NCBI GenBank assembly: GCA_001653155.1
Contig: BDEJ01000037.1
Location: forward strand, 1-64,000
DNA length: 64,000 bases
Direction: 5' to 3'
From: Porphyromonadaceae bacterium H1
GTDB taxonomy: Bacteria > Bacteroidota > Bacteroidia > Bacteroidales > Paludibacteraceae
Positions 1 through 64,000 of this stretch are shown here, piece by piece. The notes below the pieces were generated by a model. It did no database searches, was not told the DNA's origin, and worked only from the letters and a program-made list of their open reading frames with translations. Both the position numbers and the translations under genes were made by a program. Numbering within the stretch: position 1 is the first letter of the stretch; the number at the start of each line of letters is the position of its first letter.

Positions 1-90
1 GTTTCGAAGATTAATTTGCTGAATATCAAACAATATGTGGTTTTTTAAGGGACGACTATTTAGGACAATATTGGATATCTCCCCATAAAA

Positions 91-127
91 AAGGCGCTTG
101 AAGCTGTTTGACAGCTTCAAGCGCCTT
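91..127 (-). terminator. Rho-independent terminator of gpmA
   Basis: A perfect 16-bp stem (91-106 with 112-127) with a 5-nt loop lies just past the gpmA stop. Read on the minus strand it is followed by a T-rich run (90-87). The remaining bases 1-90 hold no gene that I can support. Confidence 0.9.
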
Positions 128-153
128 ATAATGACAAGGCAGAAAGAATAGAA

Positions 154-900
154 TTATTTTTTCTTACCCTGATTGGCTACTGCATCCATGAGTTTTTTGA
201 TTTCTTCCGGATCGCCTAAGAAATAGTCTTTAACCAATTGCAGATTATCATCAAACTCAAACACATAAGGAACAGCCGTAGGCAAATTGAGACTCACAAT
301 GTCCTCATCCGAAATACTTTTCAGATATTTGATAATTCCGCGCAAGCTGTTTCCGTGAGCAGCCACAATAATCTGATCTTTATCCACCAAAGAAGGATAG
401 ATAACTTCGAGCCAATAAGGCAGAATCCGGTCAACCGTATCTTTCAAAGCTTCCGTTTCGGGAATAAAGGCTTTGGGTACATCGGCATAACGAGGATCCT
501 GAGATGCCGATCGAGGGTCGGAGGATTCAAGAGCTGTAGGAGGAACATCGTAGCTACGACGCCAAACAAGCACTTGCTCATCACCGTATTTGGCGGCAGT
601 CTCGGCTTTATTCAAGCCTTGTAACATTCCGTAGTGTTTTTCGTTAAGGCGCCACGATTTTTCCACCGGAATCCAATCCAAGTCCATCTGATCGAGAATT
701 GTATTCAGAGTTTTATTGGCACGCTTCAAATAAGAAGTAAAAGCTTTTTCAAATTTAAAGCCTTCTTTTTTCAAGAGTTTTCCGGCTTTTACAGCTTCCT
801 GAACCCCATTCTCGGTCAAATCGACATCGGTCCATCCCGTGAAACGATTTTCTTTGTTCCAAACACTTTCGCCGTGGCGAATCAATACAACTTTTTTCAT
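154..900 (-). CDS. gpmA: 2,3-bisphosphoglycerate-dependent phosphoglycerate mutase
   Basis: This enzyme interconverts 3- and 2-phosphoglycerate in cytosolic glycolysis and gluconeogenesis. The protein is 248 residues, the usual dPGM length. It opens with the phosphohistidine motif LIRHGES (catalytic His at residue 9), followed by [15 protein letters not shown]. The second active-site histidine is in AAHGNSLRG near residue 182, and the substrate-binding RRSYDVPP segment is present. The gene stands alone, with a strong terminator downstream. A Bacteroidetes-type -7 box (TACCTTTG, 954-947) lies about 46 nt before the ATG. Nothing about it looks unusual. Confidence 0.97.
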
Positions 901-946
901 TTCATTCTATATTAATTGATTATTTCTGATGCTAAATTTTCGGGAG

Positions 947-954
947 CAAAGGTA
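947..954 (-). promoter_or_regulatory. -7 promoter box for gpmA
   Basis: TACCTTTG on the minus strand matches the Bacteroidetes TAnnTTTG -7 element. A partial -33 (CTTTC) lies about 20 bases upstream. The TSS would fall roughly 40 nt before the gpmA ATG. Confidence 0.5.
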
Positions 955-961
955 CGATTTT

Positions 962-1762
962 TTATCGAAGGGAAAGCAGCATAATACCGGTATTCGATTT
1001 ATTTTTTGCACAATAAGAGGCCAGTGAGCCGGGCTCAATAATTACCTGCCGCTTCTGGGAGGAGGCATGGATAAAAGTTAAGCTACCTTTGTAACGATAG
1101 GCAATAGCAACATGTGAGATATCGAGTCCTTCGACTGAAGTTGTAAAACAAATAATATCACCGTCATTAATATGCTTTTCCCGCTTGTTGATTTCTGCTT
1201 TGGGAATATAATGATACGTTCGCTTGTTGATTTCTGTTTCGATATTTCGCATTTTCTGTTGCAGAGCCGGGTTGTTCCGTAAGCGAGGATAAGCTTCGGC
1301 ATGCTTCGACATGTAGGAAAGAGCGATGGGGAAAGAACGTCCTCCGGCAGACTTCGTTTTATCTTCTATGATTCCCTTACGGCAATTATCGTAAATCCAA
1401 TCGGAAAAGTAATGAAGACGCGATTCGTAGCCTTCGATAACTCCATCGCGATAACGAATCTGCTGAAGCTTCCGGGAAAAAGAATCAAAATCATCTTTCC
1501 CTTCCTTAGTAATAAGAGCGAATGCGATACAAGTCTCGACAAAAGTAACGCAATCCAGTTCGTTCAGATTTACGATCAAACGTTCAGTATCGCTGGTTTC
1601 AAGTGTCGAGGCCACGTATGGTGTCGTAAGAAAAGATAAGGCTATATCGCATAAGGTTGTTTTCTCCCCGAAACGACTCCGTATACTCTGAAAGTCGGAT
1701 TCATTTTGAGCTGTAACAAAGAAAGTTTGAAACAGAATAATAAGAGTTAATAGTTTTTTCAT
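962..1762 (-). CDS. DUF1460 amidase-like protein (NlpC/P60-type fold), secreted
   Basis: The 266-residue product resembles the DUF1460 family, annotated as N-acetylmuramoyl-L-alanine amidase-like cysteine hydrolases and common in Bacteroidales. The N-terminus is a signal peptide (KKLLTLIILFQTFFVTA, cleaved before QNES), so the protein is periplasmic or exported. The probable catalytic cysteine is in NELDCVTFVETC (about residue 71). The later GDIICFTTS...DISHVAIAYR segment should supply the histidine, and FIHASS follows. The longer reading frame begins with TTG at 1768, so I start at the ATG two codons later. Family knowledge suggests peptidoglycan-peptide cleavage or recycling; the exact bond cut cannot be told from sequence. 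Confidence 0.85.
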   Translation of the reverse strand: MKKLLTLIILFQTFFVTAQNESDFQSIRSRFGEKTTLCDIALSFLTTPYVASTLETSDTERLIVNLNELDCVTFVETCIAFALITKEGKDDFDSFSRKLQQIRYRDGVIEGYESRLHYFSDWIYDNCRKGIIEDKTKSAGGRSFPIALSYMSKHAEAYPRLRNNPALQQKMRNIETEINKRTYHYIPKAEINKREKHINDGDIICFTTSVEGLDISHVAIAYRYKGSLTFIHASSQKRQVIIEPGSLASYCAKNKSNTGIMLLSLR

Positions 1763-1845
1763 TTGCAATCTGAGTTTGAATGTTGAGCTCGCGCCGAGAG
1801 CTCGAATAATCGACAGATTTTACCCGGAAACAAGTATTTTTTACG

Positions 1846-1867
1846 TATTTTTGCCGTTCCAAAGGTA
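1846..1867. promoter_or_regulatory. Divergent -7 boxes for miaA and the DUF1460 gene
   Basis: TATTTTTG at 1846-1853 (plus, toward miaA) and TACCTTTG at 1867-1860 (minus, toward the DUF1460 gene) both fit TAnnTTTG. The two boxes lie 6 bp apart, so RNA polymerase at one promoter should exclude the other. Good -33 boxes are not evident. Confidence 0.45.
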
Positions 1868-1915
1868 GGAATTTTTCAAAAAATTTTCCATCCATACCGA
1901 AGAATTAAGACTAAA

Positions 1916-2845
1916 ATGCCGCAAAGACCTCGTTTAATCGTTCTATTGGGTCCTACGGGAGTGGGCAAGACCAAAATCAGTTTGACTCTGGCCGAAATGC
2001 TCGGATGTCCGATAGTATCTTCGGACTCTCGACAGGTTTTCCGCGAATTGAAGATAGGTACGGCACGTCCTAAAACGGAAGAGCTGGAGCGAGTAAAACA
2101 TTATTTCATTGCTTCGCATTCTATTCTCGAGCGTTACAGCGCGGGTCAATACGAAGCGGAAGCAATAGATTTACTGGACAAGCTCTTCCAAAAACACGAT
2201 CAGGTACTGCTCGTAGGAGGCTCGATGATGTACATAGATGCGGTATGTAAGGGCATAGACGATATACCGACGGTGGACGAAGCCACGCGTGCATTCTGGT
2301 GGAAACAATACGAGGAAAAAGGAATCGCATACATACAGCAGGAGCTGGAACGCCTCGATCCGAAACATTTCTACGAGCAAGTAGATCGGAAAAATCCGAA
2401 GCGAATGATACATGCGCTCGAAATTTGTAGTTTTACAAAACGCCCTTTCTCGAACATCAGAACCGGGAAAATCAAAGAACGACCATTCGACATACTGAAG
2501 ATAGGACTTACCCGCCCCCGCGAAGAGCTTTACGAACGCATCAATATCCGCGTGGAGGAAATGATGCGCGAAGGTCTTCTCGAAGAGGCTCAAGCTCTAT
2601 ATCCGCAGCGCCACCTGAACACATTAAACACGGTAGGCTACAAAGAACTGTACGAATACATGGACGGCAAGTGCAAGCTTGAAGAAGCCGTAGAACATAT
2701 AAAGCGAGACACTCGGCATTATGCCAAGAAGCAGCTGACATGGTTCAAGCGCGACAAAGACATCCACTGGTTCCATCCCGAAGACGAAGCAGCGATTCTA
2801 CAAACGCTATCTTCCGGAATAAACACGGCCGGCCCTAATCCTTAA
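1916..2845 (+). CDS. miaA: tRNA dimethylallyltransferase
   Basis: MiaA transfers a dimethylallyl group to N6 of adenosine 37 in tRNAs reading UNN codons. The 309-residue protein opens with the P-loop GPTGVGKTK, then SSDSRQVFRELKIGTARP, the conserved prenyl-acceptor signature. VGGSMMYIDA, RKNPKRMIHALEI and the C-terminal TRHYAKKQLTWFKR segment are all typical. It is followed after 14 nt by murB on the same strand, so the two are probably cotranscribed. Length and motifs are normal. Confidence 0.97.
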   Translation: MPQRPRLIVLLGPTGVGKTKISLTLAEMLGCPIVSSDSRQVFRELKIGTARPKTEELERVKHYFIASHSILERYSAGQYEAEAIDLLDKLFQKHDQVLLVGGSMMYIDAVCKGIDDIPTVDEATRAFWWKQYEEKGIAYIQQELERLDPKHFYEQVDRKNPKRMIHALEICSFTKRPFSNIRTGKIKERPFDILKIGLTRPREELYERINIRVEEMMREGLLEEAQALYPQRHLNTLNTVGYKELYEYMDGKCKLEEAVEHIKRDTRHYAKKQLTWFKRDKDIHWFHPEDEAAILQTLSSGINTAGPNP

Positions 2846-2859
2846 AATTCAAAACAACA

Positions 2860-3879
2860 ATGACAACTATCAAAAGAAAGGTATCACTACTCGAATACAA
2901 CACCTTCGGCATAGATGCCACGGCCGAATACTTTGCAGAATATCATTCAATAGCAGAATTAAGAGACATCCTGCATGATGCAAAAGTTCAATCCCTGCCT
3001 GTCCTACCCGTAGGTTGCGGCAGCAACCTGCTTTTCACATCCGATAATTTCGAAGGAGTAGTGCTCCGTTCCGGGATCCGCGATATAAATTGTGTCCGAG
3101 AGAATGATGAAGAGCTTATACTCGAAGCTGGTTCAGGGCTTATGTGGGATGATTTTGTTGCTTACACGGTAGAAAAAGGCTTTTGGGGTGCAGAGAATCT
3201 ATCTCTTGTTCCGGGGGTAGTGGGAGCAGCAGCCGTGCAAAACATCGGAGCCTACGGAGTGGAATTCAAGGATATTGTACAATCCGTAAAAACCATAGAA
3301 CGAAAGAGTTTAGAACCAAGAACTCTGCCCGTAGAAGCTTGCCGATACGGATATCGCAGCAGCATTTTCAAGCAAAAAACTCACGGACAGCACATCGTTA
3401 CTTCGGTGCAGTTTCGCCTATCCAAACATCCAAGGCCTCAATTGGGATACGGACATCTGGAAGCAGCCGTAAGAGAGCGCGGGAAAGTAAACCTGCGGAA
3501 CATTCGCGAAACCATCATCGGGATACGCCGTTCAAAGCTACCCGACACGCGACAGACAGGCAGTGCGGGAAGCTTCTTCTTGAATCCGGTTATCAGCGAG
3601 GAGCGCTTCCGAGAGTTTTTGCAAAAGTATCCCGCCATGCCTCATTACACAGCAGAATCCGGCAAGGTGAAAATTCCGGCAGCCTGGCTCATCGAATATT
3701 GCGGATGGAAAGGTAAGCGTGTGGGAGCAGCCGGTGTACACGAACATCAGGCCCTTGTGCTGGTAAACCACGGTGGCGCCAAGGGGCAAGAGATATTACA
3801 ACTGGCAAGAGACATACAAAGCTCTGTCAGCAAGCAGTTTGACATCAGATTGGATCCTGAAGTGGAAATCATAGGCTGA
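2860..3879 (+). CDS. murB: UDP-N-acetylmuramate dehydrogenase
   Basis: MurB is the FAD- and NADPH-dependent cytosolic reductase that converts UDP-GlcNAc-enolpyruvate to UDP-MurNAc. The 339-residue protein has the FAD-binding region (LPVGCGSNLLFT; LVPGVVGAAAVQNIGAYGVE), the YGYRSSIFK loop that marks type I (E. coli-like) MurB, and the catalytic serine in GSAGSFFLNPV. The C-terminal AWLIEYCGWKGKRVGAAGVH contains the conserved region that orients substrate. It is separated from the dcw cluster at the other end of the window. The B12 operon promoter starts about 35 nt after its stop. Confidence 0.97.
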   Translation: MTTIKRKVSLLEYNTFGIDATAEYFAEYHSIAELRDILHDAKVQSLPVLPVGCGSNLLFTSDNFEGVVLRSGIRDINCVRENDEELILEAGSGLMWDDFVAYTVEKGFWGAENLSLVPGVVGAAAVQNIGAYGVEFKDIVQSVKTIERKSLEPRTLPVEACRYGYRSSIFKQKTHGQHIVTSVQFRLSKHPRPQLGYGHLEAAVRERGKVNLRNIRETIIGIRRSKLPDTRQTGSAGSFFLNPVISEERFREFLQKYPAMPHYTAESGKVKIPAAWLIEYCGWKGKRVGAAGVHEHQALVLVNHGGAKGQEILQLARDIQSSVSKQFDIRLDPEVEIIG

Positions 3880-3914
3880 TAAATCCAAAAGCTCCAAGCC
3901 TTCAAGAGGATAAT

Positions 3915-3945
3915 TTTGGAAGGTCGAAAAAAACATTTAACTTTG
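3915..3945 (+). promoter_or_regulatory. Promoter of the cobalamin uptake operon
   Basis: TTTG (3915-3918), a 19-bp spacer and TAACTTTG (3938-3945) together match the Bacteroidetes TTTG-N19-21-TAnnTTTG promoter. The expected transcription start is near 3950, so the RNA would begin almost exactly at the 5' side of the riboswitch. Confidence 0.75.
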
Positions 3946-3950
3946 CTGCG

Positions 3951-4213
3951 TTAATGTTTTGGTGCCGACTGCTCACAGTTTGCTTCGAGTAGGTCGGCGA
4001 AGAGGGAATCAGGTGAAAGTCCTGAACAGACCCGCTGCTGTAAACTCTATTCAACGTACCGAACAACACCTGTGCCACTGCCCTTTTACTTTTGAGTAAG
4101 AGCGGGAAGGCGTTCGGAGAACGGGAGTAAGTCAGAAGACCTGCCAAAACAACTTTGTTAGAAGCTTCCGGGGATTGAGGCTCGAAACGACAGATATGCA
4201 ACCCAAACATTAA
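3951..4213 (+). ncRNA. Cobalamin (B12) riboswitch
   Basis: The leader carries the cobalamin riboswitch core in order. TTTTGG at 3957-3962 forms the 5' strand of P1. The B12-box region runs from the GAGGGAATCAGGTGAAAGTC segment (4002-4021), through the CCCGCTGCTGTAA segment. GCCACTG is at 4074-4080. AAGTCAGAAGACCTGCC ends at 4145, with CCAAAA (4144-4149) closing P1. The switch lies between the promoter and btuB. Bacteroidetes B12 riboswitches normally shut off uptake genes when cobalamin binds. A second complementarity joins 3951-3963 to 4201-4213 (12 of 13 pairs), so the feature is drawn out to 4213 as a possible expression platform. A small hairpin and a GGAGG lie at 4237-4261, before the start codon. 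Confidence 0.93.
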
Positions 4214-4299
4214 AAGCAATGGGAATTTTCTTCCTACCTGTCTTTTATACAGGAAAGGAGGTCGTTTTCCGATATCCGATCGAGATTATTTTGTTTGCA

Positions 4300-6321
4300 A
4301 TGAAAAAAAGTATCGGAATCATTTTTCTTTTCCTGCCACTGCTATCAGTTGCGCAAGCCGACGCATCGGGAGTGCTAACCGACAGTATTCACCGCCTGCA
4401 AGAAGTAGAAATACGCGAAGAGGTACGGAATAGGGAGATTCGTTCGTCGGCACCTTTGCAGGTGTTGAACCGCGAGAAGCTCGACCGTTTAAACGCCTTG
4501 CAACTATCGGATGCTGTGAAATTTCTCTCCGGGGTATCCGTGAAGGATTATGGAGGTATCGGGGGGCTAAAAACAGTATCGGTACGCAGTCTCGGAGCCA
4601 ATCACACGGCCATTAGCTACGACGGCATACGACTTACGGACAATCAGACAGGACAGATAGACCTCGGACGTTTCTCGCTTGACAATGTGAACCTTGTGGC
4701 TCTCAGCGGCGGACAGAGCGACAACATATTCCGACCGGCACAACTCTTTGCAGCTGCCTCTACCCTCGATATACAAAGCAAACGACCTGAGTTCTCTGCC
4801 GAAAAGGCGACTTTAGCTAAGGTATCATTCAAAACAGGTTCTTTCGGATTGCTGAATCCCTCCCTCTACTTGGCTCAACGCTTGGGAAAGAGTTTCTCAA
4901 TCAGTTTGTCTTCGGAATACTTGAATGCGCACGGGAAGTATCCCTACATACTCGACTATGGCTTTGCCGGCAAGGACAGCAGCTCTCTGGAAATGCGTCA
5001 AAATACGGACGTACGTAATTTCCGCATCGAATCAACGCTCTTCGGGAAACTATCCGAAACTGATAACTTAGAAGCAGCTTTCTACTACTACGCTTCGGAA
5101 CGCGGATTGCCGGGACCCACGGTTTTCTACAATATAGACAATTTCTCTTCACAACGCTTGTGGGATAAAAGCATCTTCTTCCGAGGACGTTACCAGAAAG
5201 AGCTTTCGCAGCGTTGGGCCTGGCAAAGTCATTTAAAATACCAACTGAGTCCCTTACGCTATCTCGACCCGAGCTCGTTGAATGAAAAAGGCAAGGAGGA
5301 AAGCAACTACCTGCAACAAGAATATTACGCATCAACAGTCTTACTTTTCCGTGCCGGAAGGGGCTTCTCCTTCGCTGCCGCATCGGATCTGACATTTGCG
5401 AAACTGGAAGCAGACAGCTACAATTTTGTTTATCCGGAGCGTTTGACCTGGTTAGCGGTAGTGGCAGCCAAGTATAACAGCGAGATGTTACTGGCTACAG
5501 CCAGCTTACTGAACACCGTCGTTCGGGAAGCCGTACAAAGCGGTAGCGCCGGAAAAGATTACCACCGACTATCTCCTTATGCAAGCCTTGCCCTAAAACC
5601 TTTCAGTGAAATAGAGCTCCGTTTTAGAGCCTTCTACAAGCAAATTTTTCGCATGCCTACCTTCAACGATTTATACTATATGCGTATCGGTAACCCGAAA
5701 CTGCTTCCTGAGCAGACCGAACAGTTCAACATCGGACTAAGCTACAGCCTGAATCCCGGCGGTTTTTTATCTTCTCTATCGTTCACGGCCGATGCCTATC
5801 ACAATCGGGTGCACGATAAAATAGTAGCTGTTCCGAGGAAAGACATCTTCGTCTGGACGATGCTCAACTTCGGTAAGGTAGATGTAAAAGGCCTTGATTT
5901 GACGATAGAGACGCTCATCCGTCCGGCAAGAAAGTTGAAATTGGCCCTGAGTTACACACACAGCTACCAACGTGTTCTAAATCAAAGTAACCCGGGAGGG
6001 CTGGACTACGGACATCAGTTACCCTATACCCCGCGTGTATCCGGATCGGGGCGGGCCGCCTTGAAGACTCCCTGGGTAGAACTTGCCTACACTCTTCTCT
6101 GGTCGGGACATCGCTACATCATCGGACAGAACTACACCCTCAACCGCCTTGAGGGTTATAGCGATCAGAGTCTATCGCTCGCGCGCTCCTTTTCCCTCGC
6201 TGGTGGCATCATCAATCTGAGTGCCGAATTACTCAACTTAGCCGATGAGAATTACGTTGTTGTAAAGTACTTCCCCATGCCGGGGCGATCGGGACGCCTT
6301 AGCCTCAGTTACCGTTTTTAG
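4300..6321 (+). CDS. btuB: TonB-dependent outer membrane cobalamin receptor (BtuB-like)
   Basis: This is a TonB-dependent receptor of 673 residues under a cobalamin riboswitch and followed by a BtuG-like gene, so B12 (cobamide) import is the likely role. The signal peptide is KKSIGIIFLFLPLLSVAQA. A TonB-box-like LQEVEIRE comes next, then the plug domain (SDAVKFLSGVSVKDYGGIGG, VSVRSLGANHTAISYDGI). A 22-strand-type barrel follows, ending in an aromatic C-terminus (SLSYRF). An upstream in-frame ATG at 4219 would add 27 residues before the signal peptide, so I use 4300. The stop is 12 nt before the btuG-like start. Family assignment is firm; the substrate rests on context. Confidence 0.92.
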   Translation: MKKSIGIIFLFLPLLSVAQADASGVLTDSIHRLQEVEIREEVRNREIRSSAPLQVLNREKLDRLNALQLSDAVKFLSGVSVKDYGGIGGLKTVSVRSLGANHTAISYDGIRLTDNQTGQIDLGRFSLDNVNLVALSGGQSDNIFRPAQLFAAASTLDIQSKRPEFSAEKATLAKVSFKTGSFGLLNPSLYLAQRLGKSFSISLSSEYLNAHGKYPYILDYGFAGKDSSSLEMRQNTDVRNFRIESTLFGKLSETDNLEAAFYYYASERGLPGPTVFYNIDNFSSQRLWDKSIFFRGRYQKELSQRWAWQSHLKYQLSPLRYLDPSSLNEKGKEESNYLQQEYYASTVLLFRAGRGFSFAAASDLTFAKLEADSYNFVYPERLTWLAVVAAKYNSEMLLATASLLNTVVREAVQSGSAGKDYHRLSPYASLALKPFSEIELRFRAFYKQIFRMPTFNDLYYMRIGNPKLLPEQTEQFNIGLSYSLNPGGFLSSLSFTADAYHNRVHDKIVAVPRKDIFVWTMLNFGKVDVKGLDLTIETLIRPARKLKLALSYTHSYQRVLNQSNPGGLDYGHQLPYTPRVSGSGRAALKTPWVELAYTLLWSGHRYIIGQNYTLNRLEGYSDQSLSLARSFSLAGGIINLSAELLNLADENYVVVKYFPMPGRSGRLSLSYRF

Positions 6322-6333
6322 CCTTAGAGCAGT

Positions 6334-7428
6334 ATGAAACAGAAAATTGCATTAATCCTTGCCGCTACACTAAGTCTCGTTGCCTGCAACGACATGAAAG
6401 ATTTTGAACCGCAACGCGAATATCCGGCCGATGCGAGCCTCCGAAAAATATACATACTCAGCGAAGGTCTGTTCAACAATAATAACAGCCGTTTGGCGAG
6501 TTACGACTTCGGCATTGCCGATCCGAGTAAGCGTCTCGATACGGACATCTTCCTCACACGCAACAAGCGTGGACTGGGCGACACAGCCAACGACATGCAA
6601 CGTTACGGCAGCAAAATATACATTGTGGTGAACGTATCCAGCCAGATAGAGGTGATAAACGCCGAGACGGCCGAATCCATCAAACGCATCCCCTTCTTCA
6701 ACGAAGAGAACAAAGCCCGCCAGCCACGTTACATCGACTTTTACGAAGGAAAAGCTTACGTATGTTCCTTCGACGGCAGCCTCGCCCGAATCGATACTGC
6801 ATCACTTGAAGTGGAAGCTTTCACGCAAGTGGGACGAAATCCAGATGGGCTTTGCATCGCTAACCGAAAAATTTATGTGAGCAATTCCGGAGGTCTCGAC
6901 TTCCCCAATTACGACCGTACGGTATCGGTAGTTGATATCGACAGCTTCAAGGAACGTAAAAAAATAGAAATCGGCATGAATCCTTATAAAATACACGCCG
7001 ATAGTCAAGGCGACGTATACGTCGTTACACGAGGCAACTACGACGAAACGGGCTATGCCTTCCATAAAATCGACAGTGAGATAGATCGCAAAATACAAAC
7101 TTTCGATTCGTTGGCGGTGTACAACTTCGAAATACATGCTGATAAAGCCTACCTCTACAGTCACGACTTCTCTACGGGTCAAAATTGGATCAAAGTGTTC
7201 GACTGTCTCAGCGAAAGGGTTATCGACCATCGGTTCGTGAAGGACACAAGTCTTGTAATAAACACCCTCTATGGTCTCGCTATCAACCCCATCAACGGGG
7301 ACGTATATGCAATGGACGCACAAGGATTTTTTAACTGGGGAGACTTGCTCTGCTTCGACCCCACAGGCAACTTGCGTTATCGAATCAATCAGGTGGGCCT
7401 CAACCCCAATCACATCATTTTTTTCTGA
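6334..7428 (+). CDS. btuG: BtuG-like surface lipoprotein (DUF5074 beta-propeller)
   Basis: The 364-residue lipoprotein (lipobox LVAC, Cys at residue 18) resembles the seven-bladed YncE/DUF5074 propellers. In Bacteroides the BtuG members of this group bind cobalamin very tightly and sit as a lid on BtuB. Visible blade-like repeats include KIYILSEGLFNNNNSRLASY, KIYIVVNVSSQIEVINAET, KAYVCSFDGSLARIDT, KIYVSNSGG and DVYVVTRGNYDETGY. The product is 12 nt downstream of btuB and 43 nt upstream of the BtuH-like gene, so one riboswitch should control all three. It is probably anchored on the outer face of the outer membrane. Cobalamin binding is inferred from family and context. Confidence 0.88.
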   Translation: MKQKIALILAATLSLVACNDMKDFEPQREYPADASLRKIYILSEGLFNNNNSRLASYDFGIADPSKRLDTDIFLTRNKRGLGDTANDMQRYGSKIYIVVNVSSQIEVINAETAESIKRIPFFNEENKARQPRYIDFYEGKAYVCSFDGSLARIDTASLEVEAFTQVGRNPDGLCIANRKIYVSNSGGLDFPNYDRTVSVVDIDSFKERKKIEIGMNPYKIHADSQGDVYVVTRGNYDETGYAFHKIDSEIDRKIQTFDSLAVYNFEIHADKAYLYSHDFSTGQNWIKVFDCLSERVIDHRFVKDTSLVINTLYGLAINPINGDVYAMDAQGFFNWGDLLCFDPTGNLRYRINQVGLNPNHIIFF

Positions 7429-7471
7429 CCTCCTCAGCAATCAACAATTTAAACTCTAAAGAACTCTCAGT

Positions 7472-8602
7472 ATGAAAACTTACAAACAACTCCTACTCTT
7501 GCTGACAATCCTTGCAACAACTACAGGCCTTGCACAACGCTCCGAACAGATAGCTCGTGTCGTGGAATATCGCCCGGCGCCCGGGCAACACATCAACCGC
7601 CTCTTCCCTACTCCCGAAAAAAGCGAAAGCTATGAAAAGGCCCTGGCCTTTGCTCAGGAGCAATTAGTAAACAAACGCTTCATGCTCGGCCTCGGCAGCT
7701 TCGGAGGCTACGTTATCGTCGCCTTCGATCATCCTGTGGTGAACGTCAAAGGCCAATACGACCTTCGGGGAATGGGAAATGCTTTTGTGGGCAATTCGGA
7801 ACCGGGCGTAGTACTCGTCTGTCAGGATCGCAACAAGAACGGCAAGCCGGACCCCGAGGAAGATTGGTACGAATTAGCGGGAAGTGAATACAAGCACCCG
7901 CTAAGCATTAAAAATTACGAAATAACCTACTATCGGCCCAAACCCGACGGACAGAAAAAAAACATCCGCTGGACGGACAACCAGGGCGGAGAGGGAGAAA
8001 TACAGCATATTAGCTTTGCAACGCAGGCTAGCATGTATCCGCGCTGGATAAAGGAAGATCAAATCAGTTTTCGCGGCACAAAGTTACGCAACAACGCCCG
8101 GCAAACCGGAGGCTTCTGGAAACTCGAAGCCTTCGATTGGGGCTACGTGGATAATCATCCCAATACAGAATCGATCGAACGCACGGGGTTTAAGATAGAC
8201 TGGGCGGTAAATGCCCAAGGGAAAGCCGTACAGCTTGACTACATTGACTTTGTGAAAATACACACCGCCCAACTGCAAGAAGCCGGATCGCTGGGCGAAA
8301 CATCCACCGAAATCACAGGCATGATAGACCTGCATCCCAATGCCGACCTACATACTTACGACAATCCTCTTGCTGCTTCCAACAATCTCGTCGTGCGACA
8401 AGAGGGCGGATACATCAAACTTCAAAGCGACTATGCCATACGCCGCATCCATCTTAACGATCTCAGCGGCCGTCTCTGTATGGCCAACGAGGCACAAGAT
8501 GCTCTTGATATCAGGCAGCTTCCCGAAGGTCTCTACCTGATCCGCATCGAACTGGAAGGTGGCATTCAACTTGTCCGGAAAATACAAATAGGGAAACATT
8601 AA
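7472..8602 (+). CDS. BtuH-like extracellular protein with C-terminal T9SS sorting domain
   Basis: The 376-residue product has a type I signal peptide ending TTTGLAQ (residue 22) and no lipobox cysteine. The body resembles the cell-surface proteins encoded beside btuB and btuG in Bacteroides B12 loci (BtuH group). It includes a calcium-loop-like DRNKNGKPDPEED at 119-131 and a conserved WIKEDQISFRGTKL stretch. The last 80 or so residues look like a type A T9SS sorting domain: beta-strand pattern RRIHLNDLSGRL, then LDIRQLPEGLYLIRIEL and a terminal VRKIQIGKH. I infer export by T9SS rather than lipoprotein anchoring, and a role in capturing B12. The name BtuH is tentative. A strong terminator follows. 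Confidence 0.78.
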   Translation: MKTYKQLLLLLTILATTTGLAQRSEQIARVVEYRPAPGQHINRLFPTPEKSESYEKALAFAQEQLVNKRFMLGLGSFGGYVIVAFDHPVVNVKGQYDLRGMGNAFVGNSEPGVVLVCQDRNKNGKPDPEEDWYELAGSEYKHPLSIKNYEITYYRPKPDGQKKNIRWTDNQGGEGEIQHISFATQASMYPRWIKEDQISFRGTKLRNNARQTGGFWKLEAFDWGYVDNHPNTESIERTGFKIDWAVNAQGKAVQLDYIDFVKIHTAQLQEAGSLGETSTEITGMIDLHPNADLHTYDNPLAASNNLVVRQEGGYIKLQSDYAIRRIHLNDLSGRLCMANEAQDALDIRQLPEGLYLIRIELEGGIQLVRKIQIGKH

Positions 8603-8622
8603 AATAAGAAATCCGGACATTC

Positions 8623-8660
8623 AAGGCGGAGAAAGAAGGCCTTCTTTCTCCGCCTTTTTC
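8623..8660 (+). terminator. Terminator of the B12 operon
   Basis: A long GC-rich hairpin (AAGGCGGAGAAAGAAG paired with its complement ending at 8657) is followed by a T run. It lies 20 nt after the BtuH-like stop and ends the btuB-btuG-btuH-like transcript. Confidence 0.93.
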
Positions 8661-8740
8661 CTAAAAACGCAAGCACAAAATCGACAAGCTTTGGGAAGGA
8701 AAACTACAGTTAACCGAAGGCCGACAGCCCGGCAAAAGAC

Positions 8741-8771
8741 TTGGGCAAAAGGCCTGTATATTGTATCTTTG
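8741..8771 (+). promoter_or_regulatory. Promoter of ispE
   Basis: TTGG near 8741 and TATCTTTG at 8764-8771, about 20 bp apart, fit the Bacteroidetes consensus. The box overlaps an in-frame TTG codon at 8761, which therefore cannot be the translation start. Confidence 0.65.
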
Positions 8772-8796
8772 CAGCAGAAAAAAGAAACTTCGCCTC

Positions 8797-9618
8797 ATGA
8801 TTACGCATCCGAATGCCAAGATAAACCTCGGCTTGCACATACTGAATAAAAGACCCGACGGCTACCACAACATCGAAACCGTATTTTATCCCATCGGCCT
8901 CTGCGATCGCTTGGAGATAATCTCCTCGGAGAACTGCCAGGACTATTGCTTCTCAAGCTCGGGCATCAGCCTCGCCACAAGCGATCCGGAGGATAACCTT
9001 GTGCTACGAGCCTACCGCCTGCTGCAAGCAGAGCATGCACTGCCTCCCGTGGAAATAAGTCTTCTAAAACAGATACCTTCCGGAGCAGGTCTTGGCGGAG
9101 GCTCGTCCGATGCCGCCTTCACCCTTAGGATGCTTAACGAACTCTTTGATTTAGGGCTCAGCCTCGATGAACTCGAAGTTCAAGCAGCTCGACTCGGCGC
9201 CGATTGTCCTTTCTTTCTCCGCAACCGACCTATTTACGCCGAAGGCAAAGGAGACATTTTTAGTGAAATCGAAGTTTCGCTTCGTGGTTACTATTTGCTG
9301 TTGGTTAAGCCTTCGATCCACATCTCTACACCCGAAGCCTACTCTCTTGTCAAGCCCCGACCGGCCCTTCATCCCCTGCGCGAAGCTATACAAAGTCCCG
9401 TTGAAAACTGGAAAGACAAAATCCGCAACGACTTCGAAGAAGCTCTCTTCGACCGATATCCTGAAATAAGTCACATCAAACAGCAGCTTTACGAGCTTGG
9501 CGCCCGCTACGCCTCTATGTCCGGATCGGGTTCGTCCGTATTCGGTATTTTCGATCATGAGCCTCAAACCTCCGCTTGCTTCGATCAATGTTTTGTATCC
9601 GGAGGACTCCTTCCTTAA
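8797..9618 (+). CDS. ispE: 4-diphosphocytidyl-2-C-methyl-D-erythritol kinase
   Basis: IspE is the ATP-dependent GHMP kinase that phosphorylates the 2-hydroxyl of CDP-ME in the MEP isoprenoid pathway. The 273-residue protein has the N-terminal AKINLGLHI motif, the ATP-binding loop IPSGAGLGGGSSDAA (about residues 89-103) and the C-terminal GSGSSVFG motif. The start is set to the ATG at 8797, because the upstream TTG at 8761 is inside the promoter. It works in the same pathway as ispH at 33.9 kb. It is monocistronic and convergent with the hexuronate operon. Confidence 0.95.
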   Translation: MITHPNAKINLGLHILNKRPDGYHNIETVFYPIGLCDRLEIISSENCQDYCFSSSGISLATSDPEDNLVLRAYRLLQAEHALPPVEISLLKQIPSGAGLGGGSSDAAFTLRMLNELFDLGLSLDELEVQAARLGADCPFFLRNRPIYAEGKGDIFSEIEVSLRGYYLLLVKPSIHISTPEAYSLVKPRPALHPLREAIQSPVENWKDKIRNDFEEALFDRYPEISHIKQQLYELGARYASMSGSGSSVFGIFDHEPQTSACFDQCFVSGGLLP

Positions 9619-9624
9619 AATAAA

Positions 9625-9655
9625 TCGAGGTTTCTGCTGAAAACAGAAACCTCGA
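9625..9655 (-). terminator. Terminator between ispE and the hexuronate transporter
   Basis: A perfect 12-bp stem (9625-9636 with 9644-9655) is followed on the minus strand by TTTATTTT. It best serves the transporter operon. It may also slow plus-strand transcription from ispE, which ends 6 nt earlier, but the plus-strand T run is poor. Confidence 0.8.
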
Positions 9656-9686
9656 TACAAGTATCCTACAGCCTAAAGTCTTAACC

Positions 9687-11150
9687 TCAAAGCGGCAGTA
9701 CCGGACGAGAGCGAGGCACCAATAACTTCATAACAGCCCATCCCAAGAGATAAGCTACTGCACACAAGGAGAATACAATCAAATAGCCGGCCTCCAAGCC
9801 TTTATAGCCTAACAGGGAAAGTTCGGTCTCTTTTGCGTAGTCGAAAAGTAAGCCCGAGCCCAGATTGATAATCATCGCTCCAAGGCCTCCCGCCATTCCT
9901 CCAATACCCGTAACGGTGGCAATGGCCGACTTGGGAAACATATCTCCTACAGTCGAAAAAATATTAGCCGACCAGGCCTGATGTGCCGCTCCGGCAATAC
10001 CGATGATAACAACCGGAATCCAATACGAGATATGCCCCAAGGGCTGCGCCAAGAGGGCCAGCAAGGGGAAGAAGGCGAAAATCAACATCGCTCTCATACG
10101 TCCTGCGTAGGGCTCCATCCCTTTCCGATTTACAAAGAAAGTAGGGAGGTAACCACCCAGAAGTGAGAGCATGGAGATCAGATAAAGTACAAAAATGGCC
10201 AACTGGGCTCGTGGGTCGGAACTCGGCATGTCGTATACCGAACTCAAGTAAGCCGGCACCCAGAATAGGAAGAACCACCAAACACCATCGGTCAGAAACT
10301 TCCCAAGAGCAAAAGACCAAGTCTGCCGGTAGCGGAAACAATCCGACCAAGAGAGCTTCCACTCCCTTGCAGGCTGCTCTGTAAACTCCGATCCCTCTTC
10401 CAGGCAATCATCCTGATGGATATAGGCTAACTCGGAAGCATTCACTCGTGGATTTTCGGCAGGTTTCTTATATAGAAACACCCAAAATCCCATCCACACA
10501 AAACCTAAAGCTCCGATAATAAGGAAAGCCATCTCCCAGCCAAATTGCGCTGCAATAACCGGTATCGAAAGGGGGGCGAGCAAGGCTCCGATCTGCGCTC
10601 CGGAATTGAAAATACTGGTAGCAAAACCACGGTCTTTCTTGGGAAAGTATTCGGCCGTAGCCTTAATAGCTGCGGGGAAATTACCGGCCTCACCTAAAGC
10701 CAATACTGCACGGGATAGAATAAAAAGCATCACGCTTATGTGAATTACTTTACCCAGATCATCCAACGCAGCAATAGCCCGACGTGCCCCTTCGAAATCT
10801 ACCAGCCATTCTCCGGCCAATATCCCCGAAGTGGCAATACCACAAAAAGCATGCATACAAGCTCCCAAAGACCAAATTCCAATAGCCCAGAGAAAACCTT
10901 TTTTCGTGTCGAGCCAGTCCACAAAACGCCCCGCAAGCAGTAAACACAAGGCATAAAAACCCGAAAAAAACATCGTAATATAGCCGTAATGTGTATTAGT
11001 CCAATGAAACTCGGGTGCGATAAAATCCATCCAAGTCAAAGACAATACTTGCCGGTCGAGGTAATTAATGGTCGTGGCAAAGAAGAGCATCATACAAATT
11101 GTCCATCTGTAATGCGTCATTTTATCCGTTTTTATGCCTTGCTTCTCCAT
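9687..11150 (-). CDS. MFS hexuronate transporter (ExuT-like, ACS family)
   Basis: The 487-residue inner-membrane protein has about 12 hydrophobic segments, starting with YRWTICMMLFFATTINYLDRQ, the conserved TM1 of the anion:cation symporter family that includes ExuT. AGRFVDWLDTKKGF is the loop 2-3 MFS motif, and ALGEAGNFPAAIKATAEYFP is a strong hexuronate-transporter signature. It is the last gene of an operon with kdgK and KDPG aldolase, which supports galacturonate, glucuronate or ketodeoxygluconate as substrate. The start could instead be the later Met at residue 11. The exact sugar acid is an inference. Confidence 0.88.
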   Translation of the reverse strand: MEKQGIKTDKMTHYRWTICMMLFFATTINYLDRQVLSLTWMDFIAPEFHWTNTHYGYITMFFSGFYALCLLLAGRFVDWLDTKKGFLWAIGIWSLGACMHAFCGIATSGILAGEWLVDFEGARRAIAALDDLGKVIHISVMLFILSRAVLALGEAGNFPAAIKATAEYFPKKDRGFATSIFNSGAQIGALLAPLSIPVIAAQFGWEMAFLIIGALGFVWMGFWVFLYKKPAENPRVNASELAYIHQDDCLEEGSEFTEQPAREWKLSWSDCFRYRQTWSFALGKFLTDGVWWFFLFWVPAYLSSVYDMPSSDPRAQLAIFVLYLISMLSLLGGYLPTFFVNRKGMEPYAGRMRAMLIFAFFPLLALLAQPLGHISYWIPVVIIGIAGAAHQAWSANIFSTVGDMFPKSAIATVTGIGGMAGGLGAMIINLGSGLLFDYAKETELSLLGYKGLEAGYLIVFSLCAVAYLLGWAVMKLLVPRSRPVLPL

Positions 11151-11181
11151 ATATTTATCCTGTTTTATGAGTTTGATTAAT

Positions 11182-11847
11182 TCACTTCCTAATCCGACGA
11201 ATGAGCTCCAAGACTTCTTCGCACTTCCGACTTATGGCATGCCAATCTCCGGCGGCAATAAGCTTATCGGGAAAAAGCTTGGAACCCATTCCCACACAGT
11301 TCACTCCGGCCTCAAACCAGGCTTTCAAGTTCTCCTCTTCAGGCTGTACCCCACCCGTTACAAGCAGCATCGACCAAGGCATAGGCGCTTTAAGACCTTT
11401 TACAAATGCAGTTCCCAGCACATCACCCGGGAAAATCTTACACAGTTCGCAACCGAGCTCTTGGGCACAACCTAACTCCGACACCGAAGCACAACCCGGT
11501 ATGTAGGGCAATCCTCGTCGATTGACCAGCTTCGCTACATCAGGGTTAAACAAAGGGCCCACTACGAAGTTAGCTCCCAATTGAATATAAAGCGCAGCTG
11601 TAGGCGCATCTACTATGGAGCCTACCCCAACAATCATCTCAGGACAATCAGTCGCAGCCCATTTGCTTAATTCAGCAAATAGCTCATGAGCATAATCACC
11701 TCGATTTGTAAACTCGAAAACCCGGACACCTCCCTCGTAACAAGCCTTCATTACAGACTTAGCAACATCAATATCTTTGTGATAAAAAACCGGAATCATC
11801 CCGGTGTCTAACATCGTATTAAGAACTTGAATCTTATTGAATCGCAT
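11182..11847 (-). CDS. eda: KDPG / 4-hydroxy-2-oxoglutarate aldolase
   Basis: This aldolase cleaves 2-keto-3-deoxy-6-phosphogluconate to pyruvate and glyceraldehyde 3-phosphate. The 221-residue TIM barrel has the conserved glutamate in [10 protein letters not shown], the [11 protein letters not shown] strand and the likely Schiff-base lysine in [19 protein letters not shown] supplies phosphate-binding glycines. It lies 92 nt after kdgK and 31 nt before the transporter, making a compact operon for the lower hexuronate pathway. Confidence 0.93.
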
Positions 11848-11939
11848 AAAAGTATTTTTTTACACTCCTATCCCTCTCATTCAAGAGCCAAAGGACACAT
11901 AGTTTCTAAACAAGTTGATCGGGATGCCCCTGATTGTCC

Positions 11940-12983
11940 CTATCGTGCAACACGTCCACTAAGGTCTCCCCCCATAAGAGCCTCGACCTCAGCCACACTG
12001 ACAAGATTGAAATCTCCGTGAATCGTATGCTTCAAGCAAGAAGCTGCAACAGCAAAGTCCAAGGCCTTTTGATCGTTTCCTTCATAGTTAAGCAATCCGT
12101 AAATCAAGCCTCCCATAAAAGAATCGCCACCTCCCACACGGTCAACAATATGAGTAATGTCGTAGCGCCTCGATTGATAGAGTTTAGATCCGCTATAGAG
12201 AACGCCGCCCCAGGTATTGTGGTTAGCATTTACAGATCCACGCAATGTAATGATAACCTTCTTTGCACGAGGAAATTTAGTCATCATTTGTTTGCAAACC
12301 GACTCAAAATCCGATGGATTAATCTCACCACCGGTATGGGTAACATCAAATCCTTCGGGTTTGATCCCGAAAATTTTTTCTGCATCTTCTTCGTTAGCCA
12401 GTATCACATCACAACCGGCCACCAAAGCGGGCATCACTTCTGCAGCCGTTTTGCCGTATTTCCACAGGTTTTTACGATAATTCAAATCCGTAGAGACAGG
12501 TATCCCCATTTCATTAGCTACCCGTATGGCTTCAAGACAGGCATCGGCAGCCCCTTGCGAAAGTGCGGGAGTAATCCCGGTCCAATGGAACCAATCGGCA
12601 TCTTTAAAAATCTCTTTCCAAAAAATCATTCCCGGTTTTATCTCTGCAATAGCCGAATTTGTCCTGTCGTAAACCACTTTGCTGGGACGCGATACGGCTC
12701 CTGTTTCCAAGAAATAGATTCCCATACGATCGCCTCCTCGAAGAATGTGTTCCGTGGCAACGTTATGCCGGCGCAGCTCCATGATACAAGCTTCGGCAAT
12801 ATCGTTTTTAGGCAGGCGGCTTACAAACTCGGTATTCATACCATAGCCCGAAAGCGATACGGCCACATTTGCCTCTCCTCCCCCGAAGCTGGCATACAAC
12901 TGCCTCGCTTGATTAAAACGTTCGTAACCGGGTGTTGCCAAGCGCAACATTATTTCTCCAAATGTTACAATTTTCTTAGTCAT
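11940..12983 (-). CDS. kdgK: 2-keto-3-deoxygluconate kinase (PfkB family)
   Basis: KdgK phosphorylates 2-keto-3-deoxygluconate using ATP. The 347-residue PfkB-family sugar kinase has the N-terminal GEIMLRLATPGYERF substrate region, the ASFGGGEANVAVSL PfkB motif 1 and the catalytic motif DRVGGGDSFMGG (aspartate base in GGGDSF). It is the first gene of the operon kdgK-eda-transporter. A -7 box (TAATTTTG, 13046-13039) lies upstream. The upper-pathway genes (uxaC, uxuA/B, uxaB) are not in the window. Confidence 0.93.
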   Translation of the reverse strand: MTKKIVTFGEIMLRLATPGYERFNQARQLYASFGGGEANVAVSLSGYGMNTEFVSRLPKNDIAEACIMELRRHNVATEHILRGGDRMGIYFLETGAVSRPSKVVYDRTNSAIAEIKPGMIFWKEIFKDADWFHWTGITPALSQGAADACLEAIRVANEMGIPVSTDLNYRKNLWKYGKTAAEVMPALVAGCDVILANEEDAEKIFGIKPEGFDVTHTGGEINPSDFESVCKQMMTKFPRAKKVIITLRGSVNANHNTWGGVLYSGSKLYQSRRYDITHIVDRVGGGDSFMGGLIYGLLNYEGNDQKALDFAVAASCLKHTIHGDFNLVSVAEVEALMGGDLSGRVAR

Positions 12984-13038
12984 TGTGTGTTGTATTATGA
13001 TTTAAATATGTGAAATGAATATTCGTGGTCGAGCAGCT

Positions 13039-13046
13039 CAAAATTA
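13039..13046 (-). promoter_or_regulatory. -7 box for the kdgK operon
   Basis: TAATTTTG on the minus strand matches TAnnTTTG and lies 55 nt upstream of the kdgK ATG, just after the T9SS operon terminator. No clear -33 is visible. Confidence 0.4.
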
Positions 13047-13080
13047 CATTTCGCCGGATAAAAAACTAAAAAATAAACAA

Positions 13081-13122
13081 TGGGCTGCTTTCGGAAATCT
13101 TACAAATTTTCCAAGCAGCCCA
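13081..13122 (-). terminator. Terminator of the porPKLMN operon
   Basis: TGGGCTGCTT (13081-13090) pairs with AAGCAGCCCA (13113-13122), with a further GGAAA/TTTCC pairing inside. On the minus strand it is followed by a long T-rich run. It isolates the T9SS operon from kdgK. Confidence 0.88.
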
Positions 13123-13167
13123 TATAAAACTACGCTAACAACTAATAATTAGCATTAAAGTATTCCA

Positions 13168-14115
13168 TCAGTACTCCCAAACATCCATTTCGAAGTTCAA
13201 GAGTTCGGTTTCAATCCGGCTTTGCTCTTTTCTCACAAAAGCTTCAAATTTAGCAGGGTCAGATATCACCGAAGCATAGTTAAGCAACATACGATTGTAC
13301 ATATTGGAGTCTCCTAACAAATAGCTTGCATACAAATTTTGAGAGAAGAAATCATCAAAAGTCAAACGTTGTGTGTCGTTACCTCTCGGGATAATCATTT
13401 GCTTGGCTAAGAAAGGACGTAGCTCATCGAATATAATCCAACCCAAGATTGAATTTTGAAAATAGAGCATCGTATTTTCCGAATTTGCTTTGTTGTCCGG
13501 ATGTAAAGCATACAACGGAGCGATAGCCACAATCTTACTATACATACGCGAGTTGTGTTTATTAAAGAAAACAACCTCTTGTATTAAAAACTTAATTTGG
13601 TTTTTGACATAGTTCATATAGGCATTTTCCTCAATACGCCGGGTTTGAGTCAGGGTATCAACTTGTATCAAGTTATTTTCCCTTTCCTCGTCGTACATAA
13701 AAGCATCCGACAAATCGCCTCCTTCAAGTATTTGCGAATCATCAAAGGAAGGTTTCACATCCCGTGGATTCCTCCGGTACATATTAACTCCGTTTGTATC
13801 ATCACAAATCGCCTCCAAAATAACACGGAAAAGGCTTTTGTATTCGTCGTTGGGACGCGTCGGGAAATACAGCTGATAATTCTGCTTGTCCCGCATGTCA
13901 ATAATCCGGTAAACGGTTCTCGACCAAACAATATCATCGGCCCGGTGATTAATCACAGGTATCGTATCGGCCATAGCCGACATGGCTTCCGCCTGAAGAC
14001 TAATAATTCCCTTTTTATCGAAAAAAGGCAAGGGATTCTGTTGCGCTTGCGCCACGAAAGGGAGGAAGAAAAACAATCCCAAAATTTGAAAAACAAGACA
14101 TTTTCTCATATTCAT
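13168..14115 (-). CDS. porN: T9SS ring component PorN/GldN
   Basis: PorN forms, with the lipoprotein PorK, the periplasmic ring attached to the outer membrane in the type IX secretion system. The 315-residue product has a signal peptide (RKCLVFQILGLFFFLPFVAQAQ), then the GldN domain with DDIVWSRTVYRIIDMRDKQN and the IVAIAPLY and WIIFDELRPF segments typical of the family. ATGs at 14145, 14115 and 14109 are in frame. I use 14115, since the signal peptide begins there. It is the last gene of porP-K-L-M-N and the terminator follows. Confidence 0.93.
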   Translation of the reverse strand: MNMRKCLVFQILGLFFFLPFVAQAQQNPLPFFDKKGIISLQAEAMSAMADTIPVINHRADDIVWSRTVYRIIDMRDKQNYQLYFPTRPNDEYKSLFRVILEAICDDTNGVNMYRRNPRDVKPSFDDSQILEGGDLSDAFMYDEERENNLIQVDTLTQTRRIEENAYMNYVKNQIKFLIQEVVFFNKHNSRMYSKIVAIAPLYALHPDNKANSENTMLYFQNSILGWIIFDELRPFLAKQMIIPRGNDTQRLTFDDFFSQNLYASYLLGDSNMYNRMLLNYASVISDPAKFEAFVRKEQSRIETELLNFEMDVWEY

Positions 14116-14154
14116 ACTATTCTCTTTAATTCTGCAGTTAATCATTCAAAAAAA

Positions 14155-15687
14155 CTATAATTGAACTTGGATGGGAGGTAAGCTTCGCTGTTTTCCGTCC
14201 GGACCAACAGCTTTAATGCTTCTTATCAAGAGGAAGTCTCCCATTTCCATCTTCTGAATATCCGCCAGTTGTCTCGCAGTTAAGTTAGATCCACTGGCTT
14301 CTTTAGATCCAAAAGGCGTTACAACGGTGAAAGAAACAACATTAAATTTTGCTTTAACAAGTTCATCCTCCCCATAACTGGCAACTACCGCCACGTTTCC
14401 TTTCAGAGATCTTTTGGATAAGTTACCTTCCTGTATTTGCCGCACGATTCCTCCAGCATCAGCATATTGCAAGAAAGATTTCGGGTCCGGCAAATACTTA
14501 ACCCGATAGGGAGCACTTCCCATTTGCATTTCTTTTCCATCAATAAGCGCCCTGGTAATGATTCGAATCTCACCATCACGTGTCGGTCTTATTATATACT
14601 TACCGGGAGAGGTCATTTTTACGCTACCTCCATCCACTAAAACCGTCACCTTTTCGGGTGAAACTCCCGGAACTGATATACTAAAACGGTTATCAATACC
14701 TCGATATACGACATTCAGGTCTTCGTTTGATATTGTCGTGGAAGGCTCACCAACCACGTATTCATCCTGAAAAGGATATGTTTTAACATTACCATCATTA
14801 CCTCTGAAGGAAATGTAACCTTTATAGGGGAAGGTTCCGGTAGCGTTACATGCTACTTCGTAATTTCCATTGGGAACCGAAGCTCCTCCTACAAAATAAT
14901 CAGGTATCATGGTCGAGTCAACAGCAGAAAGAACAATTCTGGCAGTATATTTCCCTCCTTTTATCACATATTTACTATTGGGTACTACAAGCGCTTCAAT
15001 TTTATTCACCCTGAAATCCGAAGCATCGGTTTGCCCTTTCAGATACTGGAGGAGGTCAGCCTCTGCCGAACGAATGTCGCTCTGATATTTGGTCAGCATG
15101 GTTACTACGGCCGAAAGAGGCATCATTTCAAAAAGCGACGACTCCCAAGGCATGCCTTTCGTACTGCTCTCTGTAGAGAACACCTTCTCATACACTTGTT
15201 TTTTTGCAGAGTCATTAAGGGCCAATCCAATCAAGTATTCACGATATTCCTCAATCCTCTTTTTCAACTCTTTACCATGCCCTCCAACTAAAGCATATTC
15301 ACCAGCGACATCCAAATTGTCTTTCGCAACAATCTCTCTCGCATCAGGATCGGCATCACTGCCGTCCGCTAATTTCACCAAATTGGATTTAAAAGACTGA
15401 ATATAAGAGAAAAGAGAGTCTGATTTTTGCTTCAAACCGTTTGCTTTCTCCAACCATTCTCCGGTTTTAGCTTTGTTCTGATTGTATAAAAATTCAAAAT
15501 CATCGTAAAGTCCTTGGGTCCTTATTTCAGAAGATTTTATTGTTGAATGAAGGCTATTTTCAACCATAGTGAATCCATTCAGAATATCACTCGAAACATT
15601 CAGCGCCAACATAGCTGTCAACACCAAATACATCATCCCGATCATCTTCTGCCGCGGGGTTTCGGGACAGTTTTTTGCACCACTCAT
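14155..15687 (-). CDS. porM: T9SS inner-membrane/periplasmic shaft protein PorM/GldM
   Basis: PorM, with PorL, makes the proton-driven T9SS motor. One N-terminal membrane helix (KMIGMMYLVLTAMLALNVS) is followed by long periplasmic domains that reach the PorK/N ring. The 510-residue protein matches the family length. The opening ETPRQKMIGMMYLVLTAMLA block is nearly invariant in GldM. Several beta-rich domains follow, ending in the conserved C-terminal SIKAVGPDGKQRSLPPIQVQL region. It is 46 nt from porL and 39 nt before the porN ATG. Confidence 0.95.
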   Translation of the reverse strand: MSGAKNCPETPRQKMIGMMYLVLTAMLALNVSSDILNGFTMVENSLHSTIKSSEIRTQGLYDDFEFLYNQNKAKTGEWLEKANGLKQKSDSLFSYIQSFKSNLVKLADGSDADPDAREIVAKDNLDVAGEYALVGGHGKELKKRIEEYREYLIGLALNDSAKKQVYEKVFSTESSTKGMPWESSLFEMMPLSAVVTMLTKYQSDIRSAEADLLQYLKGQTDASDFRVNKIEALVVPNSKYVIKGGKYTARIVLSAVDSTMIPDYFVGGASVPNGNYEVACNATGTFPYKGYISFRGNDGNVKTYPFQDEYVVGEPSTTISNEDLNVVYRGIDNRFSISVPGVSPEKVTVLVDGGSVKMTSPGKYIIRPTRDGEIRIITRALIDGKEMQMGSAPYRVKYLPDPKSFLQYADAGGIVRQIQEGNLSKRSLKGNVAVVASYGEDELVKAKFNVVSFTVVTPFGSKEASGSNLTARQLADIQKMEMGDFLLIRSIKAVGPDGKQRSLPPIQVQL

Positions 15688-15733
15688 TGAATTGTAATAC
15701 TTTTTTAATTAGACACTACCACAACTTTCGAAA

Positions 15734-16627
15734 TTAGCTCAAGGAATTCAGCATATTTCCATATACCTGATTCAAGGCCCCTATTTGTTTTACCAATTGG
15801 GTAGTACCGTCTTTGTACTTTTCAGTTTCCTCGGCTATATTTTTCGTTGAAGTTCTAATCTTATGAACATTCTCAGTCAATCCGGCGAGTTCACTTGAAA
15901 CAATCCGGAAGTGTTCAGATTGTGCACTTAAAACTTCGGAATGAGATTGAATATTCTTTAACTGTATCTCATACAAGGAATTGATGGAAGATAAATTCCG
16001 GTTTATTCCATCTATTCTATCCGAATACTGTCTGGTATTTTTAACCACAGTATCTACATTTTCCCCTATCTCGTCGTAGGAGCTAGCGAGCTTCTGTGTC
16101 GATGCATTTAAGAGGCTTTGTAGCTTAACATAGCTGTCAGTAGCTCTCGAAGCCTCCGAAATATTCTTTGCAAAATCATTGGCTGGCCTTATAGCATCTG
16201 TCAAAACATTTAATTGTCGAGCCGTATCGGATAGGTTTTTAATGCCTTCGGAAAGACTCACCATATCTTCATCCTTCAAAGAATCCATTCTTCTCATGGA
16301 ACGTCCGTAAGAATCGGCCGTTTCAGAGGGTCTAAGAGCTGCCGCTCCGGCATTTAATGCTACGGGCTCTCCTTCCGATTTGAAATCGAATATTTTATCC
16401 CATTCGTATTCTTTATGAGGTTTGTCAAAAGCACCTAAAGCAAATAAAAGGGCCTCGACAGTCATCCCCAAACCAAGAATAAACCCAGCTCCCGGCAAGT
16501 GCAAAATCTTAAACATTGCTCCTATAATCACCACAGAAGCTCCCAAGCTATAAGCTACCCCGACAAAACGCTTCACAGAAGGGCTGTTCCACCAAATATC
16601 AAAACCTGCCTCTTTATTCTTTGCCAT
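15734..16627 (-). CDS. porL: T9SS motor protein PorL/GldL
   Basis: PorL is the inner-membrane proton channel and stator of T9SS. The 297-residue protein has two N-terminal membrane helices. TM1 contains GASVVIIGAMFKILHLPGAG and TM2 contains FILGLGMTVEALLFALGAF, with the conserved TM2 glutamate needed for energization in GldL homologues. A long cytosolic part rich in predicted coiled coil follows (residues about 100-297). It lies between porK and porM with short gaps. Confidence 0.95.
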   Translation of the reverse strand: MAKNKEAGFDIWWNSPSVKRFVGVAYSLGASVVIIGAMFKILHLPGAGFILGLGMTVEALLFALGAFDKPHKEYEWDKIFDFKSEGEPVALNAGAAALRPSETADSYGRSMRRMDSLKDEDMVSLSEGIKNLSDTARQLNVLTDAIRPANDFAKNISEASRATDSYVKLQSLLNASTQKLASSYDEIGENVDTVVKNTRQYSDRIDGINRNLSSINSLYEIQLKNIQSHSEVLSAQSEHFRIVSSELAGLTENVHKIRTSTKNIAEETEKYKDGTTQLVKQIGALNQVYGNMLNSLS

Positions 16628-16678
16628 ATAACATTTCTTTATAATTAAGTATAAAATTAATTGAGATCAAAGTTATTT

Positions 16679-18055
16679 TTATTCCCCATTATAGGAGCGA
16701 ACACAACGGAAGCCTATATAAGGGCGACTCTCATCCTGATATTCATAGGTTTTCACACCACACTGCAAATAGTAAGCAATGTCTTTCCAGGATCCACCTT
16801 TTATTATTTTTCGTTTTAAAATATCGGGATCGTCCTGTTTTGCGTTGTATTGGAATGTTGGGTTCATATCCAACACTAAGGTATTACTTGACACATAGAA
16901 AGCACTGGATGTCCATTCGGAGACGTTTCCGGCCATATCGTACAAACCATAGTCATTAGGAGCAAAAGATCCTACTTTCATCGTAGTAGCTCCCATGTCA
17001 TCGGTGTAACTTCCCCGCATAGGTTTGAAGTTAGCCAAGAAGCACCCTTTGTTATCTCTCACATAGTTACCTCCCCAGGGATACAAGGCAAGTTGTCGGC
17101 CACCTCGTGCGGCATATTCCCATTCGGCTTCTGTGGGAAGGCGGTATTGCTGCCCTTTGATTCTGTTGGCACTATTAAAAAAGTCCGAACGCCAGTTACA
17201 AAAAGCAGTAGCTTGATCCCAAGATACACCGACTACGGGATATTGCGCAAAGCCCGGATGCGAGAAGTACATCTTCATTTTGGGCTCGTTATAAGCATAC
17301 TGAAAATCTCGTATCCACATGATCGTATCCGGATAGATATTTACGATACGGGTGGAAATCAAGTCTCTACGATTTCTGAGTCTACGGATAATTGTTTCGT
17401 TTCGTATCACGCCATTCTCATCAACATAGGAGGTATCGATACGTACTCTGGCTCCTTCTTTATAGGAACCCGTGTTCACATCGTTTCGATTACCCGGCAG
17501 ACCTGCCTGCACATAGTCGATAGTCTGATAGCGATAACGCAACTTGGAGGGGTCCATCGTCCGATCAAGAGAAAGCGAATTCTGCCCATCAAAGTAAAGC
17601 TCAGATAAGATTTCTCTTTCTTGTTCGTCTTTGGAAGCCCAAGGAATTTTGGCTCGCCAATTGAGTCGTGCCACTTCAGGTGCAGCCGCTTGATTGTCAC
17701 CATTGCGGTCTTTCATGCGATATTCATCACGCCCTCCGATCACTAACAATCTGAGAGCTATCGAATCACGCACCCAGTTAACAAATTGTCGATACTCATC
17801 GTTAGTTATTTCCGTTTGATCCATCCAAAATGCATCTACCGTTACATTTACGGATTTATCGTTAGCAGATCCAATAGCAGATTGGTCGTTCTCGCCCATC
17901 ATAAAAGATCCACGGGGCACGAAGACCATCCCATACGGATTAGCTTCTTTAAATGTAGCATATCTGCCGGTACCAACCAACTCTCCTGCAGGTTTGTTGC
18001 AGGAAAAAAACAAAACAGTCGCAAAAAGGAAGATCCAATATTTCTTCATCGCCAT
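16679..18055 (-). CDS. porK: T9SS outer-membrane-ring lipoprotein PorK/GldK
   Basis: PorK is an outer-membrane lipoprotein that forms the T9SS ring with PorN. The 458-residue product has a lipoprotein signal (IFLFATVLFFSC, Cys at about residue 19). An FGE-sulfatase (formylglycine-generating-like) fold follows: MVFVPRGSFMMGEND, VTVDAFWMDQTEITNDEYRQ, YRLPTEAEWEYAARGG, YDMAGNVSEWTSSAF and YIGFRCVRS. The ATG two codons downstream is equally possible. Gaps of 51-54 nt separate it from porL and porP. Confidence 0.95.
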   Translation of the reverse strand: MAMKKYWIFLFATVLFFSCNKPAGELVGTGRYATFKEANPYGMVFVPRGSFMMGENDQSAIGSANDKSVNVTVDAFWMDQTEITNDEYRQFVNWVRDSIALRLLVIGGRDEYRMKDRNGDNQAAAPEVARLNWRAKIPWASKDEQEREILSELYFDGQNSLSLDRTMDPSKLRYRYQTIDYVQAGLPGNRNDVNTGSYKEGARVRIDTSYVDENGVIRNETIIRRLRNRRDLISTRIVNIYPDTIMWIRDFQYAYNEPKMKMYFSHPGFAQYPVVGVSWDQATAFCNWRSDFFNSANRIKGQQYRLPTEAEWEYAARGGRQLALYPWGGNYVRDNKGCFLANFKPMRGSYTDDMGATTMKVGSFAPNDYGLYDMAGNVSEWTSSAFYVSSNTLVLDMNPTFQYNAKQDDPDILKRKIIKGGSWKDIAYYLQCGVKTYEYQDESRPYIGFRCVRSYNGE

Positions 18056-18109
18056 TTGATTATATACTATACGTTTATTTATTTTATATCAATTTTTATC
18101 AAAAAACTT

Positions 18110-19078
18110 CTACAAAATTCGAATGCTTTTATATTTATTTTTTTGTTTTCCAAACACTAAATCAAACTCATAGCTTATAAAAAGCTCATGAGAGCCCCAA
18201 CCTCCAAGACGAGATATGGGAATATCAAAAGAGTATCCTAAATTTATCCCTCCGGTAATAGCCATTCCGGCCAACAAGACAACAGAGCTTTCATGCCTGT
18301 AAGTCAGACCGCCCCAATATTTCTCATCATATTCGAAAGTGCCGGAGAGGTCCACTTGCATCAAAGTAAAATCCGTTTTAAAAAGAGCACTTGGCTGCAG
18401 CACATATTTCGGGTTGGCCATCCGAAACTTATAGGCTGCCGTTGCATAAAGCGTACTTCGCAGGTTATAAGTCTGCACTTCCGTCCAGTATAAAGCCGGC
18501 TGGGTTAGATTCATATAAGACAAACCGGCAGAGAAGCGATCGGTAGCATACCACAAGCCCAGATTAATATCTAAAGCGCTTCCCTTCACATCCGAAGTCG
18601 GTATATAGCGGTCGCTTGCATCGTGATAAGCTCCAAAAGGTATGTCTTTCAAATTAACACTATCTCCTTTGAAACCTACGGTAACAAAGCCTACTCCGAC
18701 ACCAACACTTAAAGTACCTTGCATTATTTCCCGTTTATACGCATATTGCAGATGCCCACTCTGAAAATAATACAATCCGGCCTCATCTATCTTCACGCTC
18801 AATCCGGCTCCTTGGTTAAGTTTTTTCGAAAAGTTGAGCGGCGTGTTGACCGAAGCCAAGGTTAAATTCCCGGCATTACGAACACCGACCCAATTAAACC
18901 GATGCAACAGAGAAGCCTGAGTCATCTTTTTTTCTCCTGCCACCGCAGGATTTATTGACGGATACTGAAACATGTATTGGCTAATCTGCATCTCTGTTTG
19001 AGAAAATGCAGGTAATCCAACAGCAAAAAACAGGCCAAAAACAATCTTTTTCACGGCATTCTTACCTTCCCTACCCAT
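18110..19078 (-). CDS. porP: T9SS outer membrane protein PorP (PorP/SprF family)
   Basis: PorP/SprF proteins are outer-membrane beta-barrels that associate with T9SS and heads this operon as in Porphyromonas. The 322-residue product has a signal peptide ending at about LPAFSQ, then the signature ISQYMFQYPSINPAVAGE and LLHRFNWVGVRNAGN. Repeated amphipathic strands follow, and the C-terminus ends FISYEFDLVF before a short basic tail. The 145-bp region upstream (19079-19223) must hold its promoter. It is AT-rich, without an unambiguous -33/-7 pair. Confidence 0.93.
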   Translation of the reverse strand: MGREGKNAVKKIVFGLFFAVGLPAFSQTEMQISQYMFQYPSINPAVAGEKKMTQASLLHRFNWVGVRNAGNLTLASVNTPLNFSKKLNQGAGLSVKIDEAGLYYFQSGHLQYAYKREIMQGTLSVGVGVGFVTVGFKGDSVNLKDIPFGAYHDASDRYIPTSDVKGSALDINLGLWYATDRFSAGLSYMNLTQPALYWTEVQTYNLRSTLYATAAYKFRMANPKYVLQPSALFKTDFTLMQVDLSGTFEYDEKYWGGLTYRHESSVVLLAGMAITGGINLGYSFDIPISRLGGWGSHELFISYEFDLVFGKQKNKYKSIRIL

Positions 19079-19223
19079 ATTATTTACAGGTTTTATAGCA
19101 TTGAGGAATCATCTAAAATCCATGATTAACTAACAGATAAAATGAAAAAAAATTGTTCCGCAGTTTTAAATTTTATTTTTGGCAAAAAATTATACGTTTA
19201 GGCTTTCACAAAGCTTTAATTCC

Positions 19224-19445
19224 TCAATATTCTTCTTCGTTAAAAAAGAAATCCTCTTTACTGGGGTAATCAGGCCATATATCTTCTATCGATTCATATA
19301 TTTCGCCCTCATCCTCTATTTCTTGCAGATTTTCAATAACTTCCATGGGGGCACCCGATCTCATTGCATAATCAATTAACTCATCCTTTGTTGCAGGCCA
19401 TGGAGCGTCCTCTATTTTCGAGGCTAATTCTAATGTCCAATACAT
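19224..19445 (-). CDS. DUF2795 family small acidic protein
   Basis: This 73-residue, very acidic protein matches the DUF2795 family, widespread in Bacteroidetes and of unknown function. The recognisable core is WPATKDELIDYAMRSGAP followed by VIENLQEIEDEGEIYESIED and a WPDYPSKEDFFFNEEEY tail. There are no membrane segments or signal peptide, so it is cytosolic. A -7 box TATTTTTG at 19495-19488 gives it its own promoter, 42 nt upstream. It lies between the cobalamin adenosyltransferase and the T9SS operon, which probably has no functional meaning. Confidence 0.85.
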   Translation of the reverse strand: MYWTLELASKIEDAPWPATKDELIDYAMRSGAPMEVIENLQEIEDEGEIYESIEDIWPDYPSKEDFFFNEEEY

Positions 19446-19487
19446 AAGTAACTTAAATAATGTTTCTATGATACTTTAGATGCTGTG

Positions 19488-19495
19488 CAAAAATA
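19488..19495 (-). promoter_or_regulatory. -7 box for the DUF2795 gene
   Basis: TATTTTTG on the minus strand matches TAnnTTTG and lies between the adenosyltransferase stop and the DUF2795 start, 42 nt upstream of the ATG. Confidence 0.5.
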
Positions 19496-19516
19496 AACTT
19501 TTTTTTTCATTTTAAT

Positions 19517-20065
19517 CTATGTTTTCCAAAAAAAATCTTCTTGACCGCTTTCTTTTGTTAAAACGCGGGATAAAACAAAGAAATAGTCCGACAATCTATT
19601 GATAAAAACAAGGGTATTTTCGTCGAGCGGGAGCTGTTCGTGAAGCTCGTACATGCGCCGTTCGGCACGGCGCGCAACCGTACGGCAAACGTGGGCAAAA
19701 GCCCCATCGGCTGAGCCACCCGGAAGGACAAAATATTTCAATGGAGGCAAAGAAGCATCCAGGCGATCTATTTCCTGCTCTATCTGGGCAATCTCGCTCT
19801 TTTCAAGAGTAACGGTTTTCACCCGCCTTGCTTTTTTCCAGTCGGTAGCCAGATACGCTCCAAGAACAAACAGACTATGCTGAATTTTTCTTAGAAAAGC
19901 TACATTCGCATTCCCCTCAGGCAAATGAGTAATCAATAAACCCACGAATGCATTCAACTCATCCACAGTACCGTATGCTTCAATCCTTGCATCGGTTTTC
20001 GGAACACGTGTTCCGCCAATTAAGCCCGTGCTGCCTTTATCTCCTGTTTTGGTATATACTTTCAT
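19517..20065 (-). CDS. Cob(I)alamin adenosyltransferase, PduO type
   Basis: This enzyme converts cob(I)alamin plus ATP to adenosylcobalamin, the cofactor of methylmalonyl-CoA mutase and other mutases. The 182-residue PduO-type protein opens with the ATP-binding signature YTKTGDKGSTGLIGGTRVPK, followed by RIEAYGTVDELNAFVGL. It carries ARRAERRMYELHE and the C-terminal FINRLSDYFFVLSR motif typical of the family. It probably uses B12 imported by the btuB operon at 4-8.6 kb. A -7 box ends only 8 nt before the ATG, so the mRNA may be leaderless. Confidence 0.93.
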   Translation of the reverse strand: MKVYTKTGDKGSTGLIGGTRVPKTDARIEAYGTVDELNAFVGLLITHLPEGNANVAFLRKIQHSLFVLGAYLATDWKKARRVKTVTLEKSEIAQIEQEIDRLDASLPPLKYFVLPGGSADGAFAHVCRTVARRAERRMYELHEQLPLDENTLVFINRLSDYFFVLSRVLTKESGQEDFFWKT

Positions 20066-20073
20066 TACCTGCG

Positions 20074-20104
20074 CAAATATAATCAGTTATAATAACACTG
20101 CAAC
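20074..20104 (-). promoter_or_regulatory. Promoter of the cobalamin adenosyltransferase
   Basis: TATATTTG (20081-20074, minus) lies 19 bp from a GTTG (20104-20101) that resembles TTTG. Only 8 nt separate the -7 box from the ATG at 20065, implying an almost absent 5' leader. Confidence 0.6.
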
Positions 20105-20883
20105 TAATAACGCATTTTATAGTGCTTTTTGTTTAAATCGGAGTTAAAAAAAACAATCCCGATTTGAAATAAATCTATCGTCGCCCTTACTTGAGGATGT
20201 TCTTTGATAACACTCCATGCTTTTTCCATATCCGACGACCAATACAAATCATCAACAATTAAAATAGAGTTATCTTTCATGTGCGGAACAATCTGTTCAA
20301 AATATCGAAGTAAAGCTTCGTAGCGATGATTCGCATCCAAGAATACAAAGTCATATTTTGCAGCCACTTGCAATTCGTCGGGCAGAACAGAGTCAATATC
20401 CCCCTCTATCAAATTAACATTCTGCAAGGAAAGTTCGTCAAAGAGCATTCGTGCACGCCTCGCCGTCTGCGGACAGGCCTCAATGGAAGTGCAACGAAGA
20501 GCTTGGGAAACAGAGGCCATATAAGCAGTCGTTATCCCGAAGGAAGTCCCCAGCTCCAGAACATTACGAAAGCCATAATAATTAATAATACGAAAGAAGA
20601 GTTGTCCGTATTTTGCACTTTTCAAAGAACGACGAGCCTCTTTTTTTATTGCACTCTCTCTATTTTTACCAGTCCCAAAATCGGATACAGAAATCCGGCA
20701 AGTGTCTTTCAACAAACGACTCCGTTGTTGTTCAATCGTTTTAAAAATGTAAAAAGTACTTGGGGCATAGAGGACGAAAGTCGTGAAGTTGAACACAAAT
20801 GGAGAATGCACACCGTGTCCACGGGTATGCTTGGCCGTAAAAAAATGACACAGATATTTATAAAGTAGCCGGAAATACTTCAT
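20104..20883 (-). CDS. Class I SAM-dependent methyltransferase
   Basis: The 259-residue cytosolic protein has a Rossmann methyltransferase core. The SAM-binding glycine motif VLELGTSFGITTAYMA (about residues 113-128), the acidic end of strand 2 (CTSIEACPQTA), EGDIDSVLP and the DFVFLDANHRYEALL / ILIVDDLYW region resemble O-methyltransferase-like Methyltransf_24 proteins. The N-terminus has the conserved Bacteroidales stretch AKHTRGHGVHSPFVFNF. The substrate is unknown. It starts 8 nt after the lpxB stop, so it is probably translated from the same transcript. Confidence 0.8.
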   Translation of the reverse strand: MKYFRLLYKYLCHFFTAKHTRGHGVHSPFVFNFTTFVLYAPSTFYIFKTIEQQRSRLLKDTCRISVSDFGTGKNRESAIKKEARRSLKSAKYGQLFFRIINYYGFRNVLELGTSFGITTAYMASVSQALRCTSIEACPQTARRARMLFDELSLQNVNLIEGDIDSVLPDELQVAAKYDFVFLDANHRYEALLRYFEQIVPHMKDNSILIVDDLYWSSDMEKAWSVIKEHPQVRATIDLFQIGIVFFNSDLNKKHYKMRY

Positions 20884-20891
20884 CCTTAATT

Positions 20892-22031
20892 TTATTGATT
20901 ACAGCGAGAACAGTTCAAAATATCTCGAGCCGCACGAAGAGCAGCTCCGGGAGCTCCCAGTTTTTTTCGCATCTCATGATATCCATTAAGCATCTGAGAG
21001 CGAAATTGAGTATCGAAAAGCAGGCAGGAGACTTCTTTTCTAAGGTTGCTTACGGTAAATCTATGTGCGACAAGTTCTTCCACAATCATCTGATCTGCAA
21101 TTAAATTAACAAGCGATATGTACTTGACCCGCAAAAAAACGTCTTTCAAAAAAGAAGCAAAACGTCCTCCGGATACATGATATACGACAACCTGAGGAAT
21201 ATTTAAAAGGGCCGTTTCGAGTGTAGCCGTTCCGGAGTTAACTATCGCAACATCGGCATGCGATAATAACTCATAAGTTTGATCGAAGAGGATATGAAAT
21301 TCAGAATCAAGAAGGAGTGATTGATAGTAAGCCCATTGAACCCCGGGAGCGCCAGCCACCACGACCTGGTGCGATGCAAAAGAAGAGGCTGCTTCGAGCA
21401 TCGGTTGTAAACACTGCTTTATTTCCTGCCTGCGACTGCCCGGCAAGATTGCAATAATGGGTTTATCACTGAAAGCATTGGCTCCACAGAATGCTTCACG
21501 AGATTGATATTGCGGAGCGAAAGCAGCAACAGAATCAACACTGGGATTGCCGACATAGTCGACAGAATAGTTGTGTTTGGCATAAAATTCGGTTTCAAAA
21601 GGCAAGATACAGAGCATCTTGTCGACGTACTTCTTTATCTGTTTGATACGGAATTCTTTCCATGCCCAAATCTTAGGCGATATGTAGTAACAAACCGGCA
21701 CTTGTCGCAAATGCTCTTTGACAAAACGGGCTATACGCAAATTAAAACTCGGATAATCAACCAAAATAAGCACATCTGGGCTGTATGTCAGAATAGCCTC
21801 TTTACAATCTCTTAGATTTTTCAACACCGTAGGGGTGTTGAAAAGGACATTCAAAAAACCCATGAAAGCCATTTGACGAAAATGCCGGACCATAAAGCCC
21901 CCCTGTGCCTGCATCAGATCGCCCCCGAGGAAACAAAAATCTGCGTCGGCATCCAATTTTTTCAATTCGCGCATCAGATTTGAAGCATGCAAATCGCCCG
22001 AAGCCTCACCCGCCACAATAAAATACTTCAT
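20892..22031 (-). CDS. lpxB: Lipid-A-disaccharide synthase
   Basis: LpxB is a GT19 glycosyltransferase. It condenses UDP-2,3-diacylglucosamine with lipid X to form the lipid A disaccharide on the cytosolic face of the inner membrane. The 379-residue protein opens with FIVAGEASGDLHASNLM, the family signature. It continues with FLGGDLMQAQGG, VLILVDYPSFNLRIA, YYISPKIWAWKEFRIKQIK and the nucleotide-binding ADVAIVNSGTATLETALL region. It is followed by the methyltransferase and preceded by a small membrane gene, and lpxK is 2.6 kb upstream on the same strand. Confidence 0.96.
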   Translation of the reverse strand: MKYFIVAGEASGDLHASNLMRELKKLDADADFCFLGGDLMQAQGGFMVRHFRQMAFMGFLNVLFNTPTVLKNLRDCKEAILTYSPDVLILVDYPSFNLRIARFVKEHLRQVPVCYYISPKIWAWKEFRIKQIKKYVDKMLCILPFETEFYAKHNYSVDYVGNPSVDSVAAFAPQYQSREAFCGANAFSDKPIIAILPGSRRQEIKQCLQPMLEAASSFASHQVVVAGAPGVQWAYYQSLLLDSEFHILFDQTYELLSHADVAIVNSGTATLETALLNIPQVVVYHVSGGRFASFLKDVFLRVKYISLVNLIADQMIVEELVAHRFTVSNLRKEVSCLLFDTQFRSQMLNGYHEMRKKLGAPGAALRAARDILNCSRCNQ

Positions 22032-22042
22032 AAACTCACAAG

Positions 22043-22327
22043 CTACAACATAAAAAGACTTGCAATAAGATAAGGCATGGCTCCCGACAAGCTTCCGATG
22101 GATATTTTAAAACTATCGGATTTATAAAAGACAAAAGTCAGCAACAAGTTCGGGAAAGTAGAAAGCATCAGTATCTTAGCAAAAAGCGCACCGGGGAAAA
22201 GTAAAGAAAGAGTTCGTCCCAATCCTTCGTAGCCGGGATACAAGAGTGCCAGATACAACCACATAAAGAGGAAAGGCAGTAGTAAACCGACAAGAAATCC
22301 GTATATAAATCGATTGAAACGCTCCAT
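22043..22327 (-). CDS. Small conserved membrane protein next to lpxB
   Basis: The 94-residue product has three hydrophobic segments (YGFLVGLLLPFLFMWLYLALL, LFAKILMLSTFPNLLLTFVF and the C-terminal MPYLIASLFML), so it is an inner-membrane protein. I do not recognise a characterised family. Homologues beside lpxB in other Bacteroidales are my recollection, not something seen here. It lies 11 nt before lpxB and 3 nt after ridA, so translational coupling is likely. A link to lipid A export or synthesis is only a guess from position. Confidence 0.7.
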   Translation of the reverse strand: MERFNRFIYGFLVGLLLPFLFMWLYLALLYPGYEGLGRTLSLLFPGALFAKILMLSTFPNLLLTFVFYKSDSFKISIGSLSGAMPYLIASLFML

Positions 22328-22330
22328 CCG

Positions 22331-22717
22331 TCAAGCTTTGGTCTTGCATGCTATGGTTTCAATTTCCACCAGGGCTCCCAACGGCAAGGCTTTTACAGCA
22401 AAAGCAGAGCGGGCCGGACAATCGACGGAATAATATTTCTTATAAACATTGTTCATCGCCGCAAAGTCAGCCATATCGGCCAAGAAAACGGTGGACTTGA
22501 TTACGTCGGAAAAAGAGTAGCCGGCTTCATCGAGAATAGCTTTTATGTTAAAAAAAACCTGTTCGGTTTGTTCCTCAATAGAATGGCTGCTTATCTTTCC
22601 CAAAGCAGGATCAACCGGTAGCTGCCCGGATACGAACAAGAAGCCATTGGCCTCAACAGCCTGACTGTAAGGACCAATAGCAGCCGGGGCTTGAGAGGAG
22701 TTTATAATCTTCTTCAT
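22331..22717 (-). CDS. ridA: RidA family enamine/imine deaminase
   Basis: RidA hydrolyses reactive enamine/imine intermediates such as 2-aminoacrylate released by PLP enzymes. The 128-residue protein is the standard size. It has the N-terminal SSQAPAAIGPYSQAVEANG, then GFLFVSGQLPVDP, DVIKSTVFLADMADFAAMN and the conserved arginine in CPARSAFAVKALPLGALVEIE that binds the substrate carboxylate. It lies between punA (21 nt) and the small membrane gene in a long minus-strand unit. Confidence 0.95.
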   Translation of the reverse strand: MKKIINSSQAPAAIGPYSQAVEANGFLFVSGQLPVDPALGKISSHSIEEQTEQVFFNIKAILDEAGYSFSDVIKSTVFLADMADFAAMNNVYKKYYSVDCPARSAFAVKALPLGALVEIETIACKTKA

Positions 22718-22738
22718 AGTTTTTTCTCAGACATGACC

Positions 22739-23557
22739 TTATTTACTCACTTCAACAACCAACTCTTTCATTATCAGAGTCATCAATGGCTGAACAGAAT
22801 TTCCGATTTGCTGCACTTCCTCGTGCGATACTTCAACAATTTTTCCGGGTACTCCTAAGTCCGTAATAATAGAAATACCGAAACAACGCATGCCGGAATG
22901 TACGGCTACAATAACTTCAGGCACTGTACTCATGCCAACCGCATCTGCTCCCATTCTCCGGAAATAGACATATTCAGCAGGCGTTTCAAAGGTAGGACCA
23001 CTCGTTCCGACATAAACGCCCTCTACAACTTTGATATTATTCTTTGCCGCAATATGCTTGGCTTTTTTAATCAAGTCTTTCGAGTAAGCTTCGCTCATAT
23101 CGGGGAAGCGCGTACCTAACTCTTTGTGGTTCTTCCCTCTAAGAGGATGCTCGGGGAAATGATTGATGTGATCCGTAATAATCATCAAATCACCTATTTC
23201 AAAATCAGGATTTACTCCTCCCGAAGCATTGGAGACCAAGAGGGTATCGATGCCGATAGCCTTCATCACACGCACCGGGAAAGTAACTTCTTTCATATTG
23301 TAGCCTTCGTAGTAATGAAAGCGTCCTTGCATAGCAAGCACATTGACTCCTCCCAACTTTCCTGCAATCAACCTCCCGCTGTGTCCTTCAACCGTCGAAA
23401 CGGGAAAGTTCGGAATGCTTTCGTAAGGAATTTCTACAGGCTCGGTAATTTGTGTTACCAAGTTTCCAAGACCGGTCCCTAAAATAATACCAATTTTAGT
23501 TTCTCCCGGAAGCTTCTTCTTCAGGAATTCGGCTGTCTGTTTGATTTGCTCTAACAT
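22739..23557 (-). CDS. punA: Purine nucleoside phosphorylase (trimeric type)
   Basis: This enzyme phosphorolyses purine nucleosides to base plus ribose 1-phosphate. The 272-residue protein has the phosphate site ILGTGLGNLV, VEGHSGRLIAG, VLAMQGRFHYYEGY, LLVSNASGGVNP and GTSGPTFETPAEYVYFRRMGAD-type motifs (shown in parts). At the residue that is Asn in human PNP the local sequence reads ITDLGVPG, so the 6-oxopurine preference may differ. The first 62 bp overlap the end of lpxK. No alternative Met lies before the glycine loop, so the overlap seems real. Confidence 0.94.
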   Translation of the reverse strand: MLEQIKQTAEFLKKKLPGETKIGIILGTGLGNLVTQITEPVEIPYESIPNFPVSTVEGHSGRLIAGKLGGVNVLAMQGRFHYYEGYNMKEVTFPVRVMKAIGIDTLLVSNASGGVNPDFEIGDLMIITDHINHFPEHPLRGKNHKELGTRFPDMSEAYSKDLIKKAKHIAAKNNIKVVEGVYVGTSGPTFETPAEYVYFRRMGADAVGMSTVPEVIVAVHSGMRCFGISIITDLGVPGKIVEVSHEEVQQIGNSVQPLMTLIMKELVVEVSK

Positions 23558-24617
23558 AGTCTTTTATTTTTTTAACAAATTCGGCTGTTTTATTGTTTAA
23601 TATTCTGATTCTTATCGGCAACACATAAACACAGGGCTTCAACTCAGCAGGGAAGCCGGAATGCCACAACAAGCGTGCAGCATCTTTTTCGGTTGTAAGA
23701 ATTATCTTTTCATCTCCTGGCATTTTTTCAAAACTACGCTTTATGCGAAGAAAATCTCCGTCAGAGAAGCTATGATGATCCGGGAAAGAAAGCTGTTCGA
23801 TTTGCTTTGTATGTTTCATCACATACTCCACCATAGGAAGAGGAGAAACAATCCCGGTAAGGAGCAATACCGAAGCAGTTCTTTGGCGAACATCTCTCAT
23901 ACTGTAATTTTCTCTCGAGAAATTGGGGAAAAGCGGAAAAGCATCGCCATACTCCAATGCCGAAAAAAACAAAGACTGTTCCTCTTTTAAATCCAAGCGA
24001 CGCTCAAGAACCGAAAAATCGATATCTTCCTTACATTTAGTCACTATGATCACATCCGCCCGATCGCTTCCGGAAGGCCGCTCACGCAGTCGGCCTAATG
24101 GGAGCAGAGCATCGTCAATATAAAGCGACGAATAATCGGTAAGTAAGATGGAGAGTCCGGATTTGATTTTTCGATGCTGAAAGACATCGTCCAACACGAT
24201 ACATTGTAAGCGAGGAAAGAGTTTTAAGAGCGAAACGACTCCGTGCACTCGCTCCTCGTCAACCGCTATTTTGACTTTGGGGAACTTTCGAAAAATCTGA
24301 TAAGGTTCATCCCCTATAGTCTCGGAGGAAGCATTTGAGTCGGCTAAAACAAAACCACGGGTCTTTCGCTTGTATCCTCTGCTGAGCAGAGCGGTTTGCC
24401 ATTCGTCTTGCAAAATATTCAGCACCAATTCGGCATGAGGAGTCTTTCCGGTTCCACCCACTGCCAAATTACCTATTCCGATAAGGGGCAGTGAAAACGC
24501 CCGTGAAGAGAACACATTCCAGTCGTACAAGAGATTGCGCAAACGGGTTATACAATCGTATCCAAGCGAGAGAGGCCAGAGGAAGATATATTTCAGTGTT
24601 TTTCTCAACATAAGCAT
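23496..24617 (-). CDS. lpxK: Tetraacyldisaccharide 4'-kinase
   Basis: LpxK adds the 4'-phosphate to the lipid A disaccharide at the inner membrane. A membrane-binding N-terminal helix (LKYIFLWPLSLGYDCITRLR) precedes the P-loop IGNLAVGGTGKTPHAEL. RGYKRKTRGF, VLDDVFQHRKI and TEKDAARL are conserved kinase motifs. A frame open further upstream begins with GTG at 24668, inside yidD. A -7 box at 24634-24627 shows that the start must be downstream, at the ATG 24617 or 24611 (373 or 371 residues). The 3' end overlaps punA by 62 bp. Confidence 0.93.
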   Translation of the reverse strand: MLMLRKTLKYIFLWPLSLGYDCITRLRNLLYDWNVFSSRAFSLPLIGIGNLAVGGTGKTPHAELVLNILQDEWQTALLSRGYKRKTRGFVLADSNASSETIGDEPYQIFRKFPKVKIAVDEERVHGVVSLLKLFPRLQCIVLDDVFQHRKIKSGLSILLTDYSSLYIDDALLPLGRLRERPSGSDRADVIIVTKCKEDIDFSVLERRLDLKEEQSLFFSALEYGDAFPLFPNFSRENYSMRDVRQRTASVLLLTGIVSPLPMVEYVMKHTKQIEQLSFPDHHSFSDGDFLRIKRSFEKMPGDEKIILTTEKDAARLLWHSGFPAELKPCVYVLPIRIRILNNKTAEFVKKIKDYVRANQTDSRIPEEEASGRN

Positions 24618-24626
24618 TTTCCGGCA

Positions 24627-24634
24627 CAAAGATA
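24627..24634 (-). promoter_or_regulatory. -7 box for lpxK
   Basis: TATCTTTG on the minus strand lies between the yidD stop and the lpxK ATG. It leaves only 9 or 15 nt before the two candidate ATGs, so the lpxK mRNA would have little or no leader. Confidence 0.55.
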
Positions 24635-24645
24635 AACAAATTCCA

Positions 24646-24888
24646 TTAGGGAACAGGGTCGTAACCACTTCCTCCCCAAGGATGGCATCTCATAATACGT
24701 TTCAATGCCAAGAAAAAGCCCTTTACAATGCCGTGTTTCTTTACAGCCTCAATGGCATATTGCGAACAGGTAGGCATATAGCGGCAGCTTGATCGTGTAT
24801 AAGGTGAGATAGCTCCTCTGTAAATATAAATCGGGAGCAAAACAAGAAATTCAAGTATGTTTTGTATTTTATGCTTCCAAGTATTCAT
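24646..24888 (-). CDS. yidD: Membrane protein insertion efficiency factor YidD
   Basis: The 80-residue protein assists YidC/Sec insertion of inner-membrane proteins. Family signatures are clear: [20 protein letters not shown], then [28 protein letters not shown] and GGSGYDPVP. The N-terminus is an amphipathic or short membrane helix. It lies 29 nt after rnpA, the classic bacterial rnpA-yidD order, although yidC is not in the window. Confidence 0.96.
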
Positions 24889-24917
24889 ACTCCAATGCTC
24901 CTTATCATTTTATCTGT

Positions 24918-25319
24918 TTAATTATCCGAAGCTTCCAATGATTCGATTATTCTGCGCAAAGCCAGCTTCATCTTACGTTCCACAAGCGAGAAATCCAGTT
25001 TCTCATCCGAAACATAATGAAAAGCCAACAGCAATTGCTTAGATCTTTCCTGCAAAACAGAACAAACATCGGATTTGTTCAAGCGATAGGCTTCACGCAT
25101 CAAGCGTTTCAAGCGGTTCCGATCCACAGCCCTTTTAAACCTTCTTTTAGGAACGGTCACAACAACACGTACCGGTGGAAATTCCGCACAAAAAGGTTCC
25201 CATAAATAAATCACCCGCAAAGGATAAATAATGAAAGCCTCTCCTTCGGAGAACAAACGTGTCAGATTTTTAGCTCCACACAAATGTTCGGATTTTGGAA
25301 ATGTATTACTCTGTTGCAT
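24918..25319 (-). CDS. rnpA: Ribonuclease P protein component
   Basis: RnpA is the basic protein cofactor of RNase P that helps bind the tRNA precursor leader. The 133-residue protein has the conserved RNR-type motif in AVDRNRLKRLMREAYRLNK and the preceding VTVPKRRFKRAV. The longer open frame begins with GTG at 25376, upstream of a -7 box (25338-25331). The true start is therefore the ATG at 25319. It is followed by yidD. The RNase P RNA gene is not seen here. Confidence 0.94.
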   Translation of the reverse strand: MQQSNTFPKSEHLCGAKNLTRLFSEGEAFIIYPLRVIYLWEPFCAEFPPVRVVVTVPKRRFKRAVDRNRLKRLMREAYRLNKSDVCSVLQERSKQLLLAFHYVSDEKLDFSLVERKMKLALRRIIESLEASDN

Positions 25320-25330
25320 GCACAAGTATC

Positions 25331-25361
25331 CAAAAATACGAAAAACCGATGAAAGCTCAAG
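25331..25361 (-). promoter_or_regulatory. Promoter of rnpA-yidD
   Basis: TATTTTTG (25338-25331, minus) with a CTTG about 19 bp upstream (25361-25358) fits the Bacteroidetes consensus. It ends 11 nt before the rnpA ATG, so the leader is very short. Confidence 0.55.
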
Positions 25362-25420
25362 AAAAGAAACCCACACGAAAGCTTAAGAAAAGAGATGGGA
25401 GCAAATGTATAGCTTCCAAT

Positions 25421-26185
25421 CTATTTCCGCGGTCTCTTGAGATTTTCTTTTAGAAAATTTTCTAAAGCCATTGTCATGGAAGGGGCTTCGGCCGTAGGAG
25501 CTTCCAAATCGAGTCTCAAGCCGGCATCGCGAATGGCTTGAGCTGTAGTACTACCAAAACATCCTATTTTCACTCTACCCTGTTTGAACTTTGGGAAGTT
25601 CTTTTTCAAAGAGGCAATCCCAACCGGACTGAAAAAGAGAAGCATATCATATTCAAACTCCTCTTCAGAAGAGAATTCATTCGCAACAGTTTGATACATA
25701 ATAGCTTTATCAAAAGAACATTTGGAACTTTCCAAGGTTGTTATAACCTCCTCGTTCACAACATTGGAAGTAATCAAAAGGTATTTCTCGTCGACATGCT
25801 TGTTCAACACAGGAACCAAGCCGGGTAACTTCCCAGTAGGAGAAAAAAACACTTTGCGCTTACGATAATGTATATAACGTTGCAAGTACAAAGCAACAGA
25901 CTCGGAAACACAGAAATATTTCATTGTCTCGGGCACTGTAACTCGAAGTTCCTCGCACAAGCGAAAGAAATGGTCAATACCGTGTCGAGCATTAAAAATG
26001 ATGGCCGTATAGTCCAGAATTGATATTTTTTGTGTGCGAAACTCCTTTGCATGAATAGGCTCCACCTTTATAAAAGGGCGAAAGTCGATTTGTACGTTAT
26101 ACTTCTCACTAATATCAAAGTAGGGGGATTTCTCAGTAGTGGGTTTCGGTTGAGAAACAAGTATTTTATTTATTTTCACAGCCAT
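25421..26185 (-). CDS. hemD: Uroporphyrinogen-III synthase-like protein (HemD family)
   Basis: The 254-residue cytosolic protein has the two-domain pattern of HemD, the enzyme that cyclises hydroxymethylbilane. Its segments include ILVSQPKPTTEKSPYFDISE, YTAIIFNARHGIDHFFRLCE, YFCVSESVALYL, the DMLLFFSPVGIASLKKNFP core (a HemD FTSxxAV-type strand), VKIGCFGSTTAQAIRDAGL and a C-terminal LEAPTAEAPSMTMALENFL. HemD is poorly conserved, and no other haem-synthesis gene is nearby, so the enzymatic role is less certain than the fold. It lies 20 nt after DUF4271. Confidence 0.78.
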   Translation of the reverse strand: MAVKINKILVSQPKPTTEKSPYFDISEKYNVQIDFRPFIKVEPIHAKEFRTQKISILDYTAIIFNARHGIDHFFRLCEELRVTVPETMKYFCVSESVALYLQRYIHYRKRKVFFSPTGKLPGLVPVLNKHVDEKYLLITSNVVNEEVITTLESSKCSFDKAIMYQTVANEFSSEEEFEYDMLLFFSPVGIASLKKNFPKFKQGRVKIGCFGSTTAQAIRDAGLRLDLEAPTAEAPSMTMALENFLKENLKRPRK

Positions 26186-26205
26186 TTTCTTTCACTCGGT
26201 CTTAC

Positions 26206-26988
26206 TTAGATTATATTTTGATATACTCGAAACAGCAACAAAAGGGGTAAAATTTCGAGCGTGCAAAGATACAACAATATGTAAAAAGAATCTAAGACTT
26301 TTGAAAAAAATATTTGAAACAGCCTGAATGCCCAAAAAATAAGCGCAAAAACAAGCAGAGTAATAACAACAACAAGGAGCATTTCGCGTGTAAAGAAAGA
26401 GCTGTAAGCATAAAACAGCAAAAAAGGATACAAAAAGAGCCCCAAAAGGGACAGTAAATTAAAATACAATTCCTTAGCTATTTTTACAGTGGCCGTAGAA
26501 TTAAAGAACACAAAAGCTATAAAATTAAACAGAAACCACTTAATAATCAGGAATAAGACTGTAGCCACAAAGTACAAAAGATATCGAGAACAAAAAATCT
26601 GAGCTTCATCCGAGGGATTAAAGTAGAGACAGGCCAGCAAACTCATAAGTCCGGCAAAAAAGACAAGAAACAGAAAGCGCGATACGGAATAAAGCACGGT
26701 AGATGAAAAGGGAGAGGCACCTCGATTCTCGGGATTAAAAAACACAGTGATAAACTCAAGCAAGGATGAGGAAGAAAAGAGCACAGCCAACACCACAAAC
26801 AAAAGCAAAAGAGCTAAGAAAAGGAAGATCCACACCTCCGTATGCAGGCTATCGCTAAAAGGCAAACCGATATGACCGGGAAACTGAGGCTGAGATATCG
26901 ATACGGAGTCCGTTTGCAACCAGCAAAGTCTTCTATCACAAAAAGAAGAAAGCCAAAGCAAGAAAAAATTCAACACACATGCCATCAT
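26206..26988 (-). CDS. DUF4271 integral membrane protein
   Basis: The 260-residue protein is strongly hydrophobic, with an N-terminal hydrophobic segment and six or so further helices, for example WIFLFLALLLLFVVLAVLF, FLFLVFFAGLMSLLACLYF, YLLYFVATVLFLIIKWFLF and LLVVVITLLVFALIFWAF. The arrangement and its position upstream of a hemD-like gene match the Bacteroidetes DUF4271 family, whose function is unknown. A TAAATTTG box at 27028-27021 may be its promoter. It is probably cotranscribed with the hemD-like gene. Confidence 0.8.
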   Translation of the reverse strand: MMACVLNFFLLWLSSFCDRRLCWLQTDSVSISQPQFPGHIGLPFSDSLHTEVWIFLFLALLLLFVVLAVLFSSSSLLEFITVFFNPENRGASPFSSTVLYSVSRFLFLVFFAGLMSLLACLYFNPSDEAQIFCSRYLLYFVATVLFLIIKWFLFNFIAFVFFNSTATVKIAKELYFNLLSLLGLFLYPFLLFYAYSSFFTREMLLVVVITLLVFALIFWAFRLFQIFFSKVLDSFYILLYLCTLEILPLLLLFRVYQNII

Positions 26989-27009
26989 TTTCGGAATTAT
27001 ACAAGAAGT

Positions 27010-27585
27010 CTACAATGCTGCAAATTTACGACAGTTCGTGTCCCAGGACGAAGTACTGCGTATGGCCGGAAGAACAGCATCGGGAGTATCAACCACTTTC
27101 CACATGTTAAGGTGTTCGCTTCGCATAAAATGCTGTTCGGCAGCCCGCTCCAACATCTCTATCAGAGGATCGAAATAAGCATTCGTATTCAATATGATAA
27201 TCGGATTGAGATACAAACCCAATTGCTTCCATGTGATAATCTCGAGGAGTTCTTCGAAAGTTCCGCAGCCTCCGGGCAAAGCCACTACCGCATCGGCGAG
27301 TTGTGCCATCTTCTGCTTGCGTTCGTGCATGTTTTCGGTAACATGAACTTGCTCCAGCTCATGATGCTGCCAGCCCTCCTCGACCATGAAACGAGGTATC
27401 ACCCCCGTCACACGGCCCCCTCGAGCAAGCACCGCATTAGCGACCTCTCCCATCAGTCCAAGAGCCCCGGCTCCATAAACGAGTCCTACATTTTCTGCGG
27501 CAAAGATATGCCCCAAACGTCTGGCTGCTTCAAGAAAACTCAGATTCACACGGCTGCTTGAACCACAGTAAACACAAACATTCAT
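27010..27585 (-). CDS. LOG family protein (nucleoside-5'-monophosphate phosphoribohydrolase)
   Basis: LOG proteins cleave nucleoside 5'-monophosphates, including cytokinin nucleotides in plants and some bacteria, to base plus ribose 5-phosphate. The 191-residue Rossmann-like protein has the N-terminal VCVYCGSSSR, GLVYGAGALGLMGEVANAVL and the diagnostic PGGxGTxxE motif as LPGGCGTFEELLEIITWKQL. The open frame extends upstream from a TTG at 27666, overlapping rlmD, but homology begins at the ATG at 27585. It is most likely a housekeeping nucleotide-turnover enzyme here. Substrate is not established. Confidence 0.9.
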   Translation of the reverse strand: MNVCVYCGSSSRVNLSFLEAARRLGHIFAAENVGLVYGAGALGLMGEVANAVLARGGRVTGVIPRFMVEEGWQHHELEQVHVTENMHERKQKMAQLADAVVALPGGCGTFEELLEIITWKQLGLYLNPIIILNTNAYFDPLIEMLERAAEQHFMRSEHLNMWKVVDTPDAVLPAIRSTSSWDTNCRKFAAL

Positions 27586-27662
27586 CTCTTTATTTTTTAT
27601 AGTTCTACAATCAATGAAGCTACCCGAAATTGAAAAAACTCTCAATCCTTCCGGCTCAAAGC

Positions 27663-29072
27663 TCAACGCAACTCCAACAGTACGACATTTTCAATGTGAT
27701 GCGTGTGAGGAAACATATCCACAGGCTGTACGGATGTAACACGGTATTGCGAATCGAGCAAGGTCAGGTCACGGGCTTGAGTAGCCGGGTTACAACTTAC
27801 GTAAACAACACGACGAGGCGCCGCTTTAAGAATGACTTCAAGCACACTTTGATGCATCCCCGCACGAGGCGGATCGGTAATAATCACATCCGGTCGGCCA
27901 TGCTTGCCGATAAAATCATCAGTAAGTATATCTTTCATATCTCCGGCATAAAACGACACATTATCAATACCGTTATAAGAAGCATTAACACGAGCATCCT
28001 CAATGGCCTCGGGGACATACTCAATCCCAAGCACTCGTTTTGCTTGGCGTGCTACAAAGTTAGCAATCGTACCGGTTCCGGTATAGAGGTCGTAGACCAG
28101 TTCTTGCCCACTAAGGCCGGCAAAATCCCGAACTACTTTATAGAGCTCGTAGGCCTGCTCCGAATTGGTTTGATAGAAAGATTTAGGCCCTATTTTAAAC
28201 TTCAAACCTTCCATCTCTTCGTAAATATACTCCCGCCCTCCGAAAAGAATAATTTCCTGATCGGTTATCGTGTCGTTGGGCTTGCTATTGATGCAATACA
28301 TCAGCGATGTTATCTGCGGAAAATTTGCGGCAACATGCCGTAACAAATCCTCTCGACGCTCTTCATCTTCATAAAAGAAGACCACAACCAGCATGAGTTC
28401 TCCGGTGGAAGAGGTCCGAATAATAAGCGTACGCAAGAATCCTTCCTGTCGTTTCAAATCGAAAAAAGTCAAAGCTTTTTCCAGAGCATAACGGCGTATT
28501 TCATTTCGTATGCGATTGGAAACATCATCTTGCAACCAACATTTTTCAATATCGAGGACTTTATCGAACATACCCGGAATGTGGAAACCGAGAGCATCCG
28601 TTTGGAGCTGTTGTTCATCCGAGAGCATTTCATCGGGAAGCCTCCAGCGTTTATTAGAAAAGGTAAATTCGAGTTTATTGCGGTAAAATTCGGTTTTATG
28701 CGAACCCAAAGTCGGCGGGATGACAGGAAGCTCCACCTTAGCAATACGACCCAGTTGATCGACGACCTGTTGGCGCTTGTACTCAAGCTGGTCTTCATAA
28801 GGCAGGTTTTGCCATTTGCATCCGCCGCAAAACCCAAAATGAGAACACACGGGGAGGCAACGGCGCTGCGAATAGCTTTTTATCGAAATCGCACGAGCCT
28901 CCATAAAGTTAGATCTCTTGCGCGTGACCTGTAAATCAACCACATCGCCCGGGACAACAAAAGGCACAAAGACCACCACATCATTTACCTTTGCCAAAGC
29001 TTTGCCTTCGGCAGCCAGCCCCACAATCCTTACATCCTCCAAAACGGGTAATACTTTCTTTTTACGCGCCAT
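27663..29072 (-). CDS. rlmD: 23S rRNA (uracil-5-)-methyltransferase, RlmD type
   Basis: This is a TrmA/RumA-family m5U methyltransferase for 23S rRNA (RlmD-like; RlmC cannot be excluded). The 469-residue protein has an N-terminal TRAM domain (VRIVGLAAEGKALAKVNDVV), the iron-sulfur cluster cysteines in CLPVCSHFGFCGGCKWQ, SAM-binding VYDLYTGTGTIANFVA, a DPPRAGMH motif and the nucleophile in VYVSCNPATQARDL. A 51-residue extension that begins at a TTG (29225) is rejected; homology starts with MARKKK at 29072. A weak -7 (TAATTTCG, 29107-29100) precedes it. Confidence 0.93.
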   Translation of the reverse strand: MARKKKVLPVLEDVRIVGLAAEGKALAKVNDVVVFVPFVVPGDVVDLQVTRKRSNFMEARAISIKSYSQRRCLPVCSHFGFCGGCKWQNLPYEDQLEYKRQQVVDQLGRIAKVELPVIPPTLGSHKTEFYRNKLEFTFSNKRWRLPDEMLSDEQQLQTDALGFHIPGMFDKVLDIEKCWLQDDVSNRIRNEIRRYALEKALTFFDLKRQEGFLRTLIIRTSSTGELMLVVVFFYEDEERREDLLRHVAANFPQITSLMYCINSKPNDTITDQEIILFGGREYIYEEMEGLKFKIGPKSFYQTNSEQAYELYKVVRDFAGLSGQELVYDLYTGTGTIANFVARQAKRVLGIEYVPEAIEDARVNASYNGIDNVSFYAGDMKDILTDDFIGKHGRPDVIITDPPRAGMHQSVLEVILKAAPRRVVYVSCNPATQARDLTLLDSQYRVTSVQPVDMFPHTHHIENVVLLELR

Positions 29073-29247
29073 AAATTTTTCCTGTGCAATTTCAAGTTGC
29101 GAAATTACATTTTCGGATGGAAGTAGCCAAATACGAATCCTTAATAATTGTGGGACACCGACATAGCTAAGACGCTTTTTATGCCAAGAAGTGAGATTTT
29201 TCAGATTTTTATTTGCGATAATCAAACTTAATTACTGCATTATTTTG

Positions 29248-29255
29248 TATATTTG
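29248..29255 (+). promoter_or_regulatory. -7 box for sppA
   Basis: TATATTTG matches TAnnTTTG and lies 40 nt upstream of the sppA ATG, in the 223-bp gap between the divergent rlmD and sppA. No convincing -33 was found. Confidence 0.45.
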
Positions 29256-29295
29256 CATCTTTATATTGTAGCTTTTAAAGAAAACTTAATTAAAG

Positions 29296-31041
29296 ATGAA
29301 ACAATTTCTGAAATACACACTGGCCACTATCATAGGCATTTTAGTGGTATCTTTCGTATTTTTTTTCCTAGGATTCGGTGTCTTAGGCGCTCTGTTGGCA
29401 ACGAGTTCCTCTCCTCTCACGCTAAAGCCCAACTCCGTTTATCGCATTGACTTGGAAGGGAATTTAGTTGACCGTTCGGAGGATGATTCTTTCGAACGTG
29501 CCTTTGGCGAAGTTTACGGACAGCCGGTATTGAACATGGGTCTTGACGATCTGCTGGCGAACATCCGAAAAGCAAAAGAACATCCTGATATCGCAGGCAT
29601 TTACCTCAATGGAGGAAGTTTGCTGGGAGGTTACGCCTCGATGAAAGAGCTGCGCGACGCCCTGCTCGACTTCAAAGCTTCGGGAAAGTTCGTCGTGGCT
29701 TACGCCGATGCATACACACAAGCCAATTACTATTTGGTGTCGGTTGCCGATAAGATTTTCCTGAATCCCATCGGGATGCTCGGATGGCAAGGCATTTCAG
29801 CACAAGTTCCCTTTTACAAAAACATGCTGGATAAACTGGGTATCGAAATGCAAATAATCCGGGTAGGCAGCTTCAAGTCGGCAGTAGAGCCTTTTTCGAA
29901 CACAGAAATGAGTGAGGCGAACCGCAATCAGATAACAGCCTATGTCCATTCTTTTTGGAACGAAATATTGAATTCGGTTTCAGAGGCACGCGGTATTTCT
30001 ACTGAAAAATTGAATGCTTATGCCGATGAAATGATGACTTTCCAAGCAAGTGAAAAAAATTGGAGTTACGGTCTGGTAGACTCCTTGCTCTACGCCGACC
30101 AAGCAGAAAAATTTATCGAAAACTACCTGCCCGGCAAGGAAAAAGTAAACTTCGTGAAGCATTCCGAAATGTCACGTGTTAACGAAGGCATCCATCATGA
30201 GAAAGAAAAAGTTGCCGTGATCTATGCTCTCGGAGGTATCGATACGGATGCAAAAGGCGGCATTATTTCCAAAAATCTGGTGGAAGAAATCAATAAAGTG
30301 GCAAAGGACGAGTCGATAAAAGCGGTAGTGCTCCGTGTAAACTCTCCGGGAGGAAGCGCCTACGGTTCGGAGCAGATATGGCACGCCTTGGAAGAACTCA
30401 AAGAAAAAAAACCGTTTTTCGTCTCTATGGGTAACTATGCAGCCTCAGGAGGCTACTACATCGCCTGCGGAGCCGACTCGATATTCGCACAACCTAATAC
30501 AATAACAGGTTCCATCGGTGTTTTCGGGATGATTCCCAACATCGAAGGGCTACGGAAGAAAATAGGCATCGGCTTCGACGGAGTAAAGACAAACAAAATG
30601 AGTGAAGGTATTAACATCAACCGATCTTTCAGCCCCGAAGAGCGCGACCTGATGCAAGGTTTCGTAAATCGGGCTTATGAACTCTTCGTCAGCCGTTGTG
30701 CAGAAGGACGGGGTAAAAGCGTCGAAAGTATAAAAGCCATTGCCGAAGGAAGGGTGTGGACCGGCGAAGCTGCTGTAGGTAACGGCTTGATCGACGGATT
30801 GGCCAACCTCAATCAGACAATTGCTTTAGCTGCCGAAAAAGCCGGACTGCAAGCTTATCGTGTGGTAGAATTTCCTGCAAAAGAAGACTTCATGACTCGT
30901 CTCATGAAAAACTTCGATGTCGAAAGTCGCATACTGAAGAGTCATTTAGGAGAATACTACGACACCTACCGAAACATCAGAAATTTCAAGCACTTGAACG
31001 GCATTCAAGCTCTGCTACCCTACGAAATCATAGTAAACTAA
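29296..31041 (+). CDS. sppA: Signal peptide peptidase SppA, 67K type
   Basis: SppA is a membrane-bound serine protease (S49) that degrades cleaved signal peptides. The 581-residue protein is the long, two-domain form. It has one N-terminal membrane helix (TIIGILVVSFVFFFLGFGVLG). The catalytic lysine lies in the N-terminal repeat (RVGSFKSAVEPFSNTEMS). The nucleophile serine is in the C-terminal repeat (MGNYAASGGYYIACGAD). VLRVNSPGGSAYGSE forms the oxyanion region. It is followed 4 nt later by an esterase gene. Confidence 0.95.
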   Translation: MKQFLKYTLATIIGILVVSFVFFFLGFGVLGALLATSSSPLTLKPNSVYRIDLEGNLVDRSEDDSFERAFGEVYGQPVLNMGLDDLLANIRKAKEHPDIAGIYLNGGSLLGGYASMKELRDALLDFKASGKFVVAYADAYTQANYYLVSVADKIFLNPIGMLGWQGISAQVPFYKNMLDKLGIEMQIIRVGSFKSAVEPFSNTEMSEANRNQITAYVHSFWNEILNSVSEARGISTEKLNAYADEMMTFQASEKNWSYGLVDSLLYADQAEKFIENYLPGKEKVNFVKHSEMSRVNEGIHHEKEKVAVIYALGGIDTDAKGGIISKNLVEEINKVAKDESIKAVVLRVNSPGGSAYGSEQIWHALEELKEKKPFFVSMGNYAASGGYYIACGADSIFAQPNTITGSIGVFGMIPNIEGLRKKIGIGFDGVKTNKMSEGININRSFSPEERDLMQGFVNRAYELFVSRCAEGRGKSVESIKAIAEGRVWTGEAAVGNGLIDGLANLNQTIALAAEKAGLQAYRVVEFPAKEDFMTRLMKNFDVESRILKSHLGEYYDTYRNIRNFKHLNGIQALLPYEIIVN

Positions 31042-31045
31042 AACG

Positions 31046-31921
31046 ATGTTCTCCACCGGCATTCATCCAGTCTTGCGTGCAAACGCCGCCATGCCTCGTT
31101 CAAGAGCAGCGTGGGCGGTGTCTACAATCGCGTTTCTCGTTTGCAGCAATACCCTATGGGGGCAGGGCTATCAGACAGAAAACAACATTGCTTATTATCC
31201 TCACAAGTTCTCTCAAGAGAATGCCCTCCTTAAGGAGCGTTGCGTGTTGGACTTGTACTACCCCGAGAACACAACAGGATTTCCTACGGTAATCTGGTTT
31301 CACGGAGGCGGTCTCAGTAGCGGAGAGAAACACATCCCGCAAGAACTCAAAGAACGCGGTGTTGCTGTAGCGGCAGTCAATTACCGGCTTTATCCTAAGG
31401 CAAAAGCCGAGGACTGCATACAAGATGCTACCGCCGCTACTGCCTGGATTTTAGAGAACATACAACACTATGGTGGAGACAGTTCGCTCGTTTTCCTATC
31501 CGGCCATTCTGCCGGAGCGTATTTGGCACTGATGGTGGGGCTGGATAAAAAACAGCTGATGAAGTGGTCCGTCGATGCCAACAGGATAGCCGGCATCATC
31601 CCTTTCAGCGGACATACGATTACGCACTTTGCCGTGCGGAGAGAACGAGGCATACCCGATTATCAAATTGTGGTAGACGAACTGGCCCCCCTCTATCACG
31701 TACGTAAGGATGCGCCGCCCCTCTTGTTGATAACCGGAGACCGCGAACTGGAGCTGCTGGGTCGTTACGAAGAGAACGCCTACTTGATGCGTATGATGAA
31801 AGTGGCCGGGCACCAAGAGACAAAACTTCTCGAGTTGGACGGATACGATCATGGAATGGCCGAACCGGCCTTTCCCTTGCTTTTAAAAGAAATAGAACGT
31901 ATCCGTAAGAAGCATAAATAA
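31046..31921 (+). CDS. Secreted alpha/beta-hydrolase (esterase/lipase, HSL-like)
   Basis: The 291-residue alpha/beta-hydrolase has an HGGG oxyanion motif (VIWFHGGGLSSGEKH), the nucleophile serine in FLSGHSAGAYLAL, the acid in LLLITGDRELELLG and the histidine in DGYDHGMAEP. This layout matches the hormone-sensitive-lipase/esterase group (BD-FAE-like). An N-terminal hydrophobic stretch (AAWAVSTIAFLVCSNTLWG) suggests export. The start could be the Met at residue 16. It follows sppA by 4 nt and so shares its transcript. The substrate is unknown. Confidence 0.87.
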   Translation: MFSTGIHPVLRANAAMPRSRAAWAVSTIAFLVCSNTLWGQGYQTENNIAYYPHKFSQENALLKERCVLDLYYPENTTGFPTVIWFHGGGLSSGEKHIPQELKERGVAVAAVNYRLYPKAKAEDCIQDATAATAWILENIQHYGGDSSLVFLSGHSAGAYLALMVGLDKKQLMKWSVDANRIAGIIPFSGHTITHFAVRRERGIPDYQIVVDELAPLYHVRKDAPPLLLITGDRELELLGRYEENAYLMRMMKVAGHQETKLLELDGYDHGMAEPAFPLLLKEIERIRKKHK

Positions 31922-31967
31922 AAGGATTCGCTTTGACAAACAATTTTAGCACAGAAAAATTTTGATG

Positions 31968-31975
31968 TATCTTTG
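31968..31975 (+). promoter_or_regulatory. -7 box for porQ
   Basis: TATCTTTG lies 42 nt upstream of the porQ ATG at 32018. It overlaps an in-frame TTG at 31973 that would otherwise extend the gene, so it helps fix the start. The -33 is weak. Confidence 0.5.
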
Positions 31976-32017
31976 GGCCTCTTTTGCAAGCGTTACCGCA
32001 TATCGTTATTATTGAAG

Positions 32018-33073
32018 ATGTACAAAAAGAAAAAAATTATAATACTATCGGCCCTGGCTCTTTTACCGACGCTTTCGATCTTTTCGCAAGCAGGACATGG
32101 TGTGTATCAATTTTTGGACCTCCCCGTTTCGTCGCGTATGGCAGCTTTAGGAAGCTCCAACGTATCTTTGAACGACGGAGACCTGAATTTCGCCTTTATG
32201 AACCCGGCTCTTCTCTCGCAGCAAACGCATATGGATTTAGGTTTGAATGTGGCCAGTTACCTGGCTGACATCCGCTTTGGTTCGGCCATGTACGGTCATA
32301 GCTTCGGATCGAAGAACCACTGCGCAATCGGGATGCAATACGTTGACTACGGCCGGTTTCGAGGCTTCAACGAGCTGAATCAGGAGCGCGAGTCTTTTAC
32401 AGCCAAAGACTTTGCCATGAGTTTGGTCTACACCCGAACATTGACGGAACACCTCAGCATGGGAGCAAGTTTCAAACCCATAGCCTCCATTTTCGAACGT
32501 TATTCGAGCTTCGGCCTGGCATTCGATGCGGGTATCAACTACAACAATCCCCAACGGCAGTTTTCTGCCGGATTGGTATTTCGCAACCTCGGCAGGCAAC
32601 TAAAAGCATACCACGACGACGGCGAGAGGCAGCACTTCGAAGCACTACCTTTCAACGTACTATTTGGCTTCTCGCAACGTTTCAAGCATGCTCCTCTGCG
32701 CTTCTCCTTTACGGCACACAACCTCCAACAATGGGACTTGAGCTACCATTCGACCAACAAAGCCAATCAGTCTCTCTTCGGAGGAGGCGAAGTACGAGAC
32801 GAGAAGATAGGCTTTTTCGACATGCTCTTCCGCCATATGATTTTCGGCATGGAGTTTTTACCCGGAAAAAACTTCTACTTAGCAGCGGCTTACCACCACC
32901 GCCGCCAACAGGAAATGTCGATGAACGGATTCAAGAGCATGGCGGGATTTTCTTTCGGAGGAGGCATCAAACTCCATAAGTTCCAAATCGGGTTCGGGAT
33001 GACGCAGTTTCAAGTAAAAAACTTCTCTTACCAGTTTTCCATCAGCACTTCGCTGGGCGACTTCCGACTTTAA
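32018..33073 (+). CDS. porQ: T9SS-associated outer membrane protein PorQ
   Basis: PorQ is an outer-membrane beta-barrel of the FadL/PorV superfamily. In Porphyromonas it joins the T9SS attachment complex with PorU, PorV and PorZ. The 351-residue product has a signal peptide (IIILSALALLPTLSIFSQA), followed by the family opening GVYQFLDLPVSSRMAALGSSN and NLNFAF-type segment DGDLNFAFMNPAL. A strand-rich barrel ends in FSISTSLGDFRL. It is followed 5 nt later by cmk and then ispH and pfkA, an order I recall from Porphyromonas. Confidence 0.9.
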   Translation: MYKKKKIIILSALALLPTLSIFSQAGHGVYQFLDLPVSSRMAALGSSNVSLNDGDLNFAFMNPALLSQQTHMDLGLNVASYLADIRFGSAMYGHSFGSKNHCAIGMQYVDYGRFRGFNELNQERESFTAKDFAMSLVYTRTLTEHLSMGASFKPIASIFERYSSFGLAFDAGINYNNPQRQFSAGLVFRNLGRQLKAYHDDGERQHFEALPFNVLFGFSQRFKHAPLRFSFTAHNLQQWDLSYHSTNKANQSLFGGGEVRDEKIGFFDMLFRHMIFGMEFLPGKNFYLAAAYHHRRQQEMSMNGFKSMAGFSFGGGIKLHKFQIGFGMTQFQVKNFSYQFSISTSLGDFRL

Positions 33074-33078
33074 AATAC

Positions 33079-33771
33079 ATGAGAATGAAAAAAATAATCG
33101 TAGCCATCGATGGCCTCTCCTCATGCGGAAAAAGCACAATGGCTAAAGAGCTGGCCGCCGAGCTGGGATACATCTATGTCGACTCCGGAGCAATGTACCG
33201 TGCAGTAGCGCTGTATTGCATTCGTGCCGGATGGATCAACGAAAAGGGAATGGACGAGGAAGAAATAGCAAAACATATCCGCGAGATCGACATTTCTTTC
33301 AAACGAAACCCCGAATCAGGAGAATCGGAGACATACTTGAACGGAGAAAACGTCGAAAAGAAGATACGCACTCTGGAGGTGGCCAACGGAGCAAGTCGCG
33401 TCAGCACTTTAGGTTTTGTCCGCAATGAAATGGTACGGCAACAACAAGCCATGGGTAAACGGAAAGGCATCGTAATGGACGGTCGCGACATCGGGACGGT
33501 TGTCTTCCCCGAGGCCGAACTCAAAATCTACTTAACCGCCTCTCCCGAAATACGGGCTTTACGCCGTCTGAAAGAACTTGAGGCTAAGGGAGAAAAGAGC
33601 GATTATGAAGCCGTTCTGGCCAACGTAAAGGAACGCGACCAACGCGACCGCAACCGCAGCGAAAGTCCTTTGCGAAAAGCCGAGGATGCCATCGAGATTG
33701 ACAACTCCGACCTCTCACGCGAAGAACAACGACATTTGCTCAAAACATTATTTGACCAAAAAGTGTTATAA
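33079..33771 (+). CDS. cmk: Cytidylate kinase
   Basis: Cmk phosphorylates CMP and dCMP with ATP. The 230-residue protein has the P-loop IDGLSSCGKSTMAKELA, the YVDSGAMYRAVALYC nucleotide-monophosphate site and the DGRDIGTVVFPEAELKIYLTA-type motif (here GRDIGTVVFPEAE). RDQRDRNRSESPL is the conserved lid region. A second ATG two codons later is an alternative start. It follows porQ by 5 nt. Confidence 0.96.
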   Translation: MRMKKIIVAIDGLSSCGKSTMAKELAAELGYIYVDSGAMYRAVALYCIRAGWINEKGMDEEEIAKHIREIDISFKRNPESGESETYLNGENVEKKIRTLEVANGASRVSTLGFVRNEMVRQQQAMGKRKGIVMDGRDIGTVVFPEAELKIYLTASPEIRALRRLKELEAKGEKSDYEAVLANVKERDQRDRNRSESPLRKAEDAIEIDNSDLSREEQRHLLKTLFDQKVL

Positions 33772-33855
33772 GAGCCGTATTAATTCGGACGCTATAAAAC
33801 CCACTATGCGTTATTAAAGAAGCCTCCGAGGAACTCAACAGTCAAAAACAACAGC

Positions 33856-34731
33856 ATGTCCCACATTGAAATCGACGAGAAATCGGGTTTTTGCTTTGGA
33901 GTGGTCAAAGCCATAGCTAAAGCCGAAGAAGAGCTGAAAAAGGGTGAAACACTCTATTGTCTGGGCGACATCGTACATAACGGGGAAGAAGTGCGACGTC
34001 TCGAGAAAATGGGATTGATAACTATCAACCACGAAGAATTTGCACGCTTAAAGAATGTCAAGGTGCTTCTGCGTGCACACGGAGAACCCCCAAGCACTTA
34101 CGAGATAGCTCAAAGGAACAACATAAAACTCATCGATGCCTCTTGTCCGGTAGTACTCAAATTGCAAGACCGCATCAAGAAAGCCTTTGAGGGCGACCAA
34201 GACGCCCAAATCGTCATTTACGGGAAAAACGGACATGCCGAAGTGAACGGATTGGTGGGACAAACAGAAGGGAAAGCTCTGGTAATCGAAGACGAAGAAA
34301 ATCCGGAAGGACTTGACCTCTCAAAAAACATCTACCTTTTCTCGCAAACAACAAAATCCTTGGAGGGTTTCAAGAAACTGACGGAGCATATCGCTCAGAA
34401 ACAAAATGAAGCGAAAGGCTTCAAGTCCTTCGATACCATCTGCCGACAAGTGTCCAACCGGATACCCAATATCACAACTTTTGCACAAAGGCAAGATGTG
34501 GTTATATTCGTTAGCGGTAAAAAAAGTTCGAACGGGAAGGAACTTTTCGAGCACTGCAAAAGTGTAAACCCGCAAAGTTATTTCATATCGGGTCCCGACG
34601 AAGTTTCGAGCTTACGGATCGCTCCGAAGTCCAAAATAGGTATCTGTGGCGCCACCTCCACCCCTCGTTGGCTGATGGAAGCCGTAGCCGAAGCTTTGAA
34701 GAAAACGATAAACGAAAAAGAAGAAGTATAA
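33856..34731 (+). CDS. ispH: 4-hydroxy-3-methylbut-2-enyl diphosphate reductase
   Basis: IspH is the iron-sulfur enzyme that makes IPP and DMAPP in the last step of the MEP pathway. The 291-residue protein has the three cluster cysteines: SGFCFGVVKAI near residue 13, DASCPVVLKLQ near 96 and CGATSTPRWLMEA near 264. RAHGEPPSTY supplies the conserved histidine. FDTICRQVSNR and GKKSSNGKELFEHCK are also family blocks. ispE earlier in the window is in the same pathway. Confidence 0.97.
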   Translation: MSHIEIDEKSGFCFGVVKAIAKAEEELKKGETLYCLGDIVHNGEEVRRLEKMGLITINHEEFARLKNVKVLLRAHGEPPSTYEIAQRNNIKLIDASCPVVLKLQDRIKKAFEGDQDAQIVIYGKNGHAEVNGLVGQTEGKALVIEDEENPEGLDLSKNIYLFSQTTKSLEGFKKLTEHIAQKQNEAKGFKSFDTICRQVSNRIPNITTFAQRQDVVIFVSGKKSSNGKELFEHCKSVNPQSYFISGPDEVSSLRIAPKSKIGICGATSTPRWLMEAVAEALKKTINEKEEV

Positions 34732-34758
34732 AAAATTCATCATATAAAAAACAGTTCT

Positions 34759-35742
34759 ATGAAGTACGAAATTAAGTGTATCGGCATACTCACTTCGGGC
34801 GGCGATGCCCCCGGCATGAATGCAGCCATACGCTCGGTAACACGTGCCGCCATTTTCAACGGCATCAAAGTAAAAGCCATCTACCGAGGCTATAAGGGCT
34901 TAATATCGAACGAAATTGTCGAATTCCAGACACAAAACGTAAGCAACATCATCCAACAAGGAGGCACCATACTGAAAACAGCCCGCTCCACAGAATTCCG
35001 AACACCGGAAGGTCGGAAAACGGCCTATGAAAACATGCGAGCCCACGAAATCGACGCCCTCATCGTCATCGGAGGAGACGGCACTTTCACCGGAGCCCGT
35101 ATCTTTGCACAAGAGTACAACGTACCCATTGTAGGCATACCGGGTACCATCGACAACGACCTCTACGGAACAGATTACACCATAGGCTACGACACAGCCT
35201 TGAACACCATCATCGATGCGGTGGACAAGATACGTGACACAGCCTCCTCGCACGAACGCCTTTTCTTTATCGAAGTAATGGGGCGCGACGCAGGATTCCT
35301 GGCCTTGAACAGCGCTCTCGCATCGGGTGCCGAGGCAGCCATCATTCCCGAACGTGAGACCAAGGTGGATCAGTTGGAAGAGCTAATCCGAAACGGATTC
35401 CGGAAATCGAAAAACAGTAGCATCGTGCTGGTGGCCGAAAGTGAAATAACCGGAGGAGCCAACGGATTGGCCGAACGCATGCGGATCGAACATCCGGAAT
35501 ACGACGTACGGGTAACGATACTCGGACACATACAACGCGGAGGATCGCCCACGGCATCAGATCGCATATTAGCCAGCCGCATGGGAGTCGCTGCCATCGA
35601 TGCACTCCTCGATGAACAACGCAGTATCATGATTGGTGTCGTGAACGATAAAATCGTACACGTACCTTTCACCAAAGCAATAAAAGACGATAAGCCTGTA
35701 GACGAAAGCCTTGTGAGCGTGCTTCAGATGCTCTCCATATAA
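34759..35742 (+). CDS. pfkA: ATP-dependent 6-phosphofructokinase
   Basis: PfkA phosphorylates fructose 6-phosphate in glycolysis. The 327-residue protein has [19 protein letters not shown], the nucleotide loop [10 protein letters not shown] and the catalytic [20 protein letters not shown]. The Gly in GGDGT, rather than Asp as in pyrophosphate-dependent enzymes, indicates ATP as the donor. [13 protein letters not shown] forms the substrate and effector region. It lies 27 nt after ispH and 19 nt before a LMW phosphatase. Confidence 0.96.
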
Positions 35743-35761
35743 AAGCTAACCGGATACAATT

Positions 35762-36232
35762 ATGATTTCAGTGCTTTTCGTATGCCTCGGCAACATCTGC
35801 CGCTCCCCCATGGCCGAAGGAGTATTCAAACGCATCCTCGAACGCGAAGGATGCACGGCCGACTTTCACATCGACTCCGCAGGCCTGCACGACTACCACC
35901 GAGGGGAGCTGCCCGACGAGCGCATGCGCCGTCATGCCGAAAGCCGCGGCTATTGTCTGATCCATCGTTCGCGCCCCGTCACGAAAGAAGATTTTGAAAT
36001 TTTCGACCATATCATCGGCATGGACTCCTACAACATGAAAGCTCTTGCACGGATGGCAGCAGGAGATGCCCAGCGTAAAAAGCTGCATAGCATGACCGAT
36101 TTTTGCTCACGGCATAAAGCGAAAGAAGTACCCGACCCTTACTACGGAGGAGCAGCCGGATTCGAATACGTCATTGACCTGTTGGAAGATGCTTGCGAGG
36201 GACTTTTCAAAACCATCCTTCCTCATCAATAA
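35762..36232 (+). CDS. Low-molecular-weight protein-tyrosine phosphatase
   Basis: The 156-residue cytosolic phosphatase has the LMW-PTP loop VCLGNICRSPMAE with nucleophile Cys at residue 8 and Arg at 14, and the general acid in VPDPYYGGAAGFEYV. HIDSAGLHDYHRGELPD lies in between. The likely role is dephosphorylating tyrosine-phosphorylated proteins, for instance a BY-kinase of capsule or polysaccharide synthesis, but no such kinase is nearby. It is the last gene before a bidirectional terminator. Confidence 0.93.
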   Translation: MISVLFVCLGNICRSPMAEGVFKRILEREGCTADFHIDSAGLHDYHRGELPDERMRRHAESRGYCLIHRSRPVTKEDFEIFDHIIGMDSYNMKALARMAAGDAQRKKLHSMTDFCSRHKAKEVPDPYYGGAAGFEYVIDLLEDACEGLFKTILPHQ

Positions 36233-36321
36233 AAAAAGACGCTTAGGCGAGTCGACAGTAAACAATTCGTGCCGAAAAGACAGGCGCTGAACTACAGGTT
36301 TACTGGCTTACAACAAGAAAA

Positions 36322-36362
36322 AAATAACAGCCTGCAATTTTATTTGCAAGCTGTTATTTTTT
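36322..36362. terminator. Bidirectional terminator between the phosphatase gene and tRNA-Pro
   Basis: AAATAACAGC-CTGCAA pairs with TTGCAA-GCTGTTATTT, with A runs on the left and T runs on the right. The hairpin can therefore end the plus-strand pfkA-phosphatase transcript and the minus-strand tRNA transcript. Confidence 0.85.
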
Positions 36363-36371
36363 TCTTCTCTG

Positions 36372-36446
36372 TCGGGATAGCGGGATTCGAACCCACGACC
36401 CCCTGCTCCCAAAGCAGGTGCGCTAACCGGACTGCGCTACATCCCG
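36372..36446 (-). tRNA. tRNA-Pro (anticodon TGG)
   Basis: On the minus strand the sequence folds as a 75-nt cloverleaf. The acceptor stem is CGGGATG/TATCCCG (one G-U pair) and the anticodon stem-loop is CCTGC-TTTGGGA-GCAGG with anticodon TGG (reads CCA and probably other CCN). The T-loop is GGTTCGAATCC. The 3' CCA is not encoded and must be added after transcription. It lies between the terminator and ribBA; nothing else is visible in 36363-36554. Confidence 0.95.
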
Positions 36447-36554
36447 AGTTGCCTTTCGTAAAAGCGCTGCAAAGTTAGGCTTTTTATTTGTTCCGACAAA
36501 TAGTTTTGTATTTGCGACTTGGATTTTTCCTTCAAAGAGCACCCGATTTCTTTT

Positions 36555-37775
36555 TTATTTTTTATCCGAAAGCAAATGCAGGTGGTGTCCCATACGTTCT
36601 TTTTTAGTCTGCATGTAAAAAGAGTTGTAAGGATTCGGAGCAATTTCGATGCCTACGTTCTCGACAATAGAAAGACCGTAAGCTTCAAGGGCGACACGCT
36701 TGAGGGGGTTATTACTCATCAGACGGATTTTGGATACTCCCGTTTCGCGAAGTATCTGGGCTCCCACACCGTAATCACGCTCGTCGGCTTTGAAACCCAA
36801 GTGCAGATTCGCATCGACAGTGTCGAAGCCCTCCTCCTGGAGTTTATAGGCTTTCATTTTGTTCATCAGGCCGATACCTCGCCCCTCTTGATTCATATAA
36901 ACGATAACTCCCCGGCCCTCGGCTTCAATCTTTTGCATGGCATAGTGGAGTTGCTCGCCACATTCGCAACGTTTCGAGCCAAAAATATCGCCCGTAATGC
37001 AAGAAGAGTGCATACGCACCAACACGGGTTCATCTTTCTCCCAATGTCCTTTTACGAGAGCAACGTGTTCAAGACCGTTCGACAACTGGCGGAAAGGAGT
37101 AAGCTTAAAATGGCCATAAGCTGTGGGCATATCCACCGTTTCGCCTTTTTCGACCAAGGACTCGCGTTCCAGTCGGTATTCAATGAGGGATTTAATACTG
37201 ATTATTTTGAGTTGAAACTTACGAGCAATCTCCAAAAGTTGAGGCATACGCGCCATACTTCCATCGGCATTCATAATTTCGATAAGCGCTCCGGCCGGAT
37301 AGAGTCCGGCGAGGCGGGCCAGGTCAATAGCAGCCTCGGTATGCCCGGAACGACGTAAAACACCTCGACTGCGTGCACGCAAGGGGAAGATGTGTCCAGG
37401 ACGGCCAAAAACTTCCGGGCCACAATTGGGATCGGCCAAAGCGCGCAAGGTAGCCGCACGGTCGGCAGTGGACACTCCGGTGGTACAACCTTCGAGCTTG
37501 TCCACACTCACGGTGAAAGGAGTTGAGAAGATGGAAGTATTCTGCTGGGTTTGCATATCGAGCTCCAGCTCCCGGCAACGCTCCTCGGTGAGCGGGGCAC
37601 AAAGCACGCCACGGCCTTCGCTGAGCATAAAGTTTACAAGTTCGGGCGTTATCTTCTCAGCGGCACAGATAAAGTCTCCTTCGTTTTCGCGGTCTTCGTC
37701 GTCCACCACAATAACGAGTTTCCCGTTTTTTATATCTTCAACCGCTTCTTCTACCGTATTCAGTATGATTTCCAT
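36555..37775 (-). CDS. ribBA: Bifunctional 3,4-DHBP synthase / GTP cyclohydrolase II
   Basis: This fusion protein catalyses both entry steps of riboflavin synthesis. The 406-residue protein has the N-terminal RibB domain ([48 protein letters not shown]) to about residue 205. The RibA domain follows, with [10 protein letters not shown], zinc cysteines in [30 protein letters not shown] and the substrate loop [16 protein letters not shown]. No FMN riboswitch is apparent in the 79 nt before the next gene. It is monocistronic. Confidence 0.96.
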
Positions 37776-37854
37776 TTTATCTTATTCTGGGTTTTCTGTA
37801 TAAATTCACATTATCGGATTCAATAACAAAACAGAGAGGCTTTCTGTTTTCTTC

Positions 37855-39297
37855 TCAAACTTTTCTTTTCAGAATCGATTCGGCCCTTGCCTGTAATTTA
37901 TTCCAAATCAACATATAATGCTCGGATCGGAACAGCTGTGCATCCACGGCAGCCTTATAGGTCAAGAAAATACCCACCGGCAGCAATACGGAGGAGCTCA
38001 GCCACATACCGGCAAAAGGCTCCCAAAGTCCTTCGCGGGCCATTTTGTAGCCGGTGGTTTCGATCATGTAATATATGATAAACATCAGTACCGATGCCAC
38101 CACGGGCATCCCCAAGCCTCCCTTACGAATAATTGCTCCGAGCGGGGCACCGATGAAGAAGAAAATAAAGCAAGCAAAAGGCAAGGTAAAACGCCGATGA
38201 AATTCGGTGCTGTGGCGCATCAGCTGATTGCTCGACTCGTAGAGAAACAATTCGTTGCTGTTAATCTCCTGCTGCCGCATTTGAACAGCATTTTTAGCCT
38301 GCTCGGCAACACGCAACATCTCACTGCGCTTCATCGTTGCAAAAATCGAATCCGGACTCAAAATACCGGTATGAGGAAAGGTTGCCTCCTCGGCCGGATA
38401 TTCCCGTCCGAGATAGTTCCGGCTTATCAGGTCATAGGCCTGAGACGAAGCACGCAGATTCACAACTTGTTCAATGGAATCGATGTCGTGATAAAGCCTC
38501 ATGACGTTCTTTGTTACCGATTGACCATCGAGGATGGATTCGTCGTAGCGATTAAACTCCGAATCAAAATCAATCAGTATCTCCTTCGATCCGAAAGTTT
38601 CGCGACGGTAAGGAATACCAGCGGAATAGCTACGGCGCTGCTGCTTAAGATTCTCGAAACTCTCCCCGCTGAAAAGGGAAAGGATCAGGTATTTTTTGTC
38701 TTCGGTAAATTTAATGTAACCCGAATCGGCCACCATTACAGTGGTATTATTGAAGCCTGAAGAAAAATCATAAATCATCATCTCCTTAAGCATATTTTTA
38801 TCTTTTGCACGCACATAAAGATTGTACCCTTCAATACCCGAATAAAATTCTCCCACGGGAATCTCGAGTTCGGGCGACTTCTGGCGTAAGGAGAAGATAA
38901 GCGTCCACAACCGGGTATTCGACATCGGATATATTCGGTCCGAAAAGAAAAAAGCAGCAATCGAAATACCAATCACGCAAATCACGAGCGGAAGCATGAT
39001 GCGGAATAGCGATATCCCCGAGGCTTTCATAGCCGTTAGTTCGAACTTCTCTCCCAAATTACCAAAAGTCATCAGCGAAGCCAACAAAATAGCCAAGGGA
39101 AGAGCTAAGGGAACGATGGAAAGGAAACCATAAAAGAAAAACTCGAAAATTATCATCATTTCGATTCCCTTACCCACCAAATCGTTGAGCTGTCGCCAAA
39201 AAAGCTGCATCAGCAGGATAAAAGCGCAGATCAGAAAAGTCATCACCAGCAAGATGAGGAAGCTACGCAAAAGATAAAGATCAATTTTTTTTATCAT
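37855..39297 (-). CDS. LptF/LptG family permease (YjgP/YjgQ)
   Basis: LptF and LptG are inner-membrane permeases that extract LPS for the Lpt bridge. The 480-residue protein has three N-terminal membrane helices (LRSFLILLVMTFLICAFILLM, FFYGFLSIVPLALPLAILLA, LPLVICVIGISIAAFFFS), a large periplasmic domain (about 130-370) and three C-terminal helices. ELTAMKASGISLFRIM is the conserved cytosolic coupling helix that contacts LptB. The frame extends upstream from a TTG at 39324 but a -7 box (39329-39322) overlaps it, so I start at 39297. Whether it is LptF or LptG cannot be told. Confidence 0.9.
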   Translation of the reverse strand: MIKKIDLYLLRSFLILLVMTFLICAFILLMQLFWRQLNDLVGKGIEMMIIFEFFFYGFLSIVPLALPLAILLASLMTFGNLGEKFELTAMKASGISLFRIMLPLVICVIGISIAAFFFSDRIYPMSNTRLWTLIFSLRQKSPELEIPVGEFYSGIEGYNLYVRAKDKNMLKEMMIYDFSSGFNNTTVMVADSGYIKFTEDKKYLILSLFSGESFENLKQQRRSYSAGIPYRRETFGSKEILIDFDSEFNRYDESILDGQSVTKNVMRLYHDIDSIEQVVNLRASSQAYDLISRNYLGREYPAEEATFPHTGILSPDSIFATMKRSEMLRVAEQAKNAVQMRQQEINSNELFLYESSNQLMRHSTEFHRRFTLPFACFIFFFIGAPLGAIIRKGGLGMPVVASVLMFIIYYMIETTGYKMAREGLWEPFAGMWLSSSVLLPVGIFLTYKAAVDAQLFRSEHYMLIWNKLQARAESILKRKV

Positions 39298-39321
39298 GAG
39301 GCTATTTTCGTGTCGGGGCTG

Positions 39322-39329
39322 CAAATTTA
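39322..39329 (-). promoter_or_regulatory. -7 box for the LptF/G-type gene
   Basis: TAAATTTG on the minus strand ends 24 nt before the ATG at 39297, which fixes the translation start downstream of it. No clear -33 is visible. Confidence 0.5.
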
Positions 39330-39499
39330 GTCAAAAACTTCAACATAGCCTCTCCATGCTTTCAGAAACGAAACCGAGGAAAAGTTCTGCAACATTTTCC
39401 ATCCTCCGCACATCCGAGCAAACAAGACAACAAAGACAGTTTGCAGCGGATGGGGATAAATCCATAAAACATGAACTTACAAAGTCCCGGATTTTTTTC

Positions 39500-39507
39500 T
39501 AATTTTG
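39500..39507 (+). promoter_or_regulatory. -7 box for the CoA-transferase gene
   Basis: TAATTTTG lies 75 nt before the ATG at 39583. The interval 39325-39582 otherwise holds no gene that I can support. Confidence 0.45.
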
Positions 39508-39582
39508 CAGCGTTTTTACCTGAAAATTCCGAAATTTAAATTACAGATATTTCATATAACATAAACACACAGCATTACCGAC

Positions 39583-41079
39583 ATGTCAAATTTAAAGTTT
39601 ATCAGCGCAGTAGAAGCCGCCTCTCTTATTGAAAACGGCGACTTGGTAGGTTTCAGCGGTTTCACCGCCGCCGGATGCCCCAAAGAAGTACCCACGGCCA
39701 TCGCCCGCCGGGCTGAAGAGCAGCACGCTCAAGGAAAAGAATTCCGAATCGGGATGTACACCGGCGCCTCCACCGGCGACTCGCTCGACGGTGCATTGGC
39801 ACGTGCCAACGCCATCCTTTTCCGCACTCCTTATCAGTCGAACCCCGACCTGCGTAAAGCTATCAATGCCGAGCGAGCCCCCTACTTCGACAAACATCTC
39901 TCCGAATTAGCTCAGGAACTACGCTACGGATTTCTGCCCAAACCCAAATTTGCTATCATCGAAGTTTGTGACATCAATCAAAAAGGTGAACTTGTGCCTA
40001 CTACCGGAGTAGGTATCGCTCCTACCATCGCAGGGCTGGCCGACTACATCATTGTGGAATGGAACAGCTACAATCCGAAAGAATTGAGAGGCTTTCACGA
40101 CATATACCAGCCTCTCGATCCGCCTCACCGCCGCGAAATACCTATATACAAGCCCTCCGACCGTATCGGCTTGCCTTACATACAGGTTGACCCCAAGAAA
40201 ATTGTCGGCGTAGTACAAACGCAACGCCCGGCCGAAGTAGGCGGTTTCAGTCCGAACGACGAAGTTACCGAACGCATCGGCGACAACGTAGCGCTTTTCT
40301 TAGCACAGGAACTGAAAGCCGGACGCATACCTGCAGATTTCCTGCCCATCCAGTCGGGAGTAGGAAATATTGCCAATGCCGTGCTCGACTCTCTAAGTAA
40401 AAACAGCCACATCCCACCCTTCGAAATGTACACCGAAGTGATACAGGATGCTGTCATCAAATCCATCAAAGACGGAAACATTCGTTTTGCCAGCGGCTGC
40501 TCCCTCACCGTATCGAGCCCCGTACTCGAAGATATTTTTGCCAACATCGATTTCTTCCGCGACAAAATCGTATTGCGTCCGCAAGAACTCTCGAACAACC
40601 CCGAACTGGTACGCCGCATGGGCGTTATAACGATCAATACTGCTATCGAAGTCGATATCTTCGGCAATGTTAACAGCACCCACGTCCTCGGTACGAAAAT
40701 GATGAACGGTATCGGAGGTTCGGGCGACTTCACCCGGAATGCCTACATCTCGATATTCACCACACCTTCTACGGCCAAAAACGGTCTCATCAGCTCCTTT
40801 GTTCCTATGGTATCGCACATGGATCACAGCGAGCATTCGGTCAACGTCATCATCTCCGAGCACGGGGTGGCCGACCTGCGAGGAAAATCTCCGGCACAGC
40901 GCGCCCGTTGCATTATCGACAATTGTGTCGCCCCCGAATATCGGGAAATGCTTTCCGATTACCTCAAACTGACGCAGGCAGTACATACGCCGCAAAATTT
41001 GGAAAACTGTTTTGCTATGCATCGGGAGTTTGCCCAAAGCGGCGACATGCGGAAAGTAGTTTGGAAGACAAAGCAATAA
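39583..41079 (+). CDS. Acetyl-CoA hydrolase/transferase family (succinyl-CoA:acetate or propionate CoA-transferase)
   Basis: The 498-residue protein belongs to the Ach1/AarC/Cat1 CoA-transferase family. It opens FISAVEAASLIENGDLVGFS, then GFTAAGCPKEVPTAIARRAE and MYTGASTGDSLDGALARA. The catalytic glutamate, which forms the CoA thioester, is probably in FEMYTEVIQDAV. ELSNNPELVRRMGVITINTA, GSGDFTRNAYISIF and EHGVADLRGKSPAQRA are further blocks. In Bacteroidales such enzymes move CoA between succinate and acetate or propionate during fermentation. The acceptor cannot be read from sequence. The gene is monocistronic, with a 200-bp gap before the next gene. Confidence 0.9.
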   Translation: MSNLKFISAVEAASLIENGDLVGFSGFTAAGCPKEVPTAIARRAEEQHAQGKEFRIGMYTGASTGDSLDGALARANAILFRTPYQSNPDLRKAINAERAPYFDKHLSELAQELRYGFLPKPKFAIIEVCDINQKGELVPTTGVGIAPTIAGLADYIIVEWNSYNPKELRGFHDIYQPLDPPHRREIPIYKPSDRIGLPYIQVDPKKIVGVVQTQRPAEVGGFSPNDEVTERIGDNVALFLAQELKAGRIPADFLPIQSGVGNIANAVLDSLSKNSHIPPFEMYTEVIQDAVIKSIKDGNIRFASGCSLTVSSPVLEDIFANIDFFRDKIVLRPQELSNNPELVRRMGVITINTAIEVDIFGNVNSTHVLGTKMMNGIGGSGDFTRNAYISIFTTPSTAKNGLISSFVPMVSHMDHSEHSVNVIISEHGVADLRGKSPAQRARCIIDNCVAPEYREMLSDYLKLTQAVHTPQNLENCFAMHREFAQSGDMRKVVWKTKQ

Positions 41080-41186
41080 ACTCTGTCGCCCGACTCAATT
41101 TTTTAAGTATCAAAAAAACGCTCCAAGGCATTTCAACAAGCAACAAAACGATAAGAAACAAGACCTGTAAATTTAATTTAAAATGC

Positions 41187-41217
41187 TTGGATAGACCGAA
41201 AGAAATAGCTATTTTCG
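41187..41217 (+). promoter_or_regulatory. Promoter of the DksA-like gene
   Basis: TTGG (41187-41190), a 19-bp spacer and TATTTTCG (41210-41217) approximate TTTG-N19-TAnnTTTG. The predicted start is about 55 nt before the ATG. Confidence 0.5.
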
Positions 41218-41279
41218 CGGCCTAAGAAAAGAATTGCCAGCTCTCGACATAAGGAGCCAGATTGTTAAAACGTACAACT

Positions 41280-41654
41280 ATGACTGAAAAAACAAGATAT
41301 TCGGATGCCGAATTGGACGAATTCCGGCAAATCATAAAAGAAAAACTGAAAAAAGCTCAGAAGGATTACGAACAATTACGCGACGGACTGAGCAACTCGG
41401 ACGGTAACGATGTTACGGACACATCGCCCACATTCAAGGTATTGGAAGAGGGAGCGGCAACGCTTTCGAAAGAAGAAGCCGGACGTCTGGCACAACGTCA
41501 GATGAAATTCATCCAACACCTGCAGGCCGCCTTGGTGCGCATCGAAAACAAAACCTACGGTGTTTGCCGAGAAACCGGCAAGCTCATCCCTAAAGAACGT
41601 CTGCGTGCCGTGCCTCATGCCACTCTCAGCATCGAAGCGAAGGACAACAGGTAA
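41280..41654 (+). CDS. DksA/TraR C4-type zinc-finger family regulator
   Basis: The 124-residue protein has a long N-terminal helical hairpin (LDEFRQIIKEKLKKAQKDYE, QRQMKFIQHLQAALVRIENK) and a C-terminal zinc-finger region. There only one cysteine remains (TYGVCRETGKLIPKERL), so the C4 site is degenerate, as in other Bacteroidetes members. DksA proteins bind in the RNA polymerase secondary channel; this member may act similarly, but that is inference. A longer frame starts with TTG at 41262. I use the ATG at 41280. A strong terminator follows. Confidence 0.85.
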   Translation: MTEKTRYSDAELDEFRQIIKEKLKKAQKDYEQLRDGLSNSDGNDVTDTSPTFKVLEEGAATLSKEEAGRLAQRQMKFIQHLQAALVRIENKTYGVCRETGKLIPKERLRAVPHATLSIEAKDNR

Positions 41655-41689
41655 CAAGCGCCGACAGCAAGATTAAAACAACGAACCGG

Positions 41690-41732
41690 AATTCGGCAAT
41701 CAAAAAGGACTAAACTTTTATTGCCGAATTTT
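41690..41732 (+). terminator. Terminator of the DksA-like gene
   Basis: A perfect 11-bp stem (41690-41700 with 41720-41730) is followed by TT and further T's. It overlaps the TTG at 41721 that begins a longer lspA frame, ruling out that start. Confidence 0.85.
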
Positions 41733-41777
41733 CCCATATTTATAAAGCATATTAAACACTATCATTGTAAAGACAAC

Positions 41778-42398
41778 ATGTCAACAGCGAAGAAATCCGT
41801 TCTGCTCATCATCTTGATACTGCTTATCGACCAAATAACAAAGCTTTACATCAAACTCAACTTCAGGCTTGGAGAGTCGGTGGAGGTCTTTAGCTGGTTC
41901 CAGATACTCTTCATCGAAAACGAAGGAATGGCTTTCGGCATGAAATTCTTCGGCTCTTACGGTAAATTCTTTCTCAGCCTCTTTCGCCTTATTGCCATAG
42001 GAGCTTTGGGTTATTACATCTACAAGCTGATACAAAGGCAGGCGCGGGAAGGCTATGTACTGACCGTAGCAGCTATACTGGCCGGTGCAGCCGGTAATCT
42101 CATCGATTCGCTATTCTACGGCCTGCTTTTCAGCGAAAGCAACTACCTGCAAACCGCTGTCTTCCTGCCGGAAGGCGGTGGTTACGCCCCGCTTTTTTTC
42201 GGGAAAGTGGTGGATATGCTCTATTTCCCGCTGATACGAAATGCCTCCGGAGAAACCCTATTCTTCTCTCCGGTCTTTAATATTGCCGATTCGGCTATTA
42301 CAGTATCGGTTTTCCTGCTGCTGATCTTCTTCAGAAAAGATTTGAACGAAAACTTCGAAAAGCCCGACAAAAACATTGCCGATGCATCCAAACGATAA
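41778..42398 (+). CDS. lspA: Prolipoprotein signal peptidase (signal peptidase II)
   Basis: LspA is the inner-membrane aspartyl protease that cleaves lipoprotein signal peptides after lipidation. The 206-residue protein has four hydrophobic segments, beginning SVLLIILILLIDQITKLYI. The conserved motif LFIENEGMAFGM, the first catalytic aspartate in GKVVDMLYFP and the second in FNIADSAITVSV are all present. The protein is longer than E. coli LspA, from loop insertions common in Bacteroidetes. The stop overlaps the DUF4296 gene start by 17 bp. Confidence 0.95.
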   Translation: MSTAKKSVLLIILILLIDQITKLYIKLNFRLGESVEVFSWFQILFIENEGMAFGMKFFGSYGKFFLSLFRLIAIGALGYYIYKLIQRQAREGYVLTVAAILAGAAGNLIDSLFYGLLFSESNYLQTAVFLPEGGGYAPLFFGKVVDMLYFPLIRNASGETLFFSPVFNIADSAITVSVFLLLIFFRKDLNENFEKPDKNIADASKR

Positions 42399-43173
42399 AT
42401 GCCACAGGCTGCTGCTCACAACACTGCTGCTGCTTCTGCTCGTGCCTGCTTGCAACCGCCCCAAAGGAGTGATGGGACCCAACAAGATGGCCACCGTACT
42501 CACGGAGCTGCACAAACTGGATGCCGCTTTGGCTGTTACGCACAGAGTTTATCAAACAGGAAACGATACGACCTACGGCCTCCTACTGGAAAAGTACGGC
42601 ATCAGCAGGGCGGAGCTGGACTCCTCACTCGTCTGGTATGGACGAAACCCCAAACGCTTCAAGAAAGTTTATGTCAAAGTTATGAGCAATATCGAAGCTT
42701 GGGAAAAGGATGTGAACGATTTCAAGTACCATCCTGATGAAAAAATAGATACGCTTGAACGGTCAGCTCCACTCTTTCTCACAGCAGAGCTCTGGACGGG
42801 CGATAGCGCCTACTGCCTCCTACCCGACTCAATGCGTCGAGAGGTGGATTTCAACATCGAGGTGGACAGCCTGCAAAGCCAGGGGCTTTACATACTCTCT
42901 TTCCGGCAACGCATAGCGCCGGAAGACTCGGCCGCCGAACGAAAAGCCTGCTTCCGTATCAATTATTGCAATGGCAGCTCCGACAGCATTTCTACAGTGC
43001 TGCATAACGACAGCCTGCTGAGACGTTTTACTTTCTACCTGCATGCTCGAGACTCGCTCCGCGTAAAGTCCCTGGCAGGCAATTTGGCCGCGGGCAAAGA
43101 TTACAAAGGGCGGCAACATCTGCAAATCGACAGCATCTCACTGTTGAGACGCTACCGGGCAACAGCGCCGTGA
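42382..43173 (+). CDS. DUF4296 lipoprotein
   Basis: The 263-residue product has a lipoprotein signal peptide (LLLTTLLLLLLVPAC, Cys near residue 24) and the DUF4296 pattern in its N-terminal half (MATVLTELHKLDAALAVTHR, LLEKYGISRAELDSSLVWY, FKKVYVKVMSNIEAWEKD). The function of DUF4296 is unknown. The C-terminal half (about 110-263) looks like a separate beta-rich domain. The frame continues upstream to a TTG at 42376; I use the ATG at 42382. It overlaps lspA by 17 bp and is probably translationally coupled to it, a common Bacteroidales arrangement. Confidence 0.82.
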   Translation: MHPNDKCHRLLLTTLLLLLLVPACNRPKGVMGPNKMATVLTELHKLDAALAVTHRVYQTGNDTTYGLLLEKYGISRAELDSSLVWYGRNPKRFKKVYVKVMSNIEAWEKDVNDFKYHPDEKIDTLERSAPLFLTAELWTGDSAYCLLPDSMRREVDFNIEVDSLQSQGLYILSFRQRIAPEDSAAERKACFRINYCNGSSDSISTVLHNDSLLRRFTFYLHARDSLRVKSLAGNLAAGKDYKGRQHLQIDSISLLRRYRATAP

Positions 43174-43292
43174 AAGCGCTACCGGAAAACTAAAACAATA
43201 AGTTTTGCATTCCAAGCCGAGATTAGCTGAAAAGTGAGAACGTAAAACCAACAAATACACAACGGGAGGCATACACATAAATTTCAAACCGA

Positions 43293-45464
43293 ATGAAAAA
43301 ACAGAATATACTGGCAGCTATCGTGATGATTATGCCTGTGCTGCTTTGGGGGCAAGCATTCGAAAGCGGGAAGATATCCCCTTACACAGAGCTAATACTC
43401 AATATGTATCACTCAGAAAAGGATTCGAAGAGTGGAAGCCTCTCGCCTATTCAAAAACGCGTACAAGCCTCCCGCAGCAATGCTTACGTACATGCTTTCG
43501 TAGAGCTGAACGAAGGTTGGTCGTTGAGCGAACTTGAGTCTTCCGGTTTGCACATTAACAGCATATTGGATAACAACATAGCCACCGCACAAATAGCTTT
43601 GCAGGACATAGCCGCAGCAGCAGCTCTGCCTTCGGTGAAACGTATCGAAGTAGGTAATCCGGTAAAAAGAAAACTCGATCGGGCACGGCCTGCAGCTTTC
43701 GTAAATGAGGTGCACGAAGGCCTCTTGCTTTCCAAAGCTTTCAGAGGGAAGAATGTAGTGATAGGCATTGTGGACGAGGGGTTTGAGTACGATCATATAG
43801 CCTTTTACAACGACACCGGAAAAAGATTCCGGGTAAAGCGGGTTTGGAATCAGAACCGCAACGGAAACAGTCCGAAGGGCTTCAGTTACGGAACGGAATA
43901 CAGCGACTCGACATCTATTGTAAAAGCCTCTTTCGACAACTTAATAAGCACACACGGCACCCACGTGGCCGGTATCGCTGCAGGAGCCTACCGAAACCAA
44001 TCTCTGCCTTATTACGGCATAGCCGACGAGGCCGATATCGTATTGGTGAGTTACAAGAGAGACGACAATACGAGCAACCAAGCCAGCTTGATCGATGCGA
44101 TAAAATACGTGTACGATTACGCCGCCTCGGTGGGTAAGCCTGCCGTAGTGAATCTGAGCCTCGGTTCACATATCGGGCCTCACGACGGAAGCTCCCTCTT
44201 CGACCGCGCCGCCGACAACCTGCAAGGCCCGGGAAAACTGCTCGTAGGGGCAGTAGGTAACGAAGGACGGGAAGAGATACACGTCGAGAAGCATTTCCTA
44301 TCGACAAGCGATACTCTTAGAACCTTTCTCGAAAGCTACAATTCCATTGATTTTCAAGGTTTTGCCGAAATATGGGGGGATGTAGATAAGAGCTTCAACA
44401 TCCAGGTCGCTCTTTACGACTTGAAAACACATAAATACGTTTACAAAACCGGGAATCACACGGCAACACGCTCACAGAAAAAGGATTACAGCATTAACGA
44501 TACAAAATTACAAGTTTCAGGTAATGTCCTTGTATTTACCGAACGTAATCCCGGAAATCGTAAAGCCAATGCTTACATATACACCGAGTTTCAGGATTTT
44601 CCCAAACACCTGGCTGTAGCTTTGCTTATAAGTTCGGCGGAGGGCAAAGTGCACGCATGGGCTTCCCCCGAGGAAACCTATTTCACCAATCATAACATCA
44701 ACGGATGGGAAACAGGCAACGGACAATATTCCATGAGCGAAGTGGGGGGAACAGGAAAGAAGATTATCTCCGTGGGAGCCTACATCACACGTGGACACTC
44801 GAGTCTTTTGGGAAAGCTGGCTTCTTTTTCAAGTCAAGGGCCAACCACCGATGGACGTTTGAAGCCCGACGTAAGTGCACCGGGAGTAGGAATCATAGCA
44901 CCTTATTCCTCAAGCAAAAAATTGTCGAGTGAGAGTAGCATTACACTAAAGGGCAGAACTTATTACTACGGCAGGATGGACGGGACTTCGATGGCAAGCC
45001 CTTTTGTAGCAGGAGTACTGGCCACTTGGTTGGAGGCTGCACCGACTCTGACCCCCGACGACGTCCGGCAATTGCTTCGAAGCGCCGCCATCTCCGATGC
45101 ACAAACCGGCAATATTCCACCGAAAGGAAGTAACGCATGGGGAAGAGGAAAAATAAATGCTTGGGAAGGTCTGCGTGAGATGACCAGGACCAGCGATATG
45201 CTTATCGGAGAGCGATTCGTCTATCCTCCCTCCATAGCATGGAACGAAGAGGATCTCAGTTTCAACTTCACCTACGAAGACAAGGAAGTAGAGCTTGTCC
45301 TATACGACCTCAAGGGAGTGCGTCATGCACAGAGCAACTTCGAAAGCATCGGCCCGAACCTGAAATACCGCATCGACAATCATACTTGGATACCCAAAGG
45401 ACTTTACATCATACAAGTCAAGGGGAAACGACGTAATTTTGCCTACAAAGTCTACGTACGTTGA
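43293..45464 (+). CDS. Secreted subtilisin-like (S8) peptidase with T9SS sorting domain
   Basis: The 723-residue protein has a signal peptide (ILAAIVMIMPVLLWGQA) and a propeptide-like region to about residue 140. The S8 catalytic triad is Asp161 (VIGIVDEGFEYDH), His221 (STHGTHVAGIAAG) and Ser566 (DGTSMASPFVAG). A roughly 180-residue insert separates the VGNEG oxyanion region from SFSSQGPT. The last 80 residues look like a type A T9SS sorting domain (ELVLYDLKGVRHA, then WIPKGLYIIQVKG and a basic AYKVYVR end). I infer export by T9SS and attachment to or release from the cell surface. Possible roles are protein degradation for nutrition or processing of other surface proteins. Confidence 0.93.
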   Translation: MKKQNILAAIVMIMPVLLWGQAFESGKISPYTELILNMYHSEKDSKSGSLSPIQKRVQASRSNAYVHAFVELNEGWSLSELESSGLHINSILDNNIATAQIALQDIAAAAALPSVKRIEVGNPVKRKLDRARPAAFVNEVHEGLLLSKAFRGKNVVIGIVDEGFEYDHIAFYNDTGKRFRVKRVWNQNRNGNSPKGFSYGTEYSDSTSIVKASFDNLISTHGTHVAGIAAGAYRNQSLPYYGIADEADIVLVSYKRDDNTSNQASLIDAIKYVYDYAASVGKPAVVNLSLGSHIGPHDGSSLFDRAADNLQGPGKLLVGAVGNEGREEIHVEKHFLSTSDTLRTFLESYNSIDFQGFAEIWGDVDKSFNIQVALYDLKTHKYVYKTGNHTATRSQKKDYSINDTKLQVSGNVLVFTERNPGNRKANAYIYTEFQDFPKHLAVALLISSAEGKVHAWASPEETYFTNHNINGWETGNGQYSMSEVGGTGKKIISVGAYITRGHSSLLGKLASFSSQGPTTDGRLKPDVSAPGVGIIAPYSSSKKLSSESSITLKGRTYYYGRMDGTSMASPFVAGVLATWLEAAPTLTPDDVRQLLRSAAISDAQTGNIPPKGSNAWGRGKINAWEGLREMTRTSDMLIGERFVYPPSIAWNEEDLSFNFTYEDKEVELVLYDLKGVRHAQSNFESIGPNLKYRIDNHTWIPKGLYIIQVKGKRRNFAYKVYVR

Positions 45465-45542
45465 CACAAACAACCGCCATAGCCATGAACACAATCCGAA
45501 ATACGAAACACAGATAACGAGAACAATAATAAACAACAGCTT

Positions 45543-47219
45543 ATGGAATGGTTAGAAACCCTCTTATTCAGTAAAAACATAGCCCACACGGTATTTCTCT
45601 ATGCCCTGGTTATCTCAGGCGGAGTACTATTGGGGAAGATACGCTTCTTCGGAATATCCTTAGGCGTAACTTTCGTACTCTTCACCGGACTTTTAGCCGG
45701 ACATCTGGGCTTCGGTGTAGATCCTCACATCCTTCACTTCATCCGCGAATTCGGACTGATCCTCTTTATCTTCTCGATAGGTTTACAGGTAGGGCCCGGC
45801 TTCTTCTCTTCCTTCAAGAAAGGCGGAATGACGCTCAACCTACTGGCAACCACCATCGTTTTACTGGGAGTAGGCACTACCATCCTCATCTACTACCTCC
45901 TCCCCGGAGGCATCGATATGCCGATGTTGGTAGGCGTGCTGTCGGGTGCGGTGACCAACACACCCGGACTTGGAGCAGCCCAGGAAGCTCTCCATCAGCT
46001 AATGGAATCAGGTGCTATCGAGCAAAGTCCCGATATCGCATTGGGATATGCTGTAGCTTATCCGCTTGGAGTAACTGGCATTATACTTGCCATGATACTC
46101 CTCCGCTTCGCTTTCCGCGTCGACCTGAAACAAGACCACGAAGCCATAGTCACAGCCTCCGAAACCCAGCCCGAGCAACCCGAATTTATCAGTGTCCGTC
46201 TCACCAATCCGCAATTGGAAGGAAAGACACTGCTTGAAGTCAAGAAAATTCTCGACAACCGATTTGTGGCCTCCCGCATGATGCGCGAAGGAGTTTTCTC
46301 GGTTCCTATGGCCAACACACGCCTCAGTATTGGGGATACGCTCTTTATCATCACCACACAACAGCTGCGCAACGACGTACTGACCCTCCTCGGCGAAGAG
46401 TACGAGATAGACTGGAAGGCATCCGACAGTCTACTGGTATCGCGACGTATCGTTATCACCAAAGACAACATAAACGGCAAAAGTATTCGCGACCTCAACT
46501 TCCGGGCCGGTCTGGGTGTGAACATAACCCGTATCAACCGTTCGGGAATCGATCTGCTGGCAACCCCCGACCTCGTCCTGCAGGTGGGCGACCGGGTGAT
46601 GGCCGTGGGCGAAGAAGATGCCTTAAAGAAAGTAGAGGACCTCTTAGGCAACACCCTCAAACGCCTCGACCACCCGCATATTTTCTCTTTCTTTACCGGC
46701 ATCTGCCTCGGAGTATTGTTGGGCAGTATTCCTTTCTTCATTCCCGGAATTCCCATGCCTGTAAAGCTCGGTCTCGCGGGAGGGCCGCTCGTGGTGGCTA
46801 TCCTGCTCGGGCGCTTCGGCTACAAGTTGAAGCTGGTTACCTACACAACCCAAAGCGCCAATCTGATGCTCCGCGAAATCGGTATTTCTCTCTTCCTGGC
46901 CAGCGTGGGACTTGCCTCCGGAGGGCGATTCGTGGAGACCGTACTATCCGCACAGGGTATCACCTGGGTAGCATGCGGCTTTCTCATTACTCTCCTCCCC
47001 TTACTCATTACCGGAGGTATTGCTCGGCGTTTCTTAAAGCTTAACTACTACAGTCTTATGGGCTTGTTAGCAGGAAGCATGACGGATCCTCCCGCATTGG
47101 CCTATGCCGGATCCATCTCGGAGAACGATGCGCCGGCCGTTTCCTACTCCACGGTCTATCCTCTAACGATGTTCCTGCGTGTTATCTCCGCACAAGTGCT
47201 CATACTCAGTTTCGCTTGA
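45543..47219 (+). CDS. AspT/YidE/YbjL-family putative transporter
   Basis: The 558-residue inner-membrane protein shows the duplication typical of the AspT/YidE/YbjL antiporter family. An N-terminal membrane block (ALVISGGVLLGKIRFFG, FTGLLAGHLGFGV, LILFIFSIGLQVGPGFFSSF) precedes two cytosolic TrkA_C/RCK_C-like domains (about 205-375). A second membrane block follows, with ISLFLASVGLASGGRFVETV and GLLAGSMTDPPALAYAG. GVLSGAVTNTPGLGAAQEAL is the matching repeat motif of the first half. The substrate is unknown; family members include an aspartate:alanine exchanger. A terminator follows. Confidence 0.9.
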   Translation: MEWLETLLFSKNIAHTVFLYALVISGGVLLGKIRFFGISLGVTFVLFTGLLAGHLGFGVDPHILHFIREFGLILFIFSIGLQVGPGFFSSFKKGGMTLNLLATTIVLLGVGTTILIYYLLPGGIDMPMLVGVLSGAVTNTPGLGAAQEALHQLMESGAIEQSPDIALGYAVAYPLGVTGIILAMILLRFAFRVDLKQDHEAIVTASETQPEQPEFISVRLTNPQLEGKTLLEVKKILDNRFVASRMMREGVFSVPMANTRLSIGDTLFIITTQQLRNDVLTLLGEEYEIDWKASDSLLVSRRIVITKDNINGKSIRDLNFRAGLGVNITRINRSGIDLLATPDLVLQVGDRVMAVGEEDALKKVEDLLGNTLKRLDHPHIFSFFTGICLGVLLGSIPFFIPGIPMPVKLGLAGGPLVVAILLGRFGYKLKLVTYTTQSANLMLREIGISLFLASVGLASGGRFVETVLSAQGITWVACGFLITLLPLLITGGIARRFLKLNYYSLMGLLAGSMTDPPALAYAGSISENDAPAVSYSTVYPLTMFLRVISAQVLILSFA

Positions 47220-47252
47220 CGAAGATTCGCTCCTGAAGCCTTAGTTACAACT

Positions 47253-47289
47253 ACGGGCTGTGCCATAAACTAAAGATGACACAGCCCGT
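47253..47289 (+). terminator. Terminator of the AspT/YidE-like gene
   Basis: ACGGGCTGTG (47253-47262) pairs with CACAGCCCGT (47280-47289), followed by AAGTTTTATCC. It lies 33 nt after the stop codon. Confidence 0.82.
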
Positions 47290-47541
47290 AAGTTTTATCC
47301 GAGCCAAACAAGGAGAATAAATTGATAACGAGTGATAACAGAAGGAATAAGAATCCAGGTCTTTATCGGCTTAATCCTCACAACAAAAAAAAAGCAACTT
47401 GCTCGTTTTCAAAGGAATGGGAATAGCTTTATCTCACATACCCGATATTTTTCAGAAGGAGGGTCTTCCTACATCTCAATACCTCTGTTAGATGCCGACC
47501 GGAGTCCGGCCGGTTTCTAACAGGCATATAACGACGAACAA
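47290..47541. other. Intergenic region without a supported gene
   Basis: The region holds a short open frame (47332-47520) that begins GTG or similar and has no recognisable motif, and an imperfect hairpin at 47487-47521 (GTTAGA...TCTAAC with a GC-rich inner stem). The hairpin could end the minus-strand operon, but has no T run on that strand. Confidence 0.5.
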
Positions 47542-48723
47542 TCAACGCAGGGGAGCGGCGTAAGTAAAACGGTGCTGCGGGATGAGCTCCGGATGTAGAA
47601 TGGCAATAACATCAGCCAGTAACAGATCGGGACGTAACACGGCACCTTCCCAGAAGTCGTTGGCGCCGGAGGGTAAACGGCGCCGGTTGAAGTTATAGAT
47701 CTTCCCTTCCTTAAAGGGAGTAAAAAGTGCGTAATGAGAGTTGGCGGCTAAAAGTTCCTCACGCGAATCGAAATTGCAGTTCAGCCAGACCTCAGCTTTG
47801 GCAAAGTGCAACAGAGCGCTCTCGACGGTCAGCGGTATGCTCCCCGAAGCCTGCTCGGAAGCGAAACAATAGTTAGCTCCTGCGTCGGCGAAGAGTTCGG
47901 CCATGAAACTATTGCCGGGCGGGACGTACCAAGTTCCACGAAAATCGGAACCCGTCATCAATTCGGGCCGCTCCTGCTTTGCAGCAGCCCGTTCGCGCAA
48001 ACTCAGGTAGCCTGCCTCCACTTCGTCGAAAAGACTGTCGGCAAGAGCCTCTTTTCCATACAGCGCCCCCATGAACTTAATCCACTCCGCCCGTCCCAGG
48101 AGCGAACTTTCCATCCACTCGTTGTTATACAGCACCACTATTCCCGCTGCAGCAATGCGTTCTACATTCGGATCGCTGGCATTCATTCCACTCAGCATCA
48201 GCACTTCAGGTTTAAGGTTCAGGCAGGTCTCTACTCCAATACGGAAGGGATCGCCCAAGTCGACCATCCGGCCGGCTTCCCAGCGCTTGCGTAACTCGGC
48301 ATTATACAGCAAACCCGGCGAACAAAAGCCTTTGAGACTTTCTAACTCTCCGAGGCTGTCGAGGAAAGCCACATGTGTTACCGAAGCCGAAGCCAAGCTC
48401 CGCAAGGGAATCCGTATCCGAAGACCGTCGGCAGGAGTTTCTTGCCCCTCATCCTCCACCAAATAATAGCAAGCATGCTTGCCTCCTTCGGTCCGAGGGT
48501 CACGAACCGTCAGGCGTTTGTAGCCATCAAACTCCGTTAACGTAAATCCTTCGGCATACTTCAGCGATAAAGTCTTCCCCTCTGCTACAGTTTCACTCCC
48601 TTTATTACGGGTCCCTTGCGCACAGGCAATCAGAGCAAGCGCTACGAAGAGGTAGAGCGGCATAATAGACATCCGCAAAGGTAATTTTCTTTTATATCCC
48701 GGCACATTACATATCCGTTTCAT
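47542..48723 (-). CDS. ABC transporter substrate-binding lipoprotein (BtuF/FepB-like fold)
   Basis: The 393-residue lipoprotein (signal LYLFVALALIAC) has a class III periplasmic-binding fold of the iron-siderophore/cobalamin group. Visible are CYYLVEDEG, RIRIPLRSLASASVTHVAFL, the KPEVLMLSGMNASDPNVERI lobe-linking region, IVVLYNNEWMESSLLGRAEW and a C-terminal lobe with LFADAGANYCFA. No permease or ATPase gene lies next to it. Iron complexes, haem or cobalamin are all possible ligands. I cannot choose from sequence. It follows the thioredoxin-like lipoprotein by 33 nt. The start is the ATG at 48723; the longer frame begins with TTG at 48729. Confidence 0.82.
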   Translation of the reverse strand: MKRICNVPGYKRKLPLRMSIMPLYLFVALALIACAQGTRNKGSETVAEGKTLSLKYAEGFTLTEFDGYKRLTVRDPRTEGGKHACYYLVEDEGQETPADGLRIRIPLRSLASASVTHVAFLDSLGELESLKGFCSPGLLYNAELRKRWEAGRMVDLGDPFRIGVETCLNLKPEVLMLSGMNASDPNVERIAAAGIVVLYNNEWMESSLLGRAEWIKFMGALYGKEALADSLFDEVEAGYLSLRERAAAKQERPELMTGSDFRGTWYVPPGNSFMAELFADAGANYCFASEQASGSIPLTVESALLHFAKAEVWLNCNFDSREELLAANSHYALFTPFKEGKIYNFNRRRLPSGANDFWEGAVLRPDLLLADVIAILHPELIPQHRFTYAAPLR

Positions 48724-48756
48724 AAACAATCTTTTTAGCGGCTATAATTTGAAAAA

Positions 48757-49887
48757 CTACAATAAAAGACCAATCTGCGCATCAACATCCTTCAAGGAGT
48801 CGAAACGCCCCACAATATTTCCTCCACGATCCATCAGAAAAAGCGTGGGCAATGTGCTTACGTTGTACCAAGAGGCAGCACGCCCATCTCCATCCCGCAC
48901 ACAGATCCAGGGCAACTCCTCTACCGAAGCCTCCCATAATAAGCGGTTTCGTGCTACGGCAACCTGATAAATCTCAAATCCTCGCCCGCGGTATTTATTA
49001 TAGAGGGCTCTCAGTTCAAAAACGTAATTCACACTTCCCTCCATCTCATAAGACGAGAAATCAAGTAACACGACCTTCCCCTGGAGATCGGAGAGCTTCT
49101 TAAGCTGCTCCTCACTGTCGGGTAAAACGATATCGATATAACCTTTTCCGGCACTTGCTTCAAGTTCCTTCCAGGCAGCACGCTCCTTCTCTTCACGCGC
49201 AGCCCGAATGCCATCCATAGCCCAGTTATAGAGATTCTTACTACGCACGTAGTTCGGCATGAAGTAGTGGTAAGCCGTAGCCACTGCATTGATATACGCT
49301 TGGTCTGCTTTTACATAGGGGGAGAACAGGAAACGGCCGTTCACTTGCTGGTAAATTGCAAAGTAGGCCGCCGTGGATTGCGGATTGTCCAAGACCAGCT
49401 TTTGAGCTTTTTCTTTATGCAGCTTGATCTCACGCTCCAAATCTTCCTCACTTTGACGGCGCAACGAAGGCTCTTTCACGGTCTCCAAAGCCGATATTTT
49501 ACGGCTAATCTGTGCTGCCGACTTGCGCAAGTCCTGTATGGAGTTCGAAGCCTCCGAACCACTGATGCGATAGTCTTGAGAAAAACCTGCACAATCTGCC
49601 TCCACATGAATGGTCTCTGTTGAGTCCACAGCAAAGATCAAAGACTTGTTATCGAGGCGCAAACTATAAAAGTCCGGATATTCAGGCGCTGCCTCCTTAA
49701 ACTTAAAAGTTCCTTTCTCCGACAACTTAACGGAGTCAAGCACTCGGTTTCCGAGCAGTCCGGCATATTCCAAATAGAGCATCTTACCAGCGGCATCCGC
49801 GATGGATCCGGTGAGTGTAAATTGTCTATCACCACTACAAGAAACTAATACAAAGCTTACGGCAGCAAAAAACAATATTCGTTTCAT
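48757..49887 (-). CDS. Thioredoxin-fold lipoprotein (DUF4369-TlpA type) without a CXXC motif
   Basis: The 376-residue lipoprotein (signal FFAAVSFVLVSC) has an N-terminal DUF4369 domain (FTLTGSIADAAGKMLYLEY to about residue 110). A charged helical linker follows, then a C-terminal thioredoxin-like domain (GKVVLLDFSSYEMEGSVNY, FEIYQVAVARNRLLWE, cis-proline loop NVSTLPTLFLMDRGG). Where TlpA enzymes carry CxxC, this protein has YEMEGS, so it should not be a thiol oxidoreductase. It heads the operon with the binding lipoprotein and has a good promoter. The cargo or partner is unknown. Start is the ATG at 49887. Confidence 0.85.
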   Translation of the reverse strand: MKRILFFAAVSFVLVSCSGDRQFTLTGSIADAAGKMLYLEYAGLLGNRVLDSVKLSEKGTFKFKEAAPEYPDFYSLRLDNKSLIFAVDSTETIHVEADCAGFSQDYRISGSEASNSIQDLRKSAAQISRKISALETVKEPSLRRQSEEDLEREIKLHKEKAQKLVLDNPQSTAAYFAIYQQVNGRFLFSPYVKADQAYINAVATAYHYFMPNYVRSKNLYNWAMDGIRAAREEKERAAWKELEASAGKGYIDIVLPDSEEQLKKLSDLQGKVVLLDFSSYEMEGSVNYVFELRALYNKYRGRGFEIYQVAVARNRLLWEASVEELPWICVRDGDGRAASWYNVSTLPTLFLMDRGGNIVGRFDSLKDVDAQIGLLL

Positions 49888-50009
49888 TACAAAATCTAAG
49901 AATTTCAAAATTGACGTTACAACAACTCGTGTAGAGCAAAAAACGAAGAGGAAAGACCTCTTGCCAAGAGGGAAGTAAAAAAAGCCCCTTTCCCCTTCTC
50001 TTCAAAAGG

Positions 50010-50041
50010 CAAAAATAAAGCTATTTTCGTGTTTCTGCAAA
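50010..50041 (-). promoter_or_regulatory. Promoter of the thioredoxin-like/binding-protein operon
   Basis: TTTG (50041-50038), 20 bp, then TATTTTTG (50017-50010) on the minus strand is a near-ideal Bacteroidetes promoter, giving a leader of about 120 nt before the ATG at 49887. That leader holds no motif that I recognise. Confidence 0.7.
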
Positions 50042-50060
50042 GTTTTCTTCAGCAAAAACA

Positions 50061-50098
50061 GAGAAGCGGAAAACAGTTCTCTCTGCCTCCCGCTTCTC
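50061..50098 (-). terminator. Terminator of fabI
   Basis: GAGAAGCGG (50061-50069) pairs perfectly with CCGCTTCTC (50090-50098). On the minus strand it is followed by TGTTTTTG. It lies 28 nt after the fabI stop. Confidence 0.75.
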
Positions 50099-50126
50099 CG
50101 CATCACAGCAAACAGCCTAAAGGCTA

Positions 50127-50984
50127 TCAACCATAAACAATACGTCCTTCTTCGTCTTTAAACTCGTCAAAACCTTTCTCGTACTGCATCATAGCACGGA
50201 GACTCATTCCCATGCTTGAGAAGCCGCCGTCGTGATACAGATTTTGCATCGTCACCTTTCGGGTCAAATCACTGAACATCACTACGCAATAGTTGGCACA
50301 ATCGTCGGCGTCGGCATTGCCGAGGGGCGACATCCGTTCCGCAAAGTCAAGCAACTTATCGATGCCTTTCACGCCGCTTCCGGCCGTAGTCATCGTAGGC
50401 GACTGCGATATACTGTTTACTCTCACATTTTTCTCACGTCCGTAAATATATCCGAAGCTACGCGTTATAGATTCAAGCATAGCCTTGGCATCGGCCATAT
50501 CGTTGTATCCGAACATAGTACGTTGTGCAGCCATGTATGTCAAGGTAAGGACCGACCCCCACTCGTTTATTGCATCCATTTTCTTAGCCACTTGAAGCAT
50601 TTTATGGAAAGAGATTGCCGATACGTCGATTGTAGTATTTAGCATGCTGTAGTCCAAATCGTCGTAAGAACGCTTTTTACGTACGTTGGGAGACATCCCG
50701 ATGGAGTGAAGTACAAAATCCACCTTACCACCGAGGACTTCCATCGACTGGGCAAACAAATTCTCGATATCCTCCACCTTCGTGGCATCTGCAGGAATCA
50801 ACTTGGCATTCAGCTTTTCAGCCAAATCGGTCGTAGCTCCCATACGAACTGCCAGCGGCGTATTCGTCAACGTGATGGTCGCTCCTTCTTCCACTACCCG
50901 CTCGGCAACCTTCCAAGCGATGGACATATCGTTCAAAGCACCAAAAATAATTCCTTTCTTACCTTTCAATAAATTATTAGCCAT
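50127..50984 (-). CDS. fabI: Enoyl-[acyl-carrier-protein] reductase [NADH]
   Basis: FabI performs the last reduction in each cycle of fatty-acid elongation. The 285-residue short-chain dehydrogenase has KKGIIFGALNDMSIAWKVAE at the nucleotide site, DFVLHSIGMSPNVR and the catalytic tyrosines and lysine in the FabI Tyr-X6-Lys pattern (YMAAQRTMFGYNDMADAK). NSISQSPTMTTAGSGVKG is the substrate loop. The monocistronic gene has a -7 box TATTTTTG at 51017-51010 and lies divergently from mraZ across a 416-bp gap. Confidence 0.95.
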   Translation of the reverse strand: MANNLLKGKKGIIFGALNDMSIAWKVAERVVEEGATITLTNTPLAVRMGATTDLAEKLNAKLIPADATKVEDIENLFAQSMEVLGGKVDFVLHSIGMSPNVRKKRSYDDLDYSMLNTTIDVSAISFHKMLQVAKKMDAINEWGSVLTLTYMAAQRTMFGYNDMADAKAMLESITRSFGYIYGREKNVRVNSISQSPTMTTAGSGVKGIDKLLDFAERMSPLGNADADDCANYCVVMFSDLTRKVTMQNLYHDGGFSSMGMSLRAMMQYEKGFDEFKDEEGRIVYG

Positions 50985-51400
50985 ATTCTTTTACTTTATT
51001 TTTTCGGCACAAAAATACAAAGAATGTGCAAATTCAGCTAATCTTCTTCCCTTTTTATTCATAAAAAACATTTACATCACTGTTTATCAACACACGAGTA
51101 AAGCACAAGATCAGGATAAAAGCAGAAGTAGAAGATCCGATAAGCGAGTAGACAAAGCTCTGCAAGCTTTCACAACAATCTAAGCAGCAAAATACACCCC
51201 ACTTTTCACCACAAAAATCAAACAATACATAAAATTAATATAATTAATTATTTAGGAACAAAAATTGTTGTAAAAAACAACACAAAAAAGGATTAAAGTT
51301 AATTCTAATCCCCTGTTCATAACTTTTGTGGTGAAAAGTGGGGATTTTGTAGAATAAATAGCTATCTTTACCGCTGGAAATTCAAAGGATTCATGATATT
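50985..51400. other. fabI-mraZ divergent intergenic region (416 bp)
   Basis: The region is AT-rich and has no credible gene; a frame through it lacks family features. It holds the fabI -7 box (51017-51010) and an inverted pair of 20-bp repeats with MraZ-like boxes. It also has two degenerate copies, near 51167 and 51265, and a TATCTTTA that may be the mraZ -7 at 51363-51370. Confidence 0.6.
51197..51343. repeat. Perfect 20-bp inverted repeat upstream of mraZ (probable MraZ operator)
   Basis: CCCCACTTTTCACCACAAAA (51197-51216) is the exact reverse complement of 51324-51343. Each arm contains two GTGG-type boxes, one helical turn apart (TTTTGTGGTG then AAAAGTGGGG). MraZ is known to bind direct repeats of GTGGG/TGGG-like boxes upstream of its own gene, spaced about 10 bp, so autoregulation is the natural reading. 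The right arm lies 20 bp before the candidate -7 of mraZ. The left arm, 107 bp away in opposite orientation, suggests cooperative binding or looping. Confidence 0.7.
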
Positions 51401-51883
51401 ATGTCCACATTCATAGGAAGATACGATGCAAAAGCAGATGCAAAAGGAAGGATATTCCTGCCCTCGAACTACCGCAAACTACTGCCTCAGAGCGAGAAAG
51501 AGCGCGTAGTCATGCAACGGGATATAGAGAATCTCTGCATCATTTTCTATCCCGAACATATATGGAACAAGCGCTTGGAGGACTTTAAATCCCGGCTAGA
51601 CGAATGGAATCCGGAAGATCAGTTGCTGCTGATGCAATTCGTATCGGATGCTGAATGGCTGGATATCGATTCGCAGGGGAGGGTGTTAATTTCAAAAAAG
51701 CACCTTCAAAACATACAGGTAGAACAAAACGAGGTCGTGTTTTTAGGCATGATAGACCGTTTCGCATTGTGGGGAAAAGCGCGTTACGAGGAAACAAAAA
51801 TGCCACAGACGGATTTTGCTGCGCTGCTCAAAGAAAAAATGAGAAGAAAAGAAAACGAAACAAAGGCCAACTCCGAAAAATAA
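51401..51883 (+). CDS. mraZ: Transcriptional regulator MraZ
   Basis: MraZ is a DNA-binding AbrB-like ring protein that represses the dcw cluster by binding repeats upstream of itself. The 160-residue protein has two MraZ halves. The first is YDAKADAKGRIFLPSNYRKL, the second EWLDIDSQGRVLISKKHLQN. Each carries the DxxGR DNA-binding motif, with an extra C-terminal basic tail (KEKMRRKENETKANSEK). It begins the cluster and overlaps no other gene. It is 7 nt before rsmH. Confidence 0.95.
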   Translation: MSTFIGRYDAKADAKGRIFLPSNYRKLLPQSEKERVVMQRDIENLCIIFYPEHIWNKRLEDFKSRLDEWNPEDQLLLMQFVSDAEWLDIDSQGRVLISKKHLQNIQVEQNEVVFLGMIDRFALWGKARYEETKMPQTDFAALLKEKMRRKENETKANSEK

Positions 51884-51890
51884 CAAGAAG

Positions 51891-52787
51891 ATGTATCACG
51901 AACCCGCACTACTACAGGAGACAATCGAGGGTCTGTCCATCAAGCCCGACGGGACATATGTGGATGTAACTTTCGGAGGAGGAGGACACTCAGGTGCAAT
52001 ACTCTCTCGACTCGGGAAACAAGGCAAGCTGTTCGCCTTCGACCAGGACGAGGACGCCTTGGTTAACTGCCCGGAAGACAAACGCTTCACCTTCGTGCGA
52101 AGCAATTTTCGTTATCTGAGCAATTTCCTGCGATACCACGGAGTAGCAAAAGTTGATGGCATTCTGGCGGACTTGGGCGTATCGTCCCATCACTTGGACG
52201 AAGCAGAAAGAGGCTTTTCGTTCCGTTTCGACGGACAGTTGGATATGCGCATGAACAAGCAATCGGAACTGACAGCTGCAAAAATCCTGAATAACTACGA
52301 AGAAGAGGATTTGGCAGACCTGTTTTTTCTATACGGTGAACTTCGCAACGCCCGCCGCATAGCCAAAACAATTGTAACAGCTCGAAGAGAGAAGGCCTTT
52401 GAGCGTATTTCGGACTTCGTGGAAGTATTGAAACCCTTTTTCGGAAAAGAAAAACAAAAGCAAGACATGGCCCGGGTTTTTCAAGCACTGCGCATCGAAG
52501 TGAATCACGAAATGGATGCACTCAAAGCCCTGTTGAAGCAGTCGGTCGAAGTATTGAATCCCGGAGGGCGCCTTGCTATCATCAGCTACCACTCCCTCGA
52601 AGACCGTATGGTGAAAAATTTCATCCGGAGCGGAAATATCGAAGGAAAATTAGAAAAGGACTTTTTCGGAAGAGTATCGACAGCTCTAAAGGCGGTAAAC
52701 AACAAAGTAATAACTCCCAGAGCCGAGGAAGTTGAGGCAAATCCGCGCTCACGAAGCGCCAAACTGCGCATAGCCGAAAAAGTATAA
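51891..52787 (+). CDS. rsmH: 16S rRNA (cytosine(1402)-N4)-methyltransferase
   Basis: RsmH methylates N4 of C1402 in 16S rRNA. The 298-residue protein opens with YHEPALLQETIEGL, the SAM-binding motif VDVTFGGGGHSGAIL, FAFDQDEDAL, and GVSSHHLDEAERGFSFR. Further blocks are LDMRMN, ALRIEVNHEMDALK and IISYHSLEDRMVKNF. It is 7 nt after mraZ and 26 nt before the ftsL-like gene, the standard dcw order. Confidence 0.97.
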   Translation: MYHEPALLQETIEGLSIKPDGTYVDVTFGGGGHSGAILSRLGKQGKLFAFDQDEDALVNCPEDKRFTFVRSNFRYLSNFLRYHGVAKVDGILADLGVSSHHLDEAERGFSFRFDGQLDMRMNKQSELTAAKILNNYEEEDLADLFFLYGELRNARRIAKTIVTARREKAFERISDFVEVLKPFFGKEKQKQDMARVFQALRIEVNHEMDALKALLKQSVEVLNPGGRLAIISYHSLEDRMVKNFIRSGNIEGKLEKDFFGRVSTALKAVNNKVITPRAEEVEANPRSRSAKLRIAEKV

Positions 52788-52813
52788 AACAACACAAAGA
52801 CAGATATCCAGGC

Positions 52814-53182
52814 ATGTCCCGAATAAAAAACATATTGGAAGCCATAAAAGGAAGCGAAGATTTTTCGGAACTGAGAGCAAGCAGCCTGCGCGACATCCTC
52901 ACCGGACGCATCCTTACCAAACGGGTAGTATGGAAGCAATACGGCTTAGCAGCTCTCATAGCCTTATTGGCTTTTTTCTACATAGACAACCGCTTTTATT
53001 GCGAAAAGCAGTTAGCCAAAGAAATAAAGCTAAAAAAACAACTTCAAGACATTAAGTACGAATCACTAACCATATCGGCCGAGCTGATGAAGATAAGCCG
53101 TCAATCCTACGTACAGCGACTCATCATCGAGAAAGGTATCGATTTAAAAGACAACAAAACAGCTGCTGTGGCGGTAGATTGA
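52814..53182 (+). CDS. ftsL: FtsL-like cell division protein
   Basis: The 122-residue protein has a cytosolic N-terminus of about 45 residues, one membrane helix (YGLAALIALLAFFYIDNRF) and a periplasmic coiled coil (KQLAKEIKLKKQLQDIKYES to the C-terminus). FtsL sequences are poorly conserved. Its size, topology and position between rsmH and ftsI identify it. The role is as part of the FtsQLB complex that activates FtsWI septal synthesis. Confidence 0.85.
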   Translation: MSRIKNILEAIKGSEDFSELRASSLRDILTGRILTKRVVWKQYGLAALIALLAFFYIDNRFYCEKQLAKEIKLKKQLQDIKYESLTISAELMKISRQSYVQRLIIEKGIDLKDNKTAAVAVD

Positions 53183-53225
53183 ATTCCGCCCGAAGGAAAG
53201 AAAGACCCCAATCCTCAGACAAACA

Positions 53226-55361
53226 ATGGCAGATAAACGCAAAAGCATCGTATTCAGATTCGGCATCATCTACTTCGTAGTACTGTTAGCCTTTCTTGCG
53301 GTAGTGTACAAAATTGCAGTAATACAAACCGTCGAACGGGAAGAACTGCTGAAACTCGAAGCAAAAAGCAAGAAGACAAACATTGAAGTAAAAGCCAAAC
53401 GAGGCAACATCTACGCCTGCGACGGCCGATTGATGGCAAGCTCCATCCCCTCTTACTACATATACATGGATACACGCGTACCTGCTTTGCACGAGAAAGG
53501 AGGGAAACTTTTCTACGAAAACATCGATTCAGTAGCCTACTGCCTCTCACGCATGTTCCGTGACCGGCCGGCCACAGAGTACAAAAGAGCAATAACCCAG
53601 GCCTATCGCCGTGGCGACGGGAAATTCCAACTCTACCCGAAACGCATATCTTACGCAGACTTAAAGGAAATACGCCGTTTTCCTCTCTTTCGTCTGGGAC
53701 GCAACAAGAGTGGACTCCTCACGCGGGAATACGTCCTGCGCGTAAAACCATTCGGATCACTGGCCTCGCGAAGCATCGGCGATGTCTATGGCGACGGCGA
53801 AAAAGGAGGAAAAAACGGCCTGGAGCTGTATTACGACCGGATATTACGAGGGAGACCCGGCTTTGCCACTCGCCAGAAGGTAGCCAATACCTGGTTGGAA
53901 ACCATAGAGGCAGATCCCACGCCGGGCATGGACATCGTCACCACCATAGACATCGACATGCAAGACATCGCCGAAAGAGCTCTGTTAAGATCCTTGCAGC
54001 AGTTCCATGCCCAATCGGGCTGTGCCGTACTGATGGAAGTAAAGAGCGGTGAAATAAAAGCCATCAGCAACCTGCAACGAGACCCCGAGGGCCGCTATTT
54101 CGAAAGCCAAAATGGTGCTGTAGCCGATCAGTTGGAACCGGGCTCCACCTTCAAGACCCTCTCACTAATGGCCGCTCTGGACGACGGGAAAATAAAAATG
54201 AGCGACAGCATAGACACCGGACACGGCATCTTTGCCTTCTCCGACCGGATGATGCGTGACCACAATTACAAGGCCGATGGTAGCGGTGGATTCCATCGCA
54301 TATCACTGGCCGAAGCCATACACTGCTCATCAAACATAGCCATATCACGAGCCATCGTACAAGCCTACGGAGCGGAGCCGGAACGCTTCGTTGAAAAACT
54401 TTATGACATGAAGCTGAACGAAGCCTTAAAGCTTGAAATACCGGGAGCGGCTCATCCTCAAATACGCCATCCCAAGGACGAACAGCGAAGATGGTCGCAA
54501 ACCACCCTGCCGTGGATGTCGATAGGCTACGAAGTGCAAATCCCGCCCATCTACACCCTGACTTATTACAACGCCATAGCCAACGACGGAAAAATGATCC
54601 GGCCTTTCTTTGTAAAAGCCATATACGACAATGGCGAAGAGATGAAACGCTTCGAAACGGAAACCATCAAACGCTCGATATGCAGCAAAAGCACGTTAGT
54701 ACAAATTCGCGAAGCCTTACTCGGAGTAGTAGAAGGCAAGCGGGGAACAGCCCGAAACGTACGCTCTCCTCAGCTACGCATTGCCGGTAAGACCGGCACC
54801 GCACAGCTCTCCACCGGCACACGAGGCTACGACAGACGCAGGCACAGCGTGTCATTCTGCGGCTACTTCCCCGCCGAAGAGCCGCAGTACAGTTGCATCG
54901 TAGTCATCAAAGAGCCACAAGGCCCTCCCTCCGGAGGATCAATGGCCGGATCGGCATTCAAGTACATAGCCGAACACGTACACGCCATGAAGACAAACAT
55001 CGACGCCGAGACCCTGAAAGAAGACCTTCCCGAAGCGCAACACCTACCCCGCTTCAAAAAAGGGCTCTACGACCCCGTCGAACGGGTCACCTCCGAATTA
55101 GACATAAAACTGGCCGGCGAAGCAGCCGAATGGATAGCAGCCGGAGCAAGCGACGACAACAAGTTAAGCATAAAACCTATCAGACACAATCTCAAACAAA
55201 TACCCGACCTCAGCGGGATGGGCGCTAAAGACGCCGTACACCTCCTCGAGTCCCAGGGACTACGGGTGAGGCTACACGGACGCGGACGCGTAAACAAGCA
55301 AAGCATTCCGCCCGGGAACCCTCTCGTAAAAGGAAACCTCATCGCCCTCGAACTAAAATAA
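53226..55361 (+). CDS. ftsI: Septal transpeptidase (PBP3/FtsI) with C-terminal PASTA domain
   Basis: FtsI is the monofunctional class B PBP that crosslinks septal peptidoglycan. The 711-residue protein has one N-terminal membrane helix ([20 protein letters not shown]) and a dimer/pedestal domain ([16 protein letters not shown]). The transpeptidase domain has nucleophile Ser307 (GSTFK), the SSN triad at 368-370 and KTGT at 522-525. Residues about 647-711 form a PASTA domain ([20 protein letters not shown]). The PASTA extension is usual in Bacteroidetes and in Gram-positive homologues. It is 43 nt after ftsL. Confidence 0.95.
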
Positions 55362-55378
55362 CAAACACAGGATACATT

Positions 55379-56830
55379 ATGAAAGCAAGCAACTCTCTTT
55401 TGCAAGACATAAAACCGCTACAACAAATAGGAGAACTGCCTCAAGAAACAGCGGGGATCTGCTTCGATTCGCGACAAGCGGCGCCGGGCTGCCTTTTCGT
55501 GGCCACACGCGGGAATACCACAGACGGACATCAATACATCGACCAGGCCGTATCGCAAGGCGCCGGCATCATTCTCTGCGAAGAGCTTCCCAAAAATCCG
55601 AAAGACGAGGTCTGCTATTTACGTGTAGCAGACAGCGCCGAGGCTCTTGGTCAACTCGCCTGCGCCTGGCACGGACATCCTTCCAAAAAATTAAAATTGC
55701 TTGGTGTAACAGGCACCAACGGAAAAACCACCATAGCGACTCTGCTCTACCGCCTTTTTCGGGAAGCGGGTTATCCGGCAGGCTTGCTGTCCACCGTATG
55801 CAATTACGTGAACGACCGGGCAATAGAGGCAACCCACACCACGCCCGACACACTAACCCTGAATGCCCTACTGGCAGATATGGTAGAATCCGGATGCGAG
55901 TATGCATTTATGGAAGTAAGCTCTCATGCCGTAGAACAGCGCCGGATTGCCGGACTTCAGTTTGAAGGAGGCATATTCACAAACCTCACACGCGACCATC
56001 TCGACTACCACCTAAGCTTCGAAAACTATCTGCGAGCCAAGAAGCGCTTCTTCGACGAGCTACCGAAAACGGCTTTTGCTCTAAGCAACGCCGACGACCG
56101 CAACGGAAACGTCATGTTACAAAACTGTTCGGCCCGACACTACAACTACTCACTGCGCAGCATGGCCGACTTCCACACCCGCATGATAGAACACAGCTTC
56201 GAAGGCATGTTACTGAATCTAAACGGACGCGAGATGCATACCCCTTTCATCGGCCGTTTCAATGCCGCTAATCTGACGGCCGTTTACGGAGCATCCTGCC
56301 TGCTGGGCATGGAACCCGAGGAAAGCCTGCGGATCATGAGCACCCTGCAACCCGTCTCGGGGCGCTTCGAGGCACTACGCGCACCGGCGGGATACACAGC
56401 CATAGTGGACTATGCACACACACCCGACGCCCTGAACAATGTCATCGGAACGATAAATGAAATACTGGAAGGAAGCGGAGGACGACTGATAACCGTCGTA
56501 GGCTGCGGAGGAAATCGCGATCGGGGGAAACGGCCCTTAATGGCACGCGAAGCTGTCTCGGGGAGCTGGAAGGTCGTTTTCACTTCGGACAATCCGCGCT
56601 TCGAGGAACCACAGAGCATCATCGAAGATATGCTCGCCGGACTCGAAGCCGGAGAACGGCGAAATTGTCTGAGCATCGTCGATCGCCGCGAGGCAATACG
56701 CACAGCGACGGCTCTAGCACAGGCAGGAGACGTTGTACTGGTAGCCGGGAAAGGCCACGAGGATTACCAGATCATACAAGGAGAGAAGCGACACTTCGAC
56801 GACCGCGAGGAGCTTCGCGCCGCTTTTTAA
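55379..56830 (+). CDS. murE: UDP-MurNAc-L-Ala-D-Glu ligase, diaminopimelate-adding type
   Basis: MurE adds the third residue to the peptidoglycan precursor. The 483-residue ligase has the ATP loop [38 protein letters not shown] and [23 protein letters not shown] contains the DNPR signature that selects diaminopimelate, so the organism makes DAP-type peptidoglycan. [12 protein letters not shown] is near the C-terminus. It is 17 nt after ftsI. On the downstream side the cluster is interrupted by a convergent regulator gene before mraY. murF is not in the window. Confidence 0.96.
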
Positions 56831-56862
56831 TTTAAAACCACCGAGCAATAAGAAAATTTGGA

Positions 56863-57216
56863 TCAATCGCGATTGCGAGCGCCGGAACCTTCTGCAAGAA
56901 AAGCCTCCAGTTCGCTGACAGACATGGAACGAAGCTTATCGGCCAAACGATCCTGTAAATGCATACTGCGGAGGCTACGCAAGGGATGATCGGGATCGAG
57001 GCTGCGACTGCCGTCGGGCTGCCACTCCAACAAATCATTGGGAGTACAACGCAAAGCCTCGCAAATGGTCTCAAGCTGACTCAGGCGAATGGATTGCGCC
57101 TCTCCCTGCAGAAGTTTAGCAGCCAAAACATGATTCAAGCCCAAGTCCATCAGAAAACGACGCGGTGCACGGTCGGAGCGCATTCGAGCAAGGTTCGCAA
57201 AATTAAATCGAAGCAT
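56863..57216 (-). CDS. XRE/Cro-CI-type helix-turn-helix protein inserted in the dcw cluster
   Basis: The 117-residue cytosolic protein has a Cro/CI-type HTH of the HTH_26 group in its first 65 residues (MDLGLNHVLAAKLLQGEAQS, RLSQLETICEALRCTPNDLLEW). A leucine- and acidic-rich C-terminal helix follows (ADKLRSMSVSELEAFLAE). It is on the opposite strand to all genes around it and is convergent with murE (32-bp gap). A good TATATTTG -7 box lies 29 bp upstream. Its target is unknown. It might regulate itself or mraY. No toxin partner is adjacent, so an antitoxin role is not supported. Confidence 0.85.
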   Translation of the reverse strand: MLRFNFANLARMRSDRAPRRFLMDLGLNHVLAAKLLQGEAQSIRLSQLETICEALRCTPNDLLEWQPDGSRSLDPDHPLRSLRSMHLQDRLADKLRSMSVSELEAFLAEGSGARNRD

Positions 57217-57630
57217 AGTATATTACATTTAAAGAATATCTGCGGCAAATATACTAAATAGTTGGAATAAATCATCAAAAACACAAGAGAAAATATATTA
57301 TTTTTTATTCATTCATAAAAAGAACAAAATAATATATTAAAAAAACACAAAATACAGACTAATAATATATGTATAATAAAAAATAATTGTATTTTTGATA
57401 GTGAAAATTACTCTTTAAATAAAGAGTATATGCATTAAATAAAAAATTATATGAAAAAGCGACTAATCACATACAAAGAAGACAATATACTCAAAAATAA
57501 TAAGACCAATTACAAAATAATAAAAAAAATTTATCAATCCTAAAACAAACAGCAGACAACTTTCAAAATTCATTAATAAAAGAAACAATAATTTCTCCAC
57601 TCGACAGCAACTCAAGCAGATTATAAAATT
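57217..57630. other. AT-rich region between the HTH gene and mraY (414 bp)
   Basis: The region is extremely AT-rich, and contains runs of AATATATT-type inverted repeats around 57290-57375. It includes the -7 box of the HTH gene (TATATTTG, 57253-57246). A minus-strand frame at 57463-57696 overlaps the mraY start, is hydrophobic and of low complexity, and has no family signature, so I reject it. The promoter of mraY and the downstream dcw genes is probably in this stretch. Confidence 0.55.
57246..57279 (-). promoter_or_regulatory. Promoter of the HTH gene
   Basis: TATATTTG (57253-57246, minus) with a TTTG (57279-57276) about 22 bp upstream fits the Bacteroidetes consensus. It gives the regulator its own promoter, independent of the dcw cluster. 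Confidence 0.6.
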
Positions 57631-58893
57631 ATGTTTTACCACCTCTTCACCTACCTCGACCGAAGCTTCGATCTTCCGGGAGCAGGCATGTTTCACTACA
57701 TTTCCTTCCGAACGGGTTTAGCCTTCATCACCGCCCTGCTCATATCCACACTTTTCGGGAGACGCATCATCAACTCACTGCAACGCAAACAAATAGGCGA
57801 AACAATACGCGACCTCGGCCTCGAAGGTCAGATGAGCAAGAAAGGGACTCCTACAATGGGCGGCATCATCATTATCATCGCAATCCTGCTGCCCACGCTA
57901 CTGCTCGCCAATCTGCTAAACGTGTACAGCCTACTGATGATCACCACCACGCTATGGCTGGGAGTTATTGGGTTTGCGGATGATTACATCAAAGTCTTTC
58001 GTCGCAACAAAGACGGCCTGAAGGGACGTTTCAAAATCATCGGACAGGTTGGCTTAGGACTCATTGTCGGACTCTGCATGTATCTCAGCCCCGATGTTGT
58101 GATACGCGAGAATCGCGAACTGCGCAATGCCGAGCAAATAGAAGCCGTAATATATGCCAAAAGCGATGTAAAGGCGCCCCAGACCACCATTCCTTTTGTA
58201 AAAAACAACAATCTGGATTATCGAAAACTCTTCGGCTGGGCCGGAGAACAAGCAGAAACCCTTGGCTGGATATTCTTCATATTTACGGTTATCTTCATCG
58301 TAACCGCAGTGTCGAATGGAGCAAATCTAACCGACGGATTGGATGGGCTGGCAACGGGCTCATCGGCCATCATGGGAGTAACACTCGGGATACTGGCCTA
58401 TGTGTCGGGTAACGTCAACTACGCCGGCTATCTAAACATCATGTACATTCCCGGAGCCGGTGAATTACTCGTTTTTGCAGGAGCTTTCATCGGAGCCACC
58501 ATCGGTTTTCTGTGGTATAATTCCTATCCGGCACAAGTATTCATGGGGGATACGGGCAGCCTGACGCTCGGAGGCATCATTGCCGTTTTTGCCATTCTCA
58601 TCCATAAAGAGCTGCTCATTCCGGTACTTTGCGGGATATTTCTGGTAGAAAGTCTATCCGTAATTATGCAGCGCGTCTATTTCCGCTACAGCAAACGACG
58701 CCACGGAACGGGACAGCGTATTTTCAAGATGGCCCCCCTGCACCACCACTTCCAAAAAGCAGGAAATGCCGGCATTGACGCCTTATGGCAAAAACCGCTA
58801 CAAGCCATCCCGGAATCGAAAATCGTAGTGCGTTTCTGGATTGTGGGCCTCATACTGGCTGCGGTCACGATCATCACTCTCAAAATGCGTTAA
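57631..58893 (+). CDS. mraY: Phospho-N-acetylmuramoyl-pentapeptide-transferase
   Basis: MraY makes lipid I by joining UDP-MurNAc-pentapeptide to undecaprenyl phosphate in the inner membrane. The 420-residue protein has about ten membrane helices. Key motifs are [14 protein letters not shown], the catalytic [45 protein letters not shown] and APLHHHFQ. The family length in Bacteroidetes is about 420, longer than E. coli because of the periplasmic stretch around 165-210. It leads the second part of the dcw cluster and is 22 nt before murD. Confidence 0.97.
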
Positions 58894-58915
58894 AAAAACA
58901 AACAGTCCCCAAACA

Positions 58916-60283
58916 ATGAAGCAGATACTGGTATTAGGCAGCGGCGAAAGCGGAACAGGAGCAGCCATCCTTGCCCGACAGCAGGGCTTTGAAGTACTCG
59001 TATCGGATCTTGGAGAAATAAAGTCCGAATACAGACGAATGCTCGACGCACATGCCATCCCCTACGAAGAAGGCGGACACACGCGAGCCGAAGCCCTCAT
59101 AGCGAGCCTGCCCGAAGGAGCCACAGACGACAGGCTGGAATGCATCAAAAGCCCCGGCATACCCGACAGCGCTCCTCTGGTACAACGCATCAGAGAGCGA
59201 GGAATAGCCGTAATATCCGAAATCGAATTTGCCGGGCGCTTCACCCGCGCAAAAATGATATGCATAACAGGGAGCAACGGGAAAACCACAACCACAATGC
59301 TGACCTATCACATATTAAAGCAAGCGGGTCTGCACGTAGGACTAGCCGGGAATGTAGGAAGGAGCCTGGCTCTACAAGTAGCTACCGAACCATTGATGGA
59401 TTATTACGTGGTAGAACTAAGCAGCTTCCAGCTCGACGGGATGAAGGAATTCAAAGCCGACATCGCCGTATTACTCAACATTACACCCGACCACTTAGAC
59501 CGCTACGAATATCAGTTTCAAAACTATGTGGATTCCAAACTCCGCATCATCCAAAATCAAAGTGAAGCGGACGCCTTGATTTTCTGGGAAGAAGATCCGG
59601 TAATACAAAACGAGCTGAGCAAACGTCCGGTACGTTCGGCGCTATACCCCTTTGCAGCCCGGCGAGGCGAGCACACCAAGGCCTTTATCGAAAACAACGA
59701 CTTAGTAATAGAAACCCTGAAAACAATACTGAAAATGCCCTTAGCAGATTTATCCATTCAAGGCATACACAATGCCTACAACTCGATGGCCGCCGGACTG
59801 GCCGCCTCGATAGCTAACGTACGCAAAGACAGCATCCGACAGTCGTTACAGGACTTCCAAGGGGTCGAACATCGACTGGAATATGTAGCCACAGTACGCA
59901 ACGTACGCTTCGTGAACGACTCGAAAGCAACAAACGTAAACTCCTGCTGGTACGCCCTGCAAAGCATGAAGTCCCCCGTAGTGCTCATATTGGGAGGAAC
60001 CGATAAGGGAAATGACTACAGCGAAATCGAGACTTTAGTATCCGAAAAGGTACGCAGCCTGATCTTCCTCGGCGTAGACAACAGCCGCCTACATGCTTTC
60101 TTTGATGGCAAAGTCGAGCGCATATCCGATGCCCGCTCGATGCAGGAAGCTGTAGCTATTGCCTATGCCGAAGCTCGGAGTGGCGACACGGTATTGCTTT
60201 CACCCTGCTGCGCCAGCTTCGACCTCTTCAGTAACTACGAAGAACGGGGTAAGCTATTCAAACAAGAAGTACGAAACCTCTGA
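58916..60283 (+). CDS. murD: UDP-N-acetylmuramoyl-L-alanine--D-glutamate ligase
   Basis: MurD adds D-glutamate to UDP-MurNAc-L-Ala. The 455-residue ligase begins ILVLGSGESGTGAAILA, with the ATP loop ICITGSNGKTTTTMLTYHIL, ELSSFQLDGM, LNITPDHLDRY and the C-terminal VLLSPCCASFDLFSNYEERG. A longer frame from 58841 overlaps the end of mraY; homology starts at the ATG at 58916. It lies 28 nt before ftsW. Confidence 0.96.
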   Translation: MKQILVLGSGESGTGAAILARQQGFEVLVSDLGEIKSEYRRMLDAHAIPYEEGGHTRAEALIASLPEGATDDRLECIKSPGIPDSAPLVQRIRERGIAVISEIEFAGRFTRAKMICITGSNGKTTTTMLTYHILKQAGLHVGLAGNVGRSLALQVATEPLMDYYVVELSSFQLDGMKEFKADIAVLLNITPDHLDRYEYQFQNYVDSKLRIIQNQSEADALIFWEEDPVIQNELSKRPVRSALYPFAARRGEHTKAFIENNDLVIETLKTILKMPLADLSIQGIHNAYNSMAAGLAASIANVRKDSIRQSLQDFQGVEHRLEYVATVRNVRFVNDSKATNVNSCWYALQSMKSPVVLILGGTDKGNDYSEIETLVSEKVRSLIFLGVDNSRLHAFFDGKVERISDARSMQEAVAIAYAEARSGDTVLLSPCCASFDLFSNYEERGKLFKQEVRNL

Positions 60284-60311
60284 TAAAAGAGCCGAAAGAG
60301 AAGAAAGCAGT

Positions 60312-61520
60312 ATGACCGAGTTACTAAAAAAATACTTCAAGGGCGACGCTGTCCTGTGGATTGTATTCGCTATGCTCTGCGGCATCTCGATACTGGAGAT
60401 GTACAGCGCATCGAGTACCCTGGCCTACAAAGCATCGAGCCACACCGCGCCGATGCTCCGCCACGTAGGCTTCCTCACGGTAGGGGCTCTTCTTGCTTTC
60501 GGAATACATCTGATTCCCTACAAATACATCCGACTGCTCTCCTATCCGGGTCTTATCCTTTCGATTTTCTTCCTGATATGGGTGCTTTTCAAAGGGCAAA
60601 GCGCCAATGACGCCACGCGTTGGATGTCGCTATTTGGCTTTCAGTTCCAACCCTCGGAACTGGCCAAACTATCAATCGTCATTGTGGTGGCCGATCTCAT
60701 CTCGCGCATCAAAAATCCCCTTGAGGAGAAGAAATATTTCCGTAAAATCGTTATTGTCAGCCTGGCAACCTGTGGCCTCATATTACCCGAAAACTTTTCG
60801 ACGGCCTTCTTGCTGGCTGTGGTTCTTTTCACCCTTTGCTTCATCGGGCACATATCGTGGAAATCCCTGCTATTGACAGCCACTGTGGCTTTATTCATAG
60901 CTGCATTGGCCATATCGTTGATCCTGTTAATTCCGGAAGGAAGCATGCCCAAAGCTTTCGACCGGGCTTACACATGGAAGGCACGCATCGAACGATTCAG
61001 CCAGTCGAAAAACAGCGAGAAGCAACCCTACGTCATCAACGACGAAAACCGCCAAACCATGCACGGCAAGATAGCTATTGCCCGCGGCGGACTGTTGGGC
61101 GTATTCCCGGGCAACAGCATTGAGCGTGATTATCTGCCGCAGGCCTACTCCGATTTCATCTATTCCATCGTCGTGGAAGAAACGGGAGCCGTAGGAGGCA
61201 TCTTCGTCATCCTACTCTACCTGATACTACTTTTCCGTGCCGGGATGATTGCCAACAAATGTTCGTCGGTCTTTCCCGCACTATTGGTCATCGGCCTGGC
61301 GTTGATGATTGTTCTGCAAGCTCTCGTCAGCATGTCGGTAGCCACCAACTTAGGCCCTGTAACAGGGCAGCCTTTACCTCTGATAAGCCGGGGAGGTACC
61401 TCCGTGATGGTCACCTGCCTCTATTTCGGCATTATTCTCGGGGTGACTAGGCAGCTCAAACAGGAAACGGAAGTGCAACAAGCAAAGGAGACGCTTAGTG
61501 TCGATATAGAAGATGTATAA
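60312..61520 (+). CDS. ftsW: Septal peptidoglycan glycosyltransferase FtsW (SEDS family)
   Basis: FtsW is the SEDS polymerase that partners FtsI in septal wall synthesis. The 402-residue protein has about ten membrane helices. GHRW-like ATRWMSLFGFQFQPSELAK is the lipid II pocket region. ENFSTAFLLAVVLFTLCFIG contains the family ESD/EN-type motif. The GVFPGNSIERDYLPQAYSDF loop and the GQPLPLISRGGTSVM motif identify SEDS. I use the ATG at 60312. A frame from 60159 that would extend it is inside murD. Confidence 0.96.
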   Translation: MTELLKKYFKGDAVLWIVFAMLCGISILEMYSASSTLAYKASSHTAPMLRHVGFLTVGALLAFGIHLIPYKYIRLLSYPGLILSIFFLIWVLFKGQSANDATRWMSLFGFQFQPSELAKLSIVIVVADLISRIKNPLEEKKYFRKIVIVSLATCGLILPENFSTAFLLAVVLFTLCFIGHISWKSLLLTATVALFIAALAISLILLIPEGSMPKAFDRAYTWKARIERFSQSKNSEKQPYVINDENRQTMHGKIAIARGGLLGVFPGNSIERDYLPQAYSDFIYSIVVEETGAVGGIFVILLYLILLFRAGMIANKCSSVFPALLVIGLALMIVLQALVSMSVATNLGPVTGQPLPLISRGGTSVMVTCLYFGIILGVTRQLKQETEVQQAKETLSVDIEDV

Positions 61521-61547
61521 AGAAAACGAAGTTCAAAATCAGAAAAA

Positions 61548-62651
61548 ATGAAACGATTTATCATCAGCGGCGGCGGAACCGGTGGCCATATTTTCCCGGC
61601 CATCAGCATTGCAAATGCCATCCGGCAGAAACTTCCCGATGCGGAAATTCTCTTCGTAGGCGCAGAAGGGCGTATGGAGATGGAGCGCGTTCCGGCGGCA
61701 GGTTATCGCATCGTAGGGCTTCCGGTGAGCGGTTTCGATCGCAAGAACATGCTACGAAACATAAAAGTAATGTGGAACTTGCTGCGCAGCCTCCGGAAAG
61801 CACGAGGCATTGTCCGCAGCTTCCGTCCCGATGTGGCGGTAGGCGTAGGAGGTTACGCAAGCGCCCCCGTACTGAAAGCCGCTGCAGCTGCAGGGATTCC
61901 CTGTCTTATTCAAGAGCAAAACTCCTATGCCGGCGTCACCAACAAACTCTTGGCTCGAAAAGCCTCCCTCATTTGCATAGCCTACGAAGGGATGGAGCGT
62001 TTCTTCCCGAAAGAAAAAATACGCCTTACGGGCAATCCCGTACGTCAGGATTTACTCGCGGTAGCTCCTCACGCTCAGGAGGCTTATGACTTTTTCGGTT
62101 TCGACCCGGCAAAAAAGACCCTGCTCATCATCGGCGGAAGCCTTGGCGCACGCAGCATCAATCAAAGTGTGGCCGCATCACTTGAGAGCTTATCGAAATC
62201 GAACCTGCAAATCATCTGGCAAACTGGGAAAAGCTATATCGAAGAAGCTCGCAAAGCAGCCACCCCTTTTGCTTCCGAACGCCTGTTGGTATGCGACTTC
62301 ATTTCACGCATGGATTACGCTTATGCCGTTTCCGATCTCGTCGTATCGCGCGCAGGAGCAAGCTCCGTATCGGAAATTTCACTACTCGGGAAAGCCCTCA
62401 TTCTCATCCCTTCGCCCAATGTAGCCGAAGATCACCAGACCAAAAATGCTCTGGCACTGGTCGAGAAAGATGCAGCCGTAATGATAAGCGATACCCAAGC
62501 AAAGGAACAAATGATAACTCAGGCATTGGCTCTACTTGCAGACGACGAAGGCCTTCGGCGCTTGAGCGAAAACATAAAAAAACTGGCACAACAACACTCG
62601 GCCGAACGTATTGCAGAAGAGGTGATTCGCTTGGCCTCCGACAAGAAATGA
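61548..62651 (+). CDS. murG: UDP-GlcNAc:lipid I N-acetylglucosaminyltransferase
   Basis: MurG converts lipid I to lipid II on the cytosolic face of the inner membrane. The 367-residue GT28 enzyme opens with ISGGGTGGHIFPAISIANAI, then VGVGGYASAPVLKAAAAAGI, LIQEQNSYAGVTNKLLA, LIIGGSLGARSIN and the UDP-GlcNAc site VVSRAGASSVSEISLLGKA. It lies 27 nt after ftsW and 25 nt before murC. Confidence 0.97.
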   Translation: MKRFIISGGGTGGHIFPAISIANAIRQKLPDAEILFVGAEGRMEMERVPAAGYRIVGLPVSGFDRKNMLRNIKVMWNLLRSLRKARGIVRSFRPDVAVGVGGYASAPVLKAAAAAGIPCLIQEQNSYAGVTNKLLARKASLICIAYEGMERFFPKEKIRLTGNPVRQDLLAVAPHAQEAYDFFGFDPAKKTLLIIGGSLGARSINQSVAASLESLSKSNLQIIWQTGKSYIEEARKAATPFASERLLVCDFISRMDYAYAVSDLVVSRAGASSVSEISLLGKALILIPSPNVAEDHQTKNALALVEKDAAVMISDTQAKEQMITQALALLADDEGLRRLSENIKKLAQQHSAERIAEEVIRLASDKK

Positions 62652-62676
62652 GCGGAAGAAGAAAAATAACGCACAC

Positions 62677-64000
62677 ATGAAAGGAAGAACATTCAAAAAT
62701 TACTATTTTCTGGGAATCGGAGGAATCGGGATGAGCGCCTTGGCTCGTTACTTCAAGTCCGAAGGTTTCAATGTGGCCGGCTACGACCGCTCTTCCAGCA
62801 AAGTAACCGACGATCTCCAAGCAGAAGGCATTTCCGTCGTATTCGACGAAACGATTGAGGCAATACCCGAAACCTTCCGGAATCCGGAAGACACGCTCAT
62901 TGTAATCACACCGGCCATCCCCGAAGATCATCCGCAAAATATCTATTTCCGTCAAACAGGCTTCAGTATGCAAAAGCGTGCTGAAGTACTGGGGAGCATT
63001 ACCCGAAAAGGAAGAGCCATCTGCATAGCGGGAACACACGGAAAAACCACCACATCGACTATCACCGCTCACTTGCTTTATAATTCAAAATTATCTTGCA
63101 ATGCCTTTCTGGGGGGGATTGCCAATAATTACAACTCCAATCTCCTACTCAGCACAAACAGCGACTGGGTAGTTGTTGAGGCCGATGAGTACGATCGTTC
63201 CTTCCATCAACTTACACCCACCATGGCAGTGATTACTTCCGTAGAGGCCGATCATTTGGATATCTACGAAACCGAAGAGGCCTTTCGCAGGAGTTTTGAA
63301 CATTTCGCCTCACTCATTCGCCCGGGAGGTGTTCTCGTCCTGCGTCGAGGAATAGAGATTCATCCTGAACTCCAGGATGGCGTCAAGGTATATTCGTATT
63401 CGATGAATGAAGGAGGCGATTTTCACGCAGAACACATCCATACTCAAAACGGCGAGATACATTTCGATTTTGTTACTCCCAAAGGACGAATAGAGAAGTT
63501 ACGTTTAGGAAGTCCGGTGCTCATCAACGTCGAAAACAGCGTGGCGGCCATGACTCTGGCCTGGCTCTGCGGGGCAAGCGACGAAGAGATTCGAAGCGGC
63601 ATCGCTTCTTTTTCGGGCATCTACCGACGCTTTAATACCGTCTATCAATCCGCACAAGTAGTGTACATGGACGACTACGCACACCACCCGAGCGAGCTGC
63701 GAGCAAGCATCAGCTCGATACGCAACCTCTATCCCAAGCGAAAAATAACGGGTATTTTCCAGCCGCACCTTTACACACGAACCCGTGATTTTGCCGACGA
63801 ATTTGCCCGGGCGCTTTCCGAACTCGACGAAACAATATTGCTCGACATCTATCCGGCACGCGAAAAACCCATCGAAAATGTAAGCTCAGAACTTATATTG
63901 AAAGATGTAAAAAGCAAAAATAAATCTTTGTGTTCGATGGAAAATCTATTAACTTTGCTCGAAAAAAAAGAATTGGATGTAGTCGTTACATTCGGAGCCG
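62677..64000 (+). CDS. murC: UDP-N-acetylmuramate--L-alanine ligase (partial, cut by the window edge)
   Basis: MurC adds L-alanine to UDP-MurNAc, the first peptide step. The frame is open for 441 codons to the window end and lacks only the C-terminus. Translation of the ATG at 62677 gives FLGIGGIGMSALARYF, the ATP loop GTHGKTTTSTITAH, and further blocks VVVEADEYDRSFHQL and YDDYAHHPSELRAS. The family is usually about 450-475 residues, so perhaps 15-30 are missing. ftsQ, ftsA and ftsZ are expected just beyond. Confidence 0.96.
   Translation, partial: MKGRTFKNYYFLGIGGIGMSALARYFKSEGFNVAGYDRSSSKVTDDLQAEGISVVFDETIEAIPETFRNPEDTLIVITPAIPEDHPQNIYFRQTGFSMQKRAEVLGSITRKGRAICIAGTHGKTTTSTITAHLLYNSKLSCNAFLGGIANNYNSNLLLSTNSDWVVVEADEYDRSFHQLTPTMAVITSVEADHLDIYETEEAFRRSFEHFASLIRPGGVLVLRRGIEIHPELQDGVKVYSYSMNEGGDFHAEHIHTQNGEIHFDFVTPKGRIEKLRLGSPVLINVENSVAAMTLAWLCGASDEEIRSGIASFSGIYRRFNTVYQSAQVVYMDDYAHHPSELRASISSIRNLYPKRKITGIFQPHLYTRTRDFADEFARALSELDETILLDIYPAREKPIENVSSELILKDVKSKNKSLCSMENLLTLLEKKELDVVVTFGA

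Follow-up and report, generated by a model that had tools for sequence, protein, structure and literature searches.

A BtuH-type protein of a riboswitch-fronted cobamide operon as a probable type IX secretion cargo

The window, a 64,000-nucleotide stretch of DNA, contains a riboswitch-fronted cobamide operon whose third gene probably encodes a cobamide-capture protein of the BtuH kind, with a type IX secretion system (T9SS) sorting domain replacing the lipid anchor of its characterised relatives. This is in essence what a sequence-only reading had proposed; profile searches, structure predictions and a survey of homologues bear out most of that proposal, with the exceptions given below.

The operon and its neighbourhood

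The genes are arranged in the order riboswitch, btuB, btuG, btuH (Table 1), as the earlier reading had it, with gaps of 12 bases between btuB and btuG and 43 bases between btuG and btuH. The next gene on the same strand encodes a GHMP kinase (at 8761), which we take to be ispE-like. The btuB-like open reading frame matches TIGR01779 with an E-value of 2.4e-25, under the equivalog cut-off, and an in-frame ATG at 4300, chosen by eye, is its likelier start. The btuG-like product matches PF16819 and aligns with residues 22–373 of PDB entry 8blw, chain B (phmmer E 1.8e-93). In the genome as a whole there is a single FecCD permease, and PF02310 is matched over its cut-off by two proteins, presumably MetH and methylmalonyl-CoA mutase; this set suggests that the organism probably uses cobamides.

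Table 1. Window coordinates of the operon, of the parts of the BtuH-like protein and of the T9SS genes
Feature	Position	Strand	Evidence or remark
Cobalamin riboswitch, 5' of operon	3943..4162	+	RF00174 101.3 bits, gathering score 31.5
BtuB-like TonB-dependent receptor	4219..6321	+	PF00593 and PF07715 over cut-off
BtuG-like surface lipoprotein, lipobox LVAC at Cys18	6334..7428	+	phmmer, PF16819, lipobox by rule
BtuH-like protein with type A T9SS sorting domain	7472..8602	+	376 residues
Signal peptide I, residues 1–22, no cysteine	7472..7537	+	cleavage site by eye, ...GLAQ; read from sequence
BtuH (cobamide-binding type) domain, residues 25–290	7544..8341	+	phmmer to 8blw_B and 7biz_A; domain HMM; Foldseek
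Linker and T9SS type A sorting domain, residues 296–376	8357..8599	+	HMMs, folds, Foldseek
porN/gldN	13168..14145	-	TIGR03523 146 bits, cut-off 85.9
porM/gldM	14155..15687	-	TIGR03517 391 bits, cut-off 180
porL/gldL	15734..16627	-	TIGR03513 147.2 bits, cut-off 68.3
porK/gldK	16679..18055	-	TIGR03525 546.7 bits, cut-off 350
porP/sprF family	18110..19078	-	TIGR03519 192.1 bits, cut-off 90.55
porQ	31973..33073	+	NF033711 362.3 bits, cut-off 220

A BtuH domain behind a cysteine-free signal peptide

The identity of the main domain is clear. The protein matches residues 398–660 of 8blw_B with a phmmer E-value of 1.2e-72, and its residues 28–288 match residues 222–492 of 7biz_A (BtuH2) with an E-value of 2.9e-60, so that homology extends over the whole domain of about 265 residues. 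Among PDB sequences searched up to an E-value of 10 there was only one further match, 1vef (E 1.5), which is noise. The comparison of predicted structures that the earlier reading had asked for agrees, as BtuH-domain structures occupy Foldseek ranks 1–3 for the full-length model, itself a weak one (pLDDT 56.3, from an alignment of 6 rows).

BtuH2 (BT_1956, PDB 7biz, Bacteroides thetaiotaomicron) shows that this domain binds B12, and its gene accompanies btuB and btuG under the control of cobamides (PMC8941943, in part). The window protein resembles BtuH2 in the homologous domain and in the company of btuB and btuG, but lacks both its N-terminal PKD/Ig domains and its predicted lipoprotein signal, and, unlike BtuH2, ends in a T9SS domain. 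In BtuG1 (also BtuGH; BT_1490, PDB 8blw) a BtuH-type domain is fused to a propeller in a single two-domain lipoprotein (PMC10404256, in part). The phmmer matches to 8blw imply that the window's BtuG corresponds to the propeller half of BtuG1 and its BtuH to the H-domain half; what is one lipoprotein in BtuG1 is thus two proteins with differing export signals in the window. BtuH1 (BT_1488), too, is described as having no additional N-terminal domain (PMC8941943, in part), but it is listed as carrying a lipidation signal (PMC12751083, in part).

The N-terminus of the window protein, MKTYKQLLLLLTILATTTGLAQ, reads as a Sec-type signal, judged by eye from the sequence; the signal region is free of cysteine and has no lipobox, as had been noticed before, and so differs from the lipoprotein export signal of B. 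theta BtuH2. A lipoprotein signal is a trait of the known members and not of the domain, and the name "BtuH lipoprotein" should not be given to this protein.

The tail is a T9SS-type sorting domain

The C-terminus, ...LPEGLYLIRIELEGGIQLVRKIQIGKH, fits the type A sorting domain that the sequence-only reading had described, and the profile check suggested there gave a divided answer. Both curated profiles score below their cut-offs (TIGR04183, 18.8 bits, E 0.0012, cut-off 23; PF18962, 19.6 bits, E 0.0011, cut-off 27), and the type B profile TIGR04131 gave no match at E ≤ 10 in the NCBIfam scan. Scanning the genome with TIGR04183 at E ≤ 1 returned 68 matches, 52 over and 16 below the cut-off, the window BtuH being the best of the 16 at 21.4 bits; this threshold is permissive, as matches at E ≤ 1 in 13 of 14 control genomes show, one of these genomes being over the cut-off. 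A lineage HMM, built from 40 other C-terminal domains (CTDs) of the same genome (one of them PorU's own and several near-copies), scores the tail at 39.7 bits, inside the range of leave-one-out scores of its 40 members (22.5–102.2). When the same tail was shuffled 1000 times the highest score was 9.7 bits, so that we reject a chance match, and among 88 other long frames of the window one reached 23.4 bits (43293–45464) and the next 5.0.

Structure prediction points the same way. The last 85 residues alone, modelled with AlphaFold2 without an alignment, form a seven-stranded, Ig-like domain (pLDDT 81.5) with strands between residues 307 and 373, and the full-length model contains the same domain, divided from the BtuH domain by a floppy, low-confidence linker at residues 288–304. 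In a Foldseek search against 350,542 PDB chains, the CTD entries of RemA, RemZ and RgpB take the top three places, with NucA (eighth) and the mirolase CTD (fifteenth) lower down; E ≤ 0.001 is reached by just the top two matches, and DUF3244 Ig-like chains rank fourth and seventh. The tail thus shares its fold and profile family with type A cargos, among them the adhesin RemA and the protease RgpB. Given that it folds alone behind a linker and that T9SS CTDs are its best structural matches, we reject the notion that it is an integral part of the BtuH domain; neither this nor a failure to match any sorting profile, the two outcomes named beforehand as fatal to the idea, was found.

Eight full-tailed relatives, picked non-randomly among those to which the lineage HMM gives at least 36.9 bits, were scanned with NCBIfam, and all eight pass TIGR04183; the score of the nearest relative, which is 59% identical, is 40.2 bits. 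Two short-tailed relatives gave no TIGR04183 match. The last residues of the window protein, KIQIGKH, are unusual compared with the KFIKK-type ends of relatives.

Lipobox and sorting tail nearly exclude each other among homologues

Within the family 119 of 200 genomes contain a match to the window BtuH, and within the order 65 of 295 do; the classes used below rest on a fetched part of these matches. In the fetched loci 146 open reading frames match the domain, 136 of them distinct; 131 were kept in the table and tree after removal of four open-ended rows (L018, L048, L081_+6745 and L174_+4024) and one in which no signal was found (L181).

The earlier reading had proposed checking whether a lipobox goes with the missing tail, and this contrast is pronounced. 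Of the 69 tail-less proteins in the first set of 131, 61 have a lipobox under a fixed rule, and the eight misses resemble lipoboxes by eye; the rule fires in 3 of 42 proteins with a CTD of at least 15 bits, each of which has a plausible signal I site too, and in none of the 20 whose tails are short or weak (Fisher 1.8e-18, tail-less vs CTD, a descriptive value as the rows are related). In a second draw of 40 less similar matches, for which the lipobox search extended two residues further, a lipobox was found in 21 of the 22 tail-less proteins and in none of the 12 with a CTD; 34 of the 40 loci were used, leaving out L223 (a 20-residue tail with a lipobox) and five open-ended rows. Pooled, a lipobox is found by rule in 82 of 91 tail-less vs 3 of 54 CTD-bearing homologues, and the two features thus appear nearly mutually exclusive among the classified sequences. 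A scan of genome contigs yielded five loci, all tail-less.

Counting both sets, CTD-bearing BtuHs (lineage HMM at least 15 bits) fall under 18 family codes of the order. Predicted T9SS export is therefore a widespread second route and no quirk of this lineage, to which the earlier reading had tied it, and the word "piracy" used there goes beyond the findings. Judged by its predicted cargos, the T9SS route commonly stands in for lipidation among BtuH-type binders across the order. A tree of the 131 domains requires 12 changes among the three classes (quick method, direction not set), and the T9SS label changes at least nine times (four changes forced by branches of at least 95; 38.6 in shuffles). 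In the tree L012, L013, L042, L057 and L170, with full-length tails scoring under 15 bits, are labelled T9SS, whereas in the lipobox count they stand among the short or weak tails. The window protein groups with nine others in a clade (SH-aLRT 99) whose members all carry T9SS-type tails. The tree suggests that the family switched between the two export routes several times.

Two variants of the C-terminal region deserve mention. A third class of BtuH (L164, L166, L165, L100, L092, L169, L172 and L026; mostly genus code g21, in T9SS-positive genomes) has signal I, no lipobox and a tail of about 37–51 residues with ends like NGQLVIERNGCMYNLLGQEV, possibly a shortened or different sorting signal; L164, the member tested, gave no TIGR04183 match. 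In L241–L257, from other families in the second draw, a signal-I BtuH of about 475 residues has some 90 extra residues between the BtuH domain and the CTD, and in L180 the extra stretch holds a Big_2 domain.

T9SS genes and the apparent dependence of the tail on T9SS

Five T9SS core genes (13168–19078), all over their NCBIfam cut-offs, lie 4.6–10.5 kb from btuH, and the genome also encodes PorU (1111.8 bits) and PorV (501.1 bits), both over cut-off. The proximity had been taken as a sign of a link. The distance itself is confirmed; its significance we reject, because in the single-contig relative G024 BtuH (C1:1662020) and gldM (C1:1916607) are about 254 kb apart, and nearness is probably a coincidence. 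In eight other near relatives, G048, G051, G121, G101, G002, G139, G185 and G104, the two genes are on separate contigs, which is weak evidence given that these are drafts.

Presence of the machinery is a different matter. GldM (TIGR03517) is matched in 101 of 111 BtuH genomes, in 100 over the cut-off. GldM-positive genomes hold 52 tail-less, 45 T9SS and 15 short-tailed classified rows, and GldM-negative genomes hold 12 tail-less rows and one T9SS row (G017, a MAG that is 88% complete); a further T9SS row comes from G056, where only a GldM fragment is present, and a 5'-cut CTD row from GldM-negative G088 (93% complete) was excluded from the count. In the eight near-complete GldM-negative genomes all 12 BtuHs are tail-less, nine with a lipobox by rule and three by eye; a check of such homologues had been proposed in the earlier reading. 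T9SS-positive genomes, too, often have tail-less lipoprotein BtuHs, and tail-less and tailed forms coexist in eight genomes. Since GldM-negative genomes have tail-less BtuHs and GldM-positive genomes have both kinds, T9SS looks necessary but not sufficient for a tailed BtuH.

Elsewhere in the window, the frame at 43293–45464 (+) encodes a subtilase-like protein of 723 residues with a type A CTD below cut-off (TIGR04183 16.4 bits, lineage HMM 23.4 bits).

Proposed route and alternatives

We propose that, when cobamides are scarce, the riboswitch would permit expression of btuB-btuG-btuH. BtuG would be lipidated and sit on BtuB as a lid, and BtuH would pass the inner membrane via Sec, after which its CTD would be taken by the T9SS (PorV, the translocon and the PorLM motor). 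PorU would probably cleave the CTD and attach BtuH to surface A-LPS, where it would bind cobamide and hand it over to BtuG/BtuB.

The last steps could differ. It is conceivable, if rather doubtful, that BtuH is exported and cut by the T9SS and then released, to the medium or on vesicles, as a diffusible and unanchored cobamide carrier: T9SS cargos may be either released or anchored (PMC10202324, in part) and cobamide binders of B. theta are enriched on vesicles (PMC12751083, in part), but the presence of PorU and PorV in the genome fits anchoring.

A second alternative, which we regard as improbable, is that the T9SS cargo binds cobamides poorly or prefers another cobamide or corrinoid through changed corrin contacts. 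Of the eight B12-contact residues named for BtuH2 (with a chain-number offset of 100 deduced from the Y-W and W-L pairs), three are changed (H476 to Ala, Y510 to Phe, W577 to Ser), but five are kept (Q333, N399, F401, W511 and L578), Q333 and N399 being conserved in all 47 T9SS-class rows, and Y510 and W577 vary in BtuH2 homologues too. Position 476 is His in 65 of 69 lipoprotein-class and 34 of 47 T9SS-class rows; the nine other members of the window clade share the Ala/Gly, which argues, with the retained riboswitch-fronted operon, against loss of binding. Because three of eight contacts differ and Ala/Gly at 476 is clade-wide, altered affinity is possible; cobamide binding by the window BtuH is nevertheless the likely prediction, though perhaps retuned. 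The window clade as a whole (L006–L015, without L016 onward), with Ala/Gly in place of the corrin contact His476 and invariant Q333 and N399, possibly has a changed cobamide preference.

It is very improbable that the protein simply ends in an ordinary Ig-like domain with no sorting role and stays in the periplasm: the sub-cut-off curated scores, the unusual last residues and the DUF3244-type folds would allow it, but T9SS CTDs top the fold search, relatives pass TIGR04183, and it would go unexplained why lipobox and CTD so rarely occur together and why tails are missing from the eight near-complete GldM-negative genomes.

BtuG, DUF4465 and a possible wider T9SS layer

At 13 loci with a CTD-type BtuH (the window and 12 others) the neighbouring BtuG has a lipobox, by a slightly looser rule at 12 and by eye at L075. 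With BtuG lipidated and BtuH CTD-bearing, two surface routes are used within one operon. Among nine further BtuH-CTD loci a cobalamin riboswitch lies directly upstream in six; at the other three the available stretch starts inside btuB or just before btuG.

The DUF4465 proteins BtuJ1 and BtuJ2, of another fold than BtuH, are cobamide binders of B12 loci (PMC12751083 and PMC13398666, both in part), and some relatives carry DUF4465 as a fusion partner behind the BtuH domain. Homologues of about 615 residues were at first wrongly regarded as BtuG-BtuH fusions; the domain scan gives BtuH plus DUF4465. Among ten homologues with long tails or high CTD scores, DUF4465 follows BtuH in eight, all signal-I proteins (L012, L013, L015, L034, L073, L074, L183 and L086), and L034, L073, L074 and L183 also pass PF18962. 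Such fusions may be single T9SS cargos with two cobamide sites. Across the family, 31 DUF4465 frames at 30 loci comprise 23 with a lipobox (by the same looser rule), five with a CTD and three with neither. DUF4465 proteins are described as lipoproteins, and those that are not as having "periplasmic targeting signals" (PMC13398666, in part); if our reading holds, lipobox-free B12 binders should not be taken as periplasmic.

More speculatively, and with a good deal of doubt, many Bacteroidales may have a second, T9SS-based layer of cobamide capture, in which BtuH, DUF4465 (BtuJ-type) proteins and BtuH-DUF4465 fusions would be exported beside the lipoprotein lid BtuG, anchor and tail would have been exchanged repeatedly, and some cargos would be diffusible or vesicle-borne, like siderophores. 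We met no vitamin binder among T9SS cargos in the literature searched. The words "vitamin" and "cobalamin" are absent from the T9SS cargo review PMC10202324, and none of the listed PMC papers (a set that leaves preprints and most subscription papers outside) brings BtuH, BtuG or DUF4465 together with the export of a B12 binder by the T9SS; PMC12578637 and PMC9723704, which mention T9SS alongside B12 terms, draw no such link in the parts of their text covered. If the proposed route of BtuH is correct, the T9SS would contribute to vitamin uptake, the BtuBGH model would gain a second mode of presenting its capture protein, and it becomes testable what benefit a B12 binder on LPS, or set free, has over one with a lipid anchor. 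The repeated exchanges in one domain family would also offer natural pairs for studying swaps of surface export route in Bacteroidota.

In the window's genome the sole DUF4465 lies in a frame of about 1650 residues (L214:7021-11964, -), directly before a TIGR04183 CTD (36.2 bits); the 5' end of the frame is near the contig end, so that it may be incomplete, and no riboswitch was found within the 12 kb examined. In G024, a DUF4465 protein with signal I and a CTD of 29.2 bits (L216:7135-8376, +) directly follows the CTD-type BtuH in a riboswitch-fronted operon.
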